DNA of 64,000 nucleotides from Nautilia profundicola AmH (GTDB lineage Bacteria; Campylobacterota; Campylobacteria; Campylobacterales; Nautiliaceae), in NCBI RefSeq assembly GCF_000021725.1, contig NC_012115.1, positions 452,501-516,500 on the forward strand, written 5' to 3'. Positions 1 through 64,000 of this stretch are shown one piece after another. Under the pieces are notes generated by a model, which searched no databases, had not been told where the DNA came from, and was given only the letters and a program-made list of their open reading frames with translations. Positions within the stretch are counted from its first letter, which is position 1; every line of letters starts with the position of its first letter. The translations under genes and the position numbers were made by a program.

Positions 1-516
1 ACTAATTGCGATAGGTGTTTGGCTTTTGAATCTTTTTTCAAAATCGTCACGTTCGAGCATTCTTGCCACTGTATAAGTTGTTGTAAGTTCTACAATCCCT
101 GCAGCTCCGAGCGCGTTTAACCATTTTGAGTTAAATACCACTTCAGTATTTTCCCTGTCTAAAATTTTAAATACCTGTTCTTTATATGTTTCTGCGTTTT
201 TGGCTACTTCATCGGGCGTTAACATTTTTCTTGTAGCGCTTTTACCGCTCGGATCACCTATTTGAGCCGTAAAATCACCTATAAGAAACTGTACTGTCGC
301 ACCGTATTTTTGAAATGTTTTAAGCTTTTGCAGCAATACCGTGTGACCTAAATGCAAATCCGGTGCGGTAGGGTCAAATCCCGCTTTGATTGTAAATCTC
401 TCACCCGTTTGAAGATATTTGTTTATAAGGTTTTCGATATATTCCATTCCGATAATTTCACTGCTTCCTCTTTGGATTTCAGCCATTGCCTCTTCAAGTT
501 TAGGATGTTTTTCCAT
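1..516 (-). CDS. tyrS: Tyrosyl-tRNA synthetase, N-terminal part (runs off the window)
   Basis: Charges tRNA-Tyr with tyrosine in the cytoplasm. Reading leftwards from the ATG at 516, the protein shows a class I synthetase N-terminus: [14 protein letters not shown] contains the HxGH-type ATP motif, followed by [15 protein letters not shown], which is typical of TyrS. The C-terminal part lies outside the window. An in-frame ATG at 558 would add 14 residues and overlap the end of spoT, but those residues are encoded by simple-repeat DNA (517-550), so 516 is preferred. It is last in the pyrH-rpoZ-spoT-tyrS run, an order also known from Campylobacter jejuni. Confidence 0.93.
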
Positions 517-550
517 ACTCAGTTCTCCATTTTCAGTTTTCAGTTTTTTA

Positions 551-2665
551 TTATCCATTATACGCGTCCTTTGCCGATATGAATTCTATAATATGATATT
601 CATTTGCTATTTTTTGTTTTATATTATCGAAAAGTTTAGAATCAAATTCTATTTCAAGTTTGCAGTTGTTTGATTCTTTACCGAGATTGATAGAATGGAT
701 AAATACACCGAGTCTGCTTAGGAAACTGACGAATTTTGCAAGTTCGCCTTTTTTATTTTGCAGGGTTACAACTAAAAAGTATCTGTTTTGAGTGTTTCTT
801 ATCCATTCTACAAAAACGGCTTTGTCGATTTTCTTTTCGGCATTATTACAAAATCTGTGGTGAATTTCAACTTCTTTTTTCTTCAGAAGGCCTAAAATTT
901 TATCTCCGAATTTCGGATGACAGCAGTAATTAAAACTGATATCGCTAATCTGTTTGTTTGTCAGAATACGTATGTTTCCGAATTCAAACTCTTTTAGGTT
1001 TATGTTTTTAAAATATAAAATATTTCTTTTTCTCATTGTTTTATAAAGTCTTTTGACAACGTCTTTTAAGAAATTTTTATCTTCTACGATTTTACTGATT
1101 GAGTCACACAGGTAATTGGCTTTAATCAAGGCTTTTAATTTAATTTCGTCTATATCGAAGATGCCTTTTAGTATAGCGATTGCCAGACGTCTGTTTATCT
1201 CTTTTTCTTTTTGTCGGCAGAGTTTTTTCTGTTCGTATTTCGCTTTACTTGTTTTAAGTGATTCAATCCAGCTACATCTCGGAATTACTTCGTTGCCTGT
1301 GACGATTCTTACAATGTCTCCCGTTTTTAGCGTGGTGAGTAATGTGGCTTTTTCTTTATTAATATATGCGCCAATTGCTTTATTTCCGATATCGGTATGA
1401 ATCATATATGCAAAATCAAGTGCCGTTGCTCCCCTTGGAAGGGTGAAAGTGTCGAATTTTGGAGAATACACTACAATATCTTCGCTAAACAGGTCGTTTT
1501 TGGCGAGTTCGTAAAAATCTTCAATATCTTCTTCAAATTTCATATCTTCCAGCCATTTGATATTCGGAAGGGCGGTATTTAGTTTATATTTCCAGTGTGC
1601 GGCGATTCCGAATTCCGCGTTTTTATCCATATCAAACGTTCTTATCTGTACTTCAATAATAGAGTTTCCGTCATAAACCGTGGTATGAAGTGTTTGGTAT
1701 CCGTTTTCTTTAGGAATGGCGATATAATCTTTAAACCTTGAAATTAAAGGTCTGAAATTAAGATGAACGACACCTAATGTTTCATAACATTCAATAGGTT
1801 CGTTTACTATTATTCTGACAGCCAAAAGATCTAAAATTTCCTCAATGGAAATGCCTTTTCTTTGCATTTTAAGAAATATGGAATAATAATGTTTTATCCT
1901 GCTTTTGACTTCAAAATCTTTAAGCCCTTCTTTTAACAGAAGTTTTTGTATTTTTTGAGTGAATTCGTTTAGTCTGAGTCTGAACTCTTCTTTGTGTTTT
2001 TTAAGATATTCGTCTATTTTTTTATACTCATCAGGAAGCAGATATTTAAAAGCAAGGTCTTCAAGACAGTTTTTGAGTGTGGAAATACCGAGTCTGTGGG
2101 CAATCGGTGTATATACCACAAGTGTTTCCTCGGCAATACGTTTTTGTTTGTGAGGCGGAAGGGCGTCAAGGGTTAGCATATTGTGAAGCCTGTCGCAAAG
2201 CTTAATAACAAGCACCCTTATATCCTGGATAGAGGCAAGAAGCATTTTTCTAAACGTCATTGCCGATTTTGTAAGTTTTTCATTTGAAGTTGAAGGTATA
2301 AGGGAGCTTTGTCTAATTTCTACTATTTTGGTCAGCCCTTCTACAAGGTTTGCCACGTTTTCACCGAATTTGTCTTTTATATAATAAATTGTATAGTTCG
2401 TATCTTCTACAATATCGTGTAAAATAGCCGCGGTTATTACATCTTCGTCGTCGTTAAAATAACTTGTAATGGCGGCTACGAGTATCGGATGAATAACATA
2501 ATCTTCACCGCTTTTTCTTTTTTGTCCGCTATGGGCTTTAATTGCGAATTCTATAGCTTCGTTTATAAGGGGTGTGTTGATTCTGTGAAGCAGAAGCCTT
2601 ATGGCTTCGTCGGTAGTTTTAATATGTTTTATTTTTTCGATTAAATGAAGGAAATCTTCTCTCAA
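551..2665 (-). CDS. spoT: Bifunctional (p)ppGpp synthetase/hydrolase SpoT (RelA/SpoT family)
   Basis: Makes and degrades the stringent-response alarmone (p)ppGpp. The 704-residue protein has the family order: an N-terminal HD hydrolase domain (HD pair at residues 83-84 in ILHDIVEDT), a synthetase domain near 240-350 ([21 protein letters not shown]), a TGS domain near 390-455 and a C-terminal ACT-like region. It is the only RelA/SpoT protein seen here, as is usual in Campylobacterota. The start is a TTG that overlaps the rpoZ stop (TTGA), which implies translational coupling. Confidence 0.95.
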
Positions 2666-2865
2666 ACTTCTTTAACCTTTACTAAACCTTCGGCAATTTC
2701 AAGTGTTGCTATTTCAGTAAGCTGCATATTCGGTTTTGGAAGCTCGATTAAAGGTTTTGCTCCGTTAATCAGTTCATTTACTCTTTTAGCTATTGCCTGG
2801 CTCAAAAGATATCTGTCGTAGTTTACTTTTTCAAGTGCTCTTGCGTTAATCTGTTCTATTCTCAT
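2662..2865 (-). CDS. rpoZ: RNA polymerase omega subunit
   Basis: Small RNA polymerase subunit that helps assemble beta-prime. The 67-residue protein has the omega signature near its start (RIEQINARALEKVNYDRYLLSQAIAKR). It lies 10 bp downstream of pyrH and overlaps the spoT start, an order conserved in Campylobacterota. Confidence 0.92.
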   Translation of the reverse strand: MRIEQINARALEKVNYDRYLLSQAIAKRVNELINGAKPLIELPKPNMQLTEIATLEIAEGLVKVKEV

Positions 2866-2875
2866 AATTCTCCTT

Positions 2876-3805
<930 letters not shown>

Positions 3806-4741
3806 TTGGTAAAGAGATTTATTTCTGATAAAAACGAAAGAGTTGATAAATTTTTGAGTCAAAAACTTAACGTGTCAAGAAATCAGATAGAACAGCTTAT
3901 AAAAAATTCGCTTGTAAGCGTAAATTCTAAGACAATAAAAAAAGGCGGAGTGAAACTTCAGGCGGGGGATACTGTTGATGTGGAAATAAAAGAGGCCGAA
4001 TCTTCAAAAGAAGATTATGAGGTGAATTTTGATATTCCCGTACTTTATGAAGATGAAGACGTTTTAGTGATAAACAAACCTCCCGGAATTGTAGTGCATC
4101 CGGCACCGTCGGTAAAAGAGGCCACTCTTGTTGACTGGCTTAAAACCAAAAACTACAGACTTTCCACAATAGCCGGGGAGGAGAGATTCGGAATTGTTCA
4201 CAGAATAGACAAAGAGACAAGCGGAGCATTGATAATAGCCAAAAACAACAAAGCCCATGAGTTTTTAAGCGCACAGCTAAAAGATAAAACAATGGGCAGA
4301 TATTATATAATGCTTTTAAACGAACCTTTAAAAGAGGCGGTATGTGTGGACAAACCTATTGCAAGAAACCCTAAAAACCGTCTGAAAATGGCATATGTAA
4401 AAAACGGTCGTGAGGCCAAAACACTTTTTGTGCCGGTATATGAAAATGTAGCGGCGGCAAAGCTTTTTACCGGAAGAACACATCAGATACGTGTCCATCT
4501 TTCGACAATAGGAAGATATATTTTAGGGGATACGCTCTACGGTAAAAAAGAACAAAAGCTTCCGCGGGTAATGCTTCACGCTAAGGAGCTTTATTTTATT
4601 CACCCAAGCGGTAAAAAACTTAGTATAATTGCACCAATGTTTGATGATTTCAAAAAAAACCTTCCTAAAGGATTCAATTATGAAGAAACTGACACTATTT
4701 CTGATATTTTTACTTCTTATCACGGGTTGTGCGGTAAATAA
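3806..4741 (+). CDS. rluD: Ribosomal large-subunit pseudouridine synthase, RluD family
   Basis: Isomerises uridines in 23S rRNA to pseudouridine. The 311-residue protein has an N-terminal S4 RNA-binding domain (about residues 5-60), then the RluA/RluD catalytic domain with GIVHRIDKETSGALIIAK, which contains the catalytic Asp, and GRTHQIRVHLSTIG. The start is a TTG placed by AAAAAAGGA just upstream; the nearby ATG at 3802 is in a frame that stops at once. Its last 62 bases overlap the following lipoprotein gene. The RluD-versus-RluC assignment is by family only. Confidence 0.88.
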   Translation: MVKRFISDKNERVDKFLSQKLNVSRNQIEQLIKNSLVSVNSKTIKKGGVKLQAGDTVDVEIKEAESSKEDYEVNFDIPVLYEDEDVLVINKPPGIVVHPAPSVKEATLVDWLKTKNYRLSTIAGEERFGIVHRIDKETSGALIIAKNNKAHEFLSAQLKDKTMGRYYIMLLNEPLKEAVCVDKPIARNPKNRLKMAYVKNGREAKTLFVPVYENVAAAKLFTGRTHQIRVHLSTIGRYILGDTLYGKKEQKLPRVMLHAKELYFIHPSGKKLSIIAPMFDDFKKNLPKGFNYEETDTISDIFTSYHGLCGK

Positions 4742-5876
4742 TAAACCTGCTCCAAAATCTAATCCGAATCTGCCTAAAGTTGAAAATTTTAGCGCATATC
4801 CGGACAGAAATGCAATTGCCCTTAAGTGGAGTCCGGTTGCTTCAATGAGCGGTTATTACATTCAAAAATTCAATAATAAAACCCATAAATGGGAGATGCT
4901 AACTACGGTTACTAATCCGTTTCAAACTCTTTATGTGGATACAAACCTGAAGCCGTCTACAACTTATACGTATAGAATCGCAACTTTTAATAAATCAAAA
5001 GTGCCGTCTCTTGCAAAAGAAATTACACAAAAAACGCTTCCGAGCGTAGCTCCTGTGATACCTCTTGAAGTAAAGCCGCTGCAAAAAGGAATGGTGAAAA
5101 TAATTTTCAGACCGCATCCTAACGAAAGAGTTGAAGGATATATCATCCAAAGATTTAACGACCAAAGTGCCAAATGGGAAGAACTTGCAAATTTAACACC
5201 GAGATATAATGTTGAATATATAGATAAAAACCTGCAAGATGGAAAAATATATAAATACAGAATAATCGCATATACTTTCGACGGATTAAAATCCCAGCCG
5301 TCACAAGTTATTTCTGTTTCTACATATCCTAAGCCTCCTGTAATCGAAAATATTCAAGCCACAAACAATCTTCCTAAAAAAATCGTTTTAACATGGTCGC
5401 CGGTACCTAACGCCAAATATTATAAAGTTTATACAAAAAGTTTTTTGGGGCTTACATACACTCCTATAGCAAAAACAAAACAGACTACTTATACCGATGT
5501 CGTTAATAAAGACGGTGTTACCAAATATTATAAGGTAACAGCCGTAAGTATTCATGATACCGAATCATTACTTGATAAAACACCTGAAGTTATGGGACAG
5601 ACACTTGCAGCTCCCGCTAAACCGTTAGTGTCTACAAACATTAAACCCGACGGAGTTGAATTTATCCTTTCAAGTCCGGACGACAGGGCTGTGAAATATT
5701 TAATTGTGAAAAAAGAGGGTAATTTATTTAATGCAAAAGAATATAAATATATTGTTCACGGAAATAAGTTTTTTGATAATAAACTTCAGCATAAACATAC
5801 ATATAATTACAAAATATACGCAGTTGACAAATACGGGCTTATCTCTAAAGCAAACAGTGTGGAGGTAGATTTTTAA
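4680..5876 (+). CDS. flpA: Fibronectin type III lipoprotein, FlpA-like
   Basis: Predicted outer-membrane lipoprotein of 398 residues. The N-terminus MKKLTLFLIFLLLITGCAVN is a lipoprotein signal with lipobox ITGC. About three to four fibronectin type III-like repeats follow, each with a Trp/Leu strand and a Tyr-rich strand (TYTYRIATFN, IYKYRIIAYT, HTYNYKIYAV). The Met at 4680 is chosen over an upstream ATG at 4629 because only it starts a signal peptide. The order rluD-flpA-trmB-ftsE-ftsX-M23 equals that around Cj1279c, the C. jejuni FlpA adhesin. Residues 143-151 (FRPHPNERV) resemble FlpA's fibronectin-binding motif. Its role in a free-living vent bacterium is unknown. Confidence 0.82.
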   Translation: MKKLTLFLIFLLLITGCAVNNKPAPKSNPNLPKVENFSAYPDRNAIALKWSPVASMSGYYIQKFNNKTHKWEMLTTVTNPFQTLYVDTNLKPSTTYTYRIATFNKSKVPSLAKEITQKTLPSVAPVIPLEVKPLQKGMVKIIFRPHPNERVEGYIIQRFNDQSAKWEELANLTPRYNVEYIDKNLQDGKIYKYRIIAYTFDGLKSQPSQVISVSTYPKPPVIENIQATNNLPKKIVLTWSPVPNAKYYKVYTKSFLGLTYTPIAKTKQTTYTDVVNKDGVTKYYKVTAVSIHDTESLLDKTPEVMGQTLAAPAKPLVSTNIKPDGVEFILSSPDDRAVKYLIVKKEGNLFNAKEYKYIVHGNKFFDNKLQHKHTYNYKIYAVDKYGLISKANSVEVDF

Positions 5877-6994
5877 TGCCGCATATAGTTGTAGATAAAG
5901 TAAAAGATGTTAAATTTCCTGTAAAAGTTGACGAAGTAAATTTTTTATTCAGGGCTGATGATTTAATCGGTGTACAAACGGAAAATGCAAAATTTTTAAT
6001 AAAAGTTTTAAAAAAAGACAATGGTTACCTTGTAAAATACGACAAAATAACAAGACCGCTGATTAGTGAGATTAAAAAAGCGTATAAAGCTTTTGTAAAA
6101 TTAAACGAAGCCAAGATTTTATTTGAAAATATCGAGGGGATCAAAGAAAAAATACCTAATAAAAACCTGCTTGACATTACATCGGATTTAAGCGGCATTG
6201 ATATAGTTGAGGTTGGGTTTGGAAGCGGACGCCATTTAATTCATCTGGCAAAAACATATCCTGATAAAATAATATTAGGAATTGAAATACACAAACCTTC
6301 AATCGAACAGGTGCTAAAAAGATGTATCCATGAAAATATAGACAATATAAGAATCATCAATCACGACGCAAGAATAATTCTTAGTAAAATTCCTTCAAAC
6401 AGACTTCATTCCATATATGTGCACTTTCCCGTTCCGTGGGATAAAAAGCCGCACAGGAGGGTGATTAACGAAGATTTTATAAGTGAATCTGTAAGAGTGC
6501 TTCAAAAAGACGGGTTTTTGCATTTAAGAACGGACAGTGACAACTATTTTGAATATTCTTTTTCCGAATTTATGAAATTCCCTAAGGTTGATCTGAAAGT
6601 TAAAAAAAATATTCCTTATGAAGTATCAAGTAAATATGAAGACAGATGGAAAAAAATGCAAAAAGATATCTATGATATTTATATGATCAATCATGAAATC
6701 AGTGAAGAGTTGAATGAGAATTTTGATTTCAGTTTTGAGTGCAGGCTTGAAAATTTGGATTTCGAGCCTAAAATATACGAAAACTTCGTAATACATATTG
6801 AAAAAATATTTAAAATTGACGATAAAAGGGAGCTTATTAGAGCTACAATAGGTAATTTCAACAGACCGGAACATATATATATATTAAATCAGGAAAAACC
6901 GGAATATTTTAAAAAACCGGCTCCTATAAAAGAGAATTATCTGGCGCATATGAAACTAAAAGGGTTGTTTAATGGGTGTACTGGTAGAGGCTAA
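5876..6994 (+). CDS. trmB: tRNA (guanine-N7-)-methyltransferase
   Basis: Methylates G46 of tRNAs using S-adenosylmethionine. The 372 residues are longer than the roughly 230 of E. coli TrmB because of an N-terminal extension (about 1-115) and a C-terminal one. The core shows the SAM-binding VEVGFGSGRHLIHLA, GIEIHKPSIE and the substrate-binding IYVHFPVPWDKKPHRRV. The ATG overlaps the stop of the FlpA-like gene by one base (TAATG). Confidence 0.92.
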   Translation: MPHIVVDKVKDVKFPVKVDEVNFLFRADDLIGVQTENAKFLIKVLKKDNGYLVKYDKITRPLISEIKKAYKAFVKLNEAKILFENIEGIKEKIPNKNLLDITSDLSGIDIVEVGFGSGRHLIHLAKTYPDKIILGIEIHKPSIEQVLKRCIHENIDNIRIINHDARIILSKIPSNRLHSIYVHFPVPWDKKPHRRVINEDFISESVRVLQKDGFLHLRTDSDNYFEYSFSEFMKFPKVDLKVKKNIPYEVSSKYEDRWKKMQKDIYDIYMINHEISEELNENFDFSFECRLENLDFEPKIYENFVIHIEKIFKIDDKRELIRATIGNFNRPEHIYILNQEKPEYFKKPAPIKENYLAHMKLKGLFNGCTGRG

Positions 6995-7640
6995 AAGTTT
7001 ATATGTAGGATATAAAAACGAGCCGATAATAAGAAATGCGAATTTTAAAATTTATACAAAGGATTTTGTTTTTTTAACGGGTGTCAGCGGAAGCGGAAAA
7101 ACTACTATCATTAAATCCCTTTACGGTGAAGTTCCCGTTCTTAAAGGGTCTTTAAATGTTGGAGGAATAGAGTTAAACAAAATCAGAAAATCAAAGCTTT
7201 CTTATCTTAGAAAATATTTAGGCGTTGTATTTCAGGATTACAAACTGATTCCGGAATGGACAATACTCAAAAACGTAATGCTTCCGATGTTAATTGCCGG
7301 AATAGACAAAAAAACGGCGGAAGAGGAAGCTATGAAACTTTTGAATAAAGTAAAACTTTCCCATAAATTAGATAAGTTCCCTGCGGAACTGAGCGGAGGT
7401 GAACAGCAGCGTGCCGCAATCGCCAGGGCGATTATTCACGATCCTGTGATGATTTTAGCGGATGAGCCGATTTCCGGGCTTGATGAATATTCCGCTAATC
7501 TTGTAATGGAGCTGTTTATTATGGCAAACAGGGAAAAAGATATAACCATTATGATAGCCTCTCACTCCCTACCTCAGACGTTTAATATAAACTATAGACA
7601 AATTCATCTTGAAAAAGGGCAGGTTTATGAACTCTCTTAA
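6972..7640 (+). CDS. ftsE: Cell-division ABC transporter ATPase FtsE
   Basis: ATPase half of FtsEX, which couples cytoplasmic ATP hydrolysis to periplasmic peptidoglycan cleavage during division. The 222 residues carry Walker A GVSGSGKT (37-44), signature LSGGEQQR and Walker B MILADEP. It overlaps trmB by 23 bases and ftsX by 14 bases. Assignment to FtsE rather than another ABC ATPase rests on the FtsX-like and EnvC-like neighbours. Confidence 0.88.
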   Translation: MGVLVEAKSLYVGYKNEPIIRNANFKIYTKDFVFLTGVSGSGKTTIIKSLYGEVPVLKGSLNVGGIELNKIRKSKLSYLRKYLGVVFQDYKLIPEWTILKNVMLPMLIAGIDKKTAEEEAMKLLNKVKLSHKLDKFPAELSGGEQQRAAIARAIIHDPVMILADEPISGLDEYSANLVMELFIMANREKDITIMIASHSLPQTFNINYRQIHLEKGQVYELS

Positions 7641-8412
7641 AAGCCATGCGGCATTGATTTTAGCACTTATATCCATACTTATAAGTATTTTTTTGTTTAG
7701 ACTCTTTAATAATGTGTTGCACCAATATCAGCAAAATATTTTAAATAACTACTCAATTGTGATAGTGAGTGAAAAAGAAATTAACCATTTGGATATAAAA
7801 GAGATAGGAAAAATTGAAAAAATAGATATTTCCAAACAGTTAAATTCAATGAAAAGAAAATTTAAAAACTTGAATTTAGCGTCAATAAAAATGCCTTATT
7901 TTTACAAACTTAAATTAAAGACTCTGCCGTCTCCTCAAAAATTAAACGAAATCGAACAGACACTTAAAAGTTACCCTTATATAAAAAGAGTACTGACATA
8001 CCGTTCGTCTCAGACTAAAATATACAATCTTTTGATGCTTTTAAAAATCACAAGTAACCTTTTTATGATAATAATCGCCGTACTTGGATTTTTACTGATA
8101 ATTAAACAGCTTGAAGTATGGAAACTGGAACACAACGAAAGAATGTATATAATGGAACTGTTCGGGGCTCCTTTTTGGTTTAGGGGAGCGGCACTTTTTA
8201 AAATAGCTTTTATAGATTCGATAATAGCGCTTTTAAGTACGTTCGCAATAATTTTTTATATGCAAAATTCCATTATGTATAAAACCATTCTTAAAGATTT
8301 GAATATATCTCTTAATATGAATATGCAGCAGGAATTTTTAATACTTCTGATTGTAAGTTTTTCAATTTCATTACTTTCATCCGCAGTAGTTGTTATTGGA
8401 AGGAACAAATGA
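7627..8412 (+). CDS. ftsX: Cell-division membrane protein FtsX
   Basis: Membrane partner of FtsE. The 261-residue protein has an N-terminal membrane segment (about 8-30), a periplasmic domain (about 35-130) and three further hydrophobic segments in the C-terminal half (NLFMIIIAVLGFLLIIK and later), the FtsX topology. The ATG at 7627 is preferred over a TTG 18 bases upstream because AAAAGGGCAGG precedes it. The stop overlaps the next start by 4 bases. Confidence 0.82.
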   Translation: MNSLKSHAALILALISILISIFLFRLFNNVLHQYQQNILNNYSIVIVSEKEINHLDIKEIGKIEKIDISKQLNSMKRKFKNLNLASIKMPYFYKLKLKTLPSPQKLNEIEQTLKSYPYIKRVLTYRSSQTKIYNLLMLLKITSNLFMIIIAVLGFLLIIKQLEVWKLEHNERMYIMELFGAPFWFRGAALFKIAFIDSIIALLSTFAIIFYMQNSIMYKTILKDLNISLNMNMQQEFLILLIVSFSISLLSSAVVVIGRNK

Positions 8413-9527
8413 AAAAACTTATTTTGATATTTTGTTTTATATTCGCATATTCAGCAACTATCACATCAACAAAAAAAGAGTTGAAGAGTACTTCTTATAA
8501 GATAGCAAGAATGAATCAAAAACTTGATTCTCTTGCAAAAGAAATTATAAAAAAGCAAAATCAGATTAATCTTTTAAAACAGAAAGAAAACAAAATCCAG
8601 CAGCAGATCATAAAGCTTGAAAACGAACTTAAAAACTCAAATAAGACATTAAATGAGCTTACGGATCTCGCAAAAGGTTTAAACAGAAATAAAGAGGAGA
8701 TTAAATCGGAAGTAATTAAATTTATCTCTCAAAATTATTATCTTAACACTAAACAGATAGATTCTTTAAACGACTTAATATACAGCGAGATTAACGAAAA
8801 AGCCCTTGAAGTGTATTCGAAGCAGATTTCGGCACTATTGTCAAAATACAAAAGAATAGACAAAAACCTTAATATTACCAATAATAAAATCAAAACAATA
8901 AAAGAAAAAAAACAGACTCTGATAAAAAAAAGAGAAGAACTTGCAAAACTGAAAAAAGAGAGAATCAAAGAACTTGCTTCGCTTAAAAAACAGAAAGAAA
9001 ACTACAAAAGAAAACTTCTTGCTATGATAAAAAAACAGCAGAGCCTGAGAAAAAAACTTCAAGAACTTAAAATTGTTAAAAAAAGAGCTCCTGAAATAAA
9101 AGTAAAAAAAGTAGGCTCAGCCTATTACAAACCTAAAACCGCGGTGTACAGAGGTAGAAAAACAATTCCTCCTGTATACGGCAGGGTTGTTAAAAGATTC
9201 GGCTCTTATATTGATCCTATATACAAAATTAAAATCTACAACGATTCTATAACGATTAAAACAAAACCGAATTCCGTAGTTCGTTCGATTATGAACGGAA
9301 AAGTGGTGTATATCGGCAATAACGGAGATAAAAAGGTTGTGTTTATAAAACATTCTGGGAATCTGTTCAGTATTTACGCAAACCTCAGTAAAATTTCACC
9401 GCTTCTTAAAAAAGGCAGCTATGTTAAAAGAGGACAGATAATCGCACGTGTAAAAGATGCGCTTGAATTTGAAGTAACATATAAAGATAAGCCTATCAAT
9501 CCGTTAAAAGTAATCAATCTCAGATAA
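8409..9527 (+). CDS. envC: EnvC-like periplasmic coiled-coil protein with degenerate LytM/M23 domain
   Basis: Probable periplasmic activator of a cell-wall amidase, linked to FtsEX. The 372 residues show a signal peptide (ending near YSATI), a long Lys/Glu-rich coiled coil (about 20-230) and a C-terminal LytM fold (about 255-370). The fold is recognisable (VVYIGNNGDKKVVFIKHSG, then KKGSYVKRGQIIARV), but metal ligands look lost: YANL replaces the usual YxHL, ALEFEV replaces HLHFE, and the HxxxD region has no His. This is the EnvC condition of a catalytically dead domain. Its position directly after ftsEX supports the role. Confidence 0.8.
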   Translation: MKKLILIFCFIFAYSATITSTKKELKSTSYKIARMNQKLDSLAKEIIKKQNQINLLKQKENKIQQQIIKLENELKNSNKTLNELTDLAKGLNRNKEEIKSEVIKFISQNYYLNTKQIDSLNDLIYSEINEKALEVYSKQISALLSKYKRIDKNLNITNNKIKTIKEKKQTLIKKREELAKLKKERIKELASLKKQKENYKRKLLAMIKKQQSLRKKLQELKIVKKRAPEIKVKKVGSAYYKPKTAVYRGRKTIPPVYGRVVKRFGSYIDPIYKIKIYNDSITIKTKPNSVVRSIMNGKVVYIGNNGDKKVVFIKHSGNLFSIYANLSKISPLLKKGSYVKRGQIIARVKDALEFEVTYKDKPINPLKVINLR

Positions 9528-9836
9528 AACGCTATAAAACAATGAAAAATGGAAAATGTTACAATGGAAAATTAAAAATTGCCACTTGATAATTAAGATA
9601 ATGCCGGACTCAGGAAGAACTAAGTGTCAAATATATAAATACACTAATTACTAATATATCAATAACTAATTTACAAAAGTTAACTTCAAAACATAACTAA
9701 CTTCTAACTAACCTTAAAAACCTTAACAACTCTAAAACTTTGATAACTTGCCGTAACTTGACAAAACTCAGCATTTTAATTAAAATCGCAAAACCAAAAC
9801 ACTTCTAATTACTACATTAATCTTACAAGGATATTT
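9528..9836. repeat. Intergenic simple repeats upstream of rho
   Basis: Non-coding. Begins with AATGAAAAATGGAAAATG-type DNA (about 9541-9585), then an AAGTGTCAAATATA element, then a long AACTAACTTCTAACTAACC-type tract (about 9650-9775). The last 60 bases before rho presumably hold its promoter and leader, but no clear -35/-10 pair can be fixed. Confidence 0.6.
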
Positions 9837-11162
9837 ATGGAAAACGAAAATCAAACTACCGCAAATAACGGTAATAGTAATAAAAAACAAAGAACTCATA
9901 TTCCTGTCGAAGGGTATACGATTGAAGATTTGAGAAGCAAACCTACCGAAGAGCTTATTAAAATTGCAAACGAACTTGGAGTTGAGAATCCTCAAGAATT
10001 TAAGCGTCAGGATTTGATGTTTGAAATTTTAAAGGCTCAGGTAGCACAGGGAGGATATCTGCTTTTTACCGGAATACTTGAAGTAATGCCGGACGGATAC
10101 GGATTTTTAAGAAGTATAGGCGGTAACTTTGAAAACTCCCTAAACGACGTGTACGTATCACAGACTCAAATCAGAAGATTTGCACTAAGAACAGGGGATA
10201 TCGTTACCGGTCAGGTAAGACCTCCTAAAGATCAGGAAAAGTATTATGCGCTTTTAAAAATAGAGGCAATCAACTATCTTCCACCTGAAGAAGCTAAAAA
10301 AAGACCTCTTTTTGACAACCTTACACCTCTATATCCTCAGGAAAAAATAAAACTTGAATACGAACCGACAAAACTTACAGGGCGTGTACTTGATCTTTTC
10401 GCTCCTATCGGAAAAGGACAAAGAGGACTTATCGTAGCGCCTCCAAGAAGTGGTAAGACAGTATTTTTAAAAGAAATAGCGCATGGTATTACACATAATC
10501 ATCCTGAAATCGAACTGATGGTACTTCTTGTAGATGAAAGACCTGAAGAAGTAACCGATATGCAAAGAAGTGTAAAAGGCGAAGTTTATTCTTCCACATT
10601 CGATAAACCCGCCCAAAACCATGTAAGAGTTGCCGAGCTTGTAATCGAGAAAGCAAAAAGAATGGTGGAGATGGGTAAAGACGTTGTGATTTTGCTTGAT
10701 TCAATCACAAGGCTTGCAAGAGCATACAACACCGTAACACCGGCAAGTGGTAAGGTGCTCAGCGGTGGTGTTGATGCAAACGCACTTCACAAACCTAAAA
10801 GATTCTTCGGTGCGGCGAGAAATATAGAAGAGGGCGGAAGCCTTACGATCATAGCAACAGCACTTATTGAAACAGGTTCAAAAATGGATGAGGTTATTTT
10901 TGAAGAATTCAAAGGTACGGGTAATATGGAAGCGGTACTAAGCAGAAGAATTGCGGACAGAAGAATTTATCCTGCGATTGACCTGCTTAAATCGGGAACA
11001 AGAAAAGAAGAGCTGCTTTTAACTCCTGAAGAACTTGCAAAAGTTTGGGCTATTAGAAATATAATTTCAGAAATGGATGAAATTGAGGCTTTAAAACTTA
11101 TGTATTCTAAAATGCTCAAAACCAAAAACAATCAGGAGTTTTTAAGTATTATCAATGAATAG
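9837..11162 (+). CDS. rho: Transcription termination factor Rho
   Basis: Hexameric RNA-dependent ATPase that terminates transcription. The 441 residues have the normal order: an N-terminal helical segment (about 30-75), a cold-shock-like RNA-binding domain ([16 protein letters not shown], about 78-145) and a RecA-type motor with Walker A APPRSGKT and Walker [18 protein letters not shown] clear AAGGATATTT ribosome site precedes the ATG. The end overlaps murI by 8 bases. Confidence 0.96.
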
Positions 11163-11892
11163 ATGCGGAGTTTTTGACAGCGGGATAGGGGGCTTGAGTG
11201 TTGCCTCCGAACTGCTGAAATCCAAACTTTTTGATGAAATTATCTATTTCGGCGATACTGCAAGAGTTCCTTACGGAAACAAAAACGAGTCCACTATAAT
11301 AAGATACTCACTCGAAGCCCTCGAATTTCTTAAAAATTTCGATATTGACTTTTTAGTTGTAGCATGTAATTCCGCAAGCTCCGTTGCTATAGATGAGCTT
11401 AGACGTGAGGCGGGTTTTCCTGTAGTCGGAGTGATTGAAGCTGGTGTTAAGGCTTTAGATGCTGCTAAAACATCAAATATACTTTTAACAGGCACCAAAC
11501 GAACCATTCAAAGCAATAAATATCAAAATATGCTTTTAGATTTAGGTTATCAAAATATTATCTCAGTAGCCACGCCTCTTTTCGTACCTCTTGTGGAAGA
11601 AGGGATTACTGAGGGTAAAATCGTGGATGAGGTGTTTGAACTTTATTTCGGGGATATAGACAAAAGCAGTATCGATTACGTGATACTCGGATGTACCCAT
11701 TATCCGTTTTTGGCTAAAAGTTTTAAAAAGCATTTCCCAAACGCAAAACTAATTCATTCCGGCCAGGCGATAGTCGAACTTCTCAAAAACGAATACGGTT
11801 TAAAAGAAAAATCGGACACCTCCATTAAACTCTTCGCAAGCGACAATCCGGAAGAGCTAAGAAGCAAAGCAAAAGAGTGGCTTAATTTGTGA
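11155..11892 (+). CDS. murI: Glutamate racemase
   Basis: Converts L- to D-glutamate for peptidoglycan. The 245 residues show the family start [12 protein letters not shown] and the two catalytic cysteine regions, VVACNSASS and [10 protein letters not shown]. It overlaps rho by 8 bases and so is probably co-transcribed with it. Confidence 0.95.
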
Positions 11893-11893
11893 T

Positions 11894-11913
11894 ATAATTA
11901 TGTACATAATTAT
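11894..11913. promoter_or_regulatory. Perfect 20-bp palindrome, likely YefM-YoeB operator
   Basis: ATAATTATGTACATAATTAT is a perfect palindrome centred on TGTACA, 15 bp before the antitoxin ATG. A TATAAT box (11893-11898) overlaps its left edge. TGTACA is the known core of the E. coli yefM-yoeB operator. Autorepression by the antitoxin-toxin complex is inferred. Confidence 0.75.
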
Positions 11914-11927
11914 GTAAAGGATTGGCT

Positions 11928-12173
11928 ATGGAAGTAGTAACAATGAGTGAAGCCAGAAATAACCTTAAAGAAATTTTTGAAAAAGTTTATTTTAATCATG
12001 ATGAAGTAATTATACACAGAAAAGGAAAAGAAAGTGTTGTGATGATTTCTCTTGATGAATTCAACTCTTTAAAAGAAACCGAATATTTAATGAAAAACCA
12101 GGCAAACAGAGAGTGGATTAAAAAATCCATAAACAATGCGAAATCAGGTAAAAAAATCTATAAAGAAATATAA
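11928..12173 (+). CDS. yefM: Type II antitoxin, Phd/YefM family
   Basis: Neutralises the downstream YoeB-like toxin and probably represses its own promoter. The 81 residues start MEVVTMSEARNNLKEIFEKV, the Phd/YefM DNA-binding fold; the C-terminal half, rich in Asn, Lys and Glu, would wrap the toxin. The ATG at 11928 is preferred to a TTG six bases upstream because AAAGGA is well placed. The last base of its stop is the first base of the toxin ATG. Confidence 0.88.
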   Translation: MEVVTMSEARNNLKEIFEKVYFNHDEVIIHRKGKESVVMISLDEFNSLKETEYLMKNQANREWIKKSINNAKSGKKIYKEI

Positions 12174-12430
12174 TGAAAATAGCTTTTACACCTGAAGGTT
12201 GGGAAGATTATTTATATTGGCAGAAAATTGATAAAAAAATTGTAAAAAAAATAAACGAACTGATTAAAGACATTAAAAGACATCCGTTTGAAGGTTTAGG
12301 CAAACCTGAAGCATTGAAGTTTGATTTTGCAGGATGTTATTCAAGAAGAATAAATCAAGAACACAGACTGATATATATGATTGATGAAGACGAAGTTATA
12401 ATAATCGCATGCAGATATCATTACCAATAA
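12173..12430 (+). CDS. yoeB: Type II toxin, YoeB family ribosome-dependent mRNA endonuclease
   Basis: Predicted to cut mRNA at the ribosomal A site and stop translation. The 85 residues keep the YoeB catalytic set at the same numbers as the E. coli protein: Glu46 (GKPEAL), Arg65 (NQEHR), His83 and Tyr84 (CRYHYQ). It is translationally coupled to the antitoxin. The 3' end overlaps the opposite-strand RelE-like toxin by 10 bases. It looks intact and active. Confidence 0.92.
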   Translation: MKIAFTPEGWEDYLYWQKIDKKIVKKINELIKDIKRHPFEGLGKPEALKFDFAGCYSRRINQEHRLIYMIDEDEVIIIACRYHYQ

Positions 12431-12696
12431 ACCTCTTCATGCTCTTCGATATCGATTAAAAATATTTGTTCATCTATTACGATAAAATCAATTATAATTC
12501 TGTTGCTCATATCTATTGAAACTAAATAAAACTCCTGCATTTCACCTTTTAGTTTGTGCAGTCTGAGAGACGGATGAAATGGATTTGCTTCTAATAAATA
12601 TATTGTTTTTTCATATTTTTTAAAAATTTCAGGGTGTTTTTTTAGAATCTTTTTAAGTTTCCTTTTGTATGTTTTTGTTTCAATTAATTTAAACAT
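12421..12696 (-). CDS. Type II toxin, RelE/ParE-like
   Basis: The 91-residue protein has a RelE/ParE-like layout: a basic N-terminal helical part rich in Lys (KTYKRKLKKILKKHPEIFKKYEK), PFHPSLRLHKLKG, then beta strands (EFYLVSIDMSNRIIIDFIVID). HPSLRLHKLKG is common in RelE/YafQ-like toxins. It starts 8 bases inside the end of an upstream antitoxin frame, as in an operon, but that antitoxin is frameshifted. Catalytic residues cannot be assigned without an alignment. Confidence 0.75.
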   Translation of the reverse strand: MFKLIETKTYKRKLKKILKKHPEIFKKYEKTIYLLEANPFHPSLRLHKLKGEMQEFYLVSIDMSNRIIIDFIVIDEQIFLIDIEEHEEVYW

Positions 12697-12951
12697 CTAA
12701 TTCTTCTTTTAAAGATTCGATATGCTCTTTTGCGCTTAAAACTTTATAGTCTCCGTTTTTATAATCTTCCATTACTTCTTTATAAGCCAGTTCAAGCTCT
12801 TTCATTCTGAGCTCTTCATATCTTTTTATATCCATTACTACGAATTTCTTTTTACCTCTGAATGTAATTACGATTTCATTGAATTTTTTTTAAGCATTTC
12901 ATCAAAAAACGAAACGGCTCTTTTTTTTACTTCGTTCGCACTGATAGTCAT
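12689..12951 (-). pseudogene. Antitoxin of the RelE-like toxin, frameshifted at an A8 run
   Basis: Reading left from the ATG at 12951 (AGGAACG just upstream) gives 27 residues beginning MTISANEVKKRAVSFFDEML, then TAA at 12870-12868. After the run of eight A's on the coding strand (12891-12884), the -1 frame continues for 64 residues with FNEIVITFRGKKKFVVMDIK, ending at 12689 and overlapping the toxin start. The joined product (about 87 residues) resembles Phd/YefM-type antitoxins. The break may be a true mutation, a sequencing error in a homopolymer, or a site of polymerase or ribosome slippage. Confidence 0.78.
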
Positions 12952-12995
12952 ATCGTTCCTTTAAAAGTACTTTTTAGAGTATTGTGTAGAGTGTT

Positions 12996-13631
12996 TTATT
13001 TTTTGTCAAGTTTAAAAATCTGAGGTTTTATCACCACTTCGTGCATTACGATATTTTTAGGCGCTTCTATAATATCTTTTACTATTTTGGCTATATCTTC
13101 CGGTTTAATATGCGCGAGTTCGTCGGATGATGGTTTGAAATAAGTGTTTTTATGAAAGTTTGTAAGTGTCATATCCGGCAGAATCGTACATACTTTTACT
13201 CCCGATTTTCTAACCTCTTCAAAAAGCGATGTGCCGAAATGCCTCAGAGCTGCTTTTGTAGCGCCGTAAACGACACCCTGACGTGCCGGGTGGATTGCCG
13301 AAGTGGATGAGATGTTTATTATAAAGCCTCTGTTTTTTTTAATATCTTTTAAGTGGTTTTTTGTCAGAATCATAGGAGCTAAAAAGTTGACGTTTATCAT
13401 CTCTTGGATTTTGTCTGTTCCGATATCCTCAAACTGTCCGAAATAACCGATACCGGAATTGTGTATTATTCCGTAAACGTCATCAATTTTTAGATTTTTT
13501 AATACGTTTATATTATTGAAATCTATTTTTTCGTCGCAATTTCTGCAAAGTGTTATTATTTCATAATCTCTGAGAGTTTCTTTTATGGCTTTTCCTATCC
13601 CGCTGCTTGCACCCGTTAGAAGTATTTTCAT
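12996..13631 (-). CDS. Short-chain dehydrogenase/reductase (SDR) of unknown substrate
   Basis: NAD(P)-dependent oxidoreductase of the classical SDR type. The 211 residues show the cofactor motif TGASSGIG (about 6-13), HNSG in place of NNAG, a catalytic Ser (INISSTSAIHPARQG) and YGATK, the YxxxK pair. The next segment, HFGTSLFEEVRKSGVKVCTILPDMTLT, is also typical. The substrate cannot be read from sequence. It is monocistronic. Confidence 0.87.
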   Translation of the reverse strand: MKILLTGASSGIGKAIKETLRDYEIITLCRNCDEKIDFNNINVLKNLKIDDVYGIIHNSGIGYFGQFEDIGTDKIQEMINVNFLAPMILTKNHLKDIKKNRGFIINISSTSAIHPARQGVVYGATKAALRHFGTSLFEEVRKSGVKVCTILPDMTLTNFHKNTYFKPSSDELAHIKPEDIAKIVKDIIEAPKNIVMHEVVIKPQIFKLDKK

Positions 13632-13921
13632 ATATTTCCTTTATTTAAAAATATAACTAAGTGTAAATGTGCTTATCGATTGATTTTTTGTTAATTAATA
13701 TTATACATAAAATTACCCTTATTTTAGTGTCTGGCACTTTGATAAGTGTATGTTAAGTGTTTTAAATTATATTGGTGTACTGTGTCGTATTAGAAATGTA
13801 ATGATAATGATTTATCGTACTTTTGATTATTAATTTTACTTACAATCTGTAATTTCAAAAAAATTGATACTATTTAATTATCACTATATGCAATTTACCA
13901 TTGACTATTAACCATGAACTA
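13632..13921. repeat. Intergenic region with GTGTCTGGCAC element and simple repeat
   Basis: No gene is seen. An AGTGTCTGGCACTT element lies at 13726-13739; variants recur at 23290, 43220 and 19107. At 13885-13945 there is a TTAACCATGAACTATCAATCATC-type repeat that runs into the 3' end of the next gene. Confidence 0.55.
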
Positions 13922-14839
13922 TCAATCATCAACAATCAATCCTCGGACATATTCAACAATCTCTTTTTCATCCTCGTATCTGGCTTCGCCCTGTTTGATT
14001 TCATACGGATGCCACACTACTTCGCTTAAATGAATTTTACGAAGTTTTTTTAAAAAGTCTTTATTCATTCTAAATGCTCCGATTTCTATGTTTATGCTAC
14101 AAAGATCTATTTCGCTTTTTAAATATTCGATAAAATTTTTGTATACATCTTTAAAATTGTCGGTTTTGATTATAGGGTCTATTGCTATTTCTACGTTGTA
14201 TCCTTTTGTGATTGCAAGTTTAAGGGCTTTTATTCGTTTTTCAAGTGAGGGGGCTTTTTTTTCAAATCTGTTTATTTCAACAGGCGAGAGTGAAAATCCA
14301 AGCAGGAAATTTTGCGGAGGATTGTCAGGGAGTCTATCTACGTTTGCGGATTTGGTACGGCTTTCTATTAGAAGATCATTTCTTTTTCTTGCAAGTTCTA
14401 TCCATTTGTAATGGAACGGATATATTCCTTCAAATGCCAAAAGATCCGATTCGTAGCTTATTGCGATATATGCGTTTTTCAGTTTTTCGGCTTCCGATAT
14501 AAAATCATCTTCGTTTACAAATATTACAGGATATCCGCACGGATACATTCCGCCTATGTAGCAGTATTCGCAGTTGTATACACATCCTAATATCTGGGTG
14601 GAATAGTAAAACTTTTCATATCCTCTGCTGTTGCAAAAAGTGCTGCCTTTATATAAAAATTTCTCTTTTTTTTCTGCAAGTATTAAAACGTTTTTATTTT
14701 TTTGGAAGTTAAAATCCTGATGTGTGCGGTTGAATATGTCTTTGTAGTGATTTATTTTTATTATTTTAGGGTTGAATTTTTCTATGATATGTTTTGTAAC
14801 CGGGTGATTTATTATATTTTCTTCAATATAACAGACCAA
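13922..14839 (-). CDS. Radical SAM protein, spore photoproduct lyase-like family
   Basis: The 305-residue protein has the radical SAM cluster motif CVYNCEYC (Cx3Cx2C) at about residues 85-92, preceded by FCNSRGYEKFYYSTQILG and followed by YIGGMYPCGYPVIFVN, an arrangement typical of SplB-like proteins. SplB repairs UV-induced spore photoproduct in Bacillus; this organism is not expected to make spores, so the substrate here is unknown. The C-terminal residues (GLIVDD and stop) are encoded inside a simple repeat. It is in the same orientation as the nucleoside phosphorylase at 19301, with the giant gene between them. Confidence 0.78.
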   Translation of the reverse strand: MVCYIEENIINHPVTKHIIEKFNPKIIKINHYKDIFNRTHQDFNFQKNKNVLILAEKKEKFLYKGSTFCNSRGYEKFYYSTQILGCVYNCEYCYIGGMYPCGYPVIFVNEDDFISEAEKLKNAYIAISYESDLLAFEGIYPFHYKWIELARKRNDLLIESRTKSANVDRLPDNPPQNFLLGFSLSPVEINRFEKKAPSLEKRIKALKLAITKGYNVEIAIDPIIKTDNFKDVYKNFIEYLKSEIDLCSINIEIGAFRMNKDFLKKLRKIHLSEVVWHPYEIKQGEARYEDEKEIVEYVRGLIVDD

Positions 14840-14930
14840 GTATTTCCTTTTTGAAAGTGTATCAAAATATTTTTCAGCGGTAATAATATGACAATATATT
14901 TACATTTATTAATTTGAAAAATTTATATAT

Positions 14931-14959
14931 TTGGTTTTTAAATAAAAAAGATGTATAAT
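14931..14959 (+). promoter_or_regulatory. Promoter of the giant secreted protein
   Basis: TTGGTT (14931-14936), a 17-bp spacer and TATAAT (14954-14959), about 30 bp before the ATG at 14989. Confidence 0.6.
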
Positions 14960-14988
14960 TAAAGTAGGCTTAATATAAAGGATTGAAA

Positions 14989-17900
14989 ATGAAGAAGATT
15001 ATATTTATGTTATTAAGTGTATTAACCTTATATGCTACTACATATAATGGTGATTATAAAGATTTTACAAAAATAAATCCAGATGAAACTACAAATATAT
15101 ATGGTAATTTACAAATAACAGGTAATACAGTAATGTGTGTAACTGAAAAAACTTCAGCCACTTTACAAGATTGGGAAAATAATTATACAAATTTTGCATG
15201 TACAGATGATATTAATAAAAATGACAATAATTATATTACAAGATATATTGATATTGATAACGATACTTCTACATTTAATTCAAGTAGTGCAGTAATTAAA
15301 TTACCTTCAACATATAAAGAGATTGTATGGGCAGGTTTGTTTTGGCAAGGACATATTAATAATTATTCTTATATATATACAGATAATAATGGAAGAGTTT
15401 ATAGTTATGAAAATGATGATTATAAAGATGATGATATAACTAAAACTGATGCAAACAAAATTAAATTAAAAATTAATAATAATAACTATGTTGATATTGT
15501 TGCCAATGAGGTAGATTATCATGTTCATACTGATTATGATGCTGAAACATATAAAGAAAAAGGTGCAAGATATTCAGCATGGGCGGATGTGACAAATATT
15601 ATAAAACAATATCAATATTCTGCTAACTCAGATATTAATATTACTGTTGCTAATATTGCTACAACGGAAGGACTTGATGAAAATCATGGTGATTATGGTG
15701 CATGGAGTTTAGTTGTGATTTATAAAGAAGATGTCAATAATCCGTATTCTAAATTGAGAAATAACTCAGTTTATTATGGATTTGAAAAAGTTTATGATGA
15801 GTATGGAGATGATGCTGTTAATATAAATATAAATAATCTTGTTTTACCTAATAAAGTTGGACAAAAAATTAATACATATATGGCGCTTTTTGCAGCTGAA
15901 GGGGAATATAGATATGGTCCAGATACGGCAAAATTAAATGATGAAGAATTGAATGAAACACTTATATATAATGGGCAAGAAGTTTTTGACCCTGAAAACG
16001 TATTTGATGCGAGACTGAGTGATGATATTGTTAGATTTCCTAAGTTGTATAATAATAATGGTATCGATATTGACATTTTTAATAATGTGAGTGATATAAT
16101 GACGGAATTAAGAGATAAAAACCCAGGACAGTTGTATTATGACGTAACCATAACTTTAGAATCTGGACCGCCGAATTATAATAAATATCCTTCTATGGAT
16201 GCTTATAATCCAAGTGTTGTAGTGTTTTCTACAGAATTATATCAGCCGCGTGTATGTTATTATATAGATACAATTACAGATGATGAAAATAATACTGTTT
16301 TTGAAAACGGTGAATTTGTAGGGAATATTGATCCGAATAAAAAATACAACATAAAACTTTGGATTGCAAACATGAAAAGTAGTACTACCGATACTGATAT
16401 TGATACTGCTAAAAAAGTTAAAGTGTATATGACAACAAATGATTTTAACTATACAACAGAATCTACATTTATAAAAAATATTGGTTACAATGATTATGTT
16501 CATCAAACTGATGCACCGAATGATGATTTATATACATATTTACCGGATAATAATGAAAGCGATTATCACTTAGGATTAGATGCTAATGCTACAGACGGAG
16601 GGACTATAGACATTGCAACAAGTTTTAATGATGATGCGCATAAAGCGTTTATTGATTTTAACGGTAGTTTTGTTGTAGATAGTAATACTACTTATTTGGA
16701 TTTGGATGATGTTTTTCATTTTAAAGCGTCTTTTGCTACTGATTTTATTACTATTGATGAAAATAATGCTTTAGAAATACCTAAATGTGTAGATTTTAAT
16801 ACAAATGCCTATGTTTATAGTGCTGTTACTGGAACATTTAATGTAGTAAATATGGATTATATAGATCAAGGTACTATACCGTCAGATGATACGGGCGTGA
16901 ATGCATTACATACTCAAATAGTAAACAAAAATTTCAATTTAAGAACTGTAAAAGTTGAAGATAATAATGTTACAGTTGAAAAATATAGCGGTATTTTAAA
17001 AGTTAGTTTAATTCCAGCTAATAATTTTCATAGTATGACGGAAAATGAAAAATTGAATTTATTAAACAACGCTCCTGAATTGGTTTCAAGATACGTTTCT
17101 ATGGGAGATAGTGGTAATGATCCTAATTACGGTGAATTTAACATCACATATGATAAAGCTTTAAAAGAAGGTACGTTTAAAATCGTTTATTTGGTAGATA
17201 GTTACGGAAATATTGTAGAAAGTAGTAGTTGTTTTGCGGGTGTGCCTGATTATAACTGTATCTGGGGAATGTTGACTGAAGTGTATACAGATGCAAATAA
17301 TCAAAATAGTGGTACAGGAAGTACCTCAAGCGGTAATAATATTTGTCCTACAGGTCAAAATGATGAAAGTTGTGAATGTGGGATTGAATGTGAATATGGA
17401 CAAAACAGTGATGATAACGGTAATCTTGGTGATCAGCATGCAAGTAATACATGTTTGGAATGTGTTTTTGGAAGATTACCAACGAAAGCATCACTTGCAA
17501 GAGACAGTTTTACAATCAGACCGAACAGTTTTAGATTAACAGCAATACCGAATAAAATAAAAGCCGGAGAATTTAACTTAACCGTTCAGGCACTTGATTA
17601 TTTAGGAAATCCTACTGTTGATTATAATGAAACATTGACAGTAGAAGGCAATTCTCCTACATTTGAATATAACGATACAAATGCTTCAATAGGCTGTAAC
17701 AGAGGAGTGTTGGATATAATTGCTAATGCTCAGTTTAGTAACGGTGAAGCTAATATCACACTTAAATATAATGAAGTAGGAGATTTGAATCTTACATTAA
17801 AAGAAGTCAATGGAAGTGAGTTTGCACTACCAGATGCAGATGATACAAATGATTCTCAAAGATTAATAACTGAAAACTCTCAGGTATATACATTTATACC

Positions 17901-18879
17901 ACATCATTTCAGTATAGAAAATTTAAGTTTTAATAATGGAGGAAACAACTTTACGTATATTTCAAATGATTTGAATATGTCTGGTAATTTGTTGTTTAAA
18001 ATTTATGCAAAAGCGGAAGACAATACCACAACACAAAATTATACAGGAACTTGTTATGCTAAAAATTTTGAAATCAATGTTTCTCATACAGTGCCTACTA
18101 TTGATTTAGGCAGTTCCAAACTTATTTACAAAGAAACAAATACAAGTGAATACAATATTTCAAAAACTGATAACATGCTTTTACAGCTTACAAAAGAGAA
18201 ATTCGTAAGTAACGGAGTTGCGGATATTGATATTTCTATAAATTTTGAGAAAAATTATTCAACTCCTGTAGCCGGATTTGATTTTAATGTAACAGAAGTA
18301 AACATGAGTGATGAAGATGATATTAACGGTACAAGCGGTATTTTGACCAATAAGCAGGTACATTTTATATACGGAAGAATCAAAACCTCCAATTCAGCTG
18401 CATATAGCAGTGATGTAAATACAACTTTTGAATATCAGTATTGGAGTGATGCCCAAGGGTGGGTGAAAAACAGTGATCACAACAGTACAACATACGGAGA
18501 TTTCAATCATACGTTAGATAGTACTATAAACCCTTATGTAAGTGTAACTAACAACCCTGTTATTAACGGAGGGGAAGAAAAAGTAGTATTCCATACCTCT
18601 CATGCGCTGCCTTACAGTGCAAAAGTTCATTTACAAATTAATTCATGGCTTTGGTATCATCCTCTTGCCAAAGATTATCAGGATCCAAGCAGTACAAATA
18701 CGGACTGCCTGACTCATCCTTGTATTAAACTTGATTTTCTCAAATCCGGTTCGGCTTGGGGTGGAGTTCAAGCGGTAAATAATACACAGTTTAGTGAAGA
18801 AAACAGAACAAGTGAAATGAATATGAGCAAACCAGATGTAAATGTTTCTAAATCACAGGTTAAAAAAATAAACTGGTAA
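14989..18879 (+). CDS. Giant secreted Asn/Asp-rich protein, possibly MshQ/DUF6701-like
   Basis: A 1296-residue protein with a signal peptide (MKKIIFMLLSVLTLYATT). The N-terminal third has VWAGLFWQGH, then ANIATTEGLDENHGDYGAWSL, a pattern seen in large surface proteins. A Cys-rich stretch lies near residues 780-830. The last third has RDSFTIRPNSFRL and FIPHHFSIE, reminiscent of the MSHA-associated MshQ/DUF6701 family, and ends near INSWLWYHPLAKDYQDPSS. No transmembrane anchor is seen. The first two thirds look richer in A+T and AAT/GAT codons than the neighbours. The ATG at 14989 is preferred to a TTG at 14983 because AAAGGA is close. Likely exported; function unknown. Confidence 0.7.
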   Translation: MKKIIFMLLSVLTLYATTYNGDYKDFTKINPDETTNIYGNLQITGNTVMCVTEKTSATLQDWENNYTNFACTDDINKNDNNYITRYIDIDNDTSTFNSSSAVIKLPSTYKEIVWAGLFWQGHINNYSYIYTDNNGRVYSYENDDYKDDDITKTDANKIKLKINNNNYVDIVANEVDYHVHTDYDAETYKEKGARYSAWADVTNIIKQYQYSANSDINITVANIATTEGLDENHGDYGAWSLVVIYKEDVNNPYSKLRNNSVYYGFEKVYDEYGDDAVNININNLVLPNKVGQKINTYMALFAAEGEYRYGPDTAKLNDEELNETLIYNGQEVFDPENVFDARLSDDIVRFPKLYNNNGIDIDIFNNVSDIMTELRDKNPGQLYYDVTITLESGPPNYNKYPSMDAYNPSVVVFSTELYQPRVCYYIDTITDDENNTVFENGEFVGNIDPNKKYNIKLWIANMKSSTTDTDIDTAKKVKVYMTTNDFNYTTESTFIKNIGYNDYVHQTDAPNDDLYTYLPDNNESDYHLGLDANATDGGTIDIATSFNDDAHKAFIDFNGSFVVDSNTTYLDLDDVFHFKASFATDFITIDENNALEIPKCVDFNTNAYVYSAVTGTFNVVNMDYIDQGTIPSDDTGVNALHTQIVNKNFNLRTVKVEDNNVTVEKYSGILKVSLIPANNFHSMTENEKLNLLNNAPELVSRYVSMGDSGNDPNYGEFNITYDKALKEGTFKIVYLVDSYGNIVESSSCFAGVPDYNCIWGMLTEVYTDANNQNSGTGSTSSGNNICPTGQNDESCECGIECEYGQNSDDNGNLGDQHASNTCLECVFGRLPTKASLARDSFTIRPNSFRLTAIPNKIKAGEFNLTVQALDYLGNPTVDYNETLTVEGNSPTFEYNDTNASIGCNRGVLDIIANAQFSNGEANITLKYNEVGDLNLTLKEVNGSEFALPDADDTNDSQRLITENSQVYTFIPHHFSIENLSFNNGGNNFTYISNDLNMSGNLLFKIYAKAEDNTTTQNYTGTCYAKNFEINVSHTVPTIDLGSSKLIYKETNTSEYNISKTDNMLLQLTKEKFVSNGVADIDISINFEKNYSTPVAGFDFNVTEVNMSDEDDINGTSGILTNKQVHFIYGRIKTSNSAAYSSDVNTTFEYQYWSDAQGWVKNSDHNSTTYGDFNHTLDSTINPYVSVTNNPVINGGEEKVVFHTSHALPYSAKVHLQINSWLWYHPLAKDYQDPSSTNTDCLTHPCIKLDFLKSGSAWGGVQAVNNTQFSEENRTSEMNMSKPDVNVSKSQVKKINW

Positions 18880-19300
18880 CTATTACCGGTTTATTTTAGA
18901 TTAAATGATAGGTTTTAGTTTATAATCTTTTTAGTAATAAGAGTATAGAAATAGTTGATGGGTATATAGAGAGTAATAGATGGTAAAGGTGGATAGTTAG
19001 TTAATAGTTGATGGTGTATGGTTGATAATGGGTAGTTGTTGGTAGATTAAAAATTAAAAAATATTCTGATTTCCGAGTTCCAGGTTTTGAGTTGTGAGAA
19101 TCGTAAGGTGCCTGATACTAATAGCTCCAAAAAATCAACAACTTTAATAACTTAACTAACCTTAACAACAAAAAAACTTCAACAACTTAATTAACTATAA
19201 CAAATCTAATAACTAATATACCAATACACCAATAAGTAAAACCCTAACAACCTTAATTAACTTTAACAACTTTTAATTAACCTCAACAACCTTAATAACC
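18880..19300. repeat. Intergenic region (421 bp) made mostly of simple repeats
   Basis: Lies between the giant gene and the convergent phosphorylase. Three blocks are visible: GTTGATGGGTATATAGAGAG/ATAGTTGATGGTGTATGG-type DNA (about 18950-19045), a short unique part holding AGGTGCCTGATACT (19107-19120), and an AACTTTAATAACTTAACTAA-type tract (about 19138-19310) that reaches the phosphorylase 3' end. No ORF or RNA gene is recognised. Confidence 0.65.
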
Positions 19301-20026
19301 TCAATAACTTTTACTCAACGATTTCAAAAACTCTTTAACTTCTTCTTTTTTCTTTATTTCTTTAAAAGCGGGGAAGGGAATGTTTTTTATTTTATAAAGT
19401 GTAAGAAGCTGTTTTAATTGGTTTTCCTGTGTTTTTGTAAGTTGCATTTTAGTTTTTGCTTCTGTTAAGGCATTATTTATTTCATTAAAAAAATCGTTTT
19501 TTTCTGCTGTTTGCATTATCAGGTTTTCAATTGTATTAAGATGTGATTTGATAAGTTTCGGTATTTCATTTTTGTTTGCTTTATGAGAAGGTGTATCACT
19601 GACGATTTTGTATAAGATTATTTCGTTTACGTTTAGAAATTTATATGCCGCTTCAAAAAAACCACTTGCCTCCATATCTGTAAGTTTATAATATTTGCCG
19701 ATTTTGGATACTGTGTGTATTTCTTCGGTTTGTGAATTAATAATATCCGGGTAATAGTTGTATCCTGTGTCGGAATCGGTGATTTTGTGTATAAAAAAGC
19801 CTTCATTTACATCGTAATCACTGCTACCGGCTATTCCGATGTTCAAAGTAGGATAAATATGTTTTGAAAGTAAAAGAGCTGTATTTATTGCGGATTTGAT
19901 TTTACCCTGTCCTGTAATTATCAGGTTTATGGTTTCATTTTGATATATTCCGTCTCTTGACTTTAATTTAAAATGCTTTATAATAGGCTCGGCTTCTATT
20001 TTGAGAGCTGTTACGATATTTAGCAT
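19301..20026 (-). CDS. Nucleoside phosphorylase / MTA-SAH nucleosidase-like protein
   Basis: The 241 residues fit the purine/uridine phosphorylase superfamily: NIGIAGSSDYDVNEG near residue 60, and DMEASGFFEAAYKF, the Met-Glu substrate-binding element, near 120. After the fold (about 1-180) comes a Lys-rich helical tail not present in classical MtnN. The start MLNIVTALKIEAEPIIKHF is also typical. The substrate is unknown. It shares orientation with the SPL-like gene about 4.5 kb downstream, and a link in DNA or nucleoside repair is only a guess. Confidence 0.75.
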   Translation of the reverse strand: MLNIVTALKIEAEPIIKHFKLKSRDGIYQNETINLIITGQGKIKSAINTALLLSKHIYPTLNIGIAGSSDYDVNEGFFIHKITDSDTGYNYYPDIINSQTEEIHTVSKIGKYYKLTDMEASGFFEAAYKFLNVNEIILYKIVSDTPSHKANKNEIPKLIKSHLNTIENLIMQTAEKNDFFNEINNALTEAKTKMQLTKTQENQLKQLLTLYKIKNIPFPAFKEIKKKEEVKEFLKSLSKSY

Positions 20027-20107
20027 AAAAGGCCTTTTTTGAAATTATAATAAAATGTATAAGAGTTATATTAGTTTTACGAAATTATAAATTTTTAAAG
20101 GGAAAAA

Positions 20108-20398
20108 ATGAACGAATTTGAAAAGTATAAGCAATATATAATCAACGGTCAATATTTTGAAGCTCATGAAGTGCTTGAAGAAGTTTGGCAGGAGCTTAGA
20201 AAGACAGATGATGAAATTCAATGGGCTTACAAAGGTCTTATCAATGCCGCTGTTGCAATGGAATTGAAAAAGCGTAAAAGAAAAGAAGAAGTTTATAAAA
20301 TGGTATGGGGTAATTTTGAAAAATACAGGAAATTTTACGAACTATCGGAAGAAATAAAAAAAACGGCGGAATTTGCGGAAAAATACAAGCCGTTTTAA
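20108..20398 (+). CDS. DUF309 domain protein
   Basis: A 96-residue all-helical protein with the DUF309 signature FEAHEVLEEVWQE (about residues 17-29) and a later GLINAAVAMELKK. The biochemical role of the family is not known. An AAAGGG ribosome site precedes the ATG. The stop overlaps the convergent phosphoribosyltransferase by 4 bases. Confidence 0.8.
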   Translation: MNEFEKYKQYIINGQYFEAHEVLEEVWQELRKTDDEIQWAYKGLINAAVAMELKKRKRKEEVYKMVWGNFEKYRKFYELSEEIKKTAEFAEKYKPF

Positions 20399-20817
20399 TA
20401 TACTTCCCAGAAGAAATTTATCCATTCGTTTGTTTCGTGGAAATAAATATCAGGTTTGAATTTTGATGTAGGTTTATAAAAAATAGCTATAGTTTGAAAA
20501 TTTTTATTTGGATATGTTTCTTTTAATACTTTCAACACCTCTATAAACGTATCTCCACTGTCACTTATATCGTCTACAACTAAAATGTTTTCATAGTCTT
20601 TCAAATCAGGAATATTAAATATATTGATGCTATCAAGCTTTTTATCTTTATCATATGAGATAGCGTTAATACTAAAAACTTCTCTCATATTCATTTTTTC
20701 GGCCAAATGATGTGCAAAAGTAAGACCGCCTCTTGCAATAGCAAGAATAGCATCAGGCTTTTTTATGTTGTTGTTTTGTAAGTCATGCTTAAATTCTTCG
20801 AACGTGTAATCTTTCAT
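20395..20817 (-). CDS. Purine-type phosphoribosyltransferase
   Basis: Predicted nucleobase salvage enzyme of 140 residues. ILAIARGGLTFAHHLAE is the substrate region and ILVVDDISDSGDTF is the PRPP-binding motif. Short size and sequence suggest a Gpt- or hypoxanthine-guanine-like enzyme, but base specificity cannot be read. The ATG at 20817 is chosen over a TTG 15 bases upstream because AAAGGAAAAAT directly precedes it. Confidence 0.82.
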   Translation of the reverse strand: MKDYTFEEFKHDLQNNNIKKPDAILAIARGGLTFAHHLAEKMNMREVFSINAISYDKDKKLDSINIFNIPDLKDYENILVVDDISDSGDTFIEVLKVLKETYPNKNFQTIAIFYKPTSKFKPDIYFHETNEWINFFWEVY

Positions 20818-20864
20818 ATTTTTCCTTTGCAATAATTTTATGGTTAATTTAAGTTATAATAACG

Positions 20865-20870
20865 AAATAA
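20865..20870 (+). promoter_or_regulatory. -10 box of the fused membrane protein gene
   Basis: TATAAT 19 bp before the ATG at 20889, with AAAAAGGGTGAG as ribosome site. No convincing -35 is seen. Confidence 0.4.
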
Positions 20871-20888
20871 TAACAAAAAGGGTGAGAA

Positions 20889-23060
20889 ATGGGGTTTGTT
20901 TTTAAGTTTTTTAAAGAATTAAACAGTGCGGGCAATGAAAAATTAATAACTTTAGCAGTTATTTTAGGATTAATAAGCGGTTTTTTACCTTTTTTTAATA
21001 TATTTACTCTTATTATTTTATTCATAGCGTTTACTATTCGTATACCTTTTGGACTTTTTTTAGCGAGTTGGGGAGTTTTTTCAATATTAGGCTATTTTCT
21101 TGATCCGTTTTTTGCAAAAACGGGTTATATCATATTAACTACACCATTTTTAGCTCCTTTGTGGGAATTTTTGTATAATTTGCCGTTAATGAGATGGAGC
21201 GGATATAACAATACCGTAGTAATGGGCGGTTTAATTTGGGGAGTTGTTTTTGGTGTTTTGATATATTATTTTTTAAACAAAAGTATAGAGTTTTATAGAA
21301 ATAAATTGTTTGGATTTTGTTCAAAATACCCTGCTTTAAAATGGATTATCCCTGATTTTTCGAAAAAAACCAAGATTATAAGAATTAGCGGTGTTTTAGG
21401 ATTTTTTATAATATTCGGTGGTATTGGCCTGCTAATTACTCTTTTATTTGATCCGGTTATAAAAAAAGTCACGGAATATAGCCTTTCTAAAATATTTCAC
21501 AAACCTGTGAAAATAGAACAAATTAACACTTCGTTATTCAATGCTCAAATTGATATAAATAATATTCAAGTAGGTGATATTAAGACAGATAAAATTAACT
21601 TAAAACTTTCATGGTATTATTTATTATGGAAAAAGTTTGATATTGAATATCTGAATATTGTTAATGTCCATACCGAAAAAAGTATAAAAGATATAATCAT
21701 TATCTCAAGCAATACCTCTTCACAAAATAATAAATCCAATATATTAAAAAAAATAAATGTATCTCTTCCTAAGCCGGAAGATCTTATCAAAGGTTATAAA
21801 TTAGAATCACTTCAAAAAATTGAAAAATTAAGAAAAGATTATGAAGAGTTTGTTGTTTTAGCCAATCAGGTAAAAAAAGATTTGGCAAATTCTAAAAATA
21901 GTGTTAATCAAATAAAAAATCAGATAAAAGAGCTTGAAAAATTAAGTAAAAATATAAAAACGCCTGATGATATACAAAAAATACTTGCCAAAGTCGATGA
22001 GATTAAAAAAAATATCGGTTTATTAAAAGATAAAATTAAAAATGAAAAAGACAGACTCGTAGTCCTTAAAAAACAGATATTAAATGATTTAGACGAAATA
22101 AAAAAAGCTTCACAAAACGATTACAAAAGACTTGCATCTAAATATGATATGTTGAAAGAAGGTAAATATTATGAATTTGCACAAACATTTCTGCAGCCTG
22201 AAGTAAAGAAATATGTCGAGAAATTTTTGAAATATTATAAATTAATTCAGCCTTATCTTAAAAAAGAAACAAAAGAAAACAATCAATATATTAGATCTAA
22301 AGGTACATATATTACTTATAAAGATAAAATAAAATATCCTGATTTTGTTTTGGAAAAAGGTATTATAAGTGCTAAAAGCAGTGATATAGATGCAAAAACC
22401 GAAGTTGTTAATCTTTCTTCTAATCAAATATTGTTGAATAAACAAGGAATTATTACAATTTCAGCTGTTTCGAAATACTTTAAATCCGCCATGCTTACAG
22501 TCAAATACTTACAAAAAGCAGAGATGGATTTAAATGTAAAGAACATTTTTATCAATAAGCTTAATGCAGGAGAATTGGTTCTTTTAAATCCTAAGATTAA
22601 TGTATTTTCTCATGGTAATATAGACAATGAATATTATAATATAGTCACTTCTGTATATATAGTACCTGAAAAAATAACTTTTGCATCAAACAAATATATT
22701 GCAAAAGTGGTGCAGAAATTAAAAAAACTTAATGTAAAAATTTTAATTAAAGGTAACAATCAAAAATATAATATTAAAATAACTTCTGATATTGATAAAT
22801 TGTTTGCTAATTATTTAAAAGAAGAAATGAATACTCAAATTAAAATTGCAAAATCTAAATTGAAAGATATTTTAAAAGAACAAATTAAAGAGGAAATTTC
22901 AAAAACAGGTTTTGATGCGAATAAATTCAATATTATTAATGATGTTAGCTCTTTTGAAAACAGTATTGATTCATTAAAAAGCAGCTTAAATAAATATACT
23001 AAAGACCAGCTCAGCAAACAGCTTCTAAAAAAAGGAATAGGGGATTTTATAAAATTTTAA
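20889..23060 (+). CDS. Fused TIGR03546-like and TIGR03545-like membrane protein
   Basis: A 723-residue protein. Residues 1-150 hold several hydrophobic segments (LGLISGFLPFFNIFTLIILF, then FLASWGVFSILGYFLDPFF) and resemble the short TIGR03546 family. From about 165 there is another membrane segment and then DPVIKKVTEYSLSKIFHKPVKIEQINTSLF, an AsmA-like start that resembles TIGR03545, with a long coiled coil at about 310-430. In other outer-membrane bacteria these two families are usually neighbouring genes; here they form one polypeptide. Envelope function is likely but unproven, and family assignment is from memory of the signatures. Confidence 0.65.
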   Translation: MGFVFKFFKELNSAGNEKLITLAVILGLISGFLPFFNIFTLIILFIAFTIRIPFGLFLASWGVFSILGYFLDPFFAKTGYIILTTPFLAPLWEFLYNLPLMRWSGYNNTVVMGGLIWGVVFGVLIYYFLNKSIEFYRNKLFGFCSKYPALKWIIPDFSKKTKIIRISGVLGFFIIFGGIGLLITLLFDPVIKKVTEYSLSKIFHKPVKIEQINTSLFNAQIDINNIQVGDIKTDKINLKLSWYYLLWKKFDIEYLNIVNVHTEKSIKDIIIISSNTSSQNNKSNILKKINVSLPKPEDLIKGYKLESLQKIEKLRKDYEEFVVLANQVKKDLANSKNSVNQIKNQIKELEKLSKNIKTPDDIQKILAKVDEIKKNIGLLKDKIKNEKDRLVVLKKQILNDLDEIKKASQNDYKRLASKYDMLKEGKYYEFAQTFLQPEVKKYVEKFLKYYKLIQPYLKKETKENNQYIRSKGTYITYKDKIKYPDFVLEKGIISAKSSDIDAKTEVVNLSSNQILLNKQGIITISAVSKYFKSAMLTVKYLQKAEMDLNVKNIFINKLNAGELVLLNPKINVFSHGNIDNEYYNIVTSVYIVPEKITFASNKYIAKVVQKLKKLNVKILIKGNNQKYNIKITSDIDKLFANYLKEEMNTQIKIAKSKLKDILKEQIKEEISKTGFDANKFNIINDVSSFENSIDSLKSSLNKYTKDQLSKQLLKKGIGDFIKF

Positions 23061-23068
23061 AAAATCCC

Positions 23069-23097
23069 TTGAAATTGCAGTTAAAAATAGTTATAAT
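23069..23097 (+). promoter_or_regulatory. Promoter of the tRNA-Met/tRNA-Phe unit
   Basis: TTGAAA (23069-23074), a 17-bp spacer and TATAAT (23092-23097), 16 bp before the first tRNA base. A close sigma-70 match. Confidence 0.75.
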
Positions 23098-23113
23098 TTC
23101 AGTCCACATAAGT

Positions 23114-23190
23114 GGACTCGTAGCTCAGTTGGTTAGAGCAACCGGCTCATAACCGGTTGGTCGCAGGTTCGAGTCCTGCCGAGTCCACCA
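23114..23190 (+). tRNA. tRNA-Met (anticodon CAT), probably elongator
   Basis: A full cloverleaf of 77 bases with encoded CCA. Acceptor GGACTCG pairs with CGAGTCC, D stem GCTC/GAGC, anticodon stem ACCGG/CCGGT around CTCATAA, T arm GCAGG-TTCGAGT-CCTGC. G1-C72 pairing argues against initiator tRNA. A CAT anticodon could also be tRNA-Ile2 after lysidine modification, but the D arm resembles elongator Met. Confidence 0.93.
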
Positions 23191-23195
23191 CTTAT

Positions 23196-23271
23196 GCCCA
23201 GGTAGCTCAGTCGGTAGAGCAAGGGACTGAAAATCCCTGTGTCGGCGGTTCGATTCCGTCCCTGGGCACCA
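23196..23271 (+). tRNA. tRNA-Phe (anticodon GAA)
   Basis: A cloverleaf of 76 bases with encoded CCA. Acceptor GCCCAGG pairs with CCTGGGC, and the anticodon stem GGGAC...ATCCC (one mismatch-tolerant end) holds GAA. It follows tRNA-Met by 5 bases and shares its promoter. Confidence 0.94.
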
Positions 23272-23404
23272 CTTAAAAATTACTTAGAAAGTGTCTGGCA
23301 CTTATAGATATTGGTTTGTCTTGAAATTCTGATAAAGAAGAAGTTGTCTTGATGATAACGTTATCAGATATAATAAACATACTTCATAAATTATTAACTA
23401 TTAA
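23272..23404. other. Intergenic region after the tRNAs
   Basis: Contains AGTGTCTGGCACTT (23290-23303), the imperfect dyad GATAACGTTATC (23352-23363) and an ATTAACTATTAACTATTTAAC repeat touching the rodA stop. No gene seen. Confidence 0.5.
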
Positions 23405-24478
23405 CTATTTAACTCCATAAGTATGGATAAATTCTTTTCTGCTTATAAGGTTTTCTAAAATAGCAAAAAGTATCATAAAATTAATGAAACTTGTTCCTCC
23501 GTGACTAAGAAGCGGTAAAGGCACTCCTACAACAGGTGCTAAGTTCATTGTCATAGAAATATTAATATAAGAATATACAAATATCATTAAACCTACACCT
23601 GCAAACATTACTTTTGCAAAATAATCTTCTTTTAGTTTTTGAGCGATTTTTAAAAGATAAAAAATTAAAATAAAATAAAGTAAAATTACTCCGCTTCCAC
23701 CGATAAATCCAAATCTTTCCACTAAATATGCAAATATAAAATCGCTGCTTGCAATGGGTAAAAATTTTAATTGTGTCTGAGTGGCTTCTTCTTTGTTTTT
23801 TCCGCTAAAACCACCGCTACCAATTGCTATAATTGATTGACGGACATGATAACTGGGCTTATTCAGAAAGTTTTCTATTCTTTGTTTCTGATAGTCTTTC
23901 ATAATGTATTTGTAATAAATAGGTGCAAATAATATTGCACCGATACTTAATGTTATCCAGATTTTTTTATCAACTCCTATAATAAATAACACTCCAAAAC
24001 CTATTATTAATGTAATAAGAGCTGTTCCTAAATCCGGCTCTTTTGCAATCAATACAAACGGTAAGATAATATAAAAAGAAAGTTTTAAAAATTCCTTAAA
24101 TGTGTAATATGGTCTGGGAGGATATTTGTATATTAAATATCCGAGCATTAATAAAAGAGTGGTTTTCATAAATTCTGAAGGTTGAATTGTTATATTTAAT
24201 ATAGGAATTTTAAGCCATCTTTGTGCTCCTAATATTTTTATTCCTATAGTGTCTACCAAAATAAGCAGGAAAATATTGAACCAATAAATAATAGGTATAA
24301 GCCAAAGCAGTTTTCTTATGGGTAACAAGTAGGTAATTAAAAAAGCCACTATACCTATACCGATATATACTAATTCTTTTATATATAGTCTGTGAGAGAT
24401 TTCATTTACTAAAAACAGACTCAAAAAAATAAAAGGAAGAATAAGAAGGATGAGAGTTATATTGAACTTTTTGGTCAC
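23405..24478 (-). CDS. rodA: Rod-shape-determining peptidoglycan polymerase RodA (SEDS family)
   Basis: Glycosyltransferase that polymerises side-wall peptidoglycan. The 357-residue polytopic membrane protein has the SEDS motifs [16 protein letters not shown] and [10 protein letters not shown], and the late [15 protein letters not shown]. The short N-terminus and AQRW spacing fit RodA better than FtsW. The start is GTG, overlapping the chemoreceptor stop by 4 bases (GTGA). It is the last gene of the ribA-rodA operon. Confidence 0.9.
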
Positions 24479-25911
24479 TTACAAGGCTCTTTTATATATT
24501 TTTCAAATACGCTATCAAGTGTTTGTGAAAGTCTGTGAGAAATGTTTTCAATTTCTTCAAAGTTTCTGATGGTCTGTTCTTTATTTGTGATACAAGTTTT
24601 TTCTTTTGTACATTCAAGAGCTTTTTTAGTAAGTATATGAATTTGTTTGTGCAGATGGTCTTTAATTGTTTTATATTCCGGATAGCATCCGATTTTTCTC
24701 ATTGATTCTTCATCGTTTAACCAGCGTCCGAAATCGCATTCATTTTCAGATGAAATATCGATTTCTTTTTCTTCGATAATAGCGTCATGAGCATTTAATT
24801 TGAATATTAAATGAGAAATTTTTGCAAGATCCATGAGCATTCTTGTAAGTGCAAAATCAACATTTTTTCTGTTTTCAAGTGATTTGTCTCTAAATCCTAT
24901 AACCATGTCTTGAACTATTTCGATATCTTCCCTTGAAGTTGTAGCCATTTCGGTAATTTTATCTGAGTTAGCTTGAATTTCACTTGTTTCTTGCTGTAAA
25001 GTTTTAATAGTTATAGAAATTTCGCTTGTAGCTTTTTGTGTTCTTTCGGCAAGTTTTCTTACTTCGTCTGCAACAACTGCAAATCCTCTTCCGTGTTCAC
25101 CTGCACGTGCTGCTTCAATTGCTGCGTTTAATGCAAGCAAGTTAGTCTGGTCTGCAATATCGGTAATTAGTTCTACAATTTTTCCAATTTCGTCGGTTCT
25201 TTGGGAAAGCATGTTGATAGCTTCGTTGGTATGTGCGATAAAGTCGATTAATTCGTTAAGTACGTTTGTTAGATTTTCAATTTTTACAGCGCTGGCATCT
25301 GCACCTTCATATATTTCACCTGAAAGTTCGTCAATTTTAATCATAAATTCTTTTAGTTTAGTATCAAGTGATGTCTTGATTTCATTGATCTGAGTTTTAA
25401 TACCTCCACCCAAATTGTTAAGGGTCATGGCAAGTTCGCTTCTTGCTTGTTCTTTAAGTGCTGTAGAAATTGCATCGATTGCATCGTTAAGCATAATAAC
25501 TGTTCTTCTGAATGTACCTTTGTAACCTTGAGGCGCAATATCGCGATAATCTATTCCGTTTTTAGCTGCGTTGATAGATTCTTTTATATCTCTTTCAAAA
25601 GCTTCAAGTTGGTCTAAAAGATCATTTAAAGCCCATGCTGCCTTGGAAGTAGGATCGGCTGTATTAATATGAGTGATTCTACTTTCAAAATTTCCGTTTG
25701 CAGCTTCAAGAAGAATTCTTTCTATTTCTTTTTGTAGATTGCTTTGATTTTGGGTATTTGTAGAAGAAGAGTTGGATATATAAGCCAGAATTGATACAAT
25801 AAGTCCGATAACGGAAATTCCTGCTGATACATAATCTCCGTTATATCCGGTATATGCACCTAAAATTAAGAAAACAACTCCTCCGATTCCCGCAAGTATT
25901 TTACAATTCAT
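24475..25911 (-). CDS. Methyl-accepting chemotaxis protein with C-terminal CZB domain (CetA-like)
   Basis: Signalling half of a likely split aerotaxis receptor. The 478 residues have two adjacent membrane segments at the N-terminus (about 5-48) with almost no periplasmic loop, a HAMP-like region, the receptor core ([37 protein letters not shown] is recognisable near 260-295), and a C-terminal zinc-binding CZB domain with NAHD, CDFGRWL and DHLHKQIH. Without a periplasmic sensor it must take its signal from the cytoplasm, fitting the PAS protein encoded just before it (11-base overlap). Confidence 0.87.
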
Positions 25912-26434
25912 TGATAATTCCTTTTTGGATTTTTAACATAACTTCATTGAATGTCATATTATGTTTTTCTAATAGATCTTCAACAGCTTTTAAACTGCCT
26001 TCCATTCCTTCAGATGATTCAATATTTAAAAGAGTTTTATATAATGGTTCTATTATTGATTTGAAGCCTTCTCTTGGTTTACGTCTAACTGAATAATAAC
26101 CTATCATATTACCGTTATTGTCATATGTAGGGGAGATATTTGCAAATACCCAATAATAACCACCGTCTTTTCTTAAATTTTTAACAAATCCAAACCATTC
26201 TTTGCCGTTTTGAATATGATCATATAAAACTTTAAAGGCACATCTTGGCATATCCGGATGTCTTAAAATATTATGCGGCTGTCCTAATATTTCATCTTCA
26301 CTATATCCGCTCATTTGTATAAAAATTTGGTTACCGTATAAAATTCTACTTTTTAAATCTGTTTTAGAAATAATAAAATCTTCTTCGTTTAATACCACTT
26401 CTTTTTCTATCGGCGTGACGCTCGGCTTTTTCAT
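25901..26434 (-). CDS. PAS-domain energy-taxis sensor (CetB/Aer-like)
   Basis: A 177-residue protein that is almost only an Aer-type PAS domain: [24 protein letters not shown], then [26 protein letters not shown] (about residues 38-110). In Aer and Campylobacter CetB this domain binds FAD and reports redox state. It lies directly before the CetA-like receptor, as expected for a split Aer system. FAD binding is inferred from the family. Confidence 0.85.
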
Positions 26435-26808
26435 CTTTTCCCCTTTAATTTAATTGCATCGATACCAAAATCGACAATTTTTTCTATTTCATTAAAACTA
26501 TCGATTAATAAAACTATCTTAGAATCCAACAGATATTCGTCTGCAATTTTTTGAAAGATTTTTGCATTTTTTATTGTATCACAAAAAATATATTTTGCAC
26601 CAAGATTTGCGCAAAAAATCAATTCTTTGACGTTTGATGTCAAAACTGCGTAAGGTATATTGTTATTTTTGCAAAAATTAAACAATTCCAAAGAAGAATC
26701 GCAGTATTTGAAGACCAACGTTGCATTGTTTGGTGAGTTTTTAATATCCTCGAGGGTTTCAACTTCAAAAAATTCTTCGTTGCAAAAAGGTTTTTCAAGA
26801 ATTTTCAT
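26431..26808 (-). CDS. Conserved-looking hypothetical protein (125 aa)
   Basis: No family recognised. The protein begins MKILEKPFCNEEFFEVETLEDI and has alternating alpha/beta character (ATLVFKYCDSS, IPYAVLTSNVKELIFCANLGAKYIFCD), with four Cys. The ATG at 26808 with GCAAGGACTGTT upstream is preferred over a longer frame from 26826. It overlaps the genes on both sides (14 and 4 bases), so it is real and translated with the operon. Confidence 0.6.
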   Translation of the reverse strand: MKILEKPFCNEEFFEVETLEDIKNSPNNATLVFKYCDSSLELFNFCKNNNIPYAVLTSNVKELIFCANLGAKYIFCDTIKNAKIFQKIADEYLLDSKIVLLIDSFNEIEKIVDFGIDAIKLKGKR

Positions 26809-26992
26809 AACAGTCCTTGCAGACAAGTTTTCCGTTTTTTTCTTTCATTTCTTTTTTTAATACAAAAGTGCCACAGTTTGAACATTGTACAAATTCATTC
26901 TCATCATTGTCTTTGTTTGTTACTTCTCTTGATTTGATAAAGAAAAAATATATTGCCGCACCTATTAAAACAAATAAAATTATTTTTCCCAT
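26795..26992 (-). CDS. Membrane-anchored zinc-ribbon protein, PP0621-like
   Basis: The 65 residues have one N-terminal membrane segment (IILFVLIGAAIYFFFI) followed by a cytoplasmic zinc ribbon CSNCG...CKDC. This matches the PP0621 type of small protein; the function is unknown. Its ATG overlaps the last base of rsmG. Confidence 0.72.
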   Translation of the reverse strand: MGKIILFVLIGAAIYFFFIKSREVTNKDNDENEFVQCSNCGTFVLKKEMKEKNGKLVCKDCYENS

Positions 26993-27519
26993 TAAATATC
27001 CTTTATAAATATATAATTACGGTTGCCTTTTGAGATAATTTCGGCATTAACTTTAGCCTCTTTTAATTCTTCCAAAGCATTTGAACCTTTGTATAGAAGT
27101 ATTTTACCATTTTTTTCTAAATAAGGCCTTGAAATTTCTATTATTTTTGAGGTGGGCATTACCGCCCTTGTTGTAATTAATTCAACGGGATCAATATCTG
27201 CTTTTTCAAGTCTTGAGGGAACGATTTTTACATTATCTAAATTTAGTTTTATTTTCATATAATTTAAAAAAGAGTATCTTTTTTTTAATGGTTCTACCAA
27301 ATACCATTTTGTTTCCGGCATTGCAATTGCCAAAACTAATCCCGGAAAACCTGCACCAGTTCCAATATCAAGAGCCGTTTTATAATGTTTTATTTTTTCC
27401 AACGGATATAAGGAATCTTCTATTTGTTCCCTAATTTCTTCGGGAGTTTTATAATTTGTAAATTTATGGACTTTATTCCATTTTAAAAGTTCATTTGTAA
27501 ATATGTCGAATTTATTCAT
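26992..27519 (-). CDS. rsmG: 16S rRNA (guanine-N7)-methyltransferase RsmG (GidB)
   Basis: Methylates G527 of 16S rRNA with S-adenosylmethionine. The 175 residues show NKVHKFTNYKTPEEI, then the SAM motif ALDIGTGAGFPGLVLAIAMPE and TTRAVMP. The length is slightly short for the family. The start overlaps the upstream stop by 4 bases (ATGA). Confidence 0.92.
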   Translation of the reverse strand: MNKFDIFTNELLKWNKVHKFTNYKTPEEIREQIEDSLYPLEKIKHYKTALDIGTGAGFPGLVLAIAMPETKWYLVEPLKKRYSFLNYMKIKLNLDNVKIVPSRLEKADIDPVELITTRAVMPTSKIIEISRPYLEKNGKILLYKGSNALEELKEAKVNAEIISKGNRNYIFIKDI

Positions 27520-28193
27520 TTGTCACCTTTACATATATTGTCTTCAATCATTAAATATTCGTCTTTACTCATAATCTTTAAAAGAGACAATAAAGGGAGC
27601 ATTACTCTAAAAAAAACTTTCGGCATTTCTAAAATTAAAGGGTTTTTATTATATTTATCAAATACTTTTATAAAAAGTTCTTTCATGGTGATCACTTTTT
27701 CTCCGCAAAGTTCAAATTCCCCTGTCATGTCTTTTTTTATTATTTCATCAATAAATACAATTAGTTTTTGAATGTTTAATGGTTGTATTTTCATTTTCGG
27801 AGCGAAAATTATCGGAAAATTTTTGAAATATTTTAAATCGTCATATAATTTTTGTCCGTCACCTAAAATTATGGAAGGTTTTAATATAACATAGTTTACA
27901 AGTTCTTTTTTTATAATTTCTTCTGCCATGGCTTTGGTATGTTTATATTTTGAAGGATGGTTTTTTGTTGAACCTAAAGCGGAAATATGTATTAGTTTTT
28001 TGTTTTTTATATTTGGGATAAGTTTTTTAATACTCATTATATGTGAATCTTCATATGTATATTTTTCTTCTTTTAGGATACCGATTGTATTTATTATAAC
28101 GTCAGCATTTTCTATATTTTCAACTAAATTGGATTTAAAATACTTTTTAATGTGACTTGCCACGAATCCATCGGATGTCACAAAAACTTTCAT
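27516..28193 (-). CDS. NAD(P)-binding Rossmann protein, NDUFA9/SDR-like, degenerate cofactor motif
   Basis: The 225 residues resemble atypical SDR proteins (VIINTIGIL, KLIHISALGSTKN, YKHTKAMAEEIIKK, YVILKPSIILG). The N-terminal cofactor loop, usually TGATGFVGxxI, reads VTSDGFVASHI, so the glycine motif is damaged and cofactor binding is uncertain. Likely a membrane- or quinone-related accessory protein, as for NDUFA9 relatives, but this is inference. Confidence 0.72.
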   Translation of the reverse strand: MKVFVTSDGFVASHIKKYFKSNLVENIENADVIINTIGILKEEKYTYEDSHIMSIKKLIPNIKNKKLIHISALGSTKNHPSKYKHTKAMAEEIIKKELVNYVILKPSIILGDGQKLYDDLKYFKNFPIIFAPKMKIQPLNIQKLIVFIDEIIKKDMTGEFELCGEKVITMKELFIKVFDKYNKNPLILEMPKVFFRVMLPLLSLLKIMSKDEYLMIEDNICKGDK

Positions 28194-28750
28194 TATAGTT
28201 TGTGTCCTAATTTTTCTTTTTTAGTTTTTAAATAGTTTTCGTTATACGGATTCGGTTCAACTTTAACAGGTATTCTTTCAACAACTTTTATGTTTTTAAA
28301 AGCAAATTCTTTTTTAGGGTTATTAGTTAAAAGTTTAATCTGTTTGATACCGAAGTGTTTTAATATTTTTTCAACAATGGAAAAATCTCTCATATCGGCT
28401 TCAAAACCTAATTGATGATTAGCTTCAACGGTATCCAGGCCTTTATCTTGAAGAGCGTAAGCATTTACTTTATTAAAAAGACCTATTCCACGTCCCTCTT
28501 GTCTCAAATACAAGACTATTCCTCCGTGTTCATTTATTGTTTTAAGTGCAAATGCCAACTGATCTCCGCAGTCACATTTTAAACTACCCAAAGCATCTCC
28601 GGTAAGACATTCGCTATGAATTCTGATATATGGGATTTCCGGTAGTTTTTCAGTGAAAATAGCTAAATGCTCTTTATCGTTTTCTTTAAAAGATTGTATT
28701 TTAAATATACCGTATTTAGTTGGAAGAGTGGCAATATCGGATATTTTCAA
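28193..28750 (-). CDS. ribA: GTP cyclohydrolase II (riboflavin synthesis)
   Basis: Opens GTP to the first riboflavin intermediate. The 185 residues show the zinc ligands CLTGDALGSLKCDCG, YLRQEGRGIGL with the catalytic Arg, and LLTNNPKKE. The start is set at the TTG at 28750: AAAAAAGGAGAG precedes it and a TATAAT box (28777-28772, minus) lies only 21 bases upstream, which rules out the longer reading frame from 28783. It is the first gene of a seven-overlap operon ending at rodA. Confidence 0.92.
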   Translation of the reverse strand: MKISDIATLPTKYGIFKIQSFKENDKEHLAIFTEKLPEIPYIRIHSECLTGDALGSLKCDCGDQLAFALKTINEHGGIVLYLRQEGRGIGLFNKVNAYALQDKGLDTVEANHQLGFEADMRDFSIVEKILKHFGIKQIKLLTNNPKKEFAFKNIKVVERIPVKVEPNPYNENYLKTKKEKLGHKL

Positions 28751-28783
28751 AAACTCTCCTTTTTTGATAAAATTATACCTCAA

Positions 28784-28915
28784 TTATGAAGTAGTTAAGT
28801 AGATAAGTTGTAAAGTTATGAAAGATTTTTAAATTGAAATGGTGCGGTATTATGTATTTGCTTTTAAAACTTATCTACTTCACAATTTATCTACTTAATA
28901 TATAAAGGATTAAAA
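28784..28915. repeat. Divergent intergenic region with 13-bp inverted repeat
   Basis: Between ribA and argF. AAGTAGATAAGTT (28797-28809) is repeated inverted as AACTTATCTACTT (28868-28880), with a near copy TTTATCTACTTAA (28886-28898). TAAGTTGTAAAGTTATGAA (28804-28822) recurs almost exactly upstream of hemE at about 47519. Origin unknown; it resembles the other simple repeats of the window. Confidence 0.55.
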
Positions 28916-29845
28916 TTGAGACATTTTTTATGGCTTTGTGATTACTCTAAAGAAGAAATTAAAGAAATTATCGATTTGGCATTTCAGATTAAAACGGAAA
29001 CAAAAAACGGTGTTTATAAACCATATTTAAAACATCAGCAATTAGCGATGATATTTGAAAAAAGTTCTACAAGAACAAGGGTTTCTTTTGAAGCGGGAAT
29101 AAATCAGTTAGGTGGAAATGGCCTTTTTTTAAGTTCGCGTGATATTCAATTGGGAAGAGGAGAGCCTCTCAAAGATACTGCCAGGGTAATTACAAGAATG
29201 GTTGATTTAGTGATGATCAGAACATTTGGACAGGAAAGATTAGAAGAGTTTGCAAAATATTCAAAAGTACCTGTTATAAACGGTTTAACAGATTTATGCC
29301 ATCCTGTTCAGTTACTTGCGGATCTTATGACTATGATTGAATTTAACAAGTTTGATTTTAATAACCCTCAAAACACAACTGCCGCTTATGTGGGTGATGG
29401 TAATAATATGGCTCATTCTTGGGCGATTTTGGCATCAAAGCTCGGATTTAATTTAAGAATAGCAACACCGAAAGGCTATGAAATAGATGAAAATATAAAA
29501 CAAAAAGCAATTGAATTCGCAAAAACAAGCGGAGCCAAGTTAGAGTTTTTATACGATCCTAAAGCCGCCGTAAAAGACGCTGATGTTGTTACGACAGATA
29601 CATGGGTAAGTATGGGGCAGGAAGAGGAAAAAGAAAAAAGAATAAACGATTTCAGAGGTTTTGAAGTTGATACTGAATTAATGGAATTGGCAAAGCAAGA
29701 CTCAATATTTTTACATTGTCTTCCGGCTTACAGAGGTTATGAAGTAAGCGAAGAAGTTTTTGAATCTCACGCGGAAGAAATATTTACAGAAGCTGAAAAT
29801 AGATTACATGCGCAGAAAGGATTGATGGTTTGGCTGAAAAAATAG
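28916..29845 (+). CDS. argF: Ornithine carbamoyltransferase
   Basis: Makes citrulline from ornithine and carbamoyl phosphate in arginine synthesis. The 309 residues show the carbamoyl-phosphate motif [17 protein letters not shown] and the ornithine-site HCLPAYRG. The start is TTG with AAAGGA seven bases upstream. The 3' end overlaps the next reading frame by 16 bases. Confidence 0.95.
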
Positions 29846-30207
29846 CAAAAAAATTAAATATAAACGAAAAAACAGTTGTTGAGTGTAAAGAATTTGAAGT
29901 AATTGAAGGGAATTTAGATAACTCTCTTTGGATTATGCACATAAATAACGAGTTTAAAATAGTACTTGATGTTGAAGAATACATGAAGTTAATGGAAACA
30001 ATGAAAAATGTAATGAAAGAAAATTTTGAATTGAAACTTGAAAAAGCCATACTAAGTGAGTTTCCTGTTGATTACGATGATGTTAAAGCTGTTGTGTTAG
30101 AGGAAATGAAAAGAGATGAAAATGCTTCGATAAGCGAAATTTTAAACAAAGTAAAACTTGAACATCCAAATCTTTTTTATAATTTAGATTTAGAAAAAAT
30201 CTTCTAA
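29830..30207 (+). CDS. Campylobacterota-type hypothetical protein, possibly DUF2603/UPF0763
   Basis: A 125-residue acidic protein with no catalytic motif. Two segments look structured: [20 protein letters not shown] (about 20-40) and [24 protein letters not shown] (about 44-68). It probably starts at the TTG at 29830, inside the argF end, with AAAGGA upstream. An uncharacterised gene next to argF is known in Campylobacter, and UPF0763 is my best guess, with low certainty. Confidence 0.55.
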
Positions 30208-30228
30208 AGGAAAAAATTTTTCCTTTTT
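30206..30228 (+). terminator. Intrinsic terminator after the argF unit
   Basis: AAAGGAAAAA pairs with TTTTTCCTTT and is followed by more T. It lies directly at the stop codon and before the strong peroxiredoxin promoter. Confidence 0.6.
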
Positions 30229-30240
30229 GTTAAATTATCC

Positions 30241-30269
30241 TTGACAAAAAACTTTTTATTGATTATAAT
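30241..30269 (+). promoter_or_regulatory. Consensus sigma-70 promoter of the peroxiredoxin gene
   Basis: TTGACA (30241-30246), exactly 17 bp, TATAAT (30264-30269): a perfect match to consensus, predicting very high expression. Confidence 0.85.
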
Positions 30270-30300
30270 TTCGATGTAAAACAAACAACGGAGGTGCCAC

Positions 30301-31053
30301 ATGGCATGTGAACAAGATACAAAAACAGCAATAAAAGATGAAAAAATAACAACAAAAGAGGAGGTTAGTATGGAAGAAATTAAAACTCAAGAAGGTGTAT
30401 TGGTATTGAAAGAAATGCCTGAATTCAAAATGGAAGCATATAATGCGGAAACAGGTCATTATACAGAAGTTTCAAGTGAAGATTATAAAGGTAAATGGAC
30501 TGTAGTATGTTTTTACCCTGCAGACTTTACATTCGTATGTCCAACTGAAATTGCAGCAATGAACGCAGCATTACCGTTCTTAAAAGAATTAGGTGTAGAA
30601 GTACTTGCAGTATCAACTGATACAAAATTCTCACACAAAAGATTCGTAGAAACTGAACCGTTATTAAAAGATCTTAAACTTACAATCGGTGCAGATCCAA
30701 CTGGTGAAGTTACAAGAAAATTCGGTGTAATGATTGAAGGTGCAGGACTTGCGCTAAGAGGAAGATTCTTAATCAATCCAGACGGTGTAATTGTAGCTCA
30801 AGAAGTACAAGCTCCGCCTGTTGGTAGAAGTGTAAAAGAATTCTTAAGACAAATTATTGCACATCAGCATGCATATAAAACTGGTGAAGTTTGCCCTGCA
30901 AACTGGAAACCTGGTAAAAAAACATTACCTGTAAATACTGATATTGAGCCAATGACAGGAAATGTAGGAGCTTATGTAACATTAGCTGATTTAGTTGACG
31001 AAGCTGATGTTAAAGAAATGGAAGAATTAGTAAAAGCTTTCAAAGAAGCTTAA
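30301..31053 (+). CDS. 2-Cys peroxiredoxin (AhpC/Prx1 type)
   Basis: Reduces H2O2 and organic peroxides. The 250 residues show the peroxidatic site DFTFVCPTE (Cys80) and the resolving site GEVCPANW near the C-terminus, the typical 2-Cys arrangement, and a long C-terminal tail. Two starts are possible. ATG 30301 has GGAGGT 5 bases before it and gives a 23-residue Lys/Glu-rich extension starting MACEQ. ATG 30370 has GAGGAGGT 4 bases before it and gives the usual family length (227). The next gene is a Fur/PerR regulator, so peroxide control is likely. Confidence 0.92.
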   Translation: MACEQDTKTAIKDEKITTKEEVSMEEIKTQEGVLVLKEMPEFKMEAYNAETGHYTEVSSEDYKGKWTVVCFYPADFTFVCPTEIAAMNAALPFLKELGVEVLAVSTDTKFSHKRFVETEPLLKDLKLTIGADPTGEVTRKFGVMIEGAGLALRGRFLINPDGVIVAQEVQAPPVGRSVKEFLRQIIAHQHAYKTGEVCPANWKPGKKTLPVNTDIEPMTGNVGAYVTLADLVDEADVKEMEELVKAFKEA

Positions 31054-31066
31054 TTCTTTCTTTTTT

Positions 31067-31104
31067 CTTTTCTTTAAATATTCAAAGGAATTTTTAAAGA
31101 AAAG
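31067..31104 (+). promoter_or_regulatory. 12-bp inverted repeat between peroxiredoxin and PerR-like gene
   Basis: CTTTTCTTTAAA (31067-31078) and TTTAAAGAAAAG (31093-31104) form a 12-bp stem with a 14-base loop. It could be a partial terminator, an mRNA processing structure or an operator; sequence alone does not decide. Confidence 0.5.
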
Positions 31105-31119
31105 AAATGAAAGGTTAGT

Positions 31120-31521
31120 ATGAAACAATTAAAAAATTTATTAGAAGAATCGAGCCTGAAAATTACTCCTCAAAGGTTGGCTATATTAAAAGAGCTTGAA
31201 AAAAAAGGCCATGCCAGTATTGAAGAGATTTATGAAGATATAAGAGATTTTTTCCCTTCTATTTCACTTGCAACCATATATAAAAATATTACTGCATTGA
31301 AAGATGAAAATATTATAAGTGAGATATGTTTACATCATAAACCTAAATTTGAAATTACGAAAGAACCGCACGCCCATTTTATTTGTAAAAAATGTGGAAA
31401 AGTAGAAGATGTTCCGTTTAATGAATTGATAAAAGGAGAAATTGATAAACAATATCCCGATTCTCAAAAAGAACTATATATTTACGGAATTTGTAAAGAG
31501 TGTAAGGAAAAAGAATCTTAA
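31120..31521 (+). CDS. perR: Fur-family regulator, PerR-like
   Basis: Metal-dependent repressor of 133 residues. The winged-helix N-terminus LKITPQRLAILKELEKKGHASIEEIYEDI is followed by the metal-site region HHKPKFEITKEPHAHFICKKCGKVED and a second CxxC near the C-terminus (GICKECKE), giving a structural zinc site. The short length and the peroxiredoxin immediately upstream favour PerR over Fur. Target boxes were not found. Confidence 0.85.
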   Translation: MKQLKNLLEESSLKITPQRLAILKELEKKGHASIEEIYEDIRDFFPSISLATIYKNITALKDENIISEICLHHKPKFEITKEPHAHFICKKCGKVEDVPFNELIKGEIDKQYPDSQKELYIYGICKECKEKES

Positions 31522-31536
31522 TATTAAGTTATAGAA

Positions 31537-31812
31537 ATGGTGATAGTTAATTTAATTGCCGATTTTGAACTGCCTTTTGTTTTTTCTCTTAAAGAAAGAA
31601 GAAAGATTTTAAATTCAATTAAAGAAAAACTTAAAAAATTTAACGTATCCGTATTAGATCTTTCAGGTGAATATCCTAAAGAAGCAAGTATCGCCATTGT
31701 TTATGCAGCACACAATGAAAAACAAGCTGGAGAAATTAAAAGGACTATTGAAGAATTTCTTTTCAGAAACTTTCCCGAAATAGAGTTTATTTTTGATACT
31801 GAAATAATTTAA
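31537..31812 (+). CDS. DUF503 family protein
   Basis: A 91-residue ferredoxin-like fold protein with the DUF503 pattern FSLKERRKILNSIKEKLKKFNVSV (split: SLKERRKIL, then KKFNVSVLD) and SIAIVYAAHNEKQ. Relatives (YlxP-like) often sit near ribosome-assembly genes; no function is known. It follows the PerR-like gene by 15 bases and overlaps the convergent pyk end by 4 bases. Confidence 0.7.
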   Translation: MVIVNLIADFELPFVFSLKERRKILNSIKEKLKKFNVSVLDLSGEYPKEASIAIVYAAHNEKQAGEIKRTIEEFLFRNFPEIEFIFDTEII

Positions 31813-33191
31813 ATTTCAATTACCCTGATCATATTTGTAGTCCCTTCTTTTCCTACTAAACTACCCATTGTTACGATTACCATATCTCCTTTTTTGAAAC
31901 ACCCTGTTTTTATGGCAAGGGTTCTGAATTTTTCGATAAGTTTTTCCGGGTTTTTAATTTTAGGAATTTCAAATAGAGGTTTAACACCCCATACCATATT
32001 AAGTTTTCTACTTGTTTCTCTACTGTGAGTTACTGCAAAAATAGGTGATTTAGGTCTGTATTTTGCAATGCTCTTAACAGTTGTACCGCTGCTTGTGAAA
32101 CAGATTATTCCTTTAGGTTCAATTCCTCTGCATAAATCAGCAACACTTGCTGCAATCGCATCTTCATCAAGTATTTCGTATTTTTTATAATATGGATATA
32201 TGTTTTGAGTTTCAAGGATCACATTTTTAAGTGTTTCCACTGCTTTTACCGGATATTTACCTACCGTCGTTTCATCGCTTAGCATCACACCATCACTTCC
32301 ATCCATTACTGCATTCGCTACATCACTTACTTCCGCACGTGTAGGGAAAGGGGAATTAACCATAGACAATAACATCTGAGTAGCTGTAATTACCGGTTTT
32401 TTTAGTTTATTTGCGCGTCTTATGATTTTCTTTTGTATTACAGGTACTTTTTCTATTCCAACTTCAATACCTAAATCACCCCTTGCAACCATTACACCGT
32501 CACTGACTTCTAAAATTTCATCAAGATTCTCTACAGCCTGTTTGGTTTCTATTTTTGCAATCACCCAAGGATTTGCACCGTTTTGTTTTAATATCTCTTT
32601 TGCTTTTAAGATATCATTTTTTGAATTAACAAATGAAATTGCGACAATGTCCACTCCGTTTCTTGCACCGAAAGCAAGGTCTTTTTCATCTTTTGGTGTA
32701 ATTGCCGAAATTTTAAGTTTAGAATGAGGAAAATTCACTCCTTTTCTACTTGATAAAACACCTTCGTTTTTTACTTCCAGTGTTAAAGAATTATTATCTT
32801 TGTCTATAACTTTGGTTCTTATACTTCCATCTGCAAAAAAGACATATTCACCAATATTTACATGGTCAATTATTTCAGGATATGTTAAAGTTAAATCGTA
32901 CAAACTTTCAGGATGTTTTTTTACAAGTCTGATTTTGTCTCCTCTTTTTAATTCTAAAAATCCGTTTATTTCACCTATACGTATTTTAGGTCCGCTTATA
33001 TCTTGCAGTATAGCTGTTTTACTGTCAAGTTTTTTAGCTGTTTCTCTAATATGTTTTATTGACTGTCTGTGTGTTTTATGATCTGCATGTGAAAAATTAA
33101 GTCTAAAAATATCTACACCTGCTTTTATCATTTGAGATATTTTATCTGATGAAGAAGGTCCAAGTGTTGCTACGATTTTTACTTTTTTCAT
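31809..33191 (-). CDS. pyk: Pyruvate kinase
   Basis: Converts phosphoenolpyruvate and ADP to pyruvate and ATP. The 460 residues show VATLGPSSS, FRLNFSHADH, the active-site IAKIETKQAVENLDEIL, MVARGDLGIE and ATQMLLSM. Its C-terminal domain (about 340-460) is complete. In an autotroph fixing CO2 by the reductive TCA cycle it would work at the pyruvate/PEP branch point. Confidence 0.95.
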   Translation of the reverse strand: MKKVKIVATLGPSSSDKISQMIKAGVDIFRLNFSHADHKTHRQSIKHIRETAKKLDSKTAILQDISGPKIRIGEINGFLELKRGDKIRLVKKHPESLYDLTLTYPEIIDHVNIGEYVFFADGSIRTKVIDKDNNSLTLEVKNEGVLSSRKGVNFPHSKLKISAITPKDEKDLAFGARNGVDIVAISFVNSKNDILKAKEILKQNGANPWVIAKIETKQAVENLDEILEVSDGVMVARGDLGIEVGIEKVPVIQKKIIRRANKLKKPVITATQMLLSMVNSPFPTRAEVSDVANAVMDGSDGVMLSDETTVGKYPVKAVETLKNVILETQNIYPYYKKYEILDEDAIAASVADLCRGIEPKGIICFTSSGTTVKSIAKYRPKSPIFAVTHSRETSRKLNMVWGVKPLFEIPKIKNPEKLIEKFRTLAIKTGCFKKGDMVIVTMGSLVGKEGTTNMIRVIEI

Positions 33192-33279
33192 TAAAGCGCC
33201 TTTTATGTGTAATTCATAGTATTATATCAAAATTGAATTGATTGAATGTATGTAAGTTGATATGATTTGAAAGAGGGAG

Positions 33280-33299
33280 AAAGCTTAAAGTTAAGCTTT
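33280..33299 (-). terminator. Terminator of the nap operon
   Basis: AAAGCTTAA and TTAAGCTTT form a 9-bp stem with a minimal loop, 8 bases after the napD stop in the leftward direction, followed by a pyrimidine-rich stretch. Confidence 0.6.
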
Positions 33300-33306
33300 A
33301 ACTTTA

Positions 33307-33651
33307 TTAATATTTTTTCTTTAAACTACCAAAATATTTTATTTCTTCGGCTTTTTTATCAGTGTTTAATTCTTCAACAGTAGAATTAAGATCTATGTTT
33401 TCTCTTAACTTGTCTAATTCTTCTTCGCAATAACTCATATGCATATCCGCACTTATAATCAGAGGCATCTGTTCTATTTTGTTTAATTTTTCTATTTCTT
33501 CCTCTACTGTTTCACCTTCAATAGTAATAATAATGACACCTTTTTCTTTTTCTCCGAAATGAACGTCACAAAATTCACATTCTTGTAAATTAAGCCAAAC
33601 TGCATCGTAATTTTCCGGTCTTGTTCTTACTATAATACTTGAAATATTCAT
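33307..33651 (-). CDS. napD: Nitrate reductase maturation chaperone NapD
   Basis: Cytoplasmic chaperone that binds the twin-arginine signal of NapA. The 114 residues have the NapD ferredoxin-like pattern: NISSIIVRTRPENYDAVWLNL, then VIIITIEGETVEEEIEKLNKIEQMP and ISADMHMSYCEEEL. The acidic C-terminal tail is longer than in E. coli. It is last in the napAGHBFLD operon. Confidence 0.88.
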   Translation of the reverse strand: MNISSIIVRTRPENYDAVWLNLQECEFCDVHFGEKEKGVIIITIEGETVEEEIEKLNKIEQMPLIISADMHMSYCEEELDKLRENIDLNSTVEELNTDKKAEEIKYFGSLKKKY

Positions 33652-33660
33652 ATCACTCCT

Positions 33661-34602
33661 TTATTTTAATTTCCATATAAGTATTTCTGCAGGAGAAAAG
33701 CTTATAATAGTATCGTTATTTAAAAATTTAATTCCGTTTAATGCCATTGTATGGCCATTTAAAACAAACAGCAATTTATTATACATTGAATAAATTGCAA
33801 TATCGTTTTTTTCATTGTATTGTACTGCAAATTTACTTAAATCAGGACTGATTGTTGCCCCATAAGGTAAAAATTTTACTTTTAAAGTTAATTTGGAATA
33901 CCCGCTATTAATATCATATACAGCTACTCTCATATCGCTGCTACCGTTAATAGCAAGGTTTTTTTCAATATCGCAGCTTAATGTTTTGTCTTTGTTGAAA
34001 CCTTTTAACTCTTTGAGTTTTTTCCCTGTTTTAATATCTACAACTTTCAACGCTCCACTTTCATCACCGAATACCGCTAAAGTTTTATTTTTATTAACAG
34101 CATATGTTGAAAAAACATAATTACCCACTTGGGTTCTGTATATGTTTTTATTGTTTTTTAAATCATAAAGTAGTGCTTCATCGCTCAGTAAGGCAAAAAA
34201 TATTTTATTGTCTCCTATATAAGTCCCTTTCATTAACGTTTCTTTTGTAGTAAAAATATGATCTAATTTTTTAGAATTAAAATCATAAATGAAAAGTTCT
34301 CTTTTGGCATCTTCACCTTCAGCTAAAATCATCAGATGTTTATTATCAGGAGAGATATCAAGCGAATAAATAGGCATTGATATTAAATCTCCCATAAAAT
34401 CATGAATTTTAGGAAGAGTTATTGTACCGATATTTTTAAATGTTTTAAAGTCTTTTATTACTATAGTACCGTTTTCCAGTCCGGCTATTAGATAAGTGTT
34501 GTTATACGTTATTTTTGAAATATAGCCGTTGTAAGTTATTTTTTTCACAGGCGGTAATGCAAATGCACAAATTGCTAAAATAATTAAAATTAATTTTTTC
34601 AT
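33661..34602 (-). CDS. napL: Nap accessory periplasmic WD40-like protein NapL
   Basis: The 313 residues have a signal peptide (MKKLILIILAICAFA) and repeated beta-propeller blades (for example FNSKKLDHIFTTK, DIKTGKKLKELKG, FVLNGHTMALNGIKF). Position between napF and napD matches NapL, which is specific to Campylobacterota nap operons. Its exact role in NapA maturation or activity is unknown. Confidence 0.87.
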   Translation of the reverse strand: MKKLILIILAICAFALPPVKKITYNGYISKITYNNTYLIAGLENGTIVIKDFKTFKNIGTITLPKIHDFMGDLISMPIYSLDISPDNKHLMILAEGEDAKRELFIYDFNSKKLDHIFTTKETLMKGTYIGDNKIFFALLSDEALLYDLKNNKNIYRTQVGNYVFSTYAVNKNKTLAVFGDESGALKVVDIKTGKKLKELKGFNKDKTLSCDIEKNLAINGSSDMRVAVYDINSGYSKLTLKVKFLPYGATISPDLSKFAVQYNEKNDIAIYSMYNKLLFVLNGHTMALNGIKFLNNDTIISFSPAEILIWKLK

Positions 34603-34610
34603 TCAATCTC

Positions 34611-35081
34611 CTATATAATTTTCGTTTCTATTGCATTTGTAGGACAAACGCTTATGCAAAATCCGCAGCCTGTACATTTTTCAAGGTCTATTACAGGATT
34701 AAACATTCCTTTATATATTATAGCAAATTCTTCACATACATCTTGACATGAAAAGCAGATTGTTTGATTCCATGCAATACATTTTTTAGGATTGATAATC
34801 ATTTCAGCATTAATTGTATTTTTTTTATATGGTAACGATAAAACACCGTTTTTACATGCAATAGCGCATTCGTCACAAAAAGTGCATCCCGAATTTGTAA
34901 AATCCAATACCGGTTTTTCATTTACTATTTTTATTATTTTTTCATTACATGCAATCAAGCAATCTTTATCTTTACAATCTTTACATTTTGAAAAGTCTTC
35001 TTTCTTGTCGTAATAAGGAGGATATATGAAAGATTTAAAAGGAGAGTTTTTAACTCTCCTAAAAAAAGAACGTCTATCCAT
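34611..35081 (-). CDS. napF: Ferredoxin-type protein NapF
   Basis: Cytoplasmic iron-sulfur protein thought to help load or activate NapA. The 156 residues have four Cys clusters, of which CTFCDECAIAC and CTGCGFCISVCP are the clearest 4Fe-4S motifs. The N-terminal MDRRSFFRR is typical of NapF. Its start overlaps the napB stop. Confidence 0.88.
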   Translation of the reverse strand: MDRRSFFRRVKNSPFKSFIYPPYYDKKEDFSKCKDCKDKDCLIACNEKIIKIVNEKPVLDFTNSGCTFCDECAIACKNGVLSLPYKKNTINAEMIINPKKCIAWNQTICFSCQDVCEEFAIIYKGMFNPVIDLEKCTGCGFCISVCPTNAIETKII

Positions 35082-35554
35082 TACTTTCTTAATGATTCGA
35101 ATTTGTTTTCAATTACAGGGTCAACCATTGCCTGAGGAGCATGGCATAATGTACAGTTATATCTACTTCCTGCAAGTTTAGAAGATTTTTTACCACCTTC
35201 AAAATTGTCAACAAAATGGCTTGGTGGAATCGGAGTAACACCTAAACTTTTAGCCGCTTGAGGCATATGACAGTTTAAACACATATTGTTGTTTTTAGTA
35301 ATAGGAACCATTCCCTCAACGCTATGTGGGATCATTGGAGGCGCAGTTACAAAAGATGCTGGTTGTTTTTTTACTTTCCCAGGGATTGGCTGAGTAGTGT
35401 TAAGTTTTAATTCTGGTAAATTTTGAGAATCAGCGTTTAGGTTTGCTTCTCTGATACCAGTTACCTTAACTTCCTTATTTGAAGTTGTTGTAGTTTGACA
35501 ACCAGTGAAAATAAATCCTGCAATTAAAGCAGAACTAATTAGTAGTTTTTTCAT
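35081..35554 (-). CDS. napB: Di-haem cytochrome c subunit NapB, possibly lipid-anchored
   Basis: Passes electrons to NapA in the periplasm. The 157 residues contain two CxxCH haem sites (CLNCH and CTLCH) with additional His (MIPHSVEG, PSHFVDN) as axial ligands. The N-terminus MKKLLISSALIAGFIFTGCQ looks like a lipoprotein signal with lipobox FTGC, which is unusual for NapB. It overlaps napH by 20 bases. Confidence 0.9.
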   Translation of the reverse strand: MKKLLISSALIAGFIFTGCQTTTTSNKEVKVTGIREANLNADSQNLPELKLNTTQPIPGKVKKQPASFVTAPPMIPHSVEGMVPITKNNNMCLNCHMPQAAKSLGVTPIPPSHFVDNFEGGKKSSKLAGSRYNCTLCHAPQAMVDPVIENKFESLRK

Positions 35555-36380
35555 TGTTTTCTCCTTTTGAGTTTATATATTTTCTTATTGAAAAATTAAG
35601 GGCATTATCATTACAAACTTCGATACATCTACCGCAATTAGTACATTCAATGCCGTTAATATAGTCACTTTTTTTATCAATTACAGGGGTTAAAACCTGT
35701 GTTTCAGGACAAATGTTTAAACATTCTCCGCATGCTGTACAGTTGTCTTTATTGTGGTATACACGGATCAAACTTTTACTACCCACAAGACTATACATTG
35801 CACCTACTGGACAGATATGTCCACACCATCCGTTTTTAAGAACAAATGCATCAAAAATGAAAATTGTCAATAACCATATCCATCCGAAGCCTAAGGAAAA
35901 TGCTACACCTCTTGTGAAGATACCAATCGGACTGATAAATTCAAAAGCCGCAGCACCTATAAAGGCTGATGCAATTAATAATACAACCAAAAAGGCGTAT
36001 CTAAATTTTCTTGTTTTTGTTGTACTGATTAAGTTGTCTTTTTCATGGTGTGTTTTTCTTCTTACCCATGCAGCTAAGTCAGTTATCATATTAACCGGGC
36101 AAACCCAGCTACAATAAGCTCTCCCTCCTATTACACCGTATAAGAAAAGAACAACAAACACACCTAAAATCAAATCAGCACTTATAGCGGCTCCTGCAAA
36201 TAGCATTTGCAAAACAGCAAACGGATCTGATAATGGTATAGTGTTAAACAGTTTAGAAAAACTTAAATTTCCTACCAATATTTTCCATCCGTATGCATTT
36301 GCCGCAAAATATAAAAACAATATTGACAGCTGGGATATTCTTCTTAGAATCAGATATTTGTTTTTAATTATTGATCCCAT
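35535..36380 (-). CDS. napH: Quinol dehydrogenase membrane subunit NapH
   Basis: Membrane iron-sulfur protein that with NapG moves electrons from quinol towards Nap. The 281 residues have four hydrophobic segments, the cytoplasmic CxxxCP motifs YCSWVCPV and WCGHICPVG, and a C-terminal pair of 4Fe-4S motifs (CTACGECLNICPE, CTNCGRCIEVC). It overlaps napG by 13 bases. Confidence 0.92.
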   Translation of the reverse strand: MGSIIKNKYLILRRISQLSILFLYFAANAYGWKILVGNLSFSKLFNTIPLSDPFAVLQMLFAGAAISADLILGVFVVLFLYGVIGGRAYCSWVCPVNMITDLAAWVRRKTHHEKDNLISTTKTRKFRYAFLVVLLIASAFIGAAAFEFISPIGIFTRGVAFSLGFGWIWLLTIFIFDAFVLKNGWCGHICPVGAMYSLVGSKSLIRVYHNKDNCTACGECLNICPETQVLTPVIDKKSDYINGIECTNCGRCIEVCNDNALNFSIRKYINSKGENNEKTTN

Positions 36381-37189
36381 TTGATTCCTTCATTTAAATT
36401 ATCAACCGCACTTTTTTTACTTCTACCAGTAACAGTTTTAGTATCGGTAGAGGCATTTTTTACTCTTTGTTGATCTTTTACATCCCAGCCTTTTACATAT
36501 CTGTCACCGGCTTTTCCAAGTACAACTTCTCTTGGGAAAATTTTAATAGCTGCAATTTCAGTTACACAGGCTTGTTCACACATACCGCATCCCGTACATG
36601 CTTCTTCATGCACCACCGGGATTCTATATGCGTGTTTACCTGTTCTTTTATTCTGTTTCCATTCAATGGTAATAGCTTTATCAAGTTCCGGACAAGCTCT
36701 ATAACAAGCGGTACACTGTAGACCCCAAAAAGCAATACAACTGCTCGGATCAATTACAGCGACGCCCATTTTTGCATAATCAATAGCAACTTCGCCTTTA
36801 TCGTTTTTACATTCATCAGGTGTAAGTGCACCGGTTGGACACGCGTACATGCAAGGAATATCGTCGCACATGAAACATGGACCAGTCCTTGCAATGAAAT
36901 ACGGTGTTCCGATTGGCACTTTATCACCCGGTGCCCCGAGTTTTAAAGTAATGATTTCATTTCCGTCAATAACTACTTTATTATCTCTGTTTTTACAGGC
37001 TTCAACACAAAGACCGCATCTGATGCAAGTTTTGAGAAACTCGTCTTCTTTTAATGCACCAGGAGGCCTAAGCGTTAATTCTTTTGCTTTGTTTTCTTCA
37101 GCAAACCCTGCGACAATAGTGCCGGCAGCAGTTGCTGCCGCACCAGCTTGAATTAGGTTTACTAAAAATGAGCGTCTTTTGTTATCCAT
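36368..37189 (-). CDS. napG: Quinol dehydrogenase ferredoxin subunit NapG
   Basis: Periplasmic ferredoxin with four 4Fe-4S clusters. The 273 residues start with a twin-arginine signal (RRSFLVNLIQAGAAATAAGTI) and carry CIRCGLCVEAC, CFMCDDIPCMYACP, CTACYRACP and CTGCGMCEQAC. It lies 8 bp after napA and acts with NapH. Confidence 0.93.
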   Translation of the reverse strand: MDNKRRSFLVNLIQAGAAATAAGTIVAGFAEENKAKELTLRPPGALKEDEFLKTCIRCGLCVEACKNRDNKVVIDGNEIITLKLGAPGDKVPIGTPYFIARTGPCFMCDDIPCMYACPTGALTPDECKNDKGEVAIDYAKMGVAVIDPSSCIAFWGLQCTACYRACPELDKAITIEWKQNKRTGKHAYRIPVVHEEACTGCGMCEQACVTEIAAIKIFPREVVLGKAGDRYVKGWDVKDQQRVKNASTDTKTVTGRSKKSAVDNLNEGIKWDQ

Positions 37190-37197
37190 TTAAATCC

Positions 37198-40011
37198 TTA
37201 AGCTTTATATACTTTAACTGCCGCTTTTTTGTAGTCTGTCTCTTTACTTAACGGACAAGTTGCGTCAAGACAAACTTTGTTAATTAATACTTTTTCGTCA
37301 AACCATGGAACATATACAAGTCCTCTTGGCGGTTTGTTTCTTCCTCTTGTTTCAACTCTTGCTTTAACTTTACCTCTTCTTGATTCAACTACAACTAAAT
37401 CGAATCTGTTAAGACCTAACTCTTTAGCGTCTTTAGGGTTCATGTAACATAATGCTTCAGGCATTGCTCTATATAGTTCAGGAACTCTCATAGTCATAGT
37501 ACCACTATGCCAGTGTTCAAGTACCCTACCTGTACATAGCCAGAAGTTGTAACCTTTTGTATCGTATTTTGGATCTTCAGGGTGAACCATAAACGGTCTC
37601 CAGAAAATTTTCGCTTTATTTTTTAGGCTATATTTTTGTTTAGTTTTAGGTCCTTTAAGGTCACCTCTTTTAAGTGCTTTAAGTAATGGACCGTAGAATG
37701 CGAATTTTTCACCAGGTTTTGCATATTTTCTTGCATATGGATCGTATTCAGCATTAAATCTCCATTTTGTTTCTTTACCGTTAACTACAGGCCATCTTAG
37801 ACCTCTAACTTTATGATATGTGTCGAAATCTGCAAGGTCGTGAGCATGTCCAAGACCGAATTTTCTGTATTCTTCCCATAATGCTTTATGAACGAAGAAT
37901 CCGTAACCTTTCCATTCTTTACCGTCAGCACCAATAATAGTTCTTCCGTCTCCTCCAGCTTCAGTATTTGCATGAAGTTTACCTGTTTGAGGGTTTTTAG
38001 CAATTGGATCTGGCCATGGGAAGTTTTTGCGATATTCAGGTCTGTTGAATAATACGTCAAATAGTGTCATTTCTGGATCATATCCCATAGCTTGAGCTTT
38101 ATCAAGTACGCTTGGTAATTTAGCTTGAGGATGAGCTTTCCATACTTCTTTTAATTTAAATCTTTTACTAAATTCCATAATAGTCCATAAATCTGGCATT
38201 GCTTCACCTGGAGGTGTTACTTGTTGTCTCCAATGTTGAGTTCTTCTTTCAGCATTACCGTATGCTCCCCATTTTTCATAAATCATAGATACCGGTAAAA
38301 TTAAGTCTGCAACCCTTGCTGATACACCAGGATATGCTTCGTTTACTACGATAAAGTTATCCATAGTTCTTGCTGCTTTAATCCAGTGGTTAGCATTTGC
38401 AGTATTTTGCCATGGGTTGTTTACGTGTACCCAAGCCCATTTGATTTTACCGTCTTCAATGTCTCTCATGATTTTTAAGAAGTGGCTACCAACTTTAGGG
38501 TTAAGTGTTCCTTCAGGTATTTTCCACATTTTTTCAGTAATTTTTCTGTGTTTTGGATTACCTACAAGCATATCCGCAGGAAGTCTATGTGCGAAAGTAC
38601 CAACTTCTCTTGCTGTACCACATGCACTTGGCTGACCAGTTAATGAGAACGCACCACTACCAGGCTGTGATTGTTTACCAAGTAATAAATGAACCATATA
38701 TACAAGTTCGTTGATCCAGCTTCCTCTTACGTGCTGGTTGAATCCCATTGTCCAGAAAGATAGTGCTTTTCTGTTTGGATCACAGTAAAGGTCTGCAAGT
38801 TTTTGAAGTTTTCTTTTGAAGCTATCAAGTGATTCATCAGGATCACCTTTAGCTACTTTAGCTACATAATCTAAAGTATAAGGCTCAACTGCTTTTTTGA
38901 AATCATCAAAGCTGATTTGCCAGTGCCAGAAAGGTTTTTTACCAGCAGTATGAGTCATTTGCATTTCATCTCCGGCTTTCCATTTACCGATAGGACTAAG
39001 AGCTACAGCCTCTTCTTCGGTTACTACTTTTGCAACCTGTTTTGCTACTGTGTCTCTTTCTTTATCTGTAACATGTGGAGAGTTAGGGTTTCTCATACCA
39101 TAACCGATATCTGCATGTCCTGTTGCAAAGATAGTATGTTTTTTAACGAAATCCCAGTTAACCGCATTTCTTTTAAGGATTTCTCTACCAAGATAGTTCA
39201 TAATTGCAAGGTCAGCATTAGGTCTGAAAATGATTTCCATATCTGCAAGGTTTGAACATCTGTTTCTATATGTAGATAAGTTAACAATAAAGTATTTATC
39301 AGGGTTGTTTAGTTTTGCATCAGATACCCTTGACCATAGAATAGGATGCATTTCCGCCATATTTGCACCCCAAACAAATACTGTATCAGTAATTTCAATA
39401 TCATCATAACATCCAGCAGGTTCGTCGATACCGAATGTCTGATAGAAACCAACAACCGCACTTGCCATACAGTGTCTTGCGTTCGGATCGATATTGTTAC
39501 TTCTCCATCCAGCTTTTACTAATTTAACCGCTGCATAACCTTCTTGAATTGTATACTGTCCTGAACCGAATACCGCAACTCCAGTAGGACCTAATTCATT
39601 GTAATATTTTTTAAATTGTTTTTCCATTTCATCGAAAGCTCTTTTCCAGCTTACTGGTCTGAACTTACCGTTTTTGTCAAACTCACCTTTGTCATTCATT
39701 CTTAATAACGGTTGAGTAAGTCTGTCCGCACCGTACATAATTTTAGCGTTGAAGTAACCTTTAATACAGTTAATACCTCTATTAACTGGACTTTCAGGGT
39801 CACCCTTAACCGCTACGATTTTGTCGTCTTTAACCGCAACCATAATACCACATCCGGTACCACAGAAACGACAAACCGCTTTATCCCATTGCCATCCGGC
39901 TTGAGTATTTTCAGCTGCCGCTTTAGCTTCACTTGGAATTGAGATTCCAACTGCACTTGCTGCTGCCGCCGCTGCTGTTGTTTTTAGAAATTCTCTTCTA
40001 TTCATTGACAT
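37198..40011 (-). CDS. napA: Periplasmic nitrate reductase catalytic subunit NapA
   Basis: Reduces nitrate to nitrite in the periplasm. The 937 residues have a twin-arginine signal ([17 protein letters not shown]), a 4Fe-4S binding [10 protein letters not shown] near residue 47, and the molybdopterin domains ([19 protein letters not shown] holds the Cys ligand to Mo). The length over 920 is the Campylobacterota type. The start at 40011 with AAAAAGGAG is chosen over an in-frame GTG six bases upstream. It leads the napAGHBFLD operon and is divergent from a two-component system. Confidence 0.97.
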
Positions 40012-40097
40012 AAGCACTCCTTTTTAGCTTTTTACATAGTAATGATACAACTTTTTAACTTAAATATTACTTTTTTTGGATTGTTATCTATTAAAAA

Positions 40098-40113
40098 GGC
40101 ACATTAATGGCAC
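40098..40113. promoter_or_regulatory. Direct repeat GGCAC-N6-GGCAC between napA and the response regulator
   Basis: GGCAC at 40098-40102 and GGCAC at 40109-40113, start to start 11 bp, followed by TTTTTT. Same layout as 42548-42563. Eleven-bp spacing is usual for tandem OmpR/PhoB-family half-sites. A candidate binding site for the adjacent regulator. Confidence 0.5.
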
Positions 40114-40207
40114 TTTTTTAATTAAAAAACATCAAATTTTTGTAATATATATGTAATATTTTATATTAAATTTTTTTTTGATATAATAAATCCAAAAAGG
40201 TTTTTTT

Positions 40208-40858
40208 ATGAAAATTCTTTTAGTTGAAGATGATGAATTTATCGGGGAAAGCATAAAAGATTATTTAGAACTTCAAGATAATAGAGTAGATTATTATTCT
40301 TCACCTTCCAAAGCGTTAGAAGAAGTATATCCAAGTCATTATGATATATTTTTATTGGATATTAACATGCCTGAAATGAACGGATATGAGTTTTATGATG
40401 AACTCAAAAGATACGCGAGCGACGTACCGGTTATATTTATTACTGCATATTCGGATATGGATCATGTTGAAAAAGCTTTTGAAATAGGTGCGGCGGATTA
40501 TATTAAAAAGCCTTTTGAACTAAAAGAGCTTGAATTACGTATTAAAAGACTTGTTTTTAAAAAAACGAACTCGGTTAAAATTACGGATGATTATGAATTT
40601 GATGTAAAAAATCTTAAACTGTTTTACAAAGGTGAAGAAGTAGAACTTACACCGAATGAAAAATACTTTTTGGAGATATTAGTTAAAAATATCGGTCAGG
40701 TTGTGGATATGGAAACCCTGAAAGATTATATATGGGAAGAAAAAAGCGTATGCGACAATACTCTCAGAACACAGGTTAAAAAATTAAGAGCCAAATTAAA
40801 AGAAAATTTTATTAAAAATGTAAGAGGAAGCGGGTACAAAATTGAGAAACAGCAATGA
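40208..40858 (+). CDS. OmpR/PhoB-family response regulator
   Basis: The 216 residues have a receiver domain (acidic pair near 8-9, phospho-acceptor Asp51 in FLLDINMP, Lys in YIKKPFE) and a C-terminal winged helix (VELTPNEKYFLEILVKN, RTQVKKLRAKL, RGSGYKIE). It is divergent from napA and overlaps its kinase by 17 bases. A TATAAT at 40182-40187 precedes it. The signal is unknown; nitrate or electron-acceptor control is inferred from position and from shared direct repeats. Confidence 0.92.
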   Translation: MKILLVEDDEFIGESIKDYLELQDNRVDYYSSPSKALEEVYPSHYDIFLLDINMPEMNGYEFYDELKRYASDVPVIFITAYSDMDHVEKAFEIGAADYIKKPFELKELELRIKRLVFKKTNSVKITDDYEFDVKNLKLFYKGEEVELTPNEKYFLEILVKNIGQVVDMETLKDYIWEEKSVCDNTLRTQVKKLRAKLKENFIKNVRGSGYKIEKQQ

Positions 40859-42467
40859 TTTTAAGTTTGATATTACCGTTGCGTTTGTAATATTCGCTTT
40901 TTTAATAGTAATATCTGTTACATATATAAGTATATTTTTCTTTACAAAAATTTCTACTCAGGAATTTCAGGAAAAAGTAAAAATTTCTGCTAATAATATA
41001 ATACAAATATATAAAACAAAAGAAGATATTATTAAAAAGAGCACATTAGCAATAGCTAATAGCGAGCTTTTTTCAAATGAGTTTAAAATCAATCCTGAAA
41101 TTGTTTCTTCTATTTTTAAAATATTTTTATCGGCCAATAGGGATTTTTTGAAAATAAAATATGTAAATCAATATGGAAAAACTATTGTTTACTGTAAAAA
41201 AATTGATCATGAAATAATGTGTGGTGAAAATGATAAAAATAATTTTATTTTTAGGGATTTTAAACTTCAAACATCAATTTTTACAAAAGAGATTATGACA
41301 AATGAAGGTCTTGTTTTCGAAACAATATCCCCTATTAAAGGTGATTCAAAAAAAGGGTTTATTATACTTGAGTCAACACTTAAAAGGCTATTTAACAATT
41401 CAAGTAATTTTTATAACTTATTATTGATTGATCAGGAAGGAAGAATTTATTATAGTAATTTTTTAAAAGCGAAAAGTATATTTGATCTTTTTACTTACAC
41501 TCTTGCAGACAGGATTAAAAAAGCCAACGATATGTTTGTTACGAATGACATTTATGTTGTTTCTTTGAATAAAAAGTTTAAACTTGTTTTTATTCAGAAT
41601 AAAAAACTAATTAACAAAACAAATGAGGTTTCACAAAAACTTGCAATGATTATGATATTGATTTCTGTTTTCTTAGCTATACCTCTTGGTATTTTCTTCT
41701 CAAAGCCTCTTTACAATTTCTATAGAGATTTGGATAAAAGAGTTAAAGAGGAAATTGCCAAAACGCAAGAAAAAGATCAGCTATTAATGCATCAGAGCAA
41801 ACTTGCCGCTCTTGGAGAAATGCTTGGAAACATTGCACATCAATGGAGGCATCCTCTTACAAGGCTTTCACTTTTGATTCAAAATCTTGAAATGGCTTAC
41901 AATAAGAATAAACTTGATAAAGAATTTTTAGAAAATTTTCAAAAAAAAGCATTATCACAAATTGAATATATGTCGCAAACAATCGATGATTTCACAAATT
42001 TTTTCAAAAAAGATACTAAAAAAGAACATTTTTGCCCTAAAGAAATAATCGAACAGGCCCTGCAGCTTATGGATGCAAGAATTAAACAAAACAAACTTGA
42101 AATAATTTTTGATGTTAAAAACACAGAACCAATTGAAGGATATAAAAGTGAGTTTTCTCAGGTTATATTAAACATTATAAATAATGCGATTGATATTTTA
42201 AAGGAAAGAAATGTACAAAATAAAAAAATATGGATAAGAATAAAAGGGAAAACTATCGAAATAGAAGATAATGCTGGTGGAATTCCTGAGGAAATTAGAG
42301 ATAAAATTTTTGAGCCGTATTTTACGACAAAATTTCAATCACAAGGAACTGGTATAGGGTTATATATGAGCAGAGTGATCATTACTCAGCATTTTAACGG
42401 AGAACTGTATGCATATAACTCTGAAAATGGCGCTGTTTTCGTTATTCAAATGGATAAAACGAAATAA
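40842..42467 (+). CDS. Membrane sensor histidine kinase
   Basis: The 541 residues have a membrane segment at about 10-32, a periplasmic sensor region at about 35-255 (Cache-like in size), a second membrane segment at about 265-285, then the H-box LGNIAHQWRHPLTRLSLL with His333 and an ATPase domain (VILNIINNAIDIL, IEDNAGGIP, GTGIGLYMS). The start is TTG inside the regulator gene. HQWRxPL is common in Campylobacterota kinases. The ligand cannot be read. Confidence 0.9.
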   Translation: MRNSNDFKFDITVAFVIFAFLIVISVTYISIFFFTKISTQEFQEKVKISANNIIQIYKTKEDIIKKSTLAIANSELFSNEFKINPEIVSSIFKIFLSANRDFLKIKYVNQYGKTIVYCKKIDHEIMCGENDKNNFIFRDFKLQTSIFTKEIMTNEGLVFETISPIKGDSKKGFIILESTLKRLFNNSSNFYNLLLIDQEGRIYYSNFLKAKSIFDLFTYTLADRIKKANDMFVTNDIYVVSLNKKFKLVFIQNKKLINKTNEVSQKLAMIMILISVFLAIPLGIFFSKPLYNFYRDLDKRVKEEIAKTQEKDQLLMHQSKLAALGEMLGNIAHQWRHPLTRLSLLIQNLEMAYNKNKLDKEFLENFQKKALSQIEYMSQTIDDFTNFFKKDTKKEHFCPKEIIEQALQLMDARIKQNKLEIIFDVKNTEPIEGYKSEFSQVILNIINNAIDILKERNVQNKKIWIRIKGKTIEIEDNAGGIPEEIRDKIFEPYFTTKFQSQGTGIGLYMSRVIITQHFNGELYAYNSENGAVFVIQMDKTK

Positions 42468-42547
42468 ATAATTTATGCACGATTAATCTAATTTTTAATT
42501 TTTAAACATTAATGTAATATTCATGTAAGATAAATGAATCCGTATTT

Positions 42548-42563
42548 AGCACTCTTTTAGCAC
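42548..42563 (+). promoter_or_regulatory. Direct repeat AGCAC-N6-AGCAC upstream of the NapC/NrfH-type gene
   Basis: AGCAC at 42548-42552 and at 42559-42563, 11 bp start to start, followed by TTTT. It ends 10 bp before a TATAAT box (42574-42579), the place where OmpR/PhoB-type activators replace a -35. Similar to 40098-40113. Confidence 0.55.
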
Positions 42564-42603
42564 TTTTGTTATTTATAATTCTCTAAAAAGTTAAAGGTGA
42601 AGA

Positions 42604-43158
42604 ATGAAAAAAGCAACATTAGGAGCGTTAATAGCGGGTGCGATTATTGGTCTTGGTATTTCTTATGTAGCAGCTGTATTAGTAGATGTAACTGGTAAAC
42701 CTAATTTCTGTGCAAGTTGTCACACAATGAAGCCTATGGTTGAAAGTTTCCATGAAAGTGTTCATGGTGGTAATAACCCTCAAGGTTTTGCAGTACATCA
42801 TTGTACTGATTGTCACTTACCAAAAAATTCATTAATTGGTTATTTAATTGCTAAAGGAATAAGCGGAACTAAAGACGCATTGTCTCAGTTCGGAATTATT
42901 TCAAGAGTTGATTTTAAAGAAAACTTCTGGGAAATGAAACATTATGTATATGATAGTGCATGTTTACAATGTCACCACATGGTGAAAGAACCTGAAAAAG
43001 CATTTGGAATGAGTGAAGAAAGTAGATATGCTCACGAACAATACTGGAAAGAAAAAAATGCTGGTAAAGATATCAGCTGTGTAAGTTGCCATAATGACCA
43101 TACAATGGTTAATTTTGCCCATCCAAACCTTCTTGAAAGATTAAATGAAGGAGAATAA
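42604..43158 (+). CDS. Tetra-haem cytochrome c, NapC/NirT/NrfH family
   Basis: Membrane-anchored quinol dehydrogenase that feeds periplasmic reductases. The 184 residues have one N-terminal membrane segment (LGALIAGAIIGLGISYVAAVL) and four CxxCH haem sites: CASCH, CTDCH, CLQCH and CVSCH. It is not in the nap operon but just beyond the two-component system. Whether its partner is NapAB, a nitrite reductase or a hydroxylamine-type enzyme cannot be decided; no NrfA or Hao gene is in the window. Confidence 0.92.
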   Translation: MKKATLGALIAGAIIGLGISYVAAVLVDVTGKPNFCASCHTMKPMVESFHESVHGGNNPQGFAVHHCTDCHLPKNSLIGYLIAKGISGTKDALSQFGIISRVDFKENFWEMKHYVYDSACLQCHHMVKEPEKAFGMSEESRYAHEQYWKEKNAGKDISCVSCHNDHTMVNFAHPNLLERLNEGE

Positions 43159-43387
43159 TTTTCTCTTTCTTTCTTATTAAATTTTCTTATAATAAAAAAG
43201 CTTTTTAATGTTAATTATTAGTGCCTGACACCTAATATGAGGGCCAAAATTACGCATTTTTATTTTAGTAAAAGATATATATTTTCATAAGTACTCCTTA
43301 TGATGTGAATCATAATTCATAAAAAAGTCCGGAAAATCGGTTGTTTTACGTCAAATTTTTGTTAAAATTCATAAAAAAAGGTTTGCC
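43159..43387. other. Intergenic region before the cytochrome c biogenesis genes
   Basis: Holds a small AAAAAGCTTTTT dyad (43194-43207 region), the element AGTGCCTGACACCT (43220-43233), and an ATGTGAATCATAATTCAT stretch near 43303-43320. No coding sequence is seen. Confidence 0.45.
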
Positions 43388-43810
43388 ATGAAGAAGTTGT
43401 TAGTTTTCCTCTTATTGATTAGCAGTTTATTTGCCGTTGATTGGAGCGGTAAAATAAATTGGGCTATGAACTATAATATTGCCCAAAGCATTGCTAAATC
43501 GAGCGATAAATTGATTATGGTTGATATCGCTTTAACTACATGTCCTCCTTGTAAATATTTAGCTGAAAAAGTTTATACAGATCCTGAAGTTTCGAAATAC
43601 ATAAACGACAATTTTGTAGCAGTGTTTTATTTAGCTGATCAAGACAGCTTACCTCCAACAGTTCAGAATTATTTTACCGGTTCGACTCCTACAATTTTAT
43701 TTTTAAAACCAAACGGTGAATTAGTGTATTCAATGATAGGTGCAAGACCTCCTCAAGCTTTTTTACAAATAATTAAAAATGTAAATAATAAATATAAAGG
43801 TAACAAATGA
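43388..43810 (+). CDS. Periplasmic thioredoxin-like protein (CPPC)
   Basis: A 140-residue exported protein: signal peptide MKKLLVFLLLISSLFAVD, then a thioredoxin fold with active site TTCPPCKYLAEKV at about residues 52-64 and the cis-Pro loop GSTPTILFLKPNGE. It overlaps ccsBA by 4 bases, so it probably keeps apocytochrome CxxCH cysteines reduced for haem attachment (System II). The role is inferred from context. Confidence 0.82.
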   Translation: MKKLLVFLLLISSLFAVDWSGKINWAMNYNIAQSIAKSSDKLIMVDIALTTCPPCKYLAEKVYTDPEVSKYINDNFVAVFYLADQDSLPPTVQNYFTGSTPTILFLKPNGELVYSMIGARPPQAFLQIIKNVNNKYKGNK

Positions 43811-46251
43811 TAAAAAAAATATTAAGTGTATTTTTCTCACTTGAAACAATGGTTGTACTTTCATTAGTGTTTTTAGTGGCGCAGATTAGTGCAACTTTAA
43901 TGAAAACGGATACAGATGCTTGGGTAAATGTTTACGGAACATTATGGTTCGAAATAATAATGTGGCTTTTAGGCTTAAATCTTGTAGGGGTTTTATTTAA
44001 ATATAAAACTTATAAAAAAGTTCCTATTTTTGTGTTGCATTTATCGTTATTAATAATATTATTAGGTGCTGCCATTACAAGATATTTTGGTTATGAAGGA
44101 CAGCTGTTTTTAAGAAACGGTGAAGTTAAAGGTGAAGTTGTTGTAATTAAGAATAAAGCTCATCCTTCTGATAAAGAGGTTGTGGATTTAGGTTTTAAAA
44201 TAAAACTTGATAAGTTCGTAATGAGAAAATATCCTGGAAGTATGCAACCAAGTAGTTATGACAGTTATGTAACTGTAATAGATGGTGATAAAAGTTTTCC
44301 TTATCATATATATATGAACCATATTTTAGTTTATAAAGGGTACAGATTTTATCAAGCAAGTTATTTCCCTGATGAGCAGGGAAGTATTTTATCTGTAAAT
44401 CATGACCCGGGAATGTGGATTACTTATATTGGATATGCACTTTTAGCTATAGGATTTTTCTGGAGCATGGTATACAGAAAAAGCAGATTTATGATGACAG
44501 TTAAAAAATTACAAAAAAGCGGGCTTTTTGCGTTTTTATTATTCTTCTTATTAATGCCTAACGTTTCAAAAGCTATGAGTATAGATGAATATGCCAAAAA
44601 TTCAGTAAATACAGCAAAAGAGTTTTCTACTATTCTTGTGCAGCAAAACGGTAGAATTAAACCGATGGATACTCTTGATTTGGATGTTATTCATAAAATT
44701 ACTAAAAAAGCAAAACTGCTTGGAATGAATTACAATCAGTTAATTACCGGGATGCTTTCTTATCCTGAAGTGTTTCAAAACGCACCTTTAATATATGTTG
44801 GCCATCCGGCGGTAAGAAAAGAACTTGGTATCGAAGGTAAATATGCACCTTATAACGCTTTTTTTGGAAGTGACGGCAATTTAAAATATTCAAAAGAAAT
44901 AAATGATGCGTTTAATACTCCTGATAAAGACAGAACAAAAGTACAAAGAGAATGGATTAAATTAAATGAAAGAATTTATGTATCATATTTGGTTTTTACC
45001 GGACAAATATTTAAAATTTATCCAACTCCGAATGCGAAAAATGAGAATTATAAATGGTATTCGCCATTTGAAATACAACAAATGGTTATGATGAAGAAAA
45101 TTGATCCGTTTACAGGTAATTTTTACGTGAATCAATTTGCTTCTTTAGTAAAAGCGTTGAGAGATTTCGATGCTAAAAAAGTTGCAGAAATCAGAGAAAA
45201 CATTTATAAAATACAAAAAGAATATTCGGCTCCTATTTTACCGGATCCTAATAAAATCAAATGGGAACTTAGATATAATCACTGGCAGGTATTTCCAAGT
45301 TTAATCGGGGTATATTCACTTCTTGGTATTATCTTGATTTTTATTGGATTTGCGGAAATTCTAAAAGAAAAAAGATTCCCTATAATTGAAAAAATACTTT
45401 ATTCATTAGGTGTTCTTGCATTATTGGCTCATACTGCTAATATGCTTTTAAGATGGTATATTGCCGGGCATGCTCCTTGGTCGGACGCATATGAATCTAT
45501 TGTATTTATTGCTTGGGGTAGTGCATTTGCATCTCTTATTTTCTTTAGAAAATCAATGCTTGCACTTGGTGCCGGTCTTTTTGTTGCGGGTATGTTTATG
45601 ATGGTTGCACATTTAAATAATATAGATCCTCAGATTACAAATATGGTACCGGTGTTGAAATCTTACTGGTTACTTATCCATGTTGCGGTAATTACTTCAA
45701 GTTATGGATTTTTGGGTGTAGGTAGTATGTTAGGGGCTCTTAACTTGATTTTGTTTGCATTAAGAAAATACAAAAATCTCGACAATCAAATTAAACAATT
45801 AAATAACATTATTTATATTGCCTTATATATAGGCCTGGCGCTACTTAGTATCGGTACGTTTTTAGGTGGTGTATGGGCGAATGAAAGTTGGGGTAGATAT
45901 TGGTCATGGGACCCTAAAGAAACATGGAGTTTAATTACTATGATTGTTTATGCGTTGGTGATTCACGGTAAAATGATACCGAAACTAAGAGGTGAATTTA
46001 TATTTTCACTTTTAAGTTTTCTAAGCTTTTTCTTTGTACTTATGACATATTTCGGTGTAAATTTCTATATTGCTCAAGGACTTCACAGTTACGGTCAGGG
46101 TACAGCTGACGGATATTGGTGGATTAATGTTATATTTGCAGGAATGGGGGCTTGGTTTGCCGTTGTAATTGTAACTTTAATCATGGGTATTTTATCAAGA
46201 GTTTCAAAACCGGTTAAGTTAGAAGAAAACGAATATCACCCAAAAGGTTGA
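43807..46251 (+). CDS. ccsBA: Fused cytochrome c synthase CcsBA (ResB-CcsA)
   Basis: Exports haem and attaches it to apocytochromes (System II). The 814 residues combine a ResB-like N-terminal half (membrane segments near 12, 50, 75 and 205; a long periplasmic region to about 490) with a CcsA-like C-terminal half holding the haem-handling motif WGRYWSWDPKETWSL and conserved His such as RWYIAGHAPWSDAYES. The fusion is standard in Campylobacterota. The many multihaem Nap and NapC-type proteins nearby need it. Confidence 0.93.
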   Translation: MIKKILSVFFSLETMVVLSLVFLVAQISATLMKTDTDAWVNVYGTLWFEIIMWLLGLNLVGVLFKYKTYKKVPIFVLHLSLLIILLGAAITRYFGYEGQLFLRNGEVKGEVVVIKNKAHPSDKEVVDLGFKIKLDKFVMRKYPGSMQPSSYDSYVTVIDGDKSFPYHIYMNHILVYKGYRFYQASYFPDEQGSILSVNHDPGMWITYIGYALLAIGFFWSMVYRKSRFMMTVKKLQKSGLFAFLLFFLLMPNVSKAMSIDEYAKNSVNTAKEFSTILVQQNGRIKPMDTLDLDVIHKITKKAKLLGMNYNQLITGMLSYPEVFQNAPLIYVGHPAVRKELGIEGKYAPYNAFFGSDGNLKYSKEINDAFNTPDKDRTKVQREWIKLNERIYVSYLVFTGQIFKIYPTPNAKNENYKWYSPFEIQQMVMMKKIDPFTGNFYVNQFASLVKALRDFDAKKVAEIRENIYKIQKEYSAPILPDPNKIKWELRYNHWQVFPSLIGVYSLLGIILIFIGFAEILKEKRFPIIEKILYSLGVLALLAHTANMLLRWYIAGHAPWSDAYESIVFIAWGSAFASLIFFRKSMLALGAGLFVAGMFMMVAHLNNIDPQITNMVPVLKSYWLLIHVAVITSSYGFLGVGSMLGALNLILFALRKYKNLDNQIKQLNNIIYIALYIGLALLSIGTFLGGVWANESWGRYWSWDPKETWSLITMIVYALVIHGKMIPKLRGEFIFSLLSFLSFFFVLMTYFGVNFYIAQGLHSYGQGTADGYWWINVIFAGMGAWFAVVIVTLIMGILSRVSKPVKLEENEYHPKG

Positions 46252-46253
46252 AA

Positions 46254-47513
46254 ATGTATTTTATAATTAGTTTTAACTATAGAAATTCCGATGTTGTTTT
46301 AAGAAGTAAACTTGCAAAGCTAACTCTTGAAGACTTCAAAGATTTTAAAGAAGTCTTCTTGCTCTCAACATGTAATAGAATAGAAGTTGTATTTGATAAA
46401 AAGCATGATTTAACAGAACTTTACGATAAAGTATACAAAAAGGTGATAACTCCTGAAGAGCTTGTAAATGCAGAAATTTATGAAGGTAGGGATGCAATTG
46501 AACATATTTTTAAAGTTGCGGCTTCACTTGATTCGATGGTTGTGGGTGAAACACAGATAACGGGGCAGCTAAAAGAGGCGTTTTATGAAGCGTATGAAAA
46601 ACATTTTATCGGGCAGGATCTTACAAGGCTTATTCATTTTTCGTTTAAATGTGCCAAAAAGGTGAGAAACCAGACACAAATCTCAAGTGAACCCGTCTCA
46701 GTTGCAAGTATTGCGGTAAGACGTGCAAAAGAGGAACTTAAAGATCTCAGCGGTTACAGTGCGGTTGTTGTGGGAGTCGGTGATACGGCAAGAATTGTTT
46801 GTAAAAACCTTATAAAAGAGGGTGTAAATATCGTACTTGTAAACAGAACGGTTGAAAATGCTTTTGCTTTAAAAGAAGAGCTTGGAGATGATGTAAATAT
46901 TGATATACATTCACTTGAAAAACTTCCTAAACTTATAAATAATTACAGGCTATTATTTAGTGCCACGGCTTCAAGCTATCCTATTATCAGAGGTGAAGAT
47001 GTAAAACCTACTCCTTTTAAAAGACTCTGGTTTGATTTGGCTATACCGAATGATATTGAAGGACCTACTTGTGATGATATTACGTTAATCAAAGTGGATG
47101 ATTTAAAAGAAATCAGTGAAAGAAACCTTGAAAAAAGAAAACAGGAACTCGAAAGTGCGAATGAGCTTATTAAAAAATGTGTTGATGAGTTTGAAAAATA
47201 CCTTCAATCGGTTTCAATCGATCCTGTTATTAAATTTTTACAGGAAAAAGCACATGAATGTGCCGATACTGCGCTTAAAAATGCTGTTAAGAAAAAATAT
47301 ATCCCTGCAGAAGTAGCTGATGAAGTGGAAAAAGTGCTTCATAATGCATTTAAAAGATTTCTTCATCATCCGAATATTACACTTAGAAAAATGGCAGATA
47401 GTGCGGAAGTGGATATCCTTGTGTCATCTGTAAAAAGACTGTTTGGTATGAACGGAGAAAATATTGATATGAATAAGTGTGAGTATCATATGGAAAAAGG
47501 GATTTTTAAGTAA
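46254..47513 (+). CDS. hemA: Glutamyl-tRNA reductase
   Basis: First step of haem synthesis by the C5 route: glutamyl-tRNA to glutamate semialdehyde. The 419 residues show LSTCNRIEVVF with the catalytic Cys, VGETQITGQLKEA and the Rossmann VVVGVGDTARI. The ATG at 46254 is preferred to a TTG at 46248. It opens hemA-hemE-hemB-hemC-hemN directly after ccsBA. Confidence 0.94.
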   Translation: MYFIISFNYRNSDVVLRSKLAKLTLEDFKDFKEVFLLSTCNRIEVVFDKKHDLTELYDKVYKKVITPEELVNAEIYEGRDAIEHIFKVAASLDSMVVGETQITGQLKEAFYEAYEKHFIGQDLTRLIHFSFKCAKKVRNQTQISSEPVSVASIAVRRAKEELKDLSGYSAVVVGVGDTARIVCKNLIKEGVNIVLVNRTVENAFALKEELGDDVNIDIHSLEKLPKLINNYRLLFSATASSYPIIRGEDVKPTPFKRLWFDLAIPNDIEGPTCDDITLIKVDDLKEISERNLEKRKQELESANELIKKCVDEFEKYLQSVSIDPVIKFLQEKAHECADTALKNAVKKKYIPAEVADEVEKVLHNAFKRFLHHPNITLRKMADSAEVDILVSSVKRLFGMNGENIDMNKCEYHMEKGIFK

Positions 47514-47575
47514 ATAATTAAGTTGTAAAGTTGTGAAGAGGAAAATATTTATAAAGTGGAAAAAAAGGAGAATAA

Positions 47576-48598
47576 ATGATATTTGTAGACGCATGTTTTG
47601 GTAAAGAGACGGAATATACGCCGGTATGGATGATGAGACAGGCAGGAAGATATCTGCCTGAATATATGGAAGTAAGAAGAAAAATCGGAAATTTTCTTGA
47701 TATGACAAGAAATCCTGAAGTGGTAGCGGAAGTGACAATTCAACCGATAGACATACTTGATGTAGATGCGGCGATACTTTTTAGTGATATATTAAATCTT
47801 CCGATGGAAATGGGACTTCCATTAAGATTTGAAAAGGGAGTTGGACCTGTATTTGATAAAACAATAGACACTGAAGAAGATATCGAAGCGCTTGATTCAA
47901 GTGCTGATGAAAAGCTTGAATATGTATATAAAGGTGTAAAACTGATAAGGGAAAGGCTTCCTGAAGAAAAAGCTCTTATTGGATTTGCCGGAAGTCCTTG
48001 GACTATAGCTACTTATATGGTAGAAGGAAGAGGCAGCAAACAGTACGCAAAAATTAAAAAAATGGTTTATTCAAATCCGATGATGCTTCATAGGCTCCTT
48101 GCATTCAATACAAAAGAGACAATAGAATACCTATCAAAACAGATTGATGCGGGTGCTAATGCTGTTATGGTATTTGACAGCTGGGGAGGAGCTTTGGAGA
48201 AAGAAAAGTTTTTTGAGTTTTCATGGAATTATATGAAAGAGATAGCTAAAAACATCAAAGCAAAGTATCCTCATATCCCTGTAATTTTATTTTCAAAAGG
48301 CGTAGGGCTTTATATGGATGAGATGGATGGCGAGTTTGATGTTGTGGGTGTTGACTGGGCTACGCCGATTGACCATGCTTTAAGAATTTTCAAAGACAAC
48401 TATACACTTCAGGGTAATATGGAACCTACACGTCTTTATTCAAAAACGGCTACAAAAGAGGCAGTTGAGAAAATAGCCGGAATTATGAAAGGCCACAGAC
48501 ACATATTTAACCTTGGACACGGAATCCTTCCTGATGTACCGGTTGAAAATGCAAAATATTTCGTAAATTTATGTAAAGAACTTACAAGGAGAGGTTAA
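47576..48598 (+). CDS. hemE: Uroporphyrinogen decarboxylase
   Basis: Decarboxylates uroporphyrinogen III to coproporphyrinogen III. The 340 residues show [16 protein letters not shown] (substrate Arg residues), [19 protein letters not shown] and [13 protein letters not shown] strong AAAAAAGGAG site precedes the ATG. The 62-bp gap after hemA holds a TTAAGTTGTAAAGTTGTGAA simple repeat. Confidence 0.95.
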
Positions 48599-49578
48599 TG
48601 AACCTGAGAAGATTAAGATTAAACAGCAACTTAAGGGATATGGTTAGAGAAAACCATGTGCATGTAGAAGATCTGATAATGCCTGTATTTATTAAAGAAG
48701 GGCTTGAAGGTAAAAATGAAATAAAATCAATGCCTGGAATTTATCAGTTTGGTGAAAAAGAGTTTTTGGATGAAATAGGCGAATGTATCGACCTTGGAAT
48801 TAAAGCGGTGATACTTTTTGGGATTCCTAAACTAAAAGACAGTTGCGGCAGTGACGCACTTGATGAAGAAGGGCTGATTGCAAGAAGCGTAAGGGCTGCA
48901 AAAAAAGCATTCGGAGACAAAATAGCGATTATAACTGATCTTTGTTTTTGCGAGTTTACGGATCACGGGCACTGCGGTATTATAAATCCTCACCTTAAAA
49001 CGGTGGATAACGAAGCAACTCTTGAAATCAGCGCTAAACAGGCAATTGTTCACGCAAAAGCGGGTGCGGATATGATAGCACCGAGCGGTATGATGGATAA
49101 TATTATTGAGACACTCAGAACTGCTCTTGATGAAGACGGTTTTTCGCATATTCCAATTATGAGCTACTCTACTAAATTCGCAAGTGCGTTTTACGGACCG
49201 TTCAGAGATGCGGCTGAGAGTGCGCCTGTAGATAACGAATATGTGCCTAAAAACAGAAAAACATATCAAATGGATATAGCAAATTCCCGTGAAGCTCTGC
49301 TTGAGAGCATTATAGATGAAGCGGAAGGTGCTGATATTTTAATGGTAAAACCTGCACTTGCATTTATGGATATTATAAAAGAGATAAAAGAAAATACATT
49401 AAAACCGCTTTGTGTATATAATGTAAGCGGTGAATATTCTATGGTAAAAGCAGCGGCGCTTAACGGATGGATGGATTATGATACTTTAATGATGGAAATA
49501 CTTACATCATTTAAAAGAGCGGGTGCGGATATGATTATCACATATCACGCAAAAGATGCCGCAAAATTACTTAAGTAA
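48598..49578 (+). CDS. hemB: Delta-aminolevulinic acid dehydratase (porphobilinogen synthase)
   Basis: Joins two aminolevulinates to porphobilinogen. The 326 residues carry the Cys-rich metal site DLCFCEFTDHGHCGI, indicating a zinc-type enzyme, and the Schiff-base lysines in SYSTKFASAFYGPFRDA and MVKPALAFMD. The start overlaps the last base of hemE. Confidence 0.95.
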   Translation: MNLRRLRLNSNLRDMVRENHVHVEDLIMPVFIKEGLEGKNEIKSMPGIYQFGEKEFLDEIGECIDLGIKAVILFGIPKLKDSCGSDALDEEGLIARSVRAAKKAFGDKIAIITDLCFCEFTDHGHCGIINPHLKTVDNEATLEISAKQAIVHAKAGADMIAPSGMMDNIIETLRTALDEDGFSHIPIMSYSTKFASAFYGPFRDAAESAPVDNEYVPKNRKTYQMDIANSREALLESIIDEAEGADILMVKPALAFMDIIKEIKENTLKPLCVYNVSGEYSMVKAAALNGWMDYDTLMMEILTSFKRAGADMIITYHAKDAAKLLK

Positions 49579-49619
49579 TGGTATAATTTTTAAAAAAATA
49601 TAAATTATAAAGGGAGAAA

Positions 49620-50495
49620 ATGAAACTTACAATTGCAACAAGAGGTAGTAAACTTGCTTTATGGCAGGCAGAATGGGTAAAAAGCAAACTTGAAAAATTA
49701 GGGCATGAAATTGATCTTAAAATAGTAACTACAACAGGAGATAAAATCCTTGATAAACCTTTGGCTGAAATAGGTGGAAAAGGTCTTTTTATTAAAGAAG
49801 TAGAAGAGGCTCTTTTAAAAGGCGACGCACAGATTGCCGTACATTCATTAAAAGACTTTCCGACTCAGTATGAGACTGATCATTTCACATTAGCGGCTAT
49901 TCCCGTAAGAGAAGCGGTTGAAGATGTGTTTTTAAGTGAAAACTTTGAAACTTTGGCTGAACTTCCTCACAATGCGGTTGTGGGTACAAGTTCGATAAGA
50001 AGAGCAATGCAGCTTAAAGCATTCAGGGATGATCTTGTAATTACAGACCTTAGAGGAAATGTGGATACGAGAATCAATAAACTTAAAGACGGAAAATATG
50101 ACGCTATTATCCTGGCACACGCGGGTGTTAAAAGACTCGGATTACTTAAAAGTGTAAAATATTTTGAGGTATTGGATACCGACATTATGATTCCGGCAAT
50201 GGGACAGGGTGCACTCGGAATCGAAACAATAAACGATCCTAAAGTAATTGAAGCAGTTAAACCTTTAAATGACTTCAGAACACAAATTTGTGTAACAATT
50301 GAAAGAGATTTTGTTGATACCCTGAATCTTGGATGTCACGCTCCTGTGGGCGTATATGCAAAAATAATGGCAGATGATTCTATTAAAATTAAAGCGGCTT
50401 TACTTAAAGACGACAAAATGATTAAAAAAGAAGTTGTTATATCTTTTGATGAATGGGAAAATGCAGGTAAAGAATTTGCAAAAGAGTTTATGTAA
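49620..50495 (+). CDS. hemC: Porphobilinogen deaminase (hydroxymethylbilane synthase)
   Basis: Polymerises four porphobilinogens. The 291 residues show ATRGSKLALWQAEWVK, HSLKDFPT, GTSSIRR, LRGNVDTRINKL and the cofactor-attaching Cys in LNLGCHAPVG. The third domain is shorter than in E. coli. A TATAAT at 49582-49587 suggests an extra internal promoter. Confidence 0.95.
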   Translation: MKLTIATRGSKLALWQAEWVKSKLEKLGHEIDLKIVTTTGDKILDKPLAEIGGKGLFIKEVEEALLKGDAQIAVHSLKDFPTQYETDHFTLAAIPVREAVEDVFLSENFETLAELPHNAVVGTSSIRRAMQLKAFRDDLVITDLRGNVDTRINKLKDGKYDAIILAHAGVKRLGLLKSVKYFEVLDTDIMIPAMGQGALGIETINDPKVIEAVKPLNDFRTQICVTIERDFVDTLNLGCHAPVGVYAKIMADDSIKIKAALLKDDKMIKKEVVISFDEWENAGKEFAKEFM

Positions 50496-50514
50496 TTAAA
50501 AATGGAGAGATAAT

Positions 50515-51879
50515 ATGACAAACGAAAAAATTGATTTTAAAAAATTAAGCAAATTCAGTAGACATGCGCCACGATATACAAGTTATCCTACGGCTGTAGA
50601 GTTTAAAGATTTAAGTGAAGATGAAATTTTACCTTTTTTAAAAAGCGATAAACCATTAAGCCTTTATTTTCACCTTCCGTTTTGTAAAAGTGCATGTTAT
50701 TTTTGTGGATGTAATGTAATATATACGTCAAAAGCGGATAAAAGAACAAAATATATCGAATATCTTGAAAAAGAACTTGAAACTTTAAGTAAACATCTTG
50801 ATACGAGCAGAGTTGTAAGACAAGTACATTTTGGTGGAGGAACTCCTACGTTTTTTACTCCAGAAGAACTTGCTGAGGTTTATGCGCTTATTAAAAAACA
50901 TTTTAAAAACTATGAAAAAGACGCTGAAATAAGTGTTGAAATCGATCCGAGATTTTTCTCACGCGAACATATGGACGTAATGAAAGAATTCGGAGTAAAT
51001 AGAATTAGTTTCGGTGTACAGGACTTTAATGAAGAAACTCAAAAAGCGGTAAACAGAATTCAGCCTTTTGATCTTACAAAAGAAGCAGTAGATATTGCGA
51101 GAGAAGCCGGTATTAATTCAATAAATATTGATCTTATTTACGGACTACCATATCAGTCGCTTGAGACATTTAAAAAGACTCTTGATTTAGTGCTTAAATT
51201 AAATCCTGACAGACTTGCTGTATTTAATTACGCACATGTTCCTTGGATGAAGAAAGGTATGAGAAAGATTGATGAAACAACTCTTCCGAGTCCCGAAGAG
51301 AAACTTAAAATATTTAAATATGTAATAGATTTTTTTGAAAACAACGGATATATAATGGTTGGAATGGATCATTTTGCTAAACCTGAAGATGAACTTTTTA
51401 AAGCAATAGAAAAAGGTGAACTTCACAGAAACTTCCAAGGATATACAACAAAAGGAGGTGCCGATTTAATAGGTGTGGGACTTACATCAATCGGCGAAAC
51501 TGAAGATGTATATATGCAAAATTATAAAGATTTGAAAAATTATGAAAAAGCAGTTGATGAAGGTAAAATCCCGGTATTCAGAGGTGTGATACTCAGTGAA
51601 GAAGATAAAATCAGAAAATATATTATTATGGAAATGATGGCTAATTTCAGTTTTGATATTAAAAGGTTTGAAAATAAATTTGGAATTAATTTCTTTGATA
51701 AATTCAAAGACGAGGTAAAAGAACTTCAGGAATTCGTTGATGAAGGTCTTGTGGAAATTACACCTGAAAAGATAAAAGTAAACAAAACAGGAAGTCTTTT
51801 AATAAGAAACATTGTACTTCCGTTTGATGAATATTTCAAAAAAATGGCTAACCAGAAAGTGTTTTCAAAATCAGTTTAA
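50515..51879 (+). CDS. hemN: Oxygen-independent coproporphyrinogen III dehydrogenase (radical SAM)
   Basis: Converts coproporphyrinogen III to protoporphyrinogen IX without oxygen. The 454 residues hold the HemN motif FHLPFCKSACYFCGC (Cx3Cx2C, plus the extra Cys of true HemN), GGGTPTF and VEIDPR. The N-terminal RHAPRYTSYPTA is also typical of true HemN. An anaerobic-type enzyme fits the expected lifestyle. Confidence 0.95.
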   Translation: MTNEKIDFKKLSKFSRHAPRYTSYPTAVEFKDLSEDEILPFLKSDKPLSLYFHLPFCKSACYFCGCNVIYTSKADKRTKYIEYLEKELETLSKHLDTSRVVRQVHFGGGTPTFFTPEELAEVYALIKKHFKNYEKDAEISVEIDPRFFSREHMDVMKEFGVNRISFGVQDFNEETQKAVNRIQPFDLTKEAVDIAREAGINSINIDLIYGLPYQSLETFKKTLDLVLKLNPDRLAVFNYAHVPWMKKGMRKIDETTLPSPEEKLKIFKYVIDFFENNGYIMVGMDHFAKPEDELFKAIEKGELHRNFQGYTTKGGADLIGVGLTSIGETEDVYMQNYKDLKNYEKAVDEGKIPVFRGVILSEEDKIRKYIIMEMMANFSFDIKRFENKFGINFFDKFKDEVKELQEFVDEGLVEITPEKIKVNKTGSLLIRNIVLPFDEYFKKMANQKVFSKSV

Positions 51880-51888
51880 GGAAAAAAA

Positions 51889-52587
51889 ATGATTATTTCA
51901 ATAGGTAACCTGCCTTTAAAAGATATTAAAGCAGATGTTTTTTTACATCCTGTAAAATATAAAGAAAGTATAGCATATGAGCCTATGGCTGAAGAGGCTG
52001 TTATTGCGCTTATTGCCAAACATTTTACATATGATAATGTGCCTGAAAAGGTAAAAGAGTATTTCGATGAAATGGATGACGGATATCTTTTTGGTGAAAG
52101 CAATTTTGATGAATTTGACCTTGAAAAGCTACAAAAAGGTAAAATTTTAATAGGAAAAGATGTTCTTTTACATCCAAAACTTGAGAATATTAAAAAATTT
52201 TTATGTTTGTTAAGAGATTTTGCAGGGTTTGAGATTGAGGGAATAGACCTTCCTGTGTTTTTTGAACCGAGTGATCCTATTTTGGAAGAGATTGTAGAAG
52301 TGGAAAAAGAGTATGAAATTGAACTCGACGAAATAGAAGAGCTTGATACGTTTGACGGAAGTGTGGTTTACTGTTGTTCCGACAGGTTTGTTGTTAAAGA
52401 GGATGAAATATTATGTTCTCAACAGTTTGTAATTGCAAATAAAATAAAAAGTCTTGAAATATTAGTAGATGGTGAAAATAAAAAACTTCACAAATTAAAA
52501 GATCTAAAAGGCACATTTGGTATAATATTGAAAGACACGGATGATTATCCTTTTAAAAGGGTGAAAATTCAAAATAAGGAGGGATAA
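51889..52587 (+). CDS. Acidic hypothetical protein (232 aa)
   Basis: No family recognised with confidence. The N-terminal half includes ADVFLHPVKYKESIAYEPMAEEAVIALI; the middle is very acidic (EEIVEVEKEYEIELDEIEEL); the C-terminal half has SVVYCCSDRFVVKEDEIL, IKSLEILVDGENKKL and LKGTFGIIL. The last part faintly recalls NuoG-like proteins of Campylobacterota, but this is weak. It sits 10 bp after hemN and its end overlaps the DJ-1-like gene by 1 base, so it is part of the operon. Confidence 0.5.
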   Translation: MIISIGNLPLKDIKADVFLHPVKYKESIAYEPMAEEAVIALIAKHFTYDNVPEKVKEYFDEMDDGYLFGESNFDEFDLEKLQKGKILIGKDVLLHPKLENIKKFLCLLRDFAGFEIEGIDLPVFFEPSDPILEEIVEVEKEYEIELDEIEELDTFDGSVVYCCSDRFVVKEDEILCSQQFVIANKIKSLEILVDGENKKLHKLKDLKGTFGIILKDTDDYPFKRVKIQNKEG

Positions 52588-53141
52588 TGGCTGTAAATGT
52601 ATGTGTTCCTTTGGCTAATGGATTTGAAGAAATTGAAGCCATGAGTTTGATTGATGTAATGAGAAGAGGAGGATTGAACGTAATCGTTGCCGGAGTCGGA
52701 GGCGATGTGATTTACGGAGCTCACAATGTAAGAGTGATTCCGGATACCAAAATAGAACTTGTTAATGCTGATGATCTTGATTTAGTAGTGCTTCCCGGAG
52801 GACTCCCTGGAGCAATTAACCTCGCAGAAGACGAAGCTACTCAAAACCTTCTAAAAGAAATGGATAAAAAAGGTAAATACGTAGGAGCAATTTGTGCGGC
52901 ACCTTATGCTTTGGAAAAAGCCGGAGTACTTAAAGACAACTATACTGCATATCCCGGATGGGAAGGAAACATCAGAAAAGAAGGCTATGTGAGTGATGCA
53001 AAAGTAGTCGAAGATAAAAATGTGTTAACATCTAAAGGTCCGGGGACTGCAATATGTTTCGGTCTGGAGATTGTTAAAAAATTTGCTGGTGATGAAGTTT
53101 ATAAACAGCTTAAAGCAGGTCTTTTAGCAGACTTTTGTTAG
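52587..53141 (+). CDS. DJ-1/PfpI family protein (YajL-like)
   Basis: The 184 residues match the DJ-1/ThiJ group: Glu15 (FEEIEA), nucleophile Cys103 in VGAICAAPYALE, and VLPGGLPGA. The family protects against oxidative and glyoxal stress or acts as a chaperone; which applies is unknown. It ends in a possible extra Cys (ADFC). Confidence 0.88.
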   Translation: MAVNVCVPLANGFEEIEAMSLIDVMRRGGLNVIVAGVGGDVIYGAHNVRVIPDTKIELVNADDLDLVVLPGGLPGAINLAEDEATQNLLKEMDKKGKYVGAICAAPYALEKAGVLKDNYTAYPGWEGNIRKEGYVSDAKVVEDKNVLTSKGPGTAICFGLEIVKKFAGDEVYKQLKAGLLADFC

Positions 53142-53166
53142 TTGAAATTTTTTAAAGGAGGGGAAA

Positions 53167-53460
53167 ATGAGAGGATTAGAAGCACTTGATTTTTTCCTTG
53201 AAAACTGGCATTCAAAAATGAGGGAATTTGAAGAATTTTGCGAATTTGATGCTATGCTTGAGTACCATTTCGGAAATGAAACGAAAATTTATAATGCACC
53301 GGTTATTATAGAAAAGTTTTTTGAAAGAAAAATTACGTTTAACGGTATTGAGGAAATAAACGAGTTTTTGCCAGAAGAAGTTGAGTTTGACCCGGCAAGT
53401 GGAAATCTTTATATAAAAAGAAACTTGTTTGAAATTAAAATAGCTCCTAAAATTTATTAG
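53167..53460 (+). CDS. Small hypothetical protein (97 aa)
   Basis: No family recognised. It is a small acidic alpha/beta protein, with MRGLEALDFFLENWHSKMREF at the start and FDPASGNLYIKRNLFEIKI at the end. A strong AAAGGAGGGGAAA site precedes the ATG, supporting translation. The stop overlaps the hypA stop by 4 bases. Confidence 0.55.
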   Translation: MRGLEALDFFLENWHSKMREFEEFCEFDAMLEYHFGNETKIYNAPVIIEKFFERKITFNGIEEINEFLPEEVEFDPASGNLYIKRNLFEIKIAPKIY

Positions 53461-53816
53461 GAGTCTTCTTCGTCTGTTTCCAGTTCCATAGACATTAAAT
53501 ACATGTCTTCACCATCTATGATTTTAATATGTGGAGAATTACAGTGCGGGCACAGATACTCATCTTTTTTTAATTCACTCGTTTTTCCGCAATCTTTGCA
53601 CTCTACTACCACAGGTTGTATATGCATTATGAATTCAGCATTTTCACACATGGTCCCTTCTTTAAATGTTTCGAATGCTGTTTTTAAAAGATCCGGTTCA
53701 ACACCGCTTAATATACCTATTTTAATTTCAAGTTTTGTTACAAATTTAGCATTGTGTTTTTTAGCATTTTCTTCCGCTAATTGAAGTAAAGAGTCTACGA
53801 TTGAATATTCATGCAT
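53457..53816 (-). CDS. hypA: Hydrogenase nickel-insertion protein HypA
   Basis: Delivers nickel to NiFe hydrogenase large subunits. The 119 residues begin MHEYSIVDSLL, with the nickel-binding MHE, and carry a zinc site CKDC...CPHC near residues 73-91. An acidic tail (ELETDEEDS) follows. It opens the hydrogenase region on the opposite strand. Confidence 0.94.
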   Translation of the reverse strand: MHEYSIVDSLLQLAEENAKKHNAKFVTKLEIKIGILSGVEPDLLKTAFETFKEGTMCENAEFIMHIQPVVVECKDCGKTSELKKDEYLCPHCNSPHIKIIDGEDMYLMSMELETDEEDS

Positions 53817-53927
53817 GGAAAATCCTTTAATTATTGTAAAAAAAATGTACTTTTTTATAATAAAAAGTTATTGTGAAACGATATCTTTATGAAATTATAT
53901 TATAATAATAGAAAAAAAGGCGTAAAA

Positions 53928-54509
53928 GTGAGTAAAGAAGAAAAAAAAGAATTAATAATGAAAACGGCTCTTAATCTTTTTGCCAAGCAGGGTTTTTATA
54001 ATACAACGATTGCGGATATTGCAAAAGAAATGGGAATGAGCGTCGGGAATATGTATAATTACTTTCCTTCTAAAGAATCACTTGCGAAAGAACTTTTAAT
54101 CTATACTTCTAAAAAATTTGGAGATGAAATTAGAAAAATCAACGAAATGGATATATCAAGTAAGGAAAAAATCAAGAAAATAGTTGAACTATATTTTAAT
54201 ATGGCGCTTAACGAGCCCGAGCTTGTTGATTATTTTATGAGAGTATATTTATCAAATAAAGAAATTTTTGCAAACGGTTGCGAAGGAATGCTTTGTGTAT
54301 CGGCATTTGTAACTGAAATAATGATCTTCTTTGAAGAAGGGGTTAGAAAAAAAGAATTGAAAAATCAGGACTTTTTTGCGGCATTCGGTCTGTTTATGGG
54401 GTACGTAGGCGGACTTGCCTTTTTAAATAAAGAAGGTATCCTTTCAAAACCTCTGCTTGAATATGTTGAGCCTGTAAGTGAGAATATTTACAATGCTCTC
54501 AAAGCTTAA
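53928..54509 (+). CDS. TetR-family transcriptional regulator
   Basis: A 193-residue regulator. The N-terminal helix-turn-helix is clear: ALNLFAKQGFYNTTIADIAKEMGMSVGNMYNYFPSKESLAKE. The C-terminal half is a helical ligand domain with two Cys (NGCEGMLCV). The GTG at 53928 with AAAAAAGGCG upstream is preferred to an ATG at 53889, which lacks a ribosome site. Its end overlaps the hydrogenase small-subunit gene by 17 bases, so the two are co-transcribed; the ligand is unknown. Confidence 0.85.
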   Translation: MSKEEKKELIMKTALNLFAKQGFYNTTIADIAKEMGMSVGNMYNYFPSKESLAKELLIYTSKKFGDEIRKINEMDISSKEKIKKIVELYFNMALNEPELVDYFMRVYLSNKEIFANGCEGMLCVSAFVTEIMIFFEEGVRKKELKNQDFFAAFGLFMGYVGGLAFLNKEGILSKPLLEYVEPVSENIYNALKA

Positions 54510-55359
54510 TGTTATATGGATTGACGCTGTAACTTGTTATGGTTGTACACACTCTTTTTTAAACTATAAAGAGATTTCTTCTCTTTTTGAAAAAGTTAAT
54601 TTCGAATATCATCCTCTTTTTCTTTCTAATGATTTGGAAATAAAACAATGTGATTTATTAATAGTTGAAGGTGCTTTAAAAAACAATTATCCAAGACTTG
54701 GCTATTCATTAAATGAACTTATTTCCAAACTTTTTTTTAAAGCAAAAAAAGTACTTGCTCTTGGTACATGCGCAGTATACGGAGGAATGTTTGGTGAAGG
54801 CCTTATGTATAATAAAGAACAAAAAGGTCATTATTATAAATGTAGAGATAAAATAATAAATCTTCCCGGGTGTCCTCCTCATCCTGACTGGATCGCATTT
54901 GTATTGGATATGATCAGTGAAAATAAAAAAATTGCACTTGATGATTTAAATAGACCCAAAGATATTTTTGCTTACACTTCACATATGGGGTGCACAAGAA
55001 ACGAATATTTCGAATGGAAAATTGATGCAGAAAATTTCGGAACTAAAGAAGGGTGCCTTTTTTATTTTCAAGGTTGTCAAGGCCCTTTTACACATAGTAG
55101 TTGCAATAAAGTACTTTGGAATGAGGTAAGTTCCAAACCAAGAGCCGGAACTCCTTGCTTTGGGTGTACTGAACCTAATTTCCCTAAAAATGACCTTTTT
55201 AAAACCGATACTTTCATGGGAATACCTGCAAATATTCCTTTAGGTGTTAGTAAAAGAGCGTATTTAACTTTGAGCGGAATAGCAAAAAGTCTCAATAACG
55301 AAAGATTAAGTTGTAAACTTATAAATTATAAATGCGGGGATAATAATGAAGATAAATAA
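54493..55359 (+). CDS. Cytoplasmic NiFe hydrogenase small subunit (group 2-like)
   Basis: The 288 residues have no twin-arginine signal and no membrane tail. All cluster ligands are visible: proximal CYGC at 15-18, GTCAVYGG and LPGCPPHPDW; then HMGC, EGC, QGC, SSC and PCFGC for the distal and medial clusters. It is therefore a complete electron-transfer subunit kept in the cytoplasm, like HupU sensors or soluble uptake enzymes. The ATG at 54493 is favoured over a GTG at 54478. It is coupled to the TetR gene before and the large subunit after. Confidence 0.82.
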   Translation: MLSKLNVIWIDAVTCYGCTHSFLNYKEISSLFEKVNFEYHPLFLSNDLEIKQCDLLIVEGALKNNYPRLGYSLNELISKLFFKAKKVLALGTCAVYGGMFGEGLMYNKEQKGHYYKCRDKIINLPGCPPHPDWIAFVLDMISENKKIALDDLNRPKDIFAYTSHMGCTRNEYFEWKIDAENFGTKEGCLFYFQGCQGPFTHSSCNKVLWNEVSSKPRAGTPCFGCTEPNFPKNDLFKTDTFMGIPANIPLGVSKRAYLTLSGIAKSLNNERLSCKLINYKCGDNNEDK

Positions 55360-56509
55360 AAAAATAATAAATAAAATCGAAGGAGAAGCAACTTTAAAAA
55401 TTGAAGGTGACAAAAAGATTGATTTTGTTCAGATTGAGTTTTGGCAATATCATGGAATTGAAGAATATTTGAAAAATAAAAACTATATGGATGCATTGGT
55501 TATCAATCCCAGAGTATGCGGGATTTGCGGTCATTCTCATTTACATGCTACAGTAAAAGTCATTGAAAAAGTATTTAAAGCGAAAATTTCTAAAAAAGCG
55601 CAGATTTTCAGGGAAGTTACATCTCTTCTCGAGATTGTGGAAAATCATATAAAATGGTTTTATATTACAATATATCCTACACAAATAAAAGATAAAGAAT
55701 ACTTATTTAAAGCTGTTAAGTTTTCATCAAAAATATCAAAAGCAATAGCGATCCTTGCAGGACAGTTTCCACATAATTCGTATATGGTACCGGGCGGAGT
55801 TACATGTGATCCTACATATATGGAAATAATGCGTTTAAAAGATCTAATTAAAGAAATAAAAGAAGAATATATTAAAGAAATTATGGATGAGAATTTAACT
55901 TCTCACGATTTAGAAAGGTTTTTTGAGAATCTTCCAAAAGATATTGGAAAAAGTTTGAATAAATTTTTAGTTCTCGGTGAATCAAATATTTTTAAAAGTA
56001 ATGGTGATTATAAAAATGTAAAAGAAGAAAGAAATAAATCGTTAAGTAAAAATGCTTTATATAATAATGAATATTACGAAGTTGGGCCTTTGGCAAGAAT
56101 GATAATCAACAAAAACAAAAATATAAAAAAAATTTATGATATTTACTCAGATTCAATATATACACGTATGTGTGCAAGGATATATGAACCTTTATTATTA
56201 CTCGATTATATAGAACAGAAATTAAGTGAAGTGGATTTATGTGAACCGTCATTTTTAAAACCAAATGTAAGAAACGGTAAAGCAATAGTAGCTGTAGAAG
56301 CTCCAAGAGGAAGTCTGATTCACGAAATTTCAATTAAAAACGAAAAGATTGATTATTATAATATTGTCGTACCTACTCAATTTAACCTCGCTTCATCTAC
56401 TAAAGAAAATCCTTCACCTGCACAAGCGGCGCTTATGAATGAAGATATTGCTTATGTTGACTCCGTTTTTAGATGCTTCGATATTTGTGCCGTTTGTATG
56501 TCTCATTAA
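55346..56509 (+). CDS. Cytoplasmic NiFe hydrogenase large subunit, no C-terminal extension
   Basis: The 387 residues are short for the family (usually 450-600). Both nickel-ligand motifs are present: RVCGICGHSH near residue 56 and CFDICAVCMSH, which is the very end of the protein. EAPRGSLIHEI and GPLARM are also conserved. Because nothing follows the final His, no maturation protease cut is needed, as known for H2-sensing HupV/HoxC proteins. A group 2d-type soluble enzyme giving reductant for CO2 fixation is the main alternative. The start overlaps the small-subunit gene by 14 bases. Confidence 0.82.
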   Translation: MKINKKIINKIEGEATLKIEGDKKIDFVQIEFWQYHGIEEYLKNKNYMDALVINPRVCGICGHSHLHATVKVIEKVFKAKISKKAQIFREVTSLLEIVENHIKWFYITIYPTQIKDKEYLFKAVKFSSKISKAIAILAGQFPHNSYMVPGGVTCDPTYMEIMRLKDLIKEIKEEYIKEIMDENLTSHDLERFFENLPKDIGKSLNKFLVLGESNIFKSNGDYKNVKEERNKSLSKNALYNNEYYEVGPLARMIINKNKNIKKIYDIYSDSIYTRMCARIYEPLLLLDYIEQKLSEVDLCEPSFLKPNVRNGKAIVAVEAPRGSLIHEISIKNEKIDYYNIVVPTQFNLASSTKENPSPAQAALMNEDIAYVDSVFRCFDICAVCMSH

Positions 56510-56540
56510 AAAAGAATAGTATAAAATTTTTTTATATCTA

Positions 56541-56570
56541 TTGAAAAATGAATATTTATTTATGTATAAT
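56541..56570 (+). promoter_or_regulatory. Promoter of the hydABC operon
   Basis: TTGAAA (56541-56546), an 18-bp spacer and TATAAT (56565-56570), 33 bp before the hydA ATG, with a strong GGAGGG ribosome site. Confidence 0.7.
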
Positions 56571-56603
56571 TAACACTGAGCAAATTTATTTCGGAGGGAC
56601 AAA

Positions 56604-57737
56604 ATGAATGAAGCAACTTTACAAAAAGTAAAAGAGAGAATAGAAGCTCTCAAAAAACTTCCGGGAATGGGAGAGAAAAGCGTTTCTAAAATGCTTGAAG
56701 ACAGTGGATTTACAAGAAGGGATTTTCTAAAATGGTCTGCAGCAATGGCTGCAATGTTAAGCCTTCCAACATCTTTTACACCGCTAATCGCTGAAGCGGC
56801 AGAAGTTAGTGACAGACTTCCTGTTATTTGGTTAAATATGGCGGAATGTACCGGATGTAGTGAAAGTTTAATTAGAAGTGATGCTCCAACAATTGACAAC
56901 TTAATCTTCAATTATATCAATCTTCAATATCATGATACTATCATGGCAGCAGCCGGATGGCAAGCTGAAGAAAACTTAAAAGAAGGTATGGAAAAATTCA
57001 AAGGTAGATATATCCTTTGTGTTGAAGGTGGTATCCCTACAAATATGGACGGACAATATTTAACTATGGGACCACATGCTGAAACAGGACTTGAATTATT
57101 AACAAGAGCTGCAAATGATGCGGCTGCAGTAATTTCTGTTGGTACTTGTTCAAGCTTCGGTGGTATCCAAGCTGCAGCACCAAACCCAACAGGGGCAAAA
57201 GGTGTATATCAAGTAATTAACAAGCCAGTAATTAACGTACCTGGATGTCCTCCAAGTGCTAAAAATATTGTTGGTACAATTCTTTATGTAATTCTTTTCG
57301 GTGCTTTACCTGCAGTTGATAACTTCAACAGACCTAAATTTGCATACGGATTAAGAATTCACGATCTTTGTGAAAGAAGAGGGCACTTTGATGCAGGTGA
57401 ATTCGTAGAACAGTTCGGTGATGCGGGTGCTGAAAACGGATTCTGTTTATATAAAGTAGGATGTAAAGGTCCTTATACATTTAATAACTGTAGTAGAGAG
57501 AGATTTAACCAGCATACATCTTGGCCGGTTCAAGCAGGACACGGTTGTATCGGATGTAGTGAACCTGATTTCTGGGATTCTATGGCTCCGTATGAAGAAC
57601 CTCTTGCAAACAAAAAATATGATTCACCGCTTGCTGATGCAACAGCTGATAGTTACGGTGTAACAATTTTAACAGTAGCTGGTGTGGCAATTGCAGCACA
57701 TGCAGCACTTAGCGCAATTAAAAATCCTAAGGAGTAA
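56604..57737 (+). CDS. hydA: Membrane-bound uptake NiFe hydrogenase small subunit HydA
   Basis: Iron-sulfur subunit of the periplasmic H2-oxidising enzyme. The 377 residues have a long N-terminus with twin-arginine motif TRRDFLKW at about 37-44, cluster ligands CTGCSES, GTCSSFGG, VPGCPPS, then HDLCERRGHFD, CLYKVGCKGP, NCSRERF and GCIGCSEP, and a C-terminal membrane anchor (VTILTVAGVAIAAHAAL). It matches group 1 enzymes such as that of Wolinella succinogenes. Confidence 0.95.
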   Translation: MNEATLQKVKERIEALKKLPGMGEKSVSKMLEDSGFTRRDFLKWSAAMAAMLSLPTSFTPLIAEAAEVSDRLPVIWLNMAECTGCSESLIRSDAPTIDNLIFNYINLQYHDTIMAAAGWQAEENLKEGMEKFKGRYILCVEGGIPTNMDGQYLTMGPHAETGLELLTRAANDAAAVISVGTCSSFGGIQAAAPNPTGAKGVYQVINKPVINVPGCPPSAKNIVGTILYVILFGALPAVDNFNRPKFAYGLRIHDLCERRGHFDAGEFVEQFGDAGAENGFCLYKVGCKGPYTFNNCSRERFNQHTSWPVQAGHGCIGCSEPDFWDSMAPYEEPLANKKYDSPLADATADSYGVTILTVAGVAIAAHAALSAIKNPKE

Positions 57738-57740
57738 TAA

Positions 57741-59480
57741 ATGGCAAAAAGAGTAGTAATTGACCCGATAACAAGAATCGAAGGTCACTTGAGAGTTGAA
57801 GTAGTTGTAGATGAAAACAATAAAATTACAAACGCTTTCTCAAGTGCGACACTTTGGAGAGGTATAGAAGTTATTCTAAAAGGAAGAGATCCAAGAGATG
57901 CAGGATTTATGACTCAAAGAATCTGTGGGGTATGTACATATTCTCACTACAAAGCTGGTATTACAGCTGTTGAAGATGCATTAGGAATCAAACCTCCACT
58001 AAATGCATTACTTACAAGAACATTAATGGATTTCGCACTATTTTTCCATGATCATATCGTTCATTTTTATCAACTACACGCACTTGACTGGGTTGATATT
58101 ATTAGTGCACTTAAAGCAGATCCTAAAAAAGCAAGCGAAGAAGCATTCAAATATGTTCCAAAAGGATACAACCCGATTGCAACTGGTGAAGACGAATTAA
58201 GAGAAGTTCAAAAGAGAGTATCTAAATTCGCTGAAAAAGGTGACTTAGGACCGTTTAAAAACGGATACTGGGGACACAAAACTATGAAATTTACACCTGA
58301 GCAAAACCTAATTGCTCTAAGCCATTATTTAAAAACACTTGAAATGCAAAGAATTGCAGCTCAAATGATGGCTATTTTCGGTGGTAAAAACCCACATCCA
58401 CAAAGTTTAACTGTTGGTGGTGTTACTTGTGTTATGGATTTACAAGATCCTGCAAGACTTGGAGAATACCTAACTAAATTCCAAGAATTAGCTGATTATG
58501 TAAACAGAGCATATTATGCAGATATCGTAATGGCTGCAAGCGCATACGGTACTGAACCAAGTGTTGTTCAAAAAACAAACCTTGGTAATTTCCTAACATA
58601 TAAAACTATGCAAACAGGGCCAAATTCTTGGTTATTTGATGCTTGTGGTTATATTAAAAACCATGACTTAACTAAATTCTATGAAATTGATGAAAGCAAA
58701 ATTACAGAAGAAGCAACACACAGTTGGTACAAAAACCTTGATAATCCTACTCATCCATATGATGAAACAACTGAACCTGAATATACAGGATATGTAGAAG
58801 GTGAAAGTGTAGACGGTCAAGGAAATATCGTTAAAACTAAAGTTGTTAACGAAAAAGGTAAATATTCTTGGATTAAATCACCAAGATACAATGAAGAGCC
58901 AATGGAAGTTGGACCGCTTGCATGTATGGTAGTTAACTATGCGGCAGGTAACAAAAAAGTTCAAAAAGTTGTAAATGAATTCTTAGCTCAAACTGGTCTT
59001 CCTGCAGAAGCACTATTTACAGTACTTGGAAGAACAGCAGCGAGAATGTTACAAACTAAAACAATTGCTGATTACGGTTTAGAGGCATTCAACAACTTAG
59101 TTGAAAACCTTAAAAAAGATCAAACTACAGTTGCGCCATATGTAATTGATGAAACTAAAGAATATAAAGGTAGATTCATCGGTGACGTTCCAAGAGGTAT
59201 GTTATCTCACTGGTGTAGAATTAAAAACGGAAAAATCGAAAACTGGCAGGCTGTAGTTCCATCTACATGGAATGCAGGTCCGGAAGACGGTAGAGGTAAA
59301 AAAGGTGCATATGAAGCAAACCTAATCGGTATGACTTTAGCTGATCCAGCAAAACCTCTTGAAGTAATCAGAAGTATTCATTCATATGACCCATGTATTG
59401 CATGTGCGGTTCACGTAATGGATGTAAAAGGTAAAAAATTAGGTGAGTTTAAAGTAGATCCGCTATATGGCGCATGTTAA
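57741..59480 (+). CDS. hydB: Membrane-bound uptake NiFe hydrogenase large subunit HydB
   Basis: NiFe active-site subunit. The 579 residues carry RICGVCTYSH near residue 58 and DPCIACAVH near the end, followed by a 21-residue tail (VMDVKGKKLG...) that the HydD protease would remove. DVPRGMLSHW is also conserved. Codon use favours highly expressed-type codons as in hydA. It is exported with HydA through the Tat system. Confidence 0.96.
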   Translation: MAKRVVIDPITRIEGHLRVEVVVDENNKITNAFSSATLWRGIEVILKGRDPRDAGFMTQRICGVCTYSHYKAGITAVEDALGIKPPLNALLTRTLMDFALFFHDHIVHFYQLHALDWVDIISALKADPKKASEEAFKYVPKGYNPIATGEDELREVQKRVSKFAEKGDLGPFKNGYWGHKTMKFTPEQNLIALSHYLKTLEMQRIAAQMMAIFGGKNPHPQSLTVGGVTCVMDLQDPARLGEYLTKFQELADYVNRAYYADIVMAASAYGTEPSVVQKTNLGNFLTYKTMQTGPNSWLFDACGYIKNHDLTKFYEIDESKITEEATHSWYKNLDNPTHPYDETTEPEYTGYVEGESVDGQGNIVKTKVVNEKGKYSWIKSPRYNEEPMEVGPLACMVVNYAAGNKKVQKVVNEFLAQTGLPAEALFTVLGRTAARMLQTKTIADYGLEAFNNLVENLKKDQTTVAPYVIDETKEYKGRFIGDVPRGMLSHWCRIKNGKIENWQAVVPSTWNAGPEDGRGKKGAYEANLIGMTLADPAKPLEVIRSIHSYDPCIACAVHVMDVKGKKLGEFKVDPLYGAC

Positions 59481-59490
59481 GGAGTGAACC

Positions 59491-60183
59491 ATGAAATTTT
59501 TAAAACCAATGGGAGAATATCTGGGAGGAATTGAGTTTTCTGCCGGGTATAGATGGCAGCACTGGATAAGGGCAATTTCAATCTTTGCTCTTATCGCAAC
59601 AGGATTTTATATTGCAAATCCTTTTATTACATATGCAAATGTGTCGCCTGAACCTACAAGATTTTTACAGGCATATTTAAGAGAATGGCATATTATTTTC
59701 GGTTTTGCAATGATAGGTGCCGTTTTATATAAAACGTTTTTCTTTTTCTTTTTCAGAGAAGGAAAATACGAAAGAGCTTCACTAAAGGATGCGTTTAATA
59801 TTAAAGTGGCTCTCCAACAAGTTGGATATTATCTATTAATTGCAAAACACCCACATACAAAAGGTGTTTATAACCCGTTACAATTCTGGGCGTATAGTAT
59901 GCTTTATGTATTTTTCTACGGAATTATTTTAACAGGGCTTGCACTTTATGCTGAAGTGTATCATAACGGACTTGGAGCGTTTTTCTATCCGTTAGCTAAA
60001 TCTGTTGAAACATTCTTTGGAGGATTGGCATACGTAAGAATCTGGCATCACATTTTCATGTGGGCTATTATTGTAGTAGTATTCATCCACATTTATATGG
60101 CTGTATATAATGCAGTATTTGGTAAAAACGGTGGTATGGATGCGATTTTCTCAGGAATGAAATGGGAAAAAGAAGACCATTAA
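59491..60183 (+). CDS. hydC: Hydrogenase cytochrome b subunit HydC
   Basis: Anchors HydAB and passes electrons to quinone. The 230 residues have four hydrophobic segments (for example AISIFALIATGFYIANPF and IFMWAIIVVVFIHIYMAVY) and His residues for two haem b groups (YRWQHW, EWHII, RIWHHIF, FIHIY). It follows hydB by 10 bp. Confidence 0.94.
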   Translation: MKFLKPMGEYLGGIEFSAGYRWQHWIRAISIFALIATGFYIANPFITYANVSPEPTRFLQAYLREWHIIFGFAMIGAVLYKTFFFFFFREGKYERASLKDAFNIKVALQQVGYYLLIAKHPHTKGVYNPLQFWAYSMLYVFFYGIILTGLALYAEVYHNGLGAFFYPLAKSVETFFGGLAYVRIWHHIFMWAIIVVVFIHIYMAVYNAVFGKNGGMDAIFSGMKWEKEDH

Positions 60184-60187
60184 TTTC

Positions 60188-60204
60188 TTTCCCCTTTGGG
60201 GAAA
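60188..60204 (+). terminator. Hairpin after hydC
   Basis: TTTCCCC, loop TTT, GGGGAAA, then TTTAATTTT. Likely a partial terminator that lowers expression of hydD and hydE relative to hydABC. Confidence 0.6.
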
Positions 60205-60313
60205 TTTAATTTTACAATGGACAATGTAAAATGGAAAGATTAAAATTTCTTCTTTAATTTATATTGATTTTCCATTTTCCATTGTCTAATTTTCCATATA
60301 AAGAAAGGTTGTT
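60205..60313. repeat. AATGGAAAAT-type simple repeat, inverted, before hydD
   Basis: ACAATGGACAATGTAAAATGGAAAG (about 60216-60239) is followed by its rough inverse GATTTTCCATTTTCCATTGTC (60268-60289), so the RNA could fold into a long hairpin before hydD. Confidence 0.55.
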
Positions 60314-60892
60314 ATGAAAATATTAGTTTTAGGTATAGGGAATATTCTATTCGGAGATGAGGGAATAGGTGTGCATTTGGCAAATTTTATTGATGAAAAA
60401 TATGAGTTTAAGGGTCCTCATCAGGTAGATATAATTGACGGCGGAACTCTTGCTCAAAGACTGATACCGATTATTACGGATTATGATAAAGTGTTTATTT
60501 TTGACTGTGTGGATGTCGATGAAGCAAATATAGGGGATGTGTATTTCTTTGATTTCAGAGATGTGCCTGAGTGTGTGAGCTGGCAGGGAAGTGCACATGA
60601 AGTTGAAATGCTTCAAACTCTACAGATGATTGAAATGATGGGTGACTTGCCTGAAACTAAAATTATCGGAGTAGTTCCTTACGTAATCGGTGAAGATACT
60701 ACGTTTAGTATAACTCCGGAAGTACAAAAAGCTGCAAAACTTATGGAAAAAATACTTATTAATGAGATTAAAAAGTTAGGTGTTGAACCTGTTGTTAAAA
60801 ACGAGAAAGTAACACTTACACAAGTTGCCAAAGATTCGTATAAAAGAGGGGTGCCTGAAGAGTCTCTAAGAGGAATGGAAGTAAATAATTAA
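60314..60892 (+). CDS. hydD: Hydrogenase maturation endopeptidase HydD
   Basis: Cuts the C-terminal tail of HydB after nickel insertion. The 192 residues show GIGNILFGDEGIGVH with the nickel ligand Glu16, FIFDCVDVDE (Asp64) and GSAHEVEM (His95). The C-terminus carries an extra 40 residues rich in Lys and Val. Confidence 0.92.
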   Translation: MKILVLGIGNILFGDEGIGVHLANFIDEKYEFKGPHQVDIIDGGTLAQRLIPIITDYDKVFIFDCVDVDEANIGDVYFFDFRDVPECVSWQGSAHEVEMLQTLQMIEMMGDLPETKIIGVVPYVIGEDTTFSITPEVQKAAKLMEKILINEIKKLGVEPVVKNEKVTLTQVAKDSYKRGVPEESLRGMEVNN

Positions 60893-60968
60893 ACACGGTG
60901 TTAATTAATAATTTGACTTTATAAACCATTAACAATATACTAACACCATTAAAATATAAAGGAAAAAT

Positions 60969-62702
60969 ATGGTATTAAAATTTATTTTTGAATTGGAAAG
61001 TAATAACGGAGTAATAGAAAAAATACTTTTAAGAGTGGCGGACAGATTAAACGTAAGAATAGGCTTAAGCAGGGATTTGAAAAACTTATACGCTTTTATT
61101 GACGGTAACGAAGAAGATATTGAAAATTTTTCAAGAGAACTTTCACATGAGCTTCCTTTGAGTATTTATCTAAAATCACTGAATGCTGAAGTAGTAGAAG
61201 AGTTTAAGGATGATTTAAACAGAGAATTTCCTGAGATAAATCTGCCTCCATGTCCTAAATGTTTGAGTGAAGTAAAAGATCCTGAAAATGAAAATTATTA
61301 TAATCCTTTTCATCACTGTGAGGTGTGCGGATATCGTTTAAGTGAAAAGTTAACAGTGAAAAATGAAAAGTGGAAAGAAAAATTTGTAGATTTGGCTGAC
61401 AAACTTAAAAGTGAAGGCAAAATTTATATTCAGACAATGAACGGAAAGTTTGAAGTTTCTACGAACCTTGAAGATGCCGAGCAGATAGTTGCAGTCGATC
61501 TGGCGGCTGTAGCAACGTATTTTATGAGTTTTGAAGGGGATGCTAAAGCACTTGGAAGTATTGAAAAACCACTTGTAAACTTAAAAACAAATCTTAATTT
61601 TAAAAAAGAATTCGGGCTTTCCAATCCAGCATATTTTGTAAAACTTCCTGATTGTATGGTGCTTGAACTATTATGTGAGGAGATTAAAAGCGATATAAAA
61701 CTTTTAGGACTTAAAAAAACTGAAAAAAGCGATGATTTTTCATTTGAGGTTCCAAATAAAGATGAAATTCCTGTAGCAGTTGTTACCGATACGAAAAATC
61801 ACGATATTTTAATCGCAAAGGGTGAAAGAAGCTTGCTTCCTAAATTTGAAAAATATTTAGGAAAAGATCTAATCGGATATAACGCTAAATATATCGCTTC
61901 ATCAAATGAAAACAAAACTGTTATATATAAAACCGATGAAGAAAAAGAATCAAATGTAAATCTTCCGTTTGCCGGGTATTTCGGTGTGATGAACCAGTGG
62001 GATCTGGAAAATAAGGTTACTATGGGATTTGCGTTTTACAAAGAAGATGAAAATAAAATCATGATGAATTCACCGAAATTCGGACTTGTTGAATATATTG
62101 ACTTTGAATTTAAATTTGAAGACTTTAATGAAATATTTGCGACTATTAAAGTTATGAACGAAACGGGTGAAAAACTTGTCGAAAACTTTAAAAATAAAGC
62201 TCCCGAACTTTTTGAAAACGCTATTAAAGCAAGTCTTGATACTAAAAAGAAAGGAATTGCCTATTTATGGGGGTTAATCGGGATAGTTTTAGGGTTTGCA
62301 GACAATGTCGACGATGCGTATGAGAAACTGCTTGTTTACGCGAACTCAGCAATGGCTAAAAAAGGTCCGAGAATCGATTATAAAATGAAAGATAAAAACC
62401 TTGATCCATTATGGGCGATAAGAACGGCAATGAGCTTTAAACTTGCGGGAGTTGATAACTATTTACTCAGTTTCGGTGTGCTTGAGAGTTTTGCTGAATT
62501 TTTAAGCAATACATACGAAACTGTGGATAAAGAATCTCCGCTAAACGGAGCTGTTATTGTAGGGGATCTTTTTGAGGGTGAATTTTTAAATAAAATTTAT
62601 ACAAACATTAAGAAAAACTTCCCGACTTTCACACCAAAAGCACTTCCTATGAACGGAGCCATCGAAGCATTCGGAAGTGCTGTTATCCTTAGTAAAAGTT
62701 AA
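60969..62702 (+). CDS. hydE: Hydrogenase accessory protein HydE (Campylobacterota type)
   Basis: A 577-residue protein needed for hydrogenase activity in relatives (Wolinella HydE, H. pylori HP0635); the biochemical role is unsettled. Visible: a zinc-finger pair CPKC...CEVCGYR near residues 96-120, like that of HypF, then a long region that resembles the HypF/Kae1 fold (VAVDLAAVATYFMSFEGD, IAYLWGLIGIVLGFADNVDDA). At residues 127-135 (VKNEKWKEK) the DNA matches the simple repeat of the window. Not the unrelated FeFe-hydrogenase HydE. Confidence 0.82.
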   Translation: MVLKFIFELESNNGVIEKILLRVADRLNVRIGLSRDLKNLYAFIDGNEEDIENFSRELSHELPLSIYLKSLNAEVVEEFKDDLNREFPEINLPPCPKCLSEVKDPENENYYNPFHHCEVCGYRLSEKLTVKNEKWKEKFVDLADKLKSEGKIYIQTMNGKFEVSTNLEDAEQIVAVDLAAVATYFMSFEGDAKALGSIEKPLVNLKTNLNFKKEFGLSNPAYFVKLPDCMVLELLCEEIKSDIKLLGLKKTEKSDDFSFEVPNKDEIPVAVVTDTKNHDILIAKGERSLLPKFEKYLGKDLIGYNAKYIASSNENKTVIYKTDEEKESNVNLPFAGYFGVMNQWDLENKVTMGFAFYKEDENKIMMNSPKFGLVEYIDFEFKFEDFNEIFATIKVMNETGEKLVENFKNKAPELFENAIKASLDTKKKGIAYLWGLIGIVLGFADNVDDAYEKLLVYANSAMAKKGPRIDYKMKDKNLDPLWAIRTAMSFKLAGVDNYLLSFGVLESFAEFLSNTYETVDKESPLNGAVIVGDLFEGEFLNKIYTNIKKNFPTFTPKALPMNGAIEAFGSAVILSKS

Positions 62703-62737
62703 TGTCATTTTAACTTTAAAAGGTTATAATTTCAGAG

Positions 62738-62755
62738 AAAGCAAGTTGCTTTTTT
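62738..62755 (+). terminator. Weak hairpin and pyrimidine tract after hydE
   Basis: AAAGC-AAGTT-GCTTT followed by T. A long C/T-only tract with few breaks continues to about 62790. A TATAAT at 62725-62730 lies just before. Confidence 0.4.
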
Positions 62756-62821
62756 CATTTTTTCTCCTTTTTTCCTTTTTCCTCCTTTTTAATTGTTGTA
62801 AAATTTCTAAAAAGGTCTGAG

Positions 62822-64000
62822 TTGAGAATTAAGTATAAAATCAACGGAATAGTTCAAGGCGTCGGATTTAGACCAACTGTATATAAAATTGCAAAAGAGC
62901 TTGATTTAAAAGGATATGTTCTTAATTCAAGCGACGGTGTAATTATTGAAATAGAAGGTGAAAATCAAAATAAATTTATTGAAACGTTAAAAAACAACCT
63001 GCCTCCTTTGGCAAGAATAGATACGATTGAAAAAGAGATACTTGAAAGAAAAAACTACACTGATTTTGAGATAATAGAATCAAAACAGACTACAAAAACT
63101 ACGTCAATTTCTCCTGATATTGCAATATGCGATGAATGTCTTAAAGAGATGTTTGATAAAAACAACAGGCGCTATCTGTTTCCTTTCATAAACTGCACAA
63201 ACTGCGGACCGAGATATACTATTATCAAAGATATACCTTATGACAGAAAAAACACTTCAATGGCAAAATTTAAAATGTGTGAGAAGTGCTACGAAGAATA
63301 TACAAATCCGCTTGATAGAAGATACCATGCCGAACCTACGTGCTGTTTTGAGTGCGGACCCGAATTAAATGTAAAATGGAAAATGGAAAATGGAACATGG
63401 AAAGAATTGAGAATTGAGAATGGAGAATGGAGAATTAAAAAAATTGAATTGATTGCTGAAAAAATAAAAGAAGGAAAAATTGTAGCGATAAAGGGGCTTG
63501 GAGGGTTTCATCTTGTGTGTAACGCTACAAATGAAGAGGCGGTAAAGGAACTTAGACGCAGAAAACAAAGACCAACCAAACCGTTTGCCATGATGTTTAA
63601 GGATTTGGATACGATTAAGGAATACTGTGATTTAAGCGCAAAAGATACAGAACTTATCACCTCAAAAGAAAAACCAATAGTTCTTGTAAAAAAAAGAGTT
63701 GATTTGCCGCAAATAGCGGACGGTATCGACAGATACGGCGTCTTTTTGCCGTATACTCCGGTGCATTATCTTCTTTTTGAATATATTGATTTTCCTATAG
63801 TTGCAACAAGTGCCAACATTTCAGATGAGCCTATTATTAGAGACAGTAACGAGCTTGTTGAAAAACTTGGAAATGTAGTTGATTATATACTTGATAACGA
63901 CAGGGATATAATCAATGCGTGTGACGACAGTGTTGTTCAGGCTGTGGAGTTTGAATATATCACCATGAGATGCGCGAGGGGATATGCTCCATTGATGAAA
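62822..64000 (+). CDS. hypF: Carbamoyltransferase HypF, N-terminal part (runs off the window)
   Basis: Makes the cyanide ligands of NiFe hydrogenases from carbamoyl phosphate. From the TTG at 62822 (AAAAAGG upstream) the frame is open to the window end, 393 codons. Order: acylphosphatase domain (INGIVQGVGFRPTVYKIA, 8-25), two zinc fingers (CDECLKEM...CTNCGPRYT and CEKCYEEY...CCFECGP, about 104-180), then a YrdC-like domain (KIVAIKGLGGFHLVCNA, RRRKQRPTKPFAMM). Between the last zinc finger and YrdC domain, residues about 184-207 are encoded by simple-repeat DNA and look inserted. Confidence 0.94.
   Translation, partial: MRIKYKINGIVQGVGFRPTVYKIAKELDLKGYVLNSSDGVIIEIEGENQNKFIETLKNNLPPLARIDTIEKEILERKNYTDFEIIESKQTTKTTSISPDIAICDECLKEMFDKNNRRYLFPFINCTNCGPRYTIIKDIPYDRKNTSMAKFKMCEKCYEEYTNPLDRRYHAEPTCCFECGPELNVKWKMENGTWKELRIENGEWRIKKIELIAEKIKEGKIVAIKGLGGFHLVCNATNEEAVKELRRRKQRPTKPFAMMFKDLDTIKEYCDLSAKDTELITSKEKPIVLVKKRVDLPQIADGIDRYGVFLPYTPVHYLLFEYIDFPIVATSANISDEPIIRDSNELVEKLGNVVDYILDNDRDIINACDDSVVQAVEFEYITMRCARGYAPLMK

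Follow-up and report, generated by a model that had tools for sequence, protein, structure and literature searches.

In the genome of Nautilia profundicola (1,676,444 bp), three overlapping genes, tetR, huaS and huaL, encode a TetR-family regulator and the two subunits of a cytoplasmic [NiFe] hydrogenase (Table 1). They lie within the window, i.e., the 64,000-nucleotide stretch analyzed here, which corresponds to positions 452501-516500 of the chromosomal contig (G000:C1). The tetR open reading frame spans 53889-54509 and matches PF00440 (E=4e-16), and its start was assigned to the GTG at 53928 by the N-termini of the orthologues. The overlap of huaS with tetR is 17 nt, and that of huaL with huaS is 14 nt. 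HuaS lacks a signal peptide; its FeS ligands are C15/C18/C93/C127 (proximal cluster), C204/C222/C225 (medial) and H164/C167/C188/C195 (distal). HuaL ends in DICAVCMSH directly before the stop codon, i.e., at the last His of the CxxCxxH motif. In all these respects, namely the three overlapping genes, the signal-less small subunit and the 387-residue large subunit with its exact terminus, a preliminary description of the locus proved correct.

On one side of the module is hypA, which in the Nautiliaceae diverges together with tetR from a compact common promoter region. An inverted repeat between these two genes in this family, CCTTTTTTT...AAAAAAAGG, was considered as an operator and rejected, as it consists simply of two divergent ribosome sites. 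On the other side is hydABC, the membrane uptake hydrogenase operon, whose promoter does adjoin the module, as had been claimed, with a TTGAAA, an 18-bp spacer and a TATAAT. In the N. profundicola genome paper, GAmH_0548/0549 is listed as a 'sensing (Group 2)' hydrogenase adjoining the membrane uptake operon GAmH_0551-0556 (PMC2628731). Farther downstream, at 60969-62702, the window encodes a conserved protein of 577 aa that matches the HypF zinc finger only weakly and is located 3' of hydD in many TetR-positive loci.

Table 1. Features of the tetR-huaS-huaL locus and the adjoining hydrogenase operon, in window coordinates.
Feature	Position	Strand	Description	Basis
hypA	53457..53816	-	divergent from tetR	PF01155, synteny
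tetR	53928..54509	+	TetR-family regulator, 193 aa from GTG	PF00440, orthologue alignments, AlphaFold2 model
huaS	54493..55359	+	cytoplasmic [NiFe] hydrogenase small subunit, 288 aa, ATG start	PF01058 and PF14720, alignment
huaL	55346..56509	+	large subunit, 387 aa, no cleavable tail	PF00374, alignment, tree
hydA promoter -35	56541..56546	+	-35-like TTGAAA	sequence
predicted TetR operator	56549..56562	.	TGAATATTTATTTA, one mismatch to TGAATN4ATTCA	PWM
hydA promoter -10	56565..56570	+	-10-like TATAAT, 18-bp spacer from -35	sequence
hydA	56604..57737	+	group 1 membrane uptake hydrogenase small subunit; predicted target operon	ORF, literature operon GAmH_0551-0556
hydB	57741..59480	+	large subunit with tail	ORF, PF00374 684.7 bits
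hydC	59491..60183	+	cytochrome b subunit	ORF, synteny
hydD	60314..60892	+	maturation protease, HyaD/HybD-type	TIGR00140 above cut-off

HuaSL resembles the regulatory hydrogenases HupUV/HoxBC of group 2b in that it is a cytoplasmic, signal-less dimer encoded next to its presumed target, the uptake hydrogenase, and HuaL, like HupV/HoxC, has the Ile of CGIC and lacks a cleavable tail. The missing tail, to which the preliminary description had drawn attention, is not a chance feature: each of the 32 complete orthologues examined terminates at CxxCxx(H/Q/K), and two HupV sequences also end at the His. In L059, L064, L066-L068 and L239 this last His is Gln or Lys, which is unusual for a [NiFe] active-site motif. 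HuaL is nevertheless distinct from group 2b. In that group, a bulky Ile and a bulky Phe narrow the gas channel, whereas in HuaL the Ile is present but the second position is T/V/S/I/L; the protein is also shorter (383-448 aa, versus 479-487 aa in the two HupV). In a tree with two HupV (2b) and two group 2a-like sequences, HuaL forms a clade of its own, with 100/100 support, apart from all four; it does not group with HupV/HoxC, represented there by only the two HupV. Moreover, the conserved neighbor at HuaSL loci is TetR rather than a PAS histidine kinase and an NtrC-type regulator. This module includes a putative one-component TetR repressor, whereas HupUV/HoxBC act with the HupT/HoxJ kinase and the HupR/HoxA NtrC-type activator. 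HuaSL is not a member of the group 2b family, although its system would work in a similar way.

As a cytosolic two-subunit enzyme without a signal peptide, HuaSL shares the features of group 2d, to which the cytosolic hydrogenases of Campylobacterota have been assigned (PMC5401914, PMC12286921). In the literature, the HuaSL/HupSL proteins of this phylum go under the names group 2d or H2-sensing group 2; group 2d also holds Hase III of Aquifex aeolicus. Neither the assignment to group 2d nor the conjecture of H2 sensing is new to the literature (PMC2628731, PMC5401914). The earlier statement that the small subunit has all FeS ligands is valid for the Nautiliaceae but not for the other families examined, where the alignment shows the proximal motif CxGC as CNGN, the second Cys being Asn. 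This replacement was rejected as a mark of a sensor, as a group 2 enzyme on a Bacteroidota plasmid also has CSGN. Some Campylobacterota (G168 and G091; loci L244 and L245) encode a second group 2 hydrogenase, with a tail, a protease-like gene, a CSGD proximal motif and no TetR partner.

The association between TetR and HuaSL was first assessed in a set of 60 relatives. Every close orthologue of the large subunit is accompanied by a TetR orthologue, adjoining unless the contig ends. Of 80 named loci, for which the contig scan retained Campylobacterota only, 74 have TetR ahead of the small subunit, and in the remaining six either the contig begins inside the operon or no small subunit was found upstream. 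Across 259 genomes of the order, with no overall correction of the counts for phylogeny, TetR and the large subunit are both present in 119 and both absent from 132, while seven have TetR alone and a single genome has the large subunit alone, at a contig edge. The TetR-hydrogenase pairing first noted at this one locus is thus conserved across the whole order. Because hydA is common in genomes without the pair (it is present in 204 of the 259), TetR tracks HuaSL and not hydABC; and because presence and absence both occur inside several genera, joint gain or loss of the pair has occurred several times. Three contigs from metagenome-assembled genomes (L112, L120 and L125) have a large subunit without a small subunit upstream, and we treat these as rearranged or split operons; in one of the three (G056), TetR is on another contig. 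In two genomes, G233 and G157, TetR is retained along with its Cys pair and the operator described below, but HuaSL is missing. At least there, TetR can act without HuaSL; that is, regulation of hydA by TetR does not always depend on the hydrogenase. The whole tetR-huaSL-hydABC module is also found on a plasmid of Sulfurimonas paralvinellae (L238; NZ_CP041407.1, 49,811 bp), beside a site-specific integrase. A 2021 comparison reported this species to be without a group 1 hydrogenase (PMC7952632), perhaps because the plasmid was left out of account.

A candidate operator was derived by dyad counting from tetR upstream sequences only, taken from 73 loci outside the Nautiliaceae. The dyad TGAA-N6-TTCA stands out (z of 9.9, versus shuffled maxima of up to 4.8), and the corresponding symmetric model is TGAAT-N4-ATTCA. 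Upstream of tetR itself, this model is found in about 14 loci, mostly of Sulfuricurvum; general autoregulation of tetR was rejected, as these sites are mainly confined to Sulfuricurvum and a few others. When 1.6 Mb of loci were scanned with the model, the matches were mostly just upstream of hydA, in every gene arrangement, including divergent ones. A score of at least 13, attained by 0.3% of shuffles, is reached upstream of hydA in 86 of 92 TetR-positive loci outside the Nautiliaceae, versus none of 30 loci of TetR-minus genomes (Fisher 6.5e-23, with no correction for phylogeny). Within genus g24, hydA scores are 14.0-19.8 with TetR, versus 6.1 and 8.6 without it; within genus g13, they are 20.9 with TetR, versus -1.8 to 2.1 without it. 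Second hydA copies in six TetR-positive genomes score from -6.5 to 1.2. In the Nautiliaceae the operator is degenerate, with scores of at least 10 in 8 of 16 loci and of only 3.9 in L046; in G006, a member of this family without TetR, the hydA score is -7.6. The window site, also degenerate, scores 10.8, versus a 99% shuffle limit of 9.7, and this predicted operator falls inside 56510-56603, the region where binding of TetR had been proposed. TetR-minus genome G105 retains a perfect 14-mer (score 12.4), perhaps a remnant. The expectation of a TetR site near hydrogenase promoters is thus borne out at the level of prediction: the putative operator is well supported, and occurs at hydA almost only where TetR exists. 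Judged from these sequence patterns, TetR very likely controls hydABC.

In most families the palindrome starts right after the -10 element, across the expected transcription start. In most Nautiliaceae, a variant, TGAAT-N4-ATTTA, is found between -35 and -10, as is the predicted operator in the window. Either location is typical of a repressor site. Another recurrent element, a TTTAAGTT box, precedes the -10 by about 10-15 bp in the hydA promoters of L055-L151; it may be the site of a second regulator or a feature of this promoter class.

A search of 120 whole genomes for the exact 14-mer TGAATGATTATTCA gave 21 sites, of which 18 precede hydA (13), NicO-type nickel transporters (three), hypB (one) or CbiM (one), the other three being elsewhere. 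Weaker sites in other loci are likewise upstream of NicO, CbiM and hypB. Because the predicted site is present at both hydA and nickel genes, hydrogenase and nickel uptake would be under one switch. We found no description of this TetR operator, or of a hydABC/nickel regulon, in the literature searched. Such a target set could also reflect a regulator of nickel or cofactor status that matches hydrogenase synthesis to nickel supply. A nickel sensor, however, normally regulates nickel uptake and nickel enzymes in opposite senses, whereas here both are under one repressor-type site, and the near-absolute pairing with HuaSL would be left unexplained. We consider this reading improbable; a common switch fits better with a command to make hydrogenase now than with nickel homeostasis. 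The N. profundicola genome was also searched for sites by pattern. A strong palindrome, TGAATTATAATTCA, lies in the region separating the gene for a Crp-like regulator from its divergent neighbor (G000:C1:518187-518200, or L193:7185, and L196:4755), and is conserved in two Nautilia species; it may be a site of TetR or of the Crp-like regulator itself.

TetR has the helix-turn-helix of its family (TetR_N, PF00440) and, in the AlphaFold2 model (pLDDT 87.4) and by fold search, an all-helical ligand domain. It is more conserved than either hydrogenase subunit, with identities across families of 59-66%, versus 36-43% for the large subunit and 45-57% for the small one. Strong conservation extends to the ligand domain, a part that normally varies among TetR proteins; this domain includes two cysteines that are invariant in 43 orthologues, Cys118 (54279-54281) and Cys123 (54294-54296). 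These form a Cys-x4-Cys loop, modeled with low confidence, between helices 6 and 7. Among the closest solved folds is FadR, of Bacillus halodurans and B. subtilis (TMq 0.72-0.81). Both proteins have a PF00440 helix-turn-helix and a short palindromic operator, predicted in the case of this TetR; however, they are only about 20% identical, this TetR stands apart by its strongly conserved ligand domain with the Cys-x4-Cys loop, and there is no sign of an acyl-CoA pathway for it. The half-site of Bacillus FadR is TGAATGA. Its likeness to the palindrome argues against attributing the latter to another regulator, e.g., of the Crp/Fnr type with 5-4-5 half-sites, with only an indirect association with TetR. 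Although the spacing is like that of Crp/Fnr sites, TGAATTATAATTCA precedes the Crp-like gene of Nautilia, and G105 has the site without a TetR orthologue, the motif was first found at tetR promoters, and inside single genera the site is lost along with TetR. This attribution therefore appears very improbable.

The computation yields a conserved three-gene module, a predicted operator with a dependence on TetR, a repressor-like position of that operator and a coherent set of targets. From these features we infer that TetR would bind TGAAT-N4-ATTCA across the hydABC core promoter and repress it, and in relatives would do the same at hypB and nickel-transporter genes. The tail-less, cytoplasmic HuaSL would turn over or bind H2 at a low rate, and hand the signal to TetR, through either direct contact or the transfer of electrons to the invariant Cys-x4-Cys loop, such that in the presence of H2 the repressor would let go. 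We thus lean towards tetR-huaS-huaL being a hydrogen-responsive switch for the uptake hydrogenase. On balance, HuaSL would be the supplier of the H2 signal to TetR, considering the near-obligate pairing, the lack of a tail, the poor evidence for bulk catalysis and the target set. The results point to a short and previously undescribed route of H2 sensing via TetR in Campylobacterota, those of vents included. More tentatively, this may be a one-step sensor from H2 to the promoter, widespread in Campylobacterota, in which HuaSL electrons from H2 reduce or reshape the Cys-x4-Cys of the DNA-bound TetR dimer, with no kinase and no second messenger, and thereby control hydrogenase and nickel supply. 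Against a hydrogen-responsive switch are the two genomes with TetR but no HuaSL, the degenerate site of the Nautiliaceae, the absence of the gas-channel Phe of regulatory hydrogenases, and data from Sulfurospirillum multivorans, where expression of hydB is constitutive, H2 making no difference, and hupL is nearly silent (PMC5357620). Constitutive hydABC would follow if TetR were not expressed in that organism.

Whether the cytoplasmic group 2d hydrogenase of Campylobacterota is a sensor or a ferredoxin-reducing enzyme has been argued since about 2007. Published views differ (PMC5401914 and PMC10052474, among others), and a 2017 study stated that almost nothing was known about hydrogenase gene regulation in Epsilonproteobacteria (PMC5357620). 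According to the second position, HuaSL would be a working hydrogenase that gives low-potential electrons, e.g., to ferredoxin and the reverse TCA cycle, while TetR would be a local co-regulator of HuaSL and hydABC whose own Cys loop reads a different signal (redox, thiol or metabolite). Electron supply has been proposed for group 2d (PMC5401914), and also for Sulfurimonas denitrificans and S. multivorans; the complete cluster ligands of N. profundicola HuaS, and the two genomes where TetR and operator remain without HuaSL, are consistent with it. Nevertheless, in Arcobacter butzleri hDNRA1 grown with H2, both hynAB sets are upregulated 2.3-6.2-fold and huaSL is lowered (PMC12286921); measurements in S. 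denitrificans showed no soluble H2 uptake despite transcription of huaL (PMC4149538); Hase III of A. aeolicus is difficult to detect and has been suggested to be regulatory (PMC10052474); and HuaSL without TetR is seen in only one of 120 genomes, at a contig edge. The working-enzyme proposal thus seems unlikely to us. The A. butzleri data fit the H2-sensing model; those from S. multivorans do not. For the latter, an earlier study had pointed out a TetR gene ahead of hupSL and proposed it as a possible hupSL repressor (PMC5357620); this is the same gene pair, but the main targets predicted here are instead hydABC and the nickel genes.

With a defined regulator, a predicted operator and a list of targets, this dispute becomes directly testable. 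If H2 sensing through TetR is true, it would represent an H2 sensor simpler than HupUV/HoxBC, usable also as a genetic part.

Other TetR genes are found near hydrogenases. TetR paralogues, 39-47% identical and with altered Cys spacing, are downstream of some hydABC clusters (L097:17288-17884, L139:830-2027 and G042:C3:112905-114081). On a plasmid of Runella slithyformis (L240), two TetR genes precede a group 2 hydrogenase with a tail; the nearer one matches this TetR in the helix-turn-helix only, and was rejected as its counterpart. The occurrence of TetR beside a hydrogenase may have more than one origin.
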